Below are positions 1 through 28,073 of a stretch of DNA of 28,073 nucleotides, piece by piece. This DNA comes from a virus. Numbering within the stretch: the first letter of the stretch is position 1; every line of letters begins with the position of its first letter. The DNA lies in IMG/VR virus record IMGVR_UViG_3300020180_000101, positions 1 to 28,073 of that record; one strand, given 5' to 3'. The translations under genes and the position numbers were made by a program. The notes under the pieces are model-generated. The model had not been told where the DNA came from. It saw only the letters and a program-made list of their open reading frames with translations, and made no database searches.

Positions 1-2
1 AG

Positions 3-884
3 ATGGAAGCGTTTCACAACAACTTGGACATTAAACATAAATATCTTGAGCGAGTGCGGGCGCACCGAAAGGCCGATAACTTGATTCAAGGTATCGGTTG
101 GGCGAACGGAAGGGGTTGCGCGGTCGGCTGCACACTGGAAGCCTACGATCACTCACTATATCCACTCGAGTTGGGTATTCCCGAATGGCTTGCAAGGCTT
201 GAAGATGCGATATTCGAAAAAATACCGAACGATAAAGCCATGTTGTGGCCTGAACGTTTTCTCGCCGCAATAAACCCGGGAGCTGATCTCGAAAAGGTTA
301 AGATGCCTTTCATTGTTCACGTTTTGAATCAGACAATCGCATCCATGGATGCGTGTGTATTCGATCGAGATAAAAACCCGGACGTTGTTAAGGTCATCGA
401 GGGATCTAGGGCTGCTGTGGTCGAGATGATTCGTTGCCATAGAGATGGCCTAGATTTGGCAGCAGCCAAGTCTGCTGCTGAGTCCGCTGCGTCTGCTGCG
501 TCTGCTGCGTGGTCTGCGTCTGCTGCGTCTGCTGCGTGGTCTGCCAAGTCTGCTGCTGCGCGGTCTGCCAAGTCCGCTGCTGAGTCTGCTGCGTTTGCTG
601 CTGCGCGGTCTGCTGAGTCCACTGCGTGGTCTGCTGCGCGGTCTGCTGAGTCCGCTGCGTGGTCTGCTGCTGCGTTTGCTGCTGCGCGGTCTGCTGAGTC
701 CACTGCGTTTGCTGCTGCGCGGTCTGCTGTGTCCGCTGCGTGGTCTGATGCTGCGTTTGCTGCGCGGTCTGCTGCTGAGTCTGCTGTGTGGTCTGCTGAG
801 TCCACTGCGTGGTCCGCTGCATCTGCTGCTGCTTATAAGAATTACGCCGATAATCTCATTGCACTCCTGGAGGAATGCAGATGA
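3..884 (+). CDS. Alanine-rich repeat protein, left copy (hypothetical)
   Basis: The 293-aa protein has two parts. Residues 1-150 are a globular domain with the segments HRKADNLIQGIGW, GRGCAVGCTLEAYDHS and GIPEWLARLEDAIFE. Residues about 153-280 are almost entirely Ala and Ser, punctuated by W, R, E, K and F, before a normal C-terminus (YADNLIALLEECR). From memory, this globular domain followed by an Ala-rich helical tail recurs as a hypothetical protein in phages and environmental sequences; I know of no proven function. The marker residues recur at alternating 3- and 4-residue spacing, as expected for one face of a long helix. The ATG is 2 bases from the window edge, so no ribosome binding site is visible and an upstream extension is possible. 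A near-identical inverted copy lies at 27373-28073. Confidence 0.8.
   Translation: MEAFHNNLDIKHKYLERVRAHRKADNLIQGIGWANGRGCAVGCTLEAYDHSLYPLELGIPEWLARLEDAIFEKIPNDKAMLWPERFLAAINPGADLEKVKMPFIVHVLNQTIASMDACVFDRDKNPDVVKVIEGSRAAVVEMIRCHRDGLDLAAAKSAAESAASAASAAWSASAASAAWSAKSAAARSAKSAAESAAFAAARSAESTAWSAARSAESAAWSAAAFAAARSAESTAFAAARSAVSAAWSDAAFAARSAAESAVWSAESTAWSAASAAAYKNYADNLIALLEECR
133..491 (+). repeat. Inverted duplicate, left arm (pairs with 27715-28073)
   Basis: Base p here matches the complement of base 28206-p at the right end. Aligned by eye over about 359 bases, I see four point substitutions (two near 214-217, two near 308-314) plus two 4-base loop inversions at 441-444 and 461-464. Homology stops where the simple-repeat array starts to differ and resumes over the last ~55 bases of each gene, ending at the stop codon. 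The arm covers residues 45-163 of the left protein. Recombination between the arms could invert the whole 27-kb interior. Confidence 0.9.
459..833 (+). repeat. In-frame low-complexity array encoding the Ala-rich tail
   Basis: The array is built from codon-phased modules such as tctgctgcg, tctgctgag, cggtctgct and gcgtggtctgct in shuffled order, encoding SAA, RSA, ESAA, WSAA and FAAA blocks. Composition (CTG/GCG-rich) removes stop codons from nearly every frame, which explains the long Gln/Thr-rich, Arg/Ser-rich and Leu-rich open frames seen on both strands here. The module order differs completely from the array in the right-hand copy, although the flanking sequences are nearly identical, so the array evolves much faster than the rest of the gene. 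Confidence 0.85.
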
Positions 885-918
885 TTTGTGACGATGCACT
901 AGCCGAATACAAGACAGA

Positions 919-1185
919 ATGAAACCAATTAAAGAAGTTGATATTAAATATATATCAAGATACCTGGCTGAATTTTTTAAACTCGAACCGCAAAAAATAG
1001 CGCTTTGGATTCTCTTACCTAACCCATCCTTCGGCGGCAAGTCTTGTGCTGAAATGTTTGCACTAGGTCGAGGACACAAAGTCGAGTCATGGATGAAACT
1101 GACAGCAATCGAAAACGAATTTATTGTACCGACGGGCCCTGAAATGATGGCCCGCTCACTAACCGCATGGAAGGAATCAAAATGA
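919..1185 (+). CDS. Small protein resembling the MbcA/ParS/Xre toxin-binding domain
   Basis: The 88-aa protein contains the segment LLPNPSFGGKSCAEMF followed by ALGRGHKVESWM. This is close to the pattern W-x(2)-PNPxxGG-(K/R)-(S/T)-P-xx-(L/M)-(L/F)-xxGxG-xx-V, which I associate with the DUF2384 domain (antitoxin toxin-binding domain of the MbcA/ParS/Xre family). No HTH region precedes it, so if the relationship is real this is only the small domain, and no adjacent RES-type toxin is seen. The Shine-Dalgarno is weak. It overlaps the next small ORF by 4 bases (ATGA), suggesting coupled translation. Function unknown; the family link is by motif only. Confidence 0.6.
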   Translation: MKPIKEVDIKYISRYLAEFFKLEPQKIALWILLPNPSFGGKSCAEMFALGRGHKVESWMKLTAIENEFIVPTGPEMMARSLTAWKESK

Positions 1186-1313
1186 AAAGTGAATACCTAC
1201 AAAAATTTAACGGAGTCCAAAATCTTAAGGGAGTTCGGTTTGGCGGGAAGAGCGTATTAAAAGTAAGAAGCTGGTTGAGGCATGGGTTCAACATGCACGA
1301 AGGTGAGGTTTAG
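1182..1313 (+). CDS. 43-aa hypothetical protein
   Basis: A short ORF begins on the ATG that overlaps the TGA of the preceding gene (ATGA), a typical coupled arrangement, and ends in TAG. The peptide carries an FGGKS segment followed by basic and Trp residues (RSWLRHGF), echoing FGGKS in the preceding protein. It could be a tiny partner protein, or the tail of a degraded duplicate of that gene. The next ~200 bases are A+T-rich and show no convincing gene, terminator or promoter. Confidence 0.45.
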   Translation: MKSEYLQKFNGVQNLKGVRFGGKSVLKVRSWLRHGFNMHEGEV

Positions 1314-1519
1314 TTCAATTATTTATATCCAATTATATTTAATAAGACCTGTAAGTTTAATAATTAAATCAGATCTTGGGTTTTGTGTTTCATTAACCAC
1401 TTGATTTAAATAGACTAAAAACAATGGCCCAAGTTTTAATACTTATATTATATCTCATATGTGCAGGTAAATTTAATAATTACTTACATGTATGGAATAA
1501 AAAAGCAGGAAGAAACAAA

Positions 1520-1639
1520 ATGAAAAAAGTAAAAAAACCAATTAAAAAAAAAGACGCGATGGTGTTTATACGCGCCAACAAGGGGCTTCTGTGTCTGTTT
1601 AAGGTTTCTTATAACTCCATCGAGTCGTGGGAGAAATAA
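1520..1639 (+). CDS. 39-aa Lys-rich hypothetical protein
   Basis: This start is chosen because AGGAAG lies 7 bases upstream. The frame stays open back to an ATG at 1424, which would add 32 residues with a hydrophobic stretch but has no ribosome binding site. The peptide starts with a strongly basic run (KKVKKPIKKK) and ends SIESWEK. No family recognised. It ends one base before the next gene. Confidence 0.45.
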   Translation: MKKVKKPIKKKDAMVFIRANKGLLCLFKVSYNSIESWEK

Positions 1640-1640
1640 G

Positions 1641-1871
1641 ATGGCTTACACAAATATGTATATCCCTAATTTCAATGGCAGCGATCATCTTCAACGAGAG
1701 AAAATAATTCTCCTAGAGATTCGACTTGAGAAAGCTATTGAACAGAGAGAGCACTTGAACAGTATGTTCGAGAATATCTTCAGAGCGATTAAAAAATACG
1801 GCCATGTGGATTTAACAAGTGAGTATGGCGACAAGATAACGCTTGTTGCAAGGGCAAAGGAAACAGAATGA
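1641..1871 (+). CDS. 76-aa hypothetical protein, probably helical
   Basis: The start follows a GGGAG-type ribosome binding site 6 bases upstream. The middle of the protein (residues ~17-52) is rich in charged and Leu/Ile residues and is likely a single amphipathic helix or short coiled coil. No cysteines, signal peptide or membrane segment. It overlaps the next gene by 4 bases (ATGA), so the two are probably co-translated. No family recognised. Confidence 0.55.
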   Translation: MAYTNMYIPNFNGSDHLQREKIILLEIRLEKAIEQREHLNSMFENIFRAIKKYGHVDLTSEYGDKITLVARAKETE

Positions 1872-2263
1872 CCTACTATCACATCAAATACGGCAACCGA
1901 CTCTACTTAGCTGTTGAGGATATACATAATGTATTATGGACAAATGACATGAATAAAGCGATCACTTTTCTGAACCTTGATGACGCCAGCGAAGTGCTAG
2001 ACCAAATAAAAAAAGACACAGGACTCTATGAAGCCAGCATCGTGATGAACAACGACCTACTTACAAGCGACGATTTCAAAGAGTTATGTATTCAAGAATG
2101 GTCCAAGCACAAGACCATTAGCGTTATTGCTAGAATCGCTTCCCGTTATTACAGCACGCCTATAAAGGCTACTGCCATACGCAAGGTACTAACCTCGTGC
2201 GGCATCGTACTTCCTCCAATTAAAAGAGTCGCATCTATATACGATACGCAGTTAGGTCGTTAA
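1868..2263 (+). CDS. 131-aa hypothetical protein with HTH-like C-terminus
   Basis: The first ~75 residues read like a small alpha/beta domain. Residues ~80-120 (QEWSKHKTISVIARIASRYY then TAIRKVL) resemble a helix-turn-helix in which a short helix, a turn and a basic recognition helix can be imagined. A DNA-binding role is possible but is inference from pattern only. The gene is coupled by an ATGA overlap to the ORF upstream and is followed by a 59-base gap holding a palindrome. Confidence 0.5.
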   Translation: MTYYHIKYGNRLYLAVEDIHNVLWTNDMNKAITFLNLDDASEVLDQIKKDTGLYEASIVMNNDLLTSDDFKELCIQEWSKHKTISVIARIASRYYSTPIKATAIRKVLTSCGIVLPPIKRVASIYDTQLGR

Positions 2264-2271
2264 AATATTCC

Positions 2272-2300
2272 TATACTGGGGGGCATCGGGGATGCATCCC
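2272..2300 (+). promoter_or_regulatory. Possible -10 box and 12-bp palindrome upstream of the phosphoesterase gene
   Basis: TATACT at 2272-2277 is a good -10 hexamer, but I find no convincing -35. Eleven bases on, GGGATGCATCCC (2289-2300) is a perfect 12-bp palindrome near the expected transcript start, which could be an operator or a small hairpin. It could equally be chance in a G-rich gap. Confidence 0.22.
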
Positions 2301-2322
2301 AACACCTAGGGGGAAGCAAAGC

Positions 2323-3054
2323 ATGGCCAATTATTTGGATTTTAAGCTAGCGACAAGGGGGCATGGGGTTGTCGAGTTACTTACCAAAAAAGAGCTTGTC
2401 GTCCTTGCTATCCCAGACACTCATTTCCCATGTCATCATCCGGACACATTCCGATTCCTGAAAGAAATCCGCAACGAGTTCAAGCCCGATGTGGTTGTTC
2501 ACCTGGGCGATGAGTGCGACTTTGAGTCGCTATCTGTTCACGGTAAGAACCCAGATATGCCAGGAGCTATGGACGAGTACCATGCGGCACTCGAAGCACT
2601 TGGCGAGCTTTATAAAATCTTCCCCGATGTTTTGGTTTGCAGAAGCAACCACACAGAAAGACCGTTCCGCATAGCATACGCTTCTGGGCTGCCTTCTGAG
2701 ATGATACGCAGTTATCGGGAGCTTCTTAGGGCACCAGCTGGTTGGTCATGGCATGAGCGCATTATCATCAACGACTGTTTGTATATTCACGGAGACGCTG
2801 CTTCTGGTCCTAGTGGAACTCGAAAGCTTGTGAGCGACAATCGCATGAGCGTGTGTCATGGACATTTCCATGGGAACGGCGGCGTTCAATACAGCGCCTC
2901 TCCGTTCAATCAGGTCTTCGGTATGAACGCAGGATGTCTTGTGGACATTGCTTCCTTGGCTTTCAGGTACGGGAACAAATACGGAAACAAAGGCACGCTT
3001 GGCTGTGGAATTATTCGAGGAGGCAGGGAGGCGCATTTCATCCCTATGCGATAA
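2323..3054 (+). CDS. Calcineurin-like metallophosphoesterase
   Basis: The 243-aa protein shows the ordered metal-binding motifs of the calcineurin-like phosphoesterase fold: PDTH (D32, H34), LGDECD (D63, with D66), CRSNHTER (N109, H110; the usual GNHE is changed to SNHT), IHGD (H156) and CHGHFH (H179, H181, H183). These bind two metals and hydrolyse phosphoester bonds; family members act on nucleic acids, nucleotides or proteins, and the phage substrate cannot be read from sequence. A G-rich ribosome binding site (AGGGGGAAG) precedes the ATG. It lies in the plus-strand accessory block, 2 bases before a metalloprotease gene, so both may be translated from one message. Confidence 0.88.
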   Translation: MANYLDFKLATRGHGVVELLTKKELVVLAIPDTHFPCHHPDTFRFLKEIRNEFKPDVVVHLGDECDFESLSVHGKNPDMPGAMDEYHAALEALGELYKIFPDVLVCRSNHTERPFRIAYASGLPSEMIRSYRELLRAPAGWSWHERIIINDCLYIHGDAASGPSGTRKLVSDNRMSVCHGHFHGNGGVQYSASPFNQVFGMNAGCLVDIASLAFRYGNKYGNKGTLGCGIIRGGREAHFIPMR

Positions 3055-3056
3055 CA

Positions 3057-3392
3057 ATGCTCACATTTAAAAAGCCAAATCAAATAAAGGTTAAACAATT
3101 AAATAAAAAATATGGATCAAGCTTTGTAGCTGGCAGACGCCGTTATAAAATCGTTTGGTGCGAGTGGTTGAAATGGTCTGATCGTGGGCTGTTAGGTCTC
3201 TGTGATTCGGATAACTGTAAGATATATGTGACACTCTCTGAGATTAAACAAACACTTGCCCACGAGCTGATGCACGCTGAGATATATGAAATCGGGATGC
3301 GTCAAATGCCGAGTTGGAATCAAGACCTAGAGGAGCTAGTTTGTGAATGTGCTTCAAGAATGTTTTCACAATTCTATATCGGTCGTGGATGA
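3057..3392 (+). CDS. Minimal HExxH zinc metalloprotease-like protein
   Basis: The 111-aa protein has a zincin motif LAHELMHAEIY (H69, E70, H73) and a downstream acidic helix (DLEELVCECASRMF) in which E93 or E97 could be the third zinc ligand. This layout (strands, HExxH helix, acidic helix, no other domain) matches the small SprT/ImmA-like metallopeptidases common in phages. The ATG at 3057 is chosen because it follows the upstream stop codon by 2 bases; the frame is open further upstream, but that part overlaps the phosphoesterase gene. No close ribosome binding site, so re-initiation is likely. Substrate unknown. Confidence 0.75.
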   Translation: MLTFKKPNQIKVKQLNKKYGSSFVAGRRRYKIVWCEWLKWSDRGLLGLCDSDNCKIYVTLSEIKQTLAHELMHAEIYEIGMRQMPSWNQDLEELVCECASRMFSQFYIGRG

Positions 3393-3555
3393 TGCAATGT
3401 GTGCCCAAACTTTCAACGCTTGGCTAGATGCTCAAGATGAGCTTGATGTGGTCATGACTAGCAGTGAGAAGTTTTATATAATCCTACTATCAGATCATAC
3501 ACTGATCGCTAGTGAATTACTCTGGGACTTGTTGACAATCGCTAAAACGAATTAG
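3343..3555 (+). CDS. 70-aa hypothetical protein
   Basis: The GTG at 3343 is supported by AGGAG at 3331-3335, 7 bases upstream, inside the metalloprotease gene, giving a 50-base overlap in another frame. A shorter ATG start at 3397 has no ribosome binding site. The protein is acidic, with a hydrophobic C-terminal half (FYIILLSDHTLIASELLWDL). It is small enough to be a regulator or partner of the metalloprotease, but nothing in the sequence proves this. No family recognised. Confidence 0.5.
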   Translation: MNVLQECFHNSISVVDDAMCAQTFNAWLDAQDELDVVMTSSEKFYIILLSDHTLIASELLWDLLTIAKTN

Positions 3556-3566
3556 AGACTAGCGCC

Positions 3567-4541
3567 ATGCGTATCCTATATGTTACACCGAACCCATCCG
3601 ATCCACTCGCTTTCTATCGTGGCTCAGTTCCACTCTCTCGCATGCGTAAGTCACACGGCATTGATTTCAGCTATGCCGATTCTGTCGGATGGAATCATAT
3701 AGTTGATCATGACATTATATTCTTTCAACGACCCTTCACCCCACAGCATCTTCAAGTGATGCGCATGGCGAAGGATTGGGGTAAGAAGATCGTTGTTGAT
3801 TACGACGATTGGCTCCATGATTTAATGCAGGATAACCCTGCTTATTTTTTATACGAGCGCTCTAAGGCGTTCGTGTCAGAGGCCGAGTCGTTGGCCGATG
3901 TGATAATGGTAGCTACTGAAAAGATGCAAGAGCTATACTCAGCGCGTGGCATTAAAAGCGTTGTAGTACCTAACGCCTACGACACCGAGCTATTCACTCC
4001 ATGCGATGTAAGCGATAGATCTAAGATTGTTCTATGGAGAGGGAGCAACTCGCACCTAATGGATAACTTCTCGGTGCGCTCTGGATGGCTTGAGCTTATC
4101 AAGCAGCATACTGATTGGCAGTTCGTGTTTATGAACGTACCGCCTTGGTGGCTATTCGCTGACTTCGAGAACACGCACATCGTAGAGGGTAAGGACATAA
4201 TCCAGTACATTAAAAGCCTAGAGGAAACAAAGCCCGCTATCATGACTCATCCTCTTGTGGATTCAGACTTCAACCGAAGTAAGTCTATGTGCTCTTGGAT
4301 CGAGGCAAGTCATGCTGGCGCTGCGTTTGTCGGTCCTGATTTTAAAGAATATCAGCGCGAAGGAATCACTAACTATAAGGCTAACGATAGCGAGTCTTTC
4401 TTTAACGCGATTGATGGCTTGATTAAGAACCCTGAGATGATTATCGAGAACGCAAAAAAAGGCCAGAAGATTATCACTTCCAGCCTTTCATTAACCGAGA
4501 TCAATAAGATCCGTTATGAATTATTTCACTCGCTCATGTAA
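3567..4541 (+). CDS. GT-B fold glycosyltransferase-like protein
   Basis: The 324-aa protein begins MRILYVTPNPSDPLAFYRG, the first strand and loop of a GT4-like Rossmann domain. It continues with KKIVVDYDDWLHDL (an acceptor-side motif common in this group), VVVPNAYDTELF at the domain linker, and a second domain with KIVLWRGSNSH, WLFADF and a C-terminal SWIEASHAGAAFVGPDFKEY in the usual nucleotide-sugar site. Family members transfer sugars; in phages they modify DNA bases, surface polysaccharides or virion proteins, and which applies here cannot be told. Its last 16 bases overlap the end of the convergent adhesin gene, and its 3' part carries the terminator of the opposite operon. Confidence 0.8.
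   Translation: MRILYVTPNPSDPLAFYRGSVPLSRMRKSHGIDFSYADSVGWNHIVDHDIIFFQRPFTPQHLQVMRMAKDWGKKIVVDYDDWLHDLMQDNPAYFLYERSKAFVSEAESLADVIMVATEKMQELYSARGIKSVVVPNAYDTELFTPCDVSDRSKIVLWRGSNSHLMDNFSVRSGWLELIKQHTDWQFVFMNVPPWWLFADFENTHIVEGKDIIQYIKSLEETKPAIMTHPLVDSDFNRSKSMCSWIEASHAGAAFVGPDFKEYQREGITNYKANDSESFFNAIDGLIKNPEMIIENAKKGQKIITSSLSLTEINKIRYELFHSLM
4454..4488 (-). terminator. Rho-independent terminator of the minus-strand late operon
   Basis: Read on the minus strand, AAAGGC (4488-4483) pairs with GCCTTT (4463-4458), and GAAG pairs with CTTC inside, separated by a symmetric 2x2 internal loop and a 7-base apical loop. The 3' arm runs into seven Ts in total (4460-4454). It sits 38 bases past the stop codon of the last minus-strand gene, the right place to end the late transcript, but within the coding region of the convergent glycosyltransferase. 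On the plus strand the hairpin is followed by only three Ts. Confidence 0.62.
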
Positions 4542-5200
4542 AAAATAGCAAGGGCACCGGCACCGCCAGCGCTTCCATCGGTGCCACCACCAGTAAGACC
4601 GGAGCCACCAGCGCCAGCGCTTCCGATAACGAAAGCGTAACTAGTTGTTGGGGTAACGCTATAGAGCCTGTAGCCTACTTGACCAGCAGCACCACCAGCA
4701 CCACCGTTAATGCCGCCACCTGTTCCACCGGTTCCACCGCGTCCGTATGATGTGCCACCGAAGCGCAATGGTGAAGGAGCCGCTACTCCTTGTGATCCGC
4801 TTCCTGTTCCCGAATTCTGGCCGCCACTTGCGCCACCGTATCCGCGAGAGATGAGAGTGCTAGAATCTATCTCGCCGCGCTCACCACCACCGCCTCCGCC
4901 GGCAACTGTTAAAGAGTTGAACGTGGTAGATGTTCCATCTGAGCCTGGATCACCTGGGCCGCCTGAGTCGCCGCCCTCGCCTCCACCACCGCCGCCACCA
5001 ACTGCGATTACGAGAATCGAGTATACGTTAGCAGGACATACCCAGTTACTTGATGTGGTTTTAATCTCGAATCCGAAAGGCCTGTCGATGAGTCCATTGA
5101 TCGAAGCGCCGAGCTTAGTGAATAGTGCCTCACTTGTGGGCTTCGTTTGCGCCACTTCAATGTCATTTACCTTTTCCAAATCATTTGCAATATTAGCCAT
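4526..5200 (-). CDS. Glycine-rich tail adhesin / fibre tip protein
   Basis: The 224-aa protein has an N-terminal ~60-residue linker region, then a domain with VIAVGGGGGGGEGG and repeated blocks (VAGGGGGGER, YGRGGTGGTGGG, GSAGAGGSGLTGGG), ending AGALAIFYMSE. This is the pattern of Gly-rich receptor-binding proteins in which polyglycine helices pack into a sandwich (compare the gp38-type adhesins of T-even phages). It is the last gene of the late operon and follows a large tail-tip-like protein, fitting a host-recognition role. The opposite strand is open for 167 codons and Pro-rich, which is only the mirror of the Gly codons. Confidence 0.78.
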   Translation of the reverse strand: MANIANDLEKVNDIEVAQTKPTSEALFTKLGASINGLIDRPFGFEIKTTSSNWVCPANVYSILVIAVGGGGGGGEGGDSGGPGDPGSDGTSTTFNSLTVAGGGGGGERGEIDSSTLISRGYGGASGGQNSGTGSGSQGVAAPSPLRFGGTSYGRGGTGGTGGGINGGAGGAAGQVGYRLYSVTPTTSYAFVIGSAGAGGSGLTGGGTDGSAGGAGALAIFYMSE

Positions 5201-5209
5201 GTCATCCTC

Positions 5210-7456
5210 CTAGATCATCACATATGGCGGGTTGCCATCGCTGAAGTTAGCACTGCCAGCGGTTACATGAGTGAACAATAGTTTAATCTGATTCGTTGCT
5301 TGAGCATAGTCCGAGAACTCCATAAGCATACCAGCCGATGGAGTGAACCCTAGTGAAGTTTTAACCGTTACAGTGTTACCAGAAAAGTTATCGATTTGAG
5401 CCGTAGCACTTACCGAGAAGCTAGAGTTATGAACACGAACATAGCACTCACCGTAAGGCGTCCACTTATTAAACTCGTCGCTGCCATATATCGAAGCAAA
5501 GGAGGTTTCGATAACAAACGAAGTGTTAGAAAGACCTGTTTTAATATACGAAGCTGGGCTGATAAGTCCGAAGCGATCCGCGCCAGTGAAGTTAGTATTC
5601 GTCAGGCCTAGCGTGATGCGTCCTGTAAGTAGATCGAAGCCTTTAGATATGACCTCATAAAGCTTTGCCTCTGTTGTTGTCGATGCATTATCGAAGTCGG
5701 ATATCTTTAAGCTGATACCGTCGACCACAACAAGATCGGCCACTTCGATACTATAACCACCCTCAAGAGTTACCTGCACGCCGTTTATGTAATCCGCTGC
5801 AAAGGCGTAGCGGCTAAGGCGTCGATTCGCTGCACTGTTAGCCACCGACTCAGAACGTAAACCAATAGCCTCGATAATAAGCGCTCTATTGCCTACTGGA
5901 ATCTGAGTCTTGCTTGTGGCGTTTTGATAGATAGAGCCTTCTTGGAACTCATCGGTCAAAGCTTCCTGCTTGTACTTGTAGATGATCGTGTTGTAGAAGT
6001 TGCGTCCTAGAGATCGCTTCTTAGTTATCTTGTCGGCATTAATCACGTTGCTCGTGGATAGCGTTTTAATGTCGTCAGTCGGTAAAGGTCCAACGGTGTA
6101 GGCCATTGAAGAGCGTGCTTTGCGTGGCACCGAGTAACAAGCATATGGCCTGTATAGGTTCTTAGATATGAAATCCTTACCTGATTCTATAGTGTCCTTC
6201 ACATAACCGTCGAACGTAGCAGAGGAAAGAAACAAATCGCGAAGGCGCTCGTGTTCTTCCACGTCCACCTCATCGGGACTCATTTTAAGGCCAGCTCCGA
6301 AGGTGTCGTACTTAGATCTAAACGATACGGTTGCGGGAGTGTTAAGCTCGTTACCGAATCCGATGTCTGGATACTCGGCACCGACTAATAAAACGTATGA
6401 GCCGAAACCAGTAACAACAATCTCGGCGATCTGTCCCGTCTGATTGTTGTCCACGTCAGATGCGCCAACGGTTGTATAGTAGTCGCCAGCAGTTAGGCCA
6501 TACTCTTCCGCGATATTAACCCCATAGAAGAACATACTTTTGGGCACAATCTCGGAATCGGATATGTAATTAAAATGTGTGACCTCAACGCCTGTCTTGA
6601 AATTGCCATTCCATCCCGAGAGCATGAGCTTCAACGCGATGTCTATAGTGTTGCCGGTGAAGTGGTAGAATGATTTGGTTGAGTCACCTGATGAATGAGT
6701 GGCGGCCACTGTGCCTAATGCTCCACGAGTACAGCCTGTGATATCGTTGCCGCTGATTCCTGTGAAGCGTATGATCTCATCGTTGACTTGAATGTGTGTA
6801 ACAAGGCTACCATCCGTTAATGCGTCTGGGCCTACTATCGTAGCTATAAGATTGTCAGTGCTGGCTAGTGTGATAGTCGTTTCGGATATATCAACAGCCT
6901 CATCTAGCGTTGACTCTGCAGATGTGTATATAGTTTGTCGCTTCTTTTGATCGGGGTGCGATATTGTAAACGCCACAGTCCCAGAGCCTAAAGCGATGTC
7001 GTCTACGATCCCGCGAAAAATAGTTATGTAATCGTCTGGGTAAACCGTATCGGTTGAGTCTGGTGATAATAGCACCTGACACTTGCGACCGAGAAACTCA
7101 TTTGCAGCTAGTAGAGATAAAACCGAAAGAGCTTTGTCATCTACGAGAACAATTTGAAAAGAAGTAACGGATTCTCCAATAGCTAAGTCAGGGCTTAGTC
7201 GATAGTCGATCTTAGTAGTTGTTGCACCTGCTTGAGAGGAGAACGTGATGGCCGTAATCTGTGAAGGCACTGCCACCCTTTCACCGATCTTCCACGTCCC
7301 ATCAATCAAAAGGCCAGCATCTCCAATTTTAATCTGACGAAACGCCGTAGCTGATCCGAAGATCTCTGTGATCCCATCAAACTTGATAGCAAGCGATGGC
7401 TCTTTCTTGATCTTCTTTAATGATTGGCGTGTGGCCGTGGTTAGGGTGACTGACAT
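5210..7456 (-). CDS. Large tail protein (putative tail-tip / baseplate hub component)
   Basis: The 748-aa protein lacks a signal peptide. Its N-terminal third (for example VDDKALSVLSLLAANEFLGR and FRGIVDDIALGSG) reads like the beta-rich domain of siphophage tail-hub proteins, followed by VNDEIIRFTGISGND then TRGALGTVAATHSSGD (residues ~225-260), a motif I associate with tail-tip proteins of siphoviruses. The C-terminal half is beta-rich and ends in a probable adhesin-like domain. It starts on TAATG with the stop of the lipoprotein gene and is followed by the Gly-rich adhesin, so the two probably sit together at the tail end. It is separated from the other tail genes by the lysis cassette. The precise role is inferred. 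Confidence 0.65.
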   Translation of the reverse strand: MSVTLTTATRQSLKKIKKEPSLAIKFDGITEIFGSATAFRQIKIGDAGLLIDGTWKIGERVAVPSQITAITFSSQAGATTTKIDYRLSPDLAIGESVTSFQIVLVDDKALSVLSLLAANEFLGRKCQVLLSPDSTDTVYPDDYITIFRGIVDDIALGSGTVAFTISHPDQKKRQTIYTSAESTLDEAVDISETTITLASTDNLIATIVGPDALTDGSLVTHIQVNDEIIRFTGISGNDITGCTRGALGTVAATHSSGDSTKSFYHFTGNTIDIALKLMLSGWNGNFKTGVEVTHFNYISDSEIVPKSMFFYGVNIAEEYGLTAGDYYTTVGASDVDNNQTGQIAEIVVTGFGSYVLLVGAEYPDIGFGNELNTPATVSFRSKYDTFGAGLKMSPDEVDVEEHERLRDLFLSSATFDGYVKDTIESGKDFISKNLYRPYACYSVPRKARSSMAYTVGPLPTDDIKTLSTSNVINADKITKKRSLGRNFYNTIIYKYKQEALTDEFQEGSIYQNATSKTQIPVGNRALIIEAIGLRSESVANSAANRRLSRYAFAADYINGVQVTLEGGYSIEVADLVVVDGISLKISDFDNASTTTEAKLYEVISKGFDLLTGRITLGLTNTNFTGADRFGLISPASYIKTGLSNTSFVIETSFASIYGSDEFNKWTPYGECYVRVHNSSFSVSATAQIDNFSGNTVTVKTSLGFTPSAGMLMEFSDYAQATNQIKLLFTHVTAGSANFSDGNPPYVMI

Positions 7457-7761
7457 TACTTACCCTTCGTCGCAGCATCTAAAAGCTTTTGATAGTCGGC
7501 GGCTGTTACTGATAGCATCTTACTTGCTTGAGCAGCACAGACAGAGACAATTTGGAAACGTCCGTCATCTAAACGACGAAAGAAACCTACTTGATGAAGA
7601 GCAGCACCTGGATAGCAAAGCTCAGCAGGAATCACATGAAAGTTGTTAACCCAAGTAGCGGCCTCAATCTGCTTACGTGTGACGCAGCTACTTATGAGGA
7701 TCAACGCCAGGAAGGCCATCAACAATTTGAGAGTCTGGGATTTCAACGGGCTTACCTGCAT
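7456..7761 (-). CDS. Small lipoprotein, candidate outer-membrane spanin subunit
   Basis: The 101-aa protein has a charged N-terminus, the hydrophobic run LLMAFLALILIS and a lipobox ISSC, so it should be lipidated at Cys26 and anchored in a membrane facing the periplasm. AGGA lies 7 bases before the ATG. The gene starts inside the preceding membrane-protein gene in another frame (74-base overlap), the arrangement of Rz/Rz1-type spanin pairs, which fuse the inner and outer membranes in the last step of Gram-negative lysis. Against this, it lacks a Pro-rich linker and has a folded-looking C-terminal part with two more Cys. The lipoprotein call is firm; the spanin role is inference. Confidence 0.6.
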   Translation of the reverse strand: MQVSPLKSQTLKLLMAFLALILISSCVTRKQIEAATWVNNFHVIPAELCYPGAALHQVGFFRRLDDGRFQIVSVCAAQASKMLSVTAADYQKLLDAATKGK

Positions 7762-7960
7762 TTGGATTTCCTATCGCTTCCTCAATGCCTCGTTGATCTT
7801 TTTGATTTACGGCATTGTATATCCCTAGTCTGATTTCCTCAGCTAGGTTTGCTCGATCTTTTTCAATGTACATCAAAAGGAGCCGATCCCATACTGACTT
7901 GAGCACAGGAACGGCTTTGAAAATGGCCAATAACAAAGAAAGTATTGTGCCGATTGCCAT
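7688..7960 (-). CDS. Small membrane protein, candidate inner-membrane spanin or holin accessory
   Basis: The 90-aa protein starts with a hydrophobic helix (GTILSLLLAIFKAVPVL) followed by a charged helical stretch (DRANLAEEIRLGIYNAV) and a Pro/Gly-rich tail. One N-terminal membrane anchor plus a helical outer part fits an i-spanin, and the lipoprotein gene overlapping its 3' end fits the usual gene-in-gene layout. It is shorter than typical Rz proteins and its coiled coil is modest, so a holin-accessory role is also possible. It starts 3 bases after the holin-like gene ends. Confidence 0.5.
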   Translation of the reverse strand: MAIGTILSLLLAIFKAVPVLKSVWDRLLLMYIEKDRANLAEEIRLGIYNAVNQKDQRGIEEAIGNPNAGKPVEIPDSQIVDGLPGVDPHK

Positions 7961-7963
7961 ATA

Positions 7964-8173
7964 TTAACCGATTGAGATTTTGTCTTTAGTGATTAGACGA
8001 AGGATGGTGTTAATGAAAACCCAACCGCCGCCGATCTCAGCAAAGTATGTCTTGATGAATACGCCAACGCTAGGCATGAAAACGCCAGCGATGAGGCCAA
8101 CGCCACCAAGGACTTGAACAAGAACGGTTTTGGAAAGATACCAAGGTTTTTCTGGGACTATGATTTCACTCAT
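7964..8173 (-). CDS. Holin-like small membrane protein
   Basis: The 69-aa protein begins with a short polar segment ending KPWYLSKTVL, then a hydrophobic segment (VLGGVGLIAGVFMPSVGVFI), a second hydrophobic helix (GGWVFINTILRL) and a basic tail (ITKDKISIG). The KPWYLSKT start, two membrane spans and RLITK end match small holin-type proteins I know from phage lysis cassettes. Holins accumulate in the inner membrane and open it at a set time so the endolysin can reach the wall. It lies directly after the amidase gene. Confidence 0.68.
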   Translation of the reverse strand: MSEIIVPEKPWYLSKTVLVQVLGGVGLIAGVFMPSVGVFIKTYFAEIGGGWVFINTILRLITKDKISIG

Positions 8174-8184
8174 GATTAGGTCTC

Positions 8185-8844
8185 CTATTTAGATAGTATT
8201 TTATATGTTAAAACCGAAGAAACCAAGGCCCTCGTAAATTGAGCGCGGTTTATTTTAAAGCGCTGGCAGTCTCGCGCGTTCGATCCGAAGAATGGCTCAA
8301 TCAAACATGAGGGAATTTTGACGCTGTGCAGGTTCCGATAGCCACGATCACCTTGATCCATAAGTTTGACGCCACGATCTTTAGGCTTGCTCCATGGGTT
8401 CGTATCTTTACGGAACTCGGAGTAGTTGGGATTGGCCTCTGTGAGGCTCTTTAGGATGCCGTTATGAATGGTCTGTGCAAAGAGCTTCGAGTCCACCGGA
8501 TCGGCATCATAAAGAGTTTCGCAGCCGCTAGGAGTAATGTCTGTAATCGTGATGTATTCGGGTTGATTATTGTGGCCGAACTGAGGGTTCTTTATCTTTT
8601 TCCCAGCAGAATTGAAGTGAAGCTCGATAGCTAAATCAGCCCATTCGTTGACCATTTCGCCTACCTTTTCGATAGAGATACCGTCACGAGTAATAACCTT
8701 GGCGTCTAGCCCTGTGTCTCGAAACTCCATGCAAGCCTCAAGAGCCACTTCTTTCCATAGCGTATATTCATGTGTTTGGAGGGATGCGCTGTAGGCACCT
8801 TTAGAAGCTTCGGAATGACCCACGATAAGAGCCACCTTGATCAT
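8185..8844 (-). CDS. N-acetylmuramoyl-L-alanine amidase (Amidase_3), endolysin
   Basis: The 219-aa protein shows Amidase_3 zinc ligands and catalytic residue in order: H10 (LIVGHSE), E26 (THEYTLW), H76 (AIELHFNS) and E183 (CLIEPFFGS). It cuts the bond between muramic acid and the stem peptide. There is no signal peptide, so release depends on the holin-like protein downstream. It overlaps the upstream membrane-protein gene by 4 bases (ATGA). The length fits a single catalytic domain without a separate wall-binding domain, usual for phages of Gram-negative hosts. Confidence 0.9.
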   Translation of the reverse strand: MIKVALIVGHSEASKGAYSASLQTHEYTLWKEVALEACMEFRDTGLDAKVITRDGISIEKVGEMVNEWADLAIELHFNSAGKKIKNPQFGHNNQPEYITITDITPSGCETLYDADPVDSKLFAQTIHNGILKSLTEANPNYSEFRKDTNPWSKPKDRGVKLMDQGDRGYRNLHSVKIPSCLIEPFFGSNARDCQRFKINRAQFTRALVSSVLTYKILSK

Positions 8845-9065
8845 CGTTTTCGCTCTTCCAGAATGCTTCTAATCACTGCGGTATCAGCTTTGATTAACTC
8901 AATGGCGTCACGGTTCTTTTCCTGACGAATCTCAACGACGACCATTCGATCTTTTAAAGATCCCAAATCATGATCCTGAAGACGCGCCCACGTCATAATT
9001 GAGGCTGCCCCTAGGACTAGACCTATGAGAAATTTGAATCCCCATTCAATTATATTAAGCGTCAT
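8841..9065 (-). CDS. 74-aa membrane-anchored coiled-coil protein of the lysis cassette
   Basis: The ATG at 9065 is preferred over an upstream in-frame start because AAGAGG lies 7 bases before it and the start overlaps the preceding gene by 11 bases. The product has one N-terminal membrane helix (FKFLIGLVLGAASIMTW) and a C-terminal charged helix with heptad character (DRMVVVEIRQEKNRDAIELI). A single anchor plus coiled coil is the build of an i-spanin or a holin-associated protein; which of the two small anchored proteins in the cassette does what cannot be told. Confidence 0.6.
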   Translation of the reverse strand: MTLNIIEWGFKFLIGLVLGAASIMTWARLQDHDLGSLKDRMVVVEIRQEKNRDAIELIKADTAVIRSILEERKR

Positions 9066-9687
9066 CCCATAACCTCTTGAACAGTATACTTCTTCCGTAC
9101 CAGCCTTTAAACTTTGTCCCCAATTTAATTTCTGCAACCGTCAGAAAAGCCCTGTCGTAACCTAACCCATCTAAGAAGAGAATCTTGATGCGGTTCATGT
9201 TGAAGATGTTGGTCTGAACGTTTAGCCGCATAGCGAAATTCTCAAGCCAACTTATCTTACGACCAGCGGCTAGCTTCATAAACGCTCTGTATTCGGGACG
9301 CCAAGGAGTGAACCACTCACTATCAAGCCAATATCCCTTCTCGTTCTTTCCAGTCAGCCAAAGGCCAAATATAAGGCCCTCGTCCAAAATCTCTCTAGCC
9401 GTTTCACCGTTATCGAAAAGCATGGACAAGGCCGCAAGACCCAACCACTCATCATGGCTCGTTGTAATGTCCTGTTCACCGTATTTAATTAAATGAATCG
9501 GCTTGCGCTTGAAGATGCCCCTGCGAAGTCTGCGCTCATCCCTCATTCGTTCCCAAGTAGGAGCGAGTCGATCATAGGCTAGGCCAGCTTTCTTCAACTC
9601 CAAAGCCGCAGAAGACAGGACTAGAAAAGGATTCTGCTTCCCATAATCTGGATCTTCAAACGCTGTGATGAAGTCGTCTACGATCAT
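9055..9687 (-). CDS. 210-aa phage protein of unknown function in the lysis region
   Basis: Trp-rich soluble protein with the segments TTSHDEWLGLAALSMLF, GLWLTGKNEKGYWLDSEWF and RPEYRAFMKLAAGRKISWLE. From memory, proteins with a T-(S)-HD-(E/D)-(W/Y/I)-x-G segment near phage lysis or tail genes are common and uncharacterised; I cannot name a family. The conserved His-Asp and Trp residues suggest a binding or catalytic site. Coupled by ATGA to the lipoprotein gene upstream and overlapping the gene downstream by 11 bases. Confidence 0.6.
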   Translation of the reverse strand: MIVDDFITAFEDPDYGKQNPFLVLSSAALELKKAGLAYDRLAPTWERMRDERRLRRGIFKRKPIHLIKYGEQDITTSHDEWLGLAALSMLFDNGETAREILDEGLIFGLWLTGKNEKGYWLDSEWFTPWRPEYRAFMKLAAGRKISWLENFAMRLNVQTNIFNMNRIKILFLDGLGYDRAFLTVAEIKLGTKFKGWYGRSILFKRLWDDA

Positions 9688-10331
9688 TTTAGATAGGCCT
9701 CGAATGTTCCCTTTGGGGAGCTTTTAACAAATGGGAATTTAAATACTTTATACGAAGAGCCGATAAACACGTCGATGTGATTGCCTTTAATAGCGCCGCC
9801 TACATCATCAACTCGAAACCAGCCATCATGTAAACTTCCGTCTGGAAGCTTCACACCTTTAGCTGATGGGATATAGATTCGTGTTCCGAATGGATAGATG
9901 GTTTGGTCGGCTGCGATTGATACGAAAGGCTCTAGTGCATTGTTCCTGTTGCCAATGCCATATTCATGTTTGGATTTCTGCCAAAGAGATTTCTCAGCAC
10001 TTGGCCCCCACTTGGAAGAATAGAAAGCGCAGCTAGTCCAAGACGTAGTTCCGCGACCCACCCAATCATAATTCTGACCATTGATGTTACAGGTTCCTTC
10101 AATGGCGCAAGCGCAGAAATCAGCCTTGGCGATGGTGGGAGAAATGGCCTTGCCTTGTTTGTCTCGAAGCGCGACACCTGCAGTTATCGAGTTAGCACTT
10201 TGCACATAGTAATGCGTTGCCCATAATTCGATACGCTTACCCACGACTACTGAATCAACTGGCTTGCTTGGTGTTGGCGTTTGACAGCCGAAAAGGCCGA
10301 GGGTGATTAGGCAGACTAGATTGATCCACAT
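9684..10331 (-). CDS. Lipoprotein with a C-terminal 3D domain (MltA/RlpA-like wall enzyme)
   Basis: The N-terminus has a lipoprotein signal (LVCLITLGLFGC), and the C-terminal half has YPFGTRIYIPSAKG followed by GWFRVDDVGGAIKGNHIDVF. The D-D and H-I-D pattern is the three-Asp signature of the 3D double-psi beta-barrel domain found in MltA-type lytic transglycosylases and in YorM/RPF-like wall enzymes. This suggests cutting of glycan strands at a membrane, either in lysis or as part of a virion. ATG at 10331 (TGATG with the upstream stop) has GAGGA 8 bases away; a GTG one codon earlier is also possible. Five cysteines in the mature part suggest an oxidising, extracytoplasmic location. Confidence 0.75.
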   Translation of the reverse strand: MWINLVCLITLGLFGCQTPTPSKPVDSVVVGKRIELWATHYYVQSANSITAGVALRDKQGKAISPTIAKADFCACAIEGTCNINGQNYDWVGRGTTSWTSCAFYSSKWGPSAEKSLWQKSKHEYGIGNRNNALEPFVSIAADQTIYPFGTRIYIPSAKGVKLPDGSLHDGWFRVDDVGGAIKGNHIDVFIGSSYKVFKFPFVKSSPKGTFEAYLK

Positions 10332-12193
10332 CACTTGGGTCCTCGAATTGTGATAAAGGCGTCATAGTCAGCGTTGGGTCCATACACTGTGCAAGATGTT
10401 GCGCTTGAACATACGCAACCCATTGCTTGAACTGTCGCGCTTTTCACGGTTACACTACAAGACCAAGGTTGAGCTGAGAATCCTCCCGACTCCACAGTGA
10501 TTCCGCAAGATGTTGTCGATCTATTCCCAGCAGTTAATCCTGATCCACCACGGTTAAAGGTGCTAGATGCATCACAGTTTAGCTCGCCTGAGTAAACCTT
10601 TTCGATGCCAGTAAAACCGCTGAAAACACTCGAAGGAATAAACGGTGCTGGCATGGCTTGGGTGAGTGGAGTTAGGAGGAATGTTAGGTCGGAGCTGGGA
10701 CCTGCATCAATAAAGCAAGTTCCGTTTCCACTTGTTCGTTCTGCCCTGATTTCAAACTGCACGTTAGTTTTATTTGATGAGTAAGTGAAAACACCTGCTA
10801 CTGAAGCTGGGGATGACCCCGTGTTTAATTGTGTACCAGATCCAACCTTGCCTCCGCTAGTTGTCCCATCCCATATCTCATAAGTGCAAGTCTGAGACCC
10901 TGAACTTGATTGTGATCCATAGATTCTACTAAAGGCATCGACCCTGTATCTACCAGCTCTTAGAGAAGGTGCGATAAAGGCAGGGATTTTAGTTGCGGGA
11001 GCTGTTGCGTTTCCACTAACGGTAGGCACAGTGCAATCTGCGTCTACTCCGAAAGCTGCCATGGTAGCACTCGTTGTGCTCCAAGCACATGATGTTGTAG
11101 CCGCGCTAAAGGCAATGCCGCCTAAGTCTGTTGTGTCACCGCGTACTGTGATTTGAGAGGAGGAAGGGAAGTAGGTGATGTTGAACTCAAGAGGATTCAC
11201 ATCTGTGATAATTGATGTGGTGGGGCTGGCCGCTGTCCCTGCACCCCTTAACTCGTACAGCGTATCCGTTGAGCTTGCTGTGTGCGCAATGGAGAATACA
11301 AGATTTCCATGGTCAAAATTGGCAGAAGTGGCGCTGCCGATAGATCCGCCGAAATATTGGATGTTATTATGAACACTGTTGCCGAATAGAGAGATAATAG
11401 ACCTACCAGAAGTTGCAGCTCGATTAGTTCTAAATGCTCCTGTCGCTGTAACTGCATAGGTTCCCGATGGGCTTCCTGCTGGGATATTAAATCCAGGCAA
11501 TTTAGTGGCTGGAGCTGTTACCCTTCCCGTGAGTGTTGGTGTTGGGCAATCTGAGTCCACAGGAAAAGCTGCGGGGGTCGTGGTTGACTCTGTTGTGTTA
11601 GACCACTCGCAGCTTGCCGTTGCTGCGTAAGTTGCCGATCCGAAATCATAAGCCTGAGCAGTCGTCCCCAAGCTCAACACCCTTCCAAGATAAATCCCAT
11701 CGACCTTAATAGATGCTGCGTTACCTGTGGATGCGATAACGAAAGCGGGATCGTCTGTTGTGCTTGCTCCACATGGAAAGATTAATGAGTAAGGCTGTGA
11801 GTTAGTGCCTGAGTTAATACCAGTGATAACATCGCTTACCGTATTACCAGCTAGCGTTGCGTACATAGTGTAAAGAGAAGCATCTCCAATGATGTTAGCT
11901 TGCCACTCGCAGCTCTGACCTAATAGCCCACCCTGCAAATCAGACGCTTGAAAAACTGCTAGCTGTGAAGTTGCTGTAGCGTCGATAACGAAAGAAGCGT
12001 CCCCTATCATAGGAGAGCTTGTGGATCGTGTGACGATAGCAGAAGCATCCGTTACGTTGAGCGTGTTCTTCTCAGCTCCCGAGTTGAGGATATAGTTTCT
12101 AGGTGCGTTGGCGTTTAGATGTTGTTGAGCATCGCTTGTGCGTAATGAGCCAGCCGACACCGCTCCCGCAAATAGTAATAGTAAATATTTCAT
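10331..12193 (-). CDS. Fibre-like protein with N-terminal signal peptide and tandem modules
   Basis: The 620-aa protein starts MKYLLLLFAGAVSAGSLRTS, a classic Sec signal. Residues ~33-170 (RNYILNSGAEKNTLN to IKVDGIYLG) look like a jelly-roll carbohydrate-binding module. Two related modules follow at ~191-355 and ~366-530, each beginning S-C-x-W-S and sharing AF-x-VD-x-DC then TAPATK-(L/I)-P-x-F. The C-terminus is Cys-rich (GCVCSSATSC). It sits in the fibre region, overlapping the upstream fibre gene by 4 bases (ATGA). A secreted, disulfide-rich, carbohydrate-binding protein is the best description; whether it is assembled into virions is unclear. Confidence 0.65.
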   Translation of the reverse strand: MKYLLLLFAGAVSAGSLRTSDAQQHLNANAPRNYILNSGAEKNTLNVTDASAIVTRSTSSPMIGDASFVIDATATSQLAVFQASDLQGGLLGQSCEWQANIIGDASLYTMYATLAGNTVSDVITGINSGTNSQPYSLIFPCGASTTDDPAFVIASTGNAASIKVDGIYLGRVLSLGTTAQAYDFGSATYAATASCEWSNTTESTTTPAAFPVDSDCPTPTLTGRVTAPATKLPGFNIPAGSPSGTYAVTATGAFRTNRAATSGRSIISLFGNSVHNNIQYFGGSIGSATSANFDHGNLVFSIAHTASSTDTLYELRGAGTAASPTTSIITDVNPLEFNITYFPSSSQITVRGDTTDLGGIAFSAATTSCAWSTTSATMAAFGVDADCTVPTVSGNATAPATKIPAFIAPSLRAGRYRVDAFSRIYGSQSSSGSQTCTYEIWDGTTSGGKVGSGTQLNTGSSPASVAGVFTYSSNKTNVQFEIRAERTSGNGTCFIDAGPSSDLTFLLTPLTQAMPAPFIPSSVFSGFTGIEKVYSGELNCDASSTFNRGGSGLTAGNRSTTSCGITVESGGFSAQPWSCSVTVKSATVQAMGCVCSSATSCTVYGPNADYDAFITIRGPK

Positions 12194-13272
12194 GATCTTG
12201 AAATCTCCCTGATCCCGCTGGCCGCTGTACTGTATGCGTATCTGATGCTATTCCATTGCCCACCAGACCAATTACCATTTTGGTATTTAACCGCTGTTGC
12301 ATTGTATGCAATGCTAACGGTGTTCGTATCACTTGATGAAACCACTTCGATCTCCTCGCCACCTGTTAAAGCAGACACGTTAAAAGAAGTGACCGAGAAA
12401 GCAGCCGAGGCAGTTGATCGCCATGATTGCCTAGCATCGGTTGTGCAGGTAATGGTCGCGCTGCTGAAAGTGTTCTGAGTCATTAACCCGCCACCAGCAC
12501 CGCCTCCACCACCGCCTATCATGTGAAAATATCCAGAAGCAGAGGACTGATCCTTGATAAAGATAGCCGCCGCGTTTACTGCGATAGAAGTGTCTCCACC
12601 TGTGCCGGTTAGAATCTTATGGCCAACGCTTGCGCTTCCAGAGTTGTTAACCACGACGATAGGAGATGCTGATTTATTAAGCGCGATAATGAAGTTAGAG
12701 CTTTCAAGTCTAGGAGAGAAACCAGCTACACCGCTAGCCGCAGTGAATTGCTGCAACGTTGATTGTGATGTGCTAACGAAAACTCCACTTGATGCAATGG
12801 TCTCATGGCGAAAACCTAAGAAGCCTCGTATGTCGATAGCAGCGTCAGGGGACTCTAGGCCGCCCATGTTCAGTCCTAGATATCCACTAGCCGAATCAAA
12901 ATACAGCTTTCCAGATTGCTCCACCTTGCCGAAAAGAACTTGCCCAGAGTTTAGAGACTCGTTATCAAAGCTAGAAAAGGTCAATGGAAAGCGTTGAGAT
13001 ATAGCATCAACACGATCAAATAAATCATTAGCAGATGCGCCGACCGCGCTAGTCGTCCAAGTCGGGGACGCCGATGCTGCCTGATTCGTAGCCTTTCCCA
13101 TGAAGCTAGCTATAGAGTTAAGCTCTCGCTGAATGTTTGATACAGTAGCTCCCGACTCGGTAGCAGTGTTAGCTAAGCTAAGCTGACCAGCCATTGAGCT
13201 GTTAGTCGTTTTAGAAACAAAGGCGTTATTAAACACCGTTGACGTTGCGTCGTTGCCGTTTGATACGCTCAT
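12190..13272 (-). CDS. Putative tail fibre protein
   Basis: The 360-aa protein is rich in Ser, Ala, Thr and Asn. The N-terminus (STVFNNAFVSKTTNSS, then TESGATVSNIQRELNSI) looks like a fibre attachment and coiled-coil region. The middle has beta-rich segments (SGYLGLNMGGLESPDAAIDI) typical of intramolecular-chaperone-less shaft or knob domains, then a short Gly run (MIGGGGGGAGGG) and a C-terminal beta-rich domain. It is coupled at both ends by ATGA overlaps to neighbouring tail genes. Confidence 0.68.
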   Translation of the reverse strand: MSVSNGNDATSTVFNNAFVSKTTNSSMAGQLSLANTATESGATVSNIQRELNSIASFMGKATNQAASASPTWTTSAVGASANDLFDRVDAISQRFPLTFSSFDNESLNSGQVLFGKVEQSGKLYFDSASGYLGLNMGGLESPDAAIDIRGFLGFRHETIASSGVFVSTSQSTLQQFTAASGVAGFSPRLESSNFIIALNKSASPIVVVNNSGSASVGHKILTGTGGDTSIAVNAAAIFIKDQSSASGYFHMIGGGGGGAGGGLMTQNTFSSATITCTTDARQSWRSTASAAFSVTSFNVSALTGGEEIEVVSSSDTNTVSIAYNATAVKYQNGNWSGGQWNSIRYAYSTAASGIREISRS

Positions 13273-14033
13273 ATCACCACCCTAAACGTTAAAGTACCTG
13301 ACTCAAAATATTGAGGAAGGTTAAGATCATATAGTTCTTTTATCTTATATCCCACGCCATCTTTATTCTGGGGAGTCGATTCAAGTATCATCTTCTCGAA
13401 AGTGTTTGGCGCGTCTTTGTCTGCGATGAATTCCAAAGGTCCCTTGGTTATAGCGTAGTCCATGAACTCAATGAAGTTAGCTACACCGTTGGCGTTGTTC
13501 GTTATCGGACCCACACTCGGCTGGGCAATGTTAGTTATGTATTTCATATTGCCTTGCATGAATGATTCAGATCCGAAACGAACTACCTCGACACGACCCG
13601 ATGCTGTCTTATTGATCGTCGCGTTTGCCGATTGTGTCCAACGTGCTGATGGCACATAATCCTGCATCTCATATTGAACAACATACTCACTGCCAGAAGC
13701 AGCGTCCCCAGCGTGTGAGCTGGCCGATGTTTTGTTAGCAGTGAATCCCATAATACTCCATGGAGATAATGCTACTTGTGATCCAGTGGTAACGAGTAGT
13801 GAGAAGCTGCTACCTGCTGCAATCGTTATTACACGAGTGGATCGGTTGAAGGTAACGGTGTAGGTCAGTCCACCTGCAGCGTTTAATGCTGTCTGAATTG
13901 CAGTAGCAAAATCAGTAGGAGTGTAAGAGTCAATAGTGATGGTTGCACTTAGCTCACCTGCGCCTTCGTTGAAATTCAAAATACTATTCGATGAGGTTAT
14001 AGTGTAGCCATAATAAAATTTGCTTAAGCTCAT
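13269..14033 (-). CDS. Distal-tail-region structural protein
   Basis: The 254-aa protein follows the tape measure gene, where siphophages place distal tail proteins. It contains NSILNFNEGAGELSATITID and SYTPTDFATAIQTALNAAGG, a strand-then-helix module that recurs in virion proteins of many environmental siphophages, and ends in a beta-rich part (GTLTFRVVI). No catalytic motif. Position and sequence style support a structural role at the tail tip; the specific role is inferred. Confidence 0.62.
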   Translation of the reverse strand: MSLSKFYYGYTITSSNSILNFNEGAGELSATITIDSYTPTDFATAIQTALNAAGGLTYTVTFNRSTRVITIAAGSSFSLLVTTGSQVALSPWSIMGFTANKTSASSHAGDAASGSEYVVQYEMQDYVPSARWTQSANATINKTASGRVEVVRFGSESFMQGNMKYITNIAQPSVGPITNNANGVANFIEFMDYAITKGPLEFIADKDAPNTFEKMILESTPQNKDGVGYKIKELYDLNLPQYFESGTLTFRVVI

Positions 14034-15733
14034 ACGAACGCACCCCTAGCGATTACAACACCGTCAGCACTGAATGCTTCGTTAATAGCTTCAGCCAGTT
14101 CAAGACCTGTCTGGCGTCTATCAAGTATGTTACCCTGGACGTTCACTGTTACAGCGGTGCCTCGTTGTTGTTGTTCCGGCTGTTGTTGCTGTGTTGTGAT
14201 TGCAGCGGTTGAGCCACCGCCTCCACCTGAAGCAGCACCACCAGCGGGAGCAGAAGCACCACCTCCACCGGAAAGAGCCTTAAGCGCACCACCAAGAACC
14301 AATAGCGCCGCGCCACCTGCAAGCTGACCGAAGGCCGCTGCTGGGTTGAGAAATAAGTTAGCTAGTCCTAGCGTTAAATAAAACTGACCTAGTTGGATTG
14401 CGATGTCACCGAACATTCCGAGGATAGCTTTTCCAAAAGCAGCAAAGGCGTTCTCACCTTTAACCAATGCGCCACCGATTGCTTGAAATGCGCCACCGAC
14501 ACCAGCAACAACGGTGCCCTTAAGTTGCACCATAAGAGCTTTAGCTAGATCACTCATCTGCTCAACCGACATACGGAAGCCTTCAATGAAACCGTTCCAA
14601 CTAATACCAGAGAACGTGTCGGCTTCTGCTTGGATTGCGTTCTTAAACTCTTGATCAATAGGCGGTGCGTTTTTAACTGACTCTTTAAAGCCATCGATAA
14701 ATGCTAGAGCTGAGTTGGTGCCCGCTAGGTCAAAGGTCTCTGTGATGTTAAAGATTGATCCGAAGCCTTCTTTAGCAGCTTCAGCAGCTTGAGCAAACTG
14801 CCCCGTTACTAAAGACACAAGAGCGAAAGCGAGTGCTCCAATGCCCTCACCTGTTAGCTTGATTCTGTTATAAATAACTTCGAACACAGGACCGAGAACG
14901 GACGTAAAGAATCGAGCTAGGTCTATTCCGGTGTTCAGTATTCTCTCGAAGCCGCCTGATTCACGGAACTCTATAATGCCCTTGGATAGTTTATTAATGC
15001 CATCACTGAACAGCTTAAACGAGATAACCATGGCGGGACTTTTGATAATTAGATTTCCAACTTCCTCTAACAAGTCGCCGAAAGCGATATTAGCCTGTGT
15101 CAATCTTCCACCGAATGTGTTGATCTGAGAAGCTGCTGCTCCTCCAAAGTTTTGATTAATCGCCTTCAACGCATTAGCGAATGTCTGCGCGTTATCTGCT
15201 CCCGACTTAATCACTATCCCATATCTTGAGAACGAACTAATTTCACCAACGGCAGCCTTGCCTACAAGTAGAGCGGCTGATCTTAGATCGATACGAAGGC
15301 CAGCGGCTAGATCAGCAGAGGCTTGTGTTGCAGTCTTAAGGCCATCAGTTGAAAGCCTTCCTAGCGATTGGATAAGTGTAGCGGTTTTAAGAATAGTATC
15401 ATCACCGAAGATGCTAGCCTTTTGGAGACCGACAGCAAACTCTTGCATCCCGAGAGAAGCTTCTTTTGAGAACTGGCCACTACGCGCAAGTGCAGCGTTG
15501 AGATCATTGATAGCATCCTCTTGAAGGATAGCTTCGTCGATGCCTTTCTTAATGCCAAGAGTTAATGCAGCGATAGCAGCAGCAGCCAATGCAGCACCTG
15601 CTACAATGGCTGTGCTAAGAGAAAGGCCAGCGGCATTACCTGAGTCTTTAGCTGTTCCTTCAAACTTCTTTAGGGATGCTTCGGCCTTATCTAATTTAGC
15701 GACAACGTCTATGATTACTTCATTGTCAGCCAT
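14030..15733 (-). CDS. Tape measure protein
   Basis: The 567-aa protein has an N-terminal helical part (EVIIDVVAKLDKAEASLKKF), a hydrophobic segment at ~40-65 (STAIVAGAALAAAAIAALTL), further long helices with hydrophobic stretches (~390-480), a Gly/Ser/Ala- and Gln-rich linker near the C-terminus (SGGGGGS, TTQQQQPEQQQ) and a final conserved domain. The position directly after the frameshifted tail-chaperone pair is diagnostic. At ~1.5 A per residue, the helical part would set a tail of roughly 80 nm, short for a siphovirus. Coupled to the next gene by ATGA. Confidence 0.9.
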   Translation of the reverse strand: MADNEVIIDVVAKLDKAEASLKKFEGTAKDSGNAAGLSLSTAIVAGAALAAAAIAALTLGIKKGIDEAILQEDAINDLNAALARSGQFSKEASLGMQEFAVGLQKASIFGDDTILKTATLIQSLGRLSTDGLKTATQASADLAAGLRIDLRSAALLVGKAAVGEISSFSRYGIVIKSGADNAQTFANALKAINQNFGGAAASQINTFGGRLTQANIAFGDLLEEVGNLIIKSPAMVISFKLFSDGINKLSKGIIEFRESGGFERILNTGIDLARFFTSVLGPVFEVIYNRIKLTGEGIGALAFALVSLVTGQFAQAAEAAKEGFGSIFNITETFDLAGTNSALAFIDGFKESVKNAPPIDQEFKNAIQAEADTFSGISWNGFIEGFRMSVEQMSDLAKALMVQLKGTVVAGVGGAFQAIGGALVKGENAFAAFGKAILGMFGDIAIQLGQFYLTLGLANLFLNPAAAFGQLAGGAALLVLGGALKALSGGGGASAPAGGAASGGGGGSTAAITTQQQQPEQQQRGTAVTVNVQGNILDRRQTGLELAEAINEAFSADGVVIARGAFV

Positions 15734-15735
15734 GA

Positions 15736-16020
15736 TTATATTTTACCCATTCCCTGTATATTTGCTAGGTCGTCGAAAGTTAAACCGCGCGGTTTAACAT
15801 TAGGAAATGCAGTTTTATTAATAGCGCGATGAACCTTATCGCGGTTATCTTTTTTCATGTACGGCCAATCGCTTGCCGTGTAACTAGATAATGCTTCCAT
15901 CGCTTGTATCCTCTCCATCGCAAGAGCGTAAGGCTGAGAGTCGAACACATCCCATTCCTCAAAGGAGAAGCCGTAGAAACGGGCCATGCGAGCAAGCTTT
16001 AAATCTAGCTCGCTTACTTC
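15736..16020 (-). CDS. Tail assembly chaperone, frameshift extension (GT-like C-terminal part)
   Basis: This is the -1 frame read after slippage at 16020-16026. It adds 94 residues (starting EVSELDLKLARMARFYGFSF) to the 77 residues of the upstream frame, giving a ~171-aa G-T fusion. An internal ATG at 15987 could in principle start an 83-aa protein, but 11 in-frame codons upstream of it join cleanly to the slippery site. GT-type fusions recruit tail tube subunits onto the tape measure during tail assembly and are absent from virions. The tape measure gene begins 2 bases after this frame ends. Confidence 0.82.
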   Translation of the reverse strand, partial: EVSELDLKLARMARFYGFSFEEWDVFDSQPYALAMERIQAMEALSSYTASDWPYMKKDNRDKVHRAINKTAFPNVKPRGLTFDDLANIQGMGKI

Positions 16021-16250
16021 TTTTTTTGAGGCGTCAATGCTTCAACAATCTCGGCCAAAGACGTAGGGTCTAAGTCCCAAGAAATAGCTTCAGGCAATCC
16101 AAGTACACCAAGGAAGCCGATAGTTTTAGCTAAGTCGTCTGTGCTCTTGTCGTCTACAAATGCCTTTAGTTCTCGGTTCGAGGGAGCGCGTACTTCATAC
16201 ACGACACCCTCACTCTTTACGGAGATAACTTTCTTTTTAAGTTCGATCAT
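16014..16250 (-). CDS. Tail assembly chaperone (G-like, zero-frame product)
   Basis: The 78-aa acidic/basic protein (MIELKKKVISVKSEGVVYEV at the start, LTPQKKK at the end) lies between the tail tube and tape measure genes, where the lambda G/T-type chaperones sit. Its final codons (CAA AAA AAG AAG TAA) contain the slippery heptamer, so most ribosomes should make this short form and a fraction the longer fusion. No other family signature is needed for the call; position plus the slippery site are decisive. Confidence 0.82.
   Translation of the reverse strand: MIELKKKVISVKSEGVVYEVRAPSNRELKAFVDDKSTDDLAKTIGFLGVLGLPEAISWDLDPTSLAEIVEALTPQKKK
16020..16026 (-). promoter_or_regulatory. Programmed -1 ribosomal frameshift site A AAA AAG
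   Basis: On the minus strand, the zero-frame codons CAA AAA AAG include the heptamer A AAA AAG, the most efficient -1 slippery sequence known in E. coli (as in dnaX). It lies 3 bases upstream of the codon preceding the stop of the G-like gene. A -1 shift here reads GAA GTA AGC GAG and continues without a stop into the downstream frame. I looked for but did not establish a stimulatory hairpin or upstream Shine-Dalgarno. Confidence 0.85.
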
Positions 16251-16252
16251 AA

Positions 16253-16804
16253 TTATTCAATCTCAGTAAAGTTTCCGCTAGTGGAACTACCGATAACACC
16301 AAGCTTGAACTCATCCGCTTTAGCTGCATCAGGATAAATCTTGAAAGTCACAGAAAGCGTGGAAGGATTCTCGCCTGAGTAAACCATTGATTCAGGCATA
16401 GGATAAGCAAGCCAGAAAGCAACGTCTTCAGACTTATCAGAAGCCGCCTTAGTAACAGGGTGGAAAGTAAGCTTTGCAGCTTGAGAAAGAACTTGTGTAA
16501 AGTCCTTAGCTGATCCCCATCCGATTACAGCAGAAGCACCACCTGAAGCAGTGGCGAGAGAGCCTGACTGTTTCAAAATGTACTCGTAAGAAGCCTTAGA
16601 AGTTTCTTTTAAAGTGAGAGCGACTTCGATGTTCTTACCAGTGCGGATCGCAGTTTGAACAGACGAACCAGTCTGGTGAGCAAGTACATCTACAACGTCT
16701 TCAGTGAATGGGATTTCGATATCTCCATCAGTGAATCCCAGAGATGAAGCACCCCAAGTTACGGTCATTGGTCTCATGGTTACTTTAGCTACTGTTCCAG
16801 TCAT
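16253..16804 (-). CDS. Major tail tube protein
   Basis: The 183-aa protein follows the tail terminator gene and precedes the tail chaperones. It reads as the beta-sandwich tube fold: GASSLGFTDGDIEIPFTEDV near the N-terminus, NIEVALTLKETS, and SVTFKIYPDA near the end, with short loops. A strong ribosome binding site (AGGAGGG, 5 bases before ATG) suggests abundant production. No C-terminal Ig-like extension is present. Confidence 0.82.
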   Translation of the reverse strand: MTGTVAKVTMRPMTVTWGASSLGFTDGDIEIPFTEDVVDVLAHQTGSSVQTAIRTGKNIEVALTLKETSKASYEYILKQSGSLATASGGASAVIGWGSAKDFTQVLSQAAKLTFHPVTKAASDKSEDVAFWLAYPMPESMVYSGENPSTLSVTFKIYPDAAKADEFKLGVIGSSTSGNFTEIE

Positions 16805-16813
16805 ATTACCCTC

Positions 16814-17239
16814 CTAGACACAAAGAATTATAAAGCAAATAAAGTTAATTTCCAATAGCACGGCATTATCGTTTGTGTCATTGATCGCCGATATTGTGTG
16901 GTTGTTATAGGTGATGTTCTTAATCTGCGCTCCGAACCTACGCTCACTAGCAAGGCAACGAGTAAGGATCGTATCCAAGTCGGACATGGTGGTGTCGATA
17001 GCAGAGGCAGGATCTTTAAACCCCTTGCGGAATGTGCGGATAGTAACGTCTATCTCCACATCCTGCGCCTGTTGGTCGTAGGAGTTACGACGAGAGCCAG
17101 TCGGTGACTCGATGTGAAATGCCTTCTCTAGCTTAGCGCTAGGGATGTTCTCCACTTTGAATCCGTCTGTCCATTCCTTAAAGCCCAACGCCACAAGGTT
17201 AGATCGGAAGTAGGGCCGAATGGCTGTGAACGCGCTCAT
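16814..17239 (-). CDS. Tail terminator / tail completion protein
   Basis: The 141-aa protein has an N-terminal helix (FTAIRPYFRSNLVALGF), a central FHIESPTGSRRNSYDQQAQD and beta-strand alternation (VEIDVTIRTFRKGF), like gpU-type terminators that cap the tail tube and dock onto the neck. It is placed between the head-tail adaptor and the tail tube genes, the standard location. It overlaps the adaptor gene by 4 bases (ATGA). The role is inferred from size, order and strand pattern. Confidence 0.68.
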   Translation of the reverse strand: MSAFTAIRPYFRSNLVALGFKEWTDGFKVENIPSAKLEKAFHIESPTGSRRNSYDQQAQDVEIDVTIRTFRKGFKDPASAIDTTMSDLDTILTRCLASERRFGAQIKNITYNNHTISAINDTNDNAVLLEINFICFIILCV

Positions 17240-17925
17240 CGTCTAGCTACAAACGGGAACGCTGTGTCGACGCCTTCGTCAGTATCCACAGTCCCATCTC
17301 CATCAGCATCGATTCTTAGTAGAACGCTCTTCTCCCAGCTCAGGCGCAGAGCTGAATAGCGCTTAGCTTTCTCGTGGAAGATGTCGTCTGTGGCGTTAGA
17401 TATTGATTCAAATATTAATTGCAGAACCCAGAAGGTTGACCATTGCTTAACTTCCTCGACATCCACGAACGCTGACTTGGTGTAAGGAACACCATCAACA
17501 TCCACGAATCCCTCCCGACGAAGTTGCTCAACAATGAGCTTCTGAACTCTGCGATGAATATTTAAAAATGAATTACGGCCAGCCTCTACCCAGCTAAGGA
17601 TGTCTGACTCTTGAAGCCTTAGGTCGCTATCGGTCGAGAACAGCTTATCACTTGTGGAGGTGAGCACTGATACGGTGCTCGTTACTTCAGCACTAGCGCC
17701 TGACGCTGTTACTCGTGCGGTGATTGATACTGTACCCGATGCGGCGTATTGCCAATCGAGGAACATATCCGATGTGACATCGATAAAGTCACCGCCCGCG
17801 ATAGGTCTAATCTGAATAAGCGATATCGCCGATTCATTCTGAGTTACAAAAGACTTCGACGCGTTTAAACGCGTTCGGTCGTTCACTTGTACGACTGCCT
17901 CTAACTCAAGATGCGGGAAGATCAT
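17236..17925 (-). CDS. Head-tail adaptor-like neck protein with Ig-like domain and EF-hand loop
   Basis: The 229-aa protein has an N-terminal beta domain (FLDWQYAASGTVSITARVTA, bacterial Ig-like in style) and a helical domain from ~105 (LQESDILSWVEAGRNSFLN, then RRVQKLIVEQLRREGF) resembling gp6-type head-tail adaptors. Residues 206-217 (DADGDGTVDTDE) are a canonical EF-hand calcium loop, with D at 1, 3, 5 and 9, G at 6 and E at 12. The neck role is inferred from its place between capsid and tail terminator genes; calcium binding is predicted. AGGAG lies 6 bases before the ATG. Confidence 0.68.
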   Translation of the reverse strand: MIFPHLELEAVVQVNDRTRLNASKSFVTQNESAISLIQIRPIAGGDFIDVTSDMFLDWQYAASGTVSITARVTASGASAEVTSTVSVLTSTSDKLFSTDSDLRLQESDILSWVEAGRNSFLNIHRRVQKLIVEQLRREGFVDVDGVPYTKSAFVDVEEVKQWSTFWVLQLIFESISNATDDIFHEKAKRYSALRLSWEKSVLLRIDADGDGTVDTDEGVDTAFPFVARR

Positions 17926-17944
17926 GCTTTACTCCTGATAAGGG

Positions 17945-17973
17945 AGCCTCTCCGGAGTGTTTCCAGAGAGGCT
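17945..17973 (-). promoter_or_regulatory. Intercistronic hairpin after the decoration protein gene
   Basis: AGCCTCTC (17945-17952) pairs with GAGAGGCT (17966-17973), and inside it GGA pairs with TCC around a 5-base loop after one mismatch. It fills the 58-base gap between the decoration and adaptor genes. No T-tract follows on either strand, so it is not a classical terminator. It may protect the upstream capsid message or cause partial termination and lower expression of neck genes. Confidence 0.5.
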
Positions 17974-17983
17974 ATACAATTAG

Positions 17984-18376
17984 TTACGCGTTAGGATTGA
18001 CGTAGCTAACAAGTACTTTCAACTTGCCAGCAGTCAAAGCCGCTCCGGTTACAGTCATAATACAATCAGCCAAGTTAGCAGCTGAAAGGAAGACAGCAGA
18101 TGCAGAGCTAGTCTCAAGACCAGCAGCAACACCGGCAGCAGCCGTGCGGATCATGTAGCGATCAGTGTCACCAGTTACGCCGATAATGGCAGATGCGCCA
18201 GATCCAGCGAGAGTAGTGTTCACGAGAACCAAGTGAGAAACCTTAATAGCTCCCACAGGAAGAGATGATTTGTTAGCTTTAGCAGATAGGGTGAAAACAC
18301 CTGTAGCGCCGCCATCAACTGCGAAATCATACTCGTATTCTTTAACTAGGACGTTATCATTTTTGAATTCACTCAT
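17984..18376 (-). CDS. Capsid decoration-like protein
   Basis: The 130-aa Ala/Val/Ser/Thr-rich protein with strand-forming segments (EYEYDFAVDGGATGVFTLSA, SHLVLVNTTLAGSGAS, KLKVLVSYVNP) follows the major capsid gene by 10 bases. Small beta-rich proteins in this position usually coat or stabilise the capsid. The strong purine-rich ribosome binding site (AAGGGGG) suggests high expression. No enzymatic motif. A minor capsid or head fibre role cannot be excluded. Confidence 0.62.
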   Translation of the reverse strand: MSEFKNDNVLVKEYEYDFAVDGGATGVFTLSAKANKSSLPVGAIKVSHLVLVNTTLAGSGASAIIGVTGDTDRYMIRTAAAGVAAGLETSSASAVFLSAANLADCIMTVTGAALTAGKLKVLVSYVNPNA

Positions 18377-18386
18377 AGCATCCCCC

Positions 18387-19229
18387 TTATGAAATTGTAA
18401 CTACGCGCTTGTTGTCGAGTTGTTTAAGACCGAAAAGCGTGTCTACGTTTACGCGAGCTGCTCGCTTGCCTTCAGAGCCAAGGTCGTAGATAGATACGTT
18501 GATACCTTGCTGTGCCGCGATAGTCATGAACGAGTTGTGGAACAAGTAAGATACTCCGCCAACTTCAGTAGTCATGTGAGGCATGAATCCAAGCAATGCA
18601 CGATTAACTTCACCGCTAGTCAAAGGAGAACCGTCAAGGATGAAATCCGAGCTGGTGAATCCAGGGATGTTGAAGATGTCGTTAGTTTGTGCAGCGCCGA
18701 GAACAGCGTGACGGTTAGCCATAGGAACGTCCTGAGCATCTAGCAATTCTTTAGCTTCGAGCAAGTCAGCCAAGCCTAGAGTAGTTGCAACATCGTATCC
18801 GATTTGGTGATCAGGTGCAGAAGCGCTGGGAGAGATAGCTGCAACGATAAGAGCTTGAACACGCTTTTGGATCGCGTAGATCGCAAGCTCACGAAGCTTG
18901 TCCATCGCGGGAAGCGACTGAAGCTGTGCTCTGTTAGTTACGATAAAGTCCTTGTAGGTACGGTTGTTGATGACCAAAGACTGTTGTGTAACAGTGATTG
19001 CGTCAGCATCGCCCTTAGCGCCTTCAGCGAGTTCAGTAGCTGCAGAGAACTCAGGGAAAGAAGAGATCTTGACTGTGTCGCCAAGGTTCTGAATTTCGCC
19101 TTCGTAGTCGCGGCTGATGATTGAATTGAATGGAAGATTAGCAAGTAGTACGTTGTAGTAACGAGCACTCCAAACTTCTGGAACGATTGCCGAAAACTCG
19201 GTTTCAGCTGTGTGGATTTGATCTGACAT
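18387..19229 (-). CDS. Major capsid protein
   Basis: The 280-aa protein lies after the scaffold gene. It has an N-arm (IVPEVWSARYYNVLLANLPF), the segment GDTVKISSFPEFSAATELAE and a central helix-rich part (LADLLEAKELLDAQDVP, RHAVLGAAQTNDIF), a layout typical of HK97-fold coat proteins close to the P22-coat-like group of environmental siphophages. It ends GLKQLDNKRVVTIS. No fused protease; a separate scaffold is present and no prohead protease is seen in the window. AAGGGG precedes the start. Confidence 0.85.
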   Translation of the reverse strand: MSDQIHTAETEFSAIVPEVWSARYYNVLLANLPFNSIISRDYEGEIQNLGDTVKISSFPEFSAATELAEGAKGDADAITVTQQSLVINNRTYKDFIVTNRAQLQSLPAMDKLRELAIYAIQKRVQALIVAAISPSASAPDHQIGYDVATTLGLADLLEAKELLDAQDVPMANRHAVLGAAQTNDIFNIPGFTSSDFILDGSPLTSGEVNRALLGFMPHMTTEVGGVSYLFHNSFMTIAAQQGINVSIYDLGSEGKRAARVNVDTLFGLKQLDNKRVVTIS

Positions 19230-19232
19230 ATT

Positions 19233-19856
19233 TTACACCCCTTTTGATTGTTTTTGAAACTGTCTCATTTTTTGCTCGTAGGCGGTGTAATCTCCACTCC
19301 GTTTAGCGTCTAAGGATAGTTTAACTATTTCTTCTTTAGTTACAAGTCCACCACCAGAAGAAACATTAGGCATGCTCCCAGCGATAGAAGTTTTGGTTGA
19401 TCCGAACCAATGCGGCCTAGATAGTTTGATGTTGTCGACTAACGAATCAACACCCATAACCGTTACTCTTCCAGTCTCAGATTTCTCAACCTGAACTTTA
19501 TCAAGCGCCACTAACTCAAGATCGGCAATAGCTTCAGGACGCAATCCCGCTTTGATAGCAGCTTCACGCACCGCGCTAAACTTCTTATCATTAACGATGG
19601 CGTCTTGCAGTTGCTTACTGTGTTCAGTGGATTGATCGAGCTGGGTCTTGTACATGGAAGCTAGTTCTTCATACTGTTTGTTATCTCTTAGAAGTTGTTC
19701 CTTCTGAGATTGGCTTGCAGTCGTGATCTCTCTTAGCTGTGCTTTGTATTTATGGATCTCACTTAAGAGCTTGTCTTTGTCGGCGGTATATTGCGACTTA
19801 AGAACTGTCTCCTCTGGTGTGATCTCTGTTACTGGTTCTACTAATGGTTCTGTCAT
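19233..19856 (-). CDS. Capsid scaffolding protein
   Basis: The ATG at 19856 is preferred because AAGGA lies about 8 bases upstream; the frame is open to a GTG at 19901 without a good site. The 207-aa product is mostly charged helix: residues ~20-105 (DKLLSEIHKYKAQLREITTA, SQKEQLLRDNKQYEELASMY) are a strong coiled coil, followed by a basic/acidic C-terminal helix (TAYEQKMRQFQKQSKGV). Position directly upstream of the capsid gene and the coiled coil identify a scaffold. The leader between the previous gene and this ATG holds two small hairpins (19874-19884 and 19894-19910). Confidence 0.82.
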   Translation of the reverse strand: MTEPLVEPVTEITPEETVLKSQYTADKDKLLSEIHKYKAQLREITTASQSQKEQLLRDNKQYEELASMYKTQLDQSTEHSKQLQDAIVNDKKFSAVREAAIKAGLRPEAIADLELVALDKVQVEKSETGRVTVMGVDSLVDNIKLSRPHWFGSTKTSIAGSMPNVSSGGGLVTKEEIVKLSLDAKRSGDYTAYEQKMRQFQKQSKGV

Positions 19857-19897
19857 GTTGATATTCCTTCCTTCGGGCACCGCCCTGTAAGCAACAG

Positions 19898-20434
19898 TCA
19901 CCGACTGTTACTGCGTTTGATTATATCAAATAAAATACGAGCGTAAAGGTCTCGGAGTTTTCTTGTGATAGTCACATTGAATTCCTCACCGCGCTCTGTC
20001 GGCATGAAGTGGCGTCTTGGTATGCCCTTGTCGGTTCCGTTGTTATGAGCTGCGGCTTTCTTTCCTTGATCACCTTTGATAGCGATAGAGAACGCTGTAT
20101 TACTTAACGGATAGAACTTAAGCGCTGCGAGCATATCGCCAGATAGGTATAGATTAACAGGTCGCTTGCTCTTTAATTCGGCTGGATACTTGGCTGGGTT
20201 CTTGTATCCTACGAAACGTCGCTCACCCTTCACAAGTGAGATGCCCTTGGAGATGAACTCTTTTATCATCGAGATAAGCTCTTTAGATACGATGTCCTTC
20301 ACAGGTGAGATGCCCTTGGAGATGAACTCTTTTATCATCGAGATAAGCTCTTTAGATACGATGTCCTTGGTGCGTGAATCGCTAACGGCCTTCAGTATAT
20401 CGGCGCGTATCTTGAGCTTAACTTTAACGCTCAC
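19898..20434 (-). CDS. Virion morphogenesis / neck protein, paralogue 2, with internal tandem duplication
   Basis: The 178-aa protein has a basic N-terminus, then a duplicated 23-residue block (KDIVSKELISMIKEFISKGI occurs twice), then YLSGDMLAALKF, AIKGDQGKKAAAHNNG and IPRRHFMPTERGEEF. The (L/F)SGDML-x(2)-L...H-N-N...(L/I)P-x-R-x-F-x-P signature is shared with the next protein upstream and recalls the gpG/gpS tail-completion ('phage virion morphogenesis') family. Overlaps its paralogue by 4 bases (ATGA). The extra helix from the duplication is not present in the paralogue. Confidence 0.66.
   Translation of the reverse strand: MSVKVKLKIRADILKAVSDSRTKDIVSKELISMIKEFISKGISPVKDIVSKELISMIKEFISKGISLVKGERRFVGYKNPAKYPAELKSKRPVNLYLSGDMLAALKFYPLSNTAFSIAIKGDQGKKAAAHNNGTDKGIPRRHFMPTERGEEFNVTITRKLRDLYARILFDIIKRSNSR
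20228..20365 (-). repeat. 69-bp in-frame direct tandem duplication
   Basis: Copy 1 spans 20228-20296 and copy 2 spans 20297-20365; I find a single mismatch (20235 versus 20304). Each copy encodes 23 residues of an amphipathic helix in the neck protein at 19898-20434. One mismatch in 69 points to a recent event or ongoing copy-number variation. Confidence 0.92.
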
Positions 20435-21054
20435 AGTAACCCCAATAAACCAAGATCGCTAAGCGCACGAGTCCACACATCAGAACGCAACACCGCAAGT
20501 CTAACCTCGCTGCGAGATGCTAAACCAAAGAGCGGAGTGATGTAGGCATATAGCTCGGACTTGCTTTCGATAAGACCTAACGTTGATAGGTCAGGCTTCG
20601 AGTCCTTAGATACCGCATCGGCAATGATACGATCCACCTCACGCTCGATGGAGGATATGAACCCCTCACCTTCAGCAGGTATGAACTGTCGCGTTGGAAG
20701 CTTTGAGTCACCCGATAGATTATTATGGCCATCTGCTTTAGGCGCATCTGATCCGAAGACGCCTATCTCGATGCCTGTCTTAGTCACGTTGAAATCAAGC
20801 GAGTCTAGCATATCGCCAGAAAATTGAAGGTCAGCGACTCCGTTGAGTCCGTTGGCCTGTTTTGTTTTCTTGTATTCTTTACTGAGCTTCTGGAACTTCT
20901 CGCCCGTCACCGGACTCGTTTTCGACGCCACCTTGAGAAGGATCTGCTCCACTAGGAACTCCCCGATCTCTTCTTTGGTCTCCGTCGATATCTCCCCCAG
21001 GTCGATTAGCGCTGTCGTCCGACTGCTCGTTATTTTGTTGCCCTTGGTTTCCAA
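20431..21054 (-). CDS. Virion morphogenesis / neck protein, paralogue 1
   Basis: The TTG start at 21054 is supported by GGAGG exactly 6 bases upstream, inside the portal gene. The 207-aa protein carries KTSPVTGEKFQKLSKEYKK, QFSGDMLDSLDF, VFGSDAPKADGHNNLSGD and LPTRQFIPAEGEGF, matching the gpG/gpS-like pattern shared with its downstream paralogue. Its first 58 codons overlap the 3' end of the portal gene in another frame, yet contain ordered helix-like sequence, so this part is likely real protein. It has ~45 extra C-terminal residues that the paralogue lacks. Confidence 0.68.
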   Translation of the reverse strand: METKGNKITSSRTTALIDLGEISTETKEEIGEFLVEQILLKVASKTSPVTGEKFQKLSKEYKKTKQANGLNGVADLQFSGDMLDSLDFNVTKTGIEIGVFGSDAPKADGHNNLSGDSKLPTRQFIPAEGEGFISSIEREVDRIIADAVSKDSKPDLSTLGLIESKSELYAYITPLFGLASRSEVRLAVLRSDVWTRALSDLGLLGLL

Positions 21055-22552
21055 CAGCTGCCTCCATCTTCTCTTCGAGAATCTCTTTCAGCTTCTCAGC
21101 CACTTGCTCATCATTCATATCTGGATACTCGGCCTTCAGCATATCAAGCATCGTGATTAGGTTTAGGTCTTTCTTCATCCCAAGAACCTCAAGACGCTCT
21201 CGCTCTGTCTCGATGGGCTTAGGTGAGGTGAACTTGATTATAAGATCACCGGATTCATCGATGTTCAGAGAGGATAACGCTTCGGATAGTTCACCGCGAG
21301 ACTTCAATAGCGAGTGCCACTTAGCATAGATGCGCCACATATGCGGCTCGTTATCTATGAAGATCTGACGCTGATCATTCACATCATCCATAGACTCGGC
21401 CTTATCAATCATCATAGCAACGCCAGATGGAAAGGCTATAGTGCCGTTTAGGTTAGACTGAACGCCTGATGTGCTCAGGTTGTTAGTAGTCAATAGAAGC
21501 GCCACATACATCTCAACCAATGAGCGTAGTTGATCAAGTGGAGGATTAGAGTTCTTAAACTCGAACGTCGGAACAGGATCACCTTCTTCGTAGGTCAGAC
21601 GTACCGCTTTATTCGGTCCCACCTTATACGTTTGAGGAAGGTCCTTGCCGGTAACTACAAGCTGACCATACCCTTGAGTAATAGCGATGTGGTTTACATT
21701 AGTGATCATCGAGTTGATGAGGATACCGCCATCAACTAAGTCATCGCCGCCTTGTGCCCAGAATGTTCCGTCTTGGTCCTTAGCGAAGTTAACGAAGGGC
21801 TTCTCCCCGATTGGATTTAGCTGATCGTTTGGGCCGCCTATGATCTGACCGCGATCATCACATACGAAGTGGTAGCTGTTAGACCAGAAAACAAATTGGC
21901 CTGTCTTCTGATCGGCTGGGCTGTCGGCGATAATCTGATCGATGCCATCACTGATAGGTGGGACCAATCCCATAGGTGAGGAAGTGCGGCCATCGCTGTT
22001 AGGTCGAACTGCTTGAGCACGTCCCATCTCTGGGCTGTAGTCGCTAAGGATATAGCATAGAGCGCGTTCACGCTCGCCGGCGATCTCGACAACATCGTAT
22101 AGGTAGGGAACGAGCGGCGTTACTTTAACCACTTGCTCGCCCTCGATGTCAGTCGGTTGAGGTCGGATGTATAGAGCGCAGTTCTTTGATAGCTCTAGGA
22201 AGCGATTGGTCTTTTTCATCGCATTATTGATGTCGGCTTCTTTCTCTAGGACTGAGATGTCGGAGCCTTCCATTTCACGCTCCACTCCATAAGAGTAGAC
22301 GCGTGCTTTCTTGTCGATGACCTTGCGGAGGAAGGATAGGTTAGATAGGGCATAGGCCATTTCATTAACGGTGTTTGCGTCGAACTGCCTGATGAGTAGA
22401 TTCCGAACATAGAAATGCGTCTGATCTTTATAGCATTGATAACGCTTGTAAGCCTCGGCCTTGCGGTTCTTGTTCTCGCTAGACCCGATTGCTTCAATAA
22501 TCTTCTTACGAATTGCTGGGTCTCTTAGTTGATCTTCATTTTGTAATATCAT
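20879..22552 (-). CDS. Portal protein
   Basis: The 557-aa protein follows TerL (4-base ATGA overlap). N-terminal helices (RKAEAYKRYQCYKDQTHFYV), a central wing domain, a stem/tunnel-like region (PPLDQLRSLVEMYVALLLTT) followed by TNNLSTSGV and GTIAFPSGVAMMIDKAESMD, and a helical C-terminal crown (ERERLEVLGMKKDLNLITML) match SPP1/HK97-type portals, which form the dodecameric DNA gate. The last ~58 residues are disordered in style (Asp, Gly, Gln, Ser-rich) and are encoded in the overlap with the next gene. The length is normal. Confidence 0.88.
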   Translation of the reverse strand: MILQNEDQLRDPAIRKKIIEAIGSSENKNRKAEAYKRYQCYKDQTHFYVRNLLIRQFDANTVNEMAYALSNLSFLRKVIDKKARVYSYGVEREMEGSDISVLEKEADINNAMKKTNRFLELSKNCALYIRPQPTDIEGEQVVKVTPLVPYLYDVVEIAGERERALCYILSDYSPEMGRAQAVRPNSDGRTSSPMGLVPPISDGIDQIIADSPADQKTGQFVFWSNSYHFVCDDRGQIIGGPNDQLNPIGEKPFVNFAKDQDGTFWAQGGDDLVDGGILINSMITNVNHIAITQGYGQLVVTGKDLPQTYKVGPNKAVRLTYEEGDPVPTFEFKNSNPPLDQLRSLVEMYVALLLTTNNLSTSGVQSNLNGTIAFPSGVAMMIDKAESMDDVNDQRQIFIDNEPHMWRIYAKWHSLLKSRGELSEALSSLNIDESGDLIIKFTSPKPIETERERLEVLGMKKDLNLITMLDMLKAEYPDMNDEQVAEKLKEILEEKMEAAVGNQGQQNNEQSDDSANRPGGDIDGDQRRDRGVPSGADPSQGGVENESGDGREVPEAQ

Positions 22553-24648
22553 CGGAACTTAATAATATCAGATTTTTCTCTTTTTCCAGACATAGGGTAG
22601 AGAATATCGCACCCATAATCCAGACCATCTGACGCATGAGTAAGAGCCTCATTCTTTTTAACCTTCTCGAAGGTATGCGGGTCCTGTTCCACCGCTCTTA
22701 GATCCTTGCGCATGGTTGGCATTTTATCTGGGTTAAACATGATAACGCGCTTATCCAAAAGGTTGTTCACGTTAAGCTGCCTAGCTCTCATTCGTGGAGC
22801 GGCCGGCTTAGCTCTTACCTCAAAGCCAGCGTTTCTCAGAATGATGTGATCTGAGTTCCCAGACGTTCGTCGATTCTTACCAGCAGGGTCGGGATAGATG
22901 ATCGTGTTGTCCGGTGTGAAATCGTTAGCTAGTAGAGCGTTAACCATCTTATTGGTGTCGGCGTTGTCAGGAATAACGATCTCAGTAAAGCCAAGTAGGC
23001 GCCCTCCTATCTGGTGCCACATGGTGGCAGTCATTCGTTGAACGTTGAAGTCGAGAAAGCAATGAGTGATTTCATGCTCCACACGCTGAATAGTTTTGTC
23101 TTCGTTGGCGTCTGTGAAGGCGTAGTAGAATTGGTTGCCGTTTAGGTTAACCCATAAGCCTTCAAGATAGGCTTGAAGAGTAACGGAGTCGTAACTCGCT
23201 CGCAGTGATTGGATGTAAGCTGGGTCTATGTTCTCGGCGTTGTCCATTGTTTTGGCATATAGGATGCGTGAGTTTTCCATGGGCTTCTCAACGAACAGAT
23301 CGTGCATGTAATTGCCGATAGATTCTGGCGTACCGCTTGAATAGATTTGAGGATGCGCAGCGCCCTTGACTCGAACGCGTCCGATACATTCTAGATATCT
23401 CTTACGCGATATGAGAGTGGCCTCGTTAATCGCCATGTCAGAAAGGTTAGGACCTCGAATCTTGTTCTCAGCAGTGAACAGGTAGAGCTTTCCCTTGCAC
23501 CATGGGAAGGTGAAGACCTTATCCGTTTGGTGGTAGCGATGCGGAACTTTATTCTCGTCGAAGATTTGCTCGAACGTAGGCAGCACGTCCTTCTTAAGTT
23601 CGGCGTAGCTAGGAGCTGTTAGACCGCCTGAGAAGTTGCGATTGATCCAACGAAACTTGATAGCCTTCATACATAGCGAATAAGTTTTTCCTGAGTTGTG
23701 ATGGATCGCACCGTCCTCTGTAACGTAGTTATTGGTCTCCAAAACGTGCATGTCCCAAACCCATTCGGCTGGTAGTTTTTCTATTGCCTGAATTGTGGAT
23801 TTGTTTAAGGTGCAAGGCAATGTATGATCTAAAGAAGATAGAGAAACTATGTGATGGTGTTCGTTCGAGTAGGGAGATTGCGGCGTTAACCGGCTACCCC
23901 CAGAAATATATTCAGGCCGTGGCATTAAGAAATAACTGGCCTCGTCGTTATCAAGGGAGCGCAAGCGGAAAGCTGAATGGTCATTATAAGTTTGGCCGAT
24001 CCATTGATCATGATGGCTATGTGCTTGTGTCAGCAACCTTAGATCATCCGAATGCTCGGCGATGCCCTGGAGATTTAACAGGTAGGATGCTTGAGCATCG
24101 GCGGACAATGGAAGCGCACTTAGGGCGCTACTTAGAAAAAGCGGAAGTGGTTGACCATGTTGATGGCTGCCACCTTCATAACGCGATAGAAAATCTTCGG
24201 TTGTTTGCCTCAAACGGGGATCACTTAAGAAGCACGATTGCGGGACGCGTTCCAAGCTGGAGTCCAAAGGGGTTTCTGAATATGAAATTTCGTCGCCTAC
24301 CGAAAGATCGCCAACGTGTCGATACATATGATCAGCGCAAAAAACTCGGTGAAGTGCGCTTGCTACAAATTCTCCTCGCTCATGCACGACTCGATAAAGA
24401 GTCTCCTTACCTTTTGGGAACGCATGGCTACCTAGAGAAAGCTGAGATCGATTACTCTTCTCGTTCCAAGATAGAACAGGCTGTGACTTCGTTATATCTG
24501 AAATGGGAACTAGACCCGAAGCCGTTCTTATTAAAGATGAATCTATAAGACACGAATATCCACCACTTAGGTGGATGAATCTAGAGTGCATATCGTTGTG
24601 GAAATCCGCTTGATGCGGAAGCATCTTATAGCGGATGTTAAGTTTCAT
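22549..24648 (-). CDS. Terminase large subunit interrupted by an intein
   Basis: The 699-aa precursor has exteins at residues 1-32 and 319-699, giving a 413-aa TerL after splicing. The joined Walker A is G29-G30-Y-S | S-G-K-T. Further ATPase motifs are NLSDMAINEA (401-410, catalytic E409) and YSSGTP (436-441). The RNase H-like nuclease has D533 (CFLDFNV), D587 (YPDPAG) and D674/D677 (HASDGLDYG). TerL pumps DNA through the portal and cuts it. Without splicing the ATP site is broken, so packaging depends on intein removal. Coupled by ATGA to the methylase gene upstream and portal downstream. Confidence 0.92.
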   Translation of the reverse strand: MKLNIRYKMLPHQADFHNDMHSRFIHLSGGYSCLIDSSLIRTASGLVPISDITKSQPVLSWNEKSNRSQLSLGSHAFPKGKETLYRVVHERGEFVASALHRVFCADHMYRHVGDLSVGDEISYSETPLDSSLERVPQSCFLSDPRLRQTTEDFLSRYEGGSHQHGQPLPLFLSSALSALPLSADAQASYLLNLQGIAEHSDDLRLLTQAHSHHDQWIGQTYNDHSAFRLRSLDNDEASYFLMPRPEYISGGSRLTPQSPYSNEHHHIVSLSSLDHTLPCTLNKSTIQAIEKLPAEWVWDMHVLETNNYVTEDGAIHHNSGKTYSLCMKAIKFRWINRNFSGGLTAPSYAELKKDVLPTFEQIFDENKVPHRYHQTDKVFTFPWCKGKLYLFTAENKIRGPNLSDMAINEATLISRKRYLECIGRVRVKGAAHPQIYSSGTPESIGNYMHDLFVEKPMENSRILYAKTMDNAENIDPAYIQSLRASYDSVTLQAYLEGLWVNLNGNQFYYAFTDANEDKTIQRVEHEITHCFLDFNVQRMTATMWHQIGGRLLGFTEIVIPDNADTNKMVNALLANDFTPDNTIIYPDPAGKNRRTSGNSDHIILRNAGFEVRAKPAAPRMRARQLNVNNLLDKRVIMFNPDKMPTMRKDLRAVEQDPHTFEKVKKNEALTHASDGLDYGCDILYPMSGKREKSDIIKFR
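23695..24552 (-). mobile_element. Intein in the TerL Walker A loop
   Basis: Residues 33-318 of the precursor (286 aa). Block A is CLIDSSLIRTASGLVPISDI starting with Cys1 (C33); block B is VASALH, with S97 and H100 replacing T-x-x-H; block F is VWDMHVLETNNYV; block G is HHN (H317, N318) followed by +1 Ser319. This is a class 1 intein. No LAGLIDADG or HNH motif is present in the intein frame: residues ~121-290 are Ser/Leu/His/Asp-rich and look like antisense translation, because the homing endonuclease is encoded on the other strand of exactly this stretch. Confidence 0.9.
23820..24548 (+). CDS. HNH homing endonuclease encoded antisense inside the TerL intein
   Basis: The 242-aa protein has an HTH-like N-terminus (SSREIAALTGYPQKYIQAVA, 17-36), the segment GYVLVSATLDHPNARR and an HNH core: GRMLEHRRTMEAHLGR (H93), VVDHVDGCHLHNAIENLRLF (H113, D115, N121, N125) and SNGDHLRST (H135). 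The C-terminus (RLLQILLAHARLDKESPYLL to SLYLKWELDPKP) looks ordered. ATG at 23820 has AAGG 9 bases upstream; a TTG at 23784 is possible. The gene lies wholly within the intein DNA, and its TAA ends 1 base short of the intein's first codon. No clear promoter seen. Confidence 0.88.
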   Translation: MYDLKKIEKLCDGVRSSREIAALTGYPQKYIQAVALRNNWPRRYQGSASGKLNGHYKFGRSIDHDGYVLVSATLDHPNARRCPGDLTGRMLEHRRTMEAHLGRYLEKAEVVDHVDGCHLHNAIENLRLFASNGDHLRSTIAGRVPSWSPKGFLNMKFRRLPKDRQRVDTYDQRKKLGEVRLLQILLAHARLDKESPYLLGTHGYLEKAEIDYSSRSKIEQAVTSLYLKWELDPKPFLLKMNL

Positions 24649-25562
24649 GATGCTCCATGCGTGTAAACCCTCTCAACCGACTCGGTGCTGGTTTGCGAGT
24701 TGGTCTTCTGGTGTCTGATGGCCATAACCACCTTCATGTCTGGTGGCGCGGTGTATTCAGAAACGAAGATTCGGTGCGGGGATGTACGCACCCATTGCCA
24801 AAACTTATCGTGATCGAATGACCGCGTGTATCCGGCTGTGTCGGCGTACGGTGGATCGCAATAGATAACCGAGTTCGGAAGAATCGGCACCGACTCATAA
24901 CTTAGTGACGTGGTAGATAATCGCGCTGTAGTCTGTTCGAGCCGTTGGAGCCGTTCGAGCCGTTCGAGCCGTTCGAGCTGTTGGAGCTGTTGGAGCTGTT
25001 GGAGCCGTTCGAGCTGTTGGAGCTGTTCGAGCGTACGCGTTTGGACATTATCTTTAACACGGCAAAACTTTTCTCGTGTAATCCTACTACATACTAATCG
25101 CCTAGCAAGAATGGATAGATGCTCCGGCCAGCTTGTTATCCCGAGTAGCTCGCTCGCTGTCTTATCGAACTCGCCGAACACCACGGCCATGTGCAGCGAC
25201 CGCTTGTAGGCTTCAATGTCCTTACCGAAGATATAAGTTCTCTGATTGTTCCCGAAGCTCCACACGATGCGCGTATAGGCGCAAGTCGCTTTACGAGCGT
25301 CGAACATCTCACGAGTAACCCACTCAGGTAGAAACCTGTCGTATGAATAGCGTCCGGCGATAACGTCCTTAACTAGCTCTACTGTGCTTGGCTCAAGCTC
25401 GTTATAATGAACGTGGCACTTTCGGTGAGCCAGCATGAAGTGAGACACAGAGAACCCTCCACCGAATAGGTCATAGAAGTTCTCGCACTCAGGAAACAGC
25501 GTTGCGATCTTATGGATGATAGATTGCTTGCTGCCCTGATAAGGCAGCCCGTACTTATCCAA
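24645..25562 (-). CDS. Dam-type DNA N6-adenine methyltransferase with a Leu-rich repeat insert
   Basis: The 305-aa protein shows D12-class methylase motifs: YGLPYQGSKQSI (motif X), ENFYDLFGGGFSVSHF (motif I, SAM binding) and VIYCDPPYADT (motif IV DPPY, 236-239). Residues 178-210 are a repeat of LQQ and LER triplets encoded by a 9-bp minisatellite, placed before motif IV where the target recognition region is expected. TTG at 25562 is the earliest possible start, because a TAA codon directly precedes it. It probably protects phage DNA or marks packaging sites. Placement between the ParB-like gene and TerL ties it to the packaging module. Specificity (such as GATC) is not deducible. Confidence 0.88.
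   Translation of the reverse strand: MDKYGLPYQGSKQSIIHKIATLFPECENFYDLFGGGFSVSHFMLAHRKCHVHYNELEPSTVELVKDVIAGRYSYDRFLPEWVTREMFDARKATCAYTRIVWSFGNNQRTYIFGKDIEAYKRSLHMAVVFGEFDKTASELLGITSWPEHLSILARRLVCSRITREKFCRVKDNVQTRTLEQLQQLERLQQLQQLQQLERLERLERLQRLEQTTARLSTTSLSYESVPILPNSVIYCDPPYADTAGYTRSFDHDKFWQWVRTSPHRIFVSEYTAPPDMKVVMAIRHQKTNSQTSTESVERVYTHGAS
24935..25033 (-). repeat. 9-bp minisatellite, 11 units, inside the methylase gene
   Basis: Eleven tandem 9-bp units read gtt(c/g)gag(c)(c/t) on the plus strand (gttcgagcc, gttggagcc, gttggagct, and a final gttcgagcg). On the minus strand they encode LER or LQQ triplets. The units differ at positions 4 and 9 in a shuffled order. Being a multiple of three, gain or loss of units keeps the methylase frame. 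Confidence 0.9.
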
Positions 25563-26022
25563 TTAGCACGCCACAGTTCGGGCATGATGCCATGTCGGAT
25601 TCTTTCTCGGTCAGACCTTTCTTTCCCGAAGGCTCGTCGAAGTTGATCTCCGGTATACGCAGCTCATTCAATCGCAACGAGCGCATAAATTCATCACCCA
25701 ATGCGCCATTGATATCGTCTAACAATACGTTGATAACATCATTAAACTCACCGCCGATAGATCGATTGTTTAGAGTTACATTAAGCGCTTTCTCTTGTGC
25801 TGGCTCGAGGTCCACATATACGACCGGCACTTCCTTCATTCCGATTATCTCAGCAGCGCGAAGCCGTTGATGGCCAGACACAAGAACGCCTGATCGTTTG
25901 TTAACGACAAGCGGTTGAGGCATACCGAACTTGCGAATCGATTCAACGAGTCCCGACAATGCAGCCTCGCTGATAGTTCGTGGGTTATACTTGGCGGGTT
26001 TAATGTCCCCGATAAGTACCAT
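25555..26022 (-). CDS. ParB/Srx-fold nuclease-like protein
   Basis: The ATG at 26022 is chosen over a longer frame (26082) because GAAGAG precedes it and it sits one base after the TerS stop. The 155-aa product starts MVLIGDIKPAKYNPRT, has GLVESIRKFGMPQPLVV, and the box VSGHQRLRAAEIIGMKEVPV (GHQR at 50-53), the hallmark of the ParB N-terminal domain. A CPNC pair near the C-terminus (147-150) hints at half a zinc site. In phages, such proteins often neighbour methylases and terminases; CTPase or nuclease activity is possible but unproven here. Confidence 0.82.
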   Translation of the reverse strand: MVLIGDIKPAKYNPRTISEAALSGLVESIRKFGMPQPLVVNKRSGVLVSGHQRLRAAEIIGMKEVPVVYVDLEPAQEKALNVTLNNRSIGGEFNDVINVLLDDINGALGDEFMRSLRLNELRIPEINFDEPSGKKGLTEKESDMASCPNCGVLIG

Positions 26023-26023
26023 G

Positions 26024-26383
26024 TTACTCTTCGTAGTTGAAACTGATTCCATCGATGTTATCCATTTCTTGAATAGGTTCATCGCGCCATGTTGTGGTGT
26101 TCTTCATAAAGAAGATCAACGCAGCAGCGTTGCCTTTAATCTTTCCGGTCATCAGGCCTTTGCTGATATTCTCTAATCCGCGTTGCAGTCCTTCGCGTCC
26201 ACGCTTTCTGGCATCGGAAAACAATGGGTTCACTTTACACCATTCGTAGAGTGTATCTCTATGAACGCCGATGACATCAGAGAATGATTCGAAAGAGTTC
26301 ACTCCACGCATATAGTTGATTAACTGCTCGCAGTATTCTTCTCGGTATGTGGTGGGTCTTCCGGTCTTCTTCGGTTTAGCCAT
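26024..26383 (-). CDS. Terminase small subunit
   Basis: The 119-aa protein has a helix-turn-helix at ~29-50 (FESFSDVIGVHRDTLYEWCK), then a helical oligomerisation part (RKRGREGLQRGLENISKGLM, AAALIFFMKNTTTWRDEP) and an acidic tail. The phrase FFMKNTTTWRDE followed by an acidic C-terminus is usual for small terminases, which recognise pac/cos DNA and stimulate TerL. It is encoded two genes upstream of TerL, separated by the ParB-like and methylase genes. Confidence 0.85.
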   Translation of the reverse strand: MAKPKKTGRPTTYREEYCEQLINYMRGVNSFESFSDVIGVHRDTLYEWCKVNPLFSDARKRGREGLQRGLENISKGLMTGKIKGNAAALIFFMKNTTTWRDEPIQEMDNIDGISFNYEE

Positions 26384-26744
26384 CGAGTAGCTCCTCCATA
26401 TCGATTAATGCAGGTGAGTGATCAGGCGCTTCGTTGATACGGTTAGCTAGTCGATCAATCTTAGTTGCTTGCTCGTTTGCAGCGATGATAGCTGACCTGG
26501 CTGACATAGACATTTGATCTTCGTCGAACTTGGTTTTCACCGAGCGCATGAGCAGGTCGGTCATATCGTAGACAGCACTTTGAATTGTTTCACGTGAAAC
26601 CTTTGGAACTTTAGCGAACTCACGGTGTAGGTTATCGATAAACGCTGGGACTCTTTCCTGAATGAGTAGGGAGTCTTTGAGTTCTTGAGGGTATGGCAGC
26701 ATTGTCACTGCCTCTTGGTAGCACTTAATAACGTACTCTCTCAT
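26376..26744 (-). CDS. 122-aa hypothetical helical protein
   Basis: A predominantly helical, charged protein (ELKDSLLIQERVPAFIDNLH, SARSAIIAANEQATKIDRLA) without signal or metal motifs. It sits directly before TerS (8-base overlap) and after the His-rich protein (4-base ATGA overlap). Position suggests a part in packaging or early late-gene expression, but no family is recognised. Confidence 0.6.
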   Translation of the reverse strand: MREYVIKCYQEAVTMLPYPQELKDSLLIQERVPAFIDNLHREFAKVPKVSRETIQSAVYDMTDLLMRSVKTKFDEDQMSMSARSAIIAANEQATKIDRLANRINEAPDHSPALIDMEELLDG

Positions 26745-27283
26745 CCGAGGATTCCGGTAACGGGCTCAGGCTCTTTCATGTTCGAGTTAGTCATGAACAG
26801 TGAGGCGCTTTGAGCTGCTTCAGCGGATATGCTTCTCGGCTTGAGGATTTCAGAACGCAGGTATTCCATTTCGTGGGTGTGGCCATCGTATGGAACTTCG
26901 ATGATTGTTTTGCGAAGCTTGCCGTTAACCTTTTTGAGCACTTCTTTTTTAGCAGGTCCTACTTTGTAGACCGGCGGGCTATCCGCAGTACCAGCTTCAA
27001 CGATAGAAATATCATGAAAGTGACCATTAATTGGGGTGCATCTCGATTGAACGGTTCCTCTAGAATCGATAGTGTGGAAGAAATGGCAGTGTTCAATAGT
27101 TGTCCACTCGCTTGTATTAAGAGCACCATTGTCAAGAGGATTGTCATACTCGCCACCTTCTCGCCATCCAATATATTTAAATGACTTGCCCATAAGAAGC
27201 TTATGCAGGTCATGCATTAGGTTGGACTGTTTTTGAAAGACTCGTGATGGTGCGGTTGAAGTGGACGTGTGTTTTTTGGCCAA
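26741..27283 (-). CDS. His-rich protein with paired GHxH motifs, unknown function
   Basis: The 180-aa protein has clusters EHCHFFH (H65, H67, H70), NGHFHD (H88, H90) and DGHTHEMEYLRSE (H135, H137), spaced as a possible metal-binding site on a small beta fold. A TTG start at 27283 is supported by AGGAGA 8 bases upstream. It is the first gene of the late operon, just behind a promoter-like sequence. I recall similar GHxH...YLRSE proteins next to phage terminases but know no function. A metal-binding structural or regulatory role is inference. Confidence 0.6.
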   Translation of the reverse strand: MAKKHTSTSTAPSRVFQKQSNLMHDLHKLLMGKSFKYIGWREGGEYDNPLDNGALNTSEWTTIEHCHFFHTIDSRGTVQSRCTPINGHFHDISIVEAGTADSPPVYKVGPAKKEVLKKVNGKLRKTIIEVPYDGHTHEMEYLRSEILKPRSISAEAAQSASLFMTNSNMKEPEPVTGILG

Positions 27284-27295
27284 TTTGTGATTCTC

Positions 27296-27344
27296 CTAAT
27301 CGGGTTGTCGAGATTAGAATATCGCACCTGAGTCATGTTGTCTT
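27296..27344 (-). promoter_or_regulatory. Candidate late-operon promoter with downstream inverted repeat
   Basis: On the minus strand, AAGACA (27344-27339) and TATTCT (27321-27316) are separated by 17 bases; each matches the sigma-70 consensus at 4 of 6 positions. From 27317 to 27296, CTAATC and GATTAG form a 6-bp-stem inverted repeat around the expected start of transcription, and its second arm touches the AGGAGA ribosome binding site of the first gene. It could be an operator or a translation-controlling hairpin. The position, ahead of the whole late operon, is right; the sequence match is moderate. Confidence 0.35.
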
Positions 27345-27372
27345 TACGCTTGGCGTTATCTTGATAGTTCTC

Positions 27373-28073
27373 TCATCTGCATTCCTCCAGGAGTGCGATA
27401 AGATTATCGGCGTAATTCTCATAAGCAGCAGACGCAGCAGCAGACCACACAGCAGACGCAGCAGCAGATGCAGCAGACCACGCAGCAAACGCAACGGACT
27501 CAGCAGCAGACGCAGCAAACGCAACGGACTCAGTAGCAGACGCAGCAGACCACGCAGCAGACGCAGCAGCAGACCACACAGCAGACCGCGCAGCAACAAA
27601 CGCAGCGGACTCAGCAGACCGCGCAGCAGACTCAGCAGCAGACTCAGCAGCAGACGCAGCAGACCGCGCAGCAGACCACGCAGCAGACCGCGCAGCAGAC
27701 CACGCAGCAGACCGCGCAGCGGACTCAGCAGCAGACTTGGCAGCAGCCAAATCTAGGCCATAGAGATGGCAACGAATCATCTCGACCACAGCAGCCCTAG
27801 ATCCCTCGATGACCTTAACAACGTCCGGGTTTTTATCTCGATCGAATACACACGCATCCATGGATGCGATTGTCTGATTCAAAACGTGAATAATAAAAGG
27901 CATCTTAACCTTTTCGAGATCAGCTCCCGGGTTTATTGCGGCGAGAAAACGTTCAGGCCACAACATGGCTTTATCGTTCGGTATTTTTTCAAAAATCGCA
28001 TCTTCAAGCCTTGCAAGCCATTCGGGAATACCCAACTCGAGTGGATATAGTGAGTGATCGTAGGCTTCCAGTG
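27373..28073 (-). CDS. Alanine-rich repeat protein, right copy, truncated by the window edge
   Basis: The frame runs off the window end; the visible part starts at the codon equivalent to residue 46 of the left copy. The globular domain is nearly identical (one replacement, V to I, plus RD changed to LY by a 4-base inversion). The Ala/Ser-rich tail (encoded at about 27430-27740) has a different module order, with FVAARSAVWSAAASAAW and ESVAFAAS blocks. It ends YENYADNLIALLEECR. It is divergent from the left copy if the molecule is circular. An internal TTG gives an artificially short version; the true start is outside the window. Confidence 0.8.
   Translation of the reverse strand, partial: LEAYDHSLYPLELGIPEWLARLEDAIFEKIPNDKAMLWPERFLAAINPGADLEKVKMPFIIHVLNQTIASMDACVFDRDKNPDVVKVIEGSRAAVVEMIRCHLYGLDLAAAKSAAESAARSAAWSAARSAAWSAARSAASAAESAAESAARSAESAAFVAARSAVWSAAASAAWSAASATESVAFAASAAESVAFAAWSAASAAASAVWSAAASAAYENYADNLIALLEECR
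27430..27740 (-). repeat. In-frame low-complexity array of the right Ala-rich gene
   Basis: On the plus strand this reads as shuffled blocks of gcagcagac, cgcagcagac, cacgcagca and actcagcag. The block order does not match the left array (459-833), although both flanks are nearly identical. The total length is also different (about 311 versus 375 bases), so unit number and order vary. Confidence 0.82.
27715..28073 (-). repeat. Inverted duplicate, right arm (pairs with 133-491)
   Basis: This is the reverse complement of 133-491 with four point substitutions and two 4-base differences at 27762-27765 and 27742-27745. In those two places the plus-strand sequence is the same as in the left arm (agag and agca), meaning the loops kept their orientation while the surrounding sequence is inverted. 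The arm continues beyond the window. Confidence 0.9.

Follow-up and report, generated by a model that had tools for sequence, protein, structure and literature searches.

To our knowledge, inteins have been described as carrying a nuclease within the same polypeptide, and an HNH-type intein was reportedly described by Dalgaard et al. in 1997. In-frame homing endonuclease domains are present, for example, in VMA inteins, and inteins of this kind combine a Hint fold and a mobility nuclease between its halves with empty alleles and nuclease loss (PMC8966425). An antisense nuclease gene inside a self-splicing element is known from group I introns, and one such enzyme, I-DsqI, has been shown to be expressed antisense and to cleave the empty allele (PMC9548176). 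The ShiLan element is an insertion into a phage gene that leaves the host reading frame open and conceals an HNH gene in another frame (PMC11855218). Mycobacteriophage TerL inteins are inserted at the P-loop of the terminase, and the study reporting them describes no antisense nuclease (PMC5050341).

Here, we analyzed a 28,073-base virus record from IMG/VR (IMGVR_UViG_3300020180_000101; hereafter, the window). Its TerL is a single 699-aa open frame on the minus strand (24648-22549), within which an intein of 286 aa extends from C33 to N318 (24552-23695). An HNH nuclease gene lies on the opposite strand of the same DNA. The features of the locus are as follows.

24553-24648, minus strand: TerL N-extein (MKLNIRYKM...HLSGGYS), matching the intein-free relative L212.
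23695-24552, minus strand: 286-aa TerL intein (C1...HHN) that interrupts Walker A between GGYS and SGKT (Intein_splicing; Hint fold predicted by AlphaFold and Foldseek; empty site in L212).
24277-24552, minus strand: N-terminal splicing half of the intein (aa 1-92), comprising blocks A and B, facing nuclease residues ~154-242 and doubly constrained (pLDDT of >90 over most of it; dN/dS of 0.41 for the intein and 0.40 for the nuclease).
23806-24276, minus strand: intein linker (aa 93-249), predicted from pLDDT to be mostly disordered, stop-free (dN/dS of 1.03 for the intein and 0.19 for the nuclease).
23695-23805, minus strand: C-terminal splicing half of the intein (blocks F and G, WDMHVLETNNYVTEDGAIHHN), without nuclease opposite (pLDDT of >90; dN/dS of 0.14 for the intein and 1.13 for a fake antisense frame).
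22549-23694, minus strand: TerL C-extein, starting SGKTYSLCMK and continuing Walker A (Terminase_6N, 1e-8; gapless in the intein-free L212).
23820-24548, plus strand: gene for the 242-aa HNH homing endonuclease, lying antisense within the intein (HNH_3, 5.7e-6; phrog_10730, 4.4e-53; AlphaFold pLDDT of 88).
23937-24254, plus strand: HNH core of the nuclease (residues ~40-145; EHR, VVDH.DG, HN, NLRLF.SN..H), with residues invariant in the alignment and common to free-standing HNH relatives.
24270-24545, plus strand: C-terminal domain of the nuclease (residues 151-242), which faces splicing blocks A and B and is found in neither the free-standing relatives nor the second group of elements described below.
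23807-23812, plus strand: putative Shine-Dalgarno sequence AAGGTG, 7 nt before the nuclease ATG (-3.9 kcal/mol), stronger in most relatives.

These coordinates bear out the initial annotation, which had described a complete 242-aa HNH frame fully nested in the TerL intein, with its stop codon one base from the first intein codon: the TAA occupies 24546-24548, and the single base 24549 separates it from the Cys codon at 24550-24552. Nuclease codon positions 1, 2, and 3 face intein positions 1, 3, and 2, respectively, as had been stated for nuclease position 2. The claimed overlap of the nuclease with splicing blocks A and B is real, but it extends over ~90 codons rather than ~85 (nuclease residues 151-242 opposite intein residues 4-95). 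An assembly frameshift was ruled out as the source of this architecture by the many independent records, including cultured phages, that share it.

The locus differs from inteins with an in-frame nuclease in that its nuclease is a separate opposite-strand gene lying over the linker and the N-terminal splicing half, whereas the intein polypeptide itself is nuclease-free. Unlike the window nuclease, the hidden gene of the ShiLan element is on the same strand as its host gene, a DNA methylase, and no splicing domain accompanies it; with an opposite-strand nuclease and a splicing domain, the window is not a ShiLan-type element. Its nuclease core is distantly but detectably related to the ShiLan HNH core (44% over 82 aa). 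The I-DsqI intron is an RNA element, with no reading frame to keep open and no dual protein coding. The nuclease family itself is already catalogued as phrog_10730, an HNH family, without an opposite-strand intein being noted in the entry. In the literature that we searched, which left most subscription papers and bioRxiv outside its scope, we found antisense nucleases of group I introns and a hidden same-strand HNH gene but no antisense nuclease in an intein.

We consider it very probable that the locus is a mobile intein with an antisense-encoded homing endonuclease; its splicing, the cleavage of the empty site, and the timing of antisense expression are inferred. This reading was built from computed observations (both genes, their shared phase, selection in each frame, ribosome-binding sites, an empty site, spread between unrelated TerLs, and nuclease-loss alleles) and has no splicing, cleavage, or transcript data behind it. 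TerL mRNA would be translated into a precursor from which the intein would splice itself, restoring GGYS-SGKT, and the linker facing the HNH core would have the sole duty of containing no stop codon. Transcription of the opposite strand and translation from a separate start would produce an HNH enzyme, which, in the DNA of a co-infecting phage, would cleave terL genes lacking the intein at the Walker A codons. Repair off the intein-bearing copy would then transfer both coding layers together.

The Intein_splicing profile matched the window intein at 7e-5, under the Pfam gathering cutoff, and scored above that cutoff in relatives from the second group. The intein has C1 and a terminal HHN followed by S, and C1, H284, H285, and N286 were invariant among 45 members. 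In block B, His68 was invariant, and the canonical Thr of TxxH was not conserved across the family; the missing Thr and the subthreshold profile score of the window both count against the proposed reading. AlphaFold models of the 45 inteins were folded with high confidence over residues 1-92 and 250-286 (pLDDT of >90 in both halves) and disordered over most of aa 137-246 (pLDDT of <50 over aa 146-246). The best Foldseek matches of the intein model were the Ssp and Npu DnaB mini-inteins (E value of 2e-7), indicating a Hint fold. Neither Pfam nor the predicted fold revealed a nuclease domain in the intein polypeptide, as had been claimed for the intein frame, and the linker was predicted to be disordered. 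An intein-free relative (L212), whose TerL is 64% identical, reads LHISGGYG|SGKTYSLCMK and represents the empty site; because this sequence crosses the site without a gap, it fixes the ends of the intein exactly.

Splicing activity was inferred from the cultured lytic phages that carry the element, without splicing data. Conceivably, the intein no longer splices and TerL is made from split or reinitiated pieces, as current annotations imply. In RefSeq, the TerL of Escherichia coli MEI003 (L145) is marked as a pseudogene whose N terminus is missing where the HNH gene is called instead, and the annotation of phage PHS3 (L008) likewise truncates terL at the antisense HNH gene, so that truncated or pseudo-TerL genes are indeed recorded beside HNH genes. 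Against this stand an open frame in nearly every full-length member with intact C1 and HHN-S/T, a dN/dS of 0.14 in the C-terminal half of the intein together with the predicted Hint fold, and the presence of the intein in cultured lytic phages that need TerL (PMC11445585). We therefore regard loss of splicing as highly unlikely. Gene callers pick the nuclease and label the terminase as truncated or pseudo, a practical consequence of the arrangement; the paper describing phage Ymer mentions neither an intein nor an HNH protein (PMC11445585).

The window nuclease belongs to the phrog_10730 HNH endonucleases, and its HNH_3 score (26.3) exceeded the Pfam gathering cutoff (24.8). Residues H93, D112, H113, N121, N125, N132, and H135 were invariant. 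Its AlphaFold model was folded throughout (mean pLDDT of 88); a PDB fold search with this model gave only weak matches, the best being I-HmuI (E value of 0.27), and its structural neighbors in BFVD were HNH proteins.

To evaluate selection, we took 18 non-overlapping pairs of inteins of equal length and, for each frame, sorted all possible and all observed substitutions into synonymous and nonsynonymous. Over the stretch facing the HNH core, the dN/dS was 0.19 (0.17 to 0.22) for the nuclease and 1.03 (0.87 to 1.21) for the intein. Opposite blocks A and B, it was 0.40 (0.32 to 0.52) and 0.41 (0.31 to 0.53), respectively, and divergence there was about half that of the HNH-core region; the pair formed by the window and its relative L017 was by itself too close to resolve this region. 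In the control regions, the C-terminal half of the intein, which has no nuclease opposite, gave 0.14 for the intein and 1.13 for a fake antisense frame, and the TerL extein gave 0.12 and 1.82 for the sense and fake antisense frames. The nuclease of the second group ends where it faces intein residues ~65-81. The overlap in this group gave 0.32 for the nuclease and 1.24 for the intein, and the N-terminal intein region without nuclease behaved as single-coding sequence (0.21 for the intein and 1.34 for a fake antisense frame). Since, in both groups, regions without a nuclease opposite showed constraint only in the sense frame, constraint tracks the presence of the nuclease gene. Selection on both strands, which had been proposed for testing, was thus found in the A-B region, where both frames are constrained; opposite the HNH core, the nuclease is constrained and the intein is approximately neutral.

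Openness of the linker is itself selected. Synonymous recoding of the nuclease introduced a mean of 5.1 stops into the linker and left it open in 1.3% of trials, and the linker was open in 55 of the 55 members tested. The intein segment facing the HNH core is, according to the models and the substitutions, a mostly disordered, freely varying linker, which limits strict dual coding to the N-terminal ~90 residues of the intein. Dual coding at the amino acid level is confined to the A-B region, and elsewhere the intein frame only stays open. The predicted structure agrees with the substitution data in that the folded parts are the constrained parts.

These data bear on whether the antisense frame could be a mere by-product, with constraint on the intein alone keeping the reverse frame open and similar and no nuclease being made. 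Long antisense ORFs are possible in GC-rich or biased genes, and there are no transcript data to contradict such an explanation. However, of the 1,252 changes in the HNH-core region, 779 fell at nuclease position 3 (intein position 2), compared with 266 and 207 at the other two; constraint on the intein would predict the opposite pattern, and no such effect was seen in the TerL extein. The nuclease is also the more conserved of the two proteins (50% identity versus ~32% for the intein), its HNH catalytic residues are invariant, and it has Shine-Dalgarno sites of its own. A chance antisense ORF was ruled out by the substitution pattern, the recoding test, and the recurrence of the arrangement, and we give the by-product explanation next to no credence.

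Shine-Dalgarno pairing at nuclease starts had a median of -6.6 kcal/mol, compared with -1.1 at 1,544 control antisense ATGs, and reached -9 or better at 43% of the starts; the window value is modest. A sigma70-like promoter (TTGACA-17-TATAAT-like) was located ~29 nt upstream of the nuclease start in many members (perfect in L048), with a mean promoter score of 10.05 versus 8.18 for controls. Because family members are related and not independent, family-wide P values overstate independence and are only descriptive. We searched for a sigma70-like promoter before the window's own nuclease and found none, which, like the modest Shine-Dalgarno value, counts against the proposed reading. The idea in the initial annotation that the nuclease could be expressed independently of TerL is thus supported by ribosome-binding sites and by promoters in relatives, but expression has not been measured, and no promoter was found in the window. 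With the nuclease on the other strand, expression apart from the host protein is possible; a regulatory role for a transcript antisense to TerL mRNA remains speculation.

The initial annotation had also called for a search for the same arrangement elsewhere, and it recurs widely. When TerL and nuclease proteins were queried separately by tblastn, both identified the same nine phage records, at the same places on opposite strands (seven Pectobacterium phages, from Ymer to Sabo; Dickeya phage Setonix; and Pseudoalteromonas phage PHS3). A nuclease profile search of IMG/VR and genome contigs yielded 86 loci. In 84 of them, one uninterrupted frame faced the nuclease in the same phase and contained an intein C-terminal end and a P-loop; the two exceptions were cut by a contig end (L090) or represented an ordinary HNH gene (L138). 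A second group, with a shorter nuclease (~195 aa) and the same nesting and phase, was found in Terminase_3 and Terminase_6 TerLs and in an SNF2 helicase. In total, 168 fetched loci (including some contigs fetched more than once) were nested, always in the same antisense phase, in cultured lytic phages, prophages, IMG/VR contigs, and one SNF2 helicase. A plasmid search gave no match, and among 398 Pseudomonadota genomes, phrog_10730 detected a nested copy only in the starting genome, plus a few weaker matches limited to the core. In free-standing HNH relatives (L184-L209 and others), the opposite frames were short or closed and mostly in other phases, so an open opposite frame is not a property of HNH genes. 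Nested nucleases clustered in the nuclease tree, with only the long-branch L138 falling inside; this suggests a single origin from sequence comparison, but tree support was low, and the inference is unproven.

Nuclease identity was at least 50% in 210 of 706 pairs whose TerLs scarcely align, indicating that the nuclease has spread horizontally, independently of the descent of its host genes. An allele nearly identical to the window (L003) has a 261-bp in-frame deletion that removes the N terminus and the first part of the core of the nuclease and keeps the intein frame, and other intein copies (L127, L128/L129, and L132) have broken nuclease genes. This pattern of gain, decay, and loss is usual for homing elements. 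Inteins with broken HNH frames had been named in advance as evidence that only one strand is under selection. Such alleles do exist; however, they fit the normal homing cycle, where the nuclease can be dispensed with but the intein cannot, and they are no evidence that selection on the nuclease frame is lacking in other members.

The same alleles weigh on the possibility that the nuclease is real but serves the phage, either in packaging with TerL or against competitors, the intein being merely its carrier. HNH proteins assist terminases in some phages, and nearly all of the hosts found were terL genes. Yet the nuclease-lost alleles keep TerL and the intein, one copy is in an SNF2 helicase, the distribution is sporadic with an empty-site relative (L212), and the nuclease is nearly always at P-loop sites within an intein. 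A phage-serving role therefore appears unlikely, though less easily dismissed than the other alternatives.

Returning to a mobile intein with an antisense endonuclease, the extent of its nuclease varies among relatives. The nuclease aligns with its free-standing relatives, and with 13 of the 14 PHROG families that match it, only up to about residue 151, and the C-terminal domain (151-242) is missing in the second group. On these alignments, the simplest reading is that, in the first group of elements, the nuclease frame was lengthened by reading back through the splicing domain; this direction of change is inferred. We moderately favor the broader proposal of a class of mobile inteins with antisense dual coding, in which the endonuclease would be made from its own promoter opposite the intein and, in one large group, the nuclease C-terminal domain would have arisen by reading splicing blocks A and B backwards, a single DNA segment thereby encoding both the N-terminal catalytic half of the intein and part of the nuclease. 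If so, a splicing half and a nuclease that share bases would resist separation by recombination. The C-terminal domain facing blocks A and B, which neither the second group nor the free-standing relatives possess, offers a direct test of the origin of new domains by overprinting. The locus provides a clear example in nature of a single DNA segment whose two strands each encode a functional protein, and selection can be measured by frame and region.

Several minor observations were made at this and related loci. The SNF2-type helicase with an antisense-nuclease intein (L176; frame 2475-4973, minus strand) indicates that hosts are not limited to terminases. In one TerL (L083; frame 2034-4859, minus strand), there is an apparent second intein, ending FYANGILVHN|CGDAF. 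The intein frame of L158 is interrupted, probably by a sequencing error; its close copies (L159-L161) are intact. The C-terminal part of the window TerL is mosaic (22549-23100): the window and L017 diverge after about NQFYYA, and the TerL of L213 is close to the window in its C-terminal part and different in the preceding half. An inverted repeat, ATCCACC-ACTTA-GGTGGAT, occupies the N-extein codons adjoining the insertion site (24558-24576); it was rejected as a conserved target feature, not being kept beyond L017 among the members compared. Finally, a DNA-methylase-like ORF (24645-25562) contains ~11 tandem copies of a 9-bp unit (GTTCGAGCC) at 24935-25032, encoding an LQQ/LER run.
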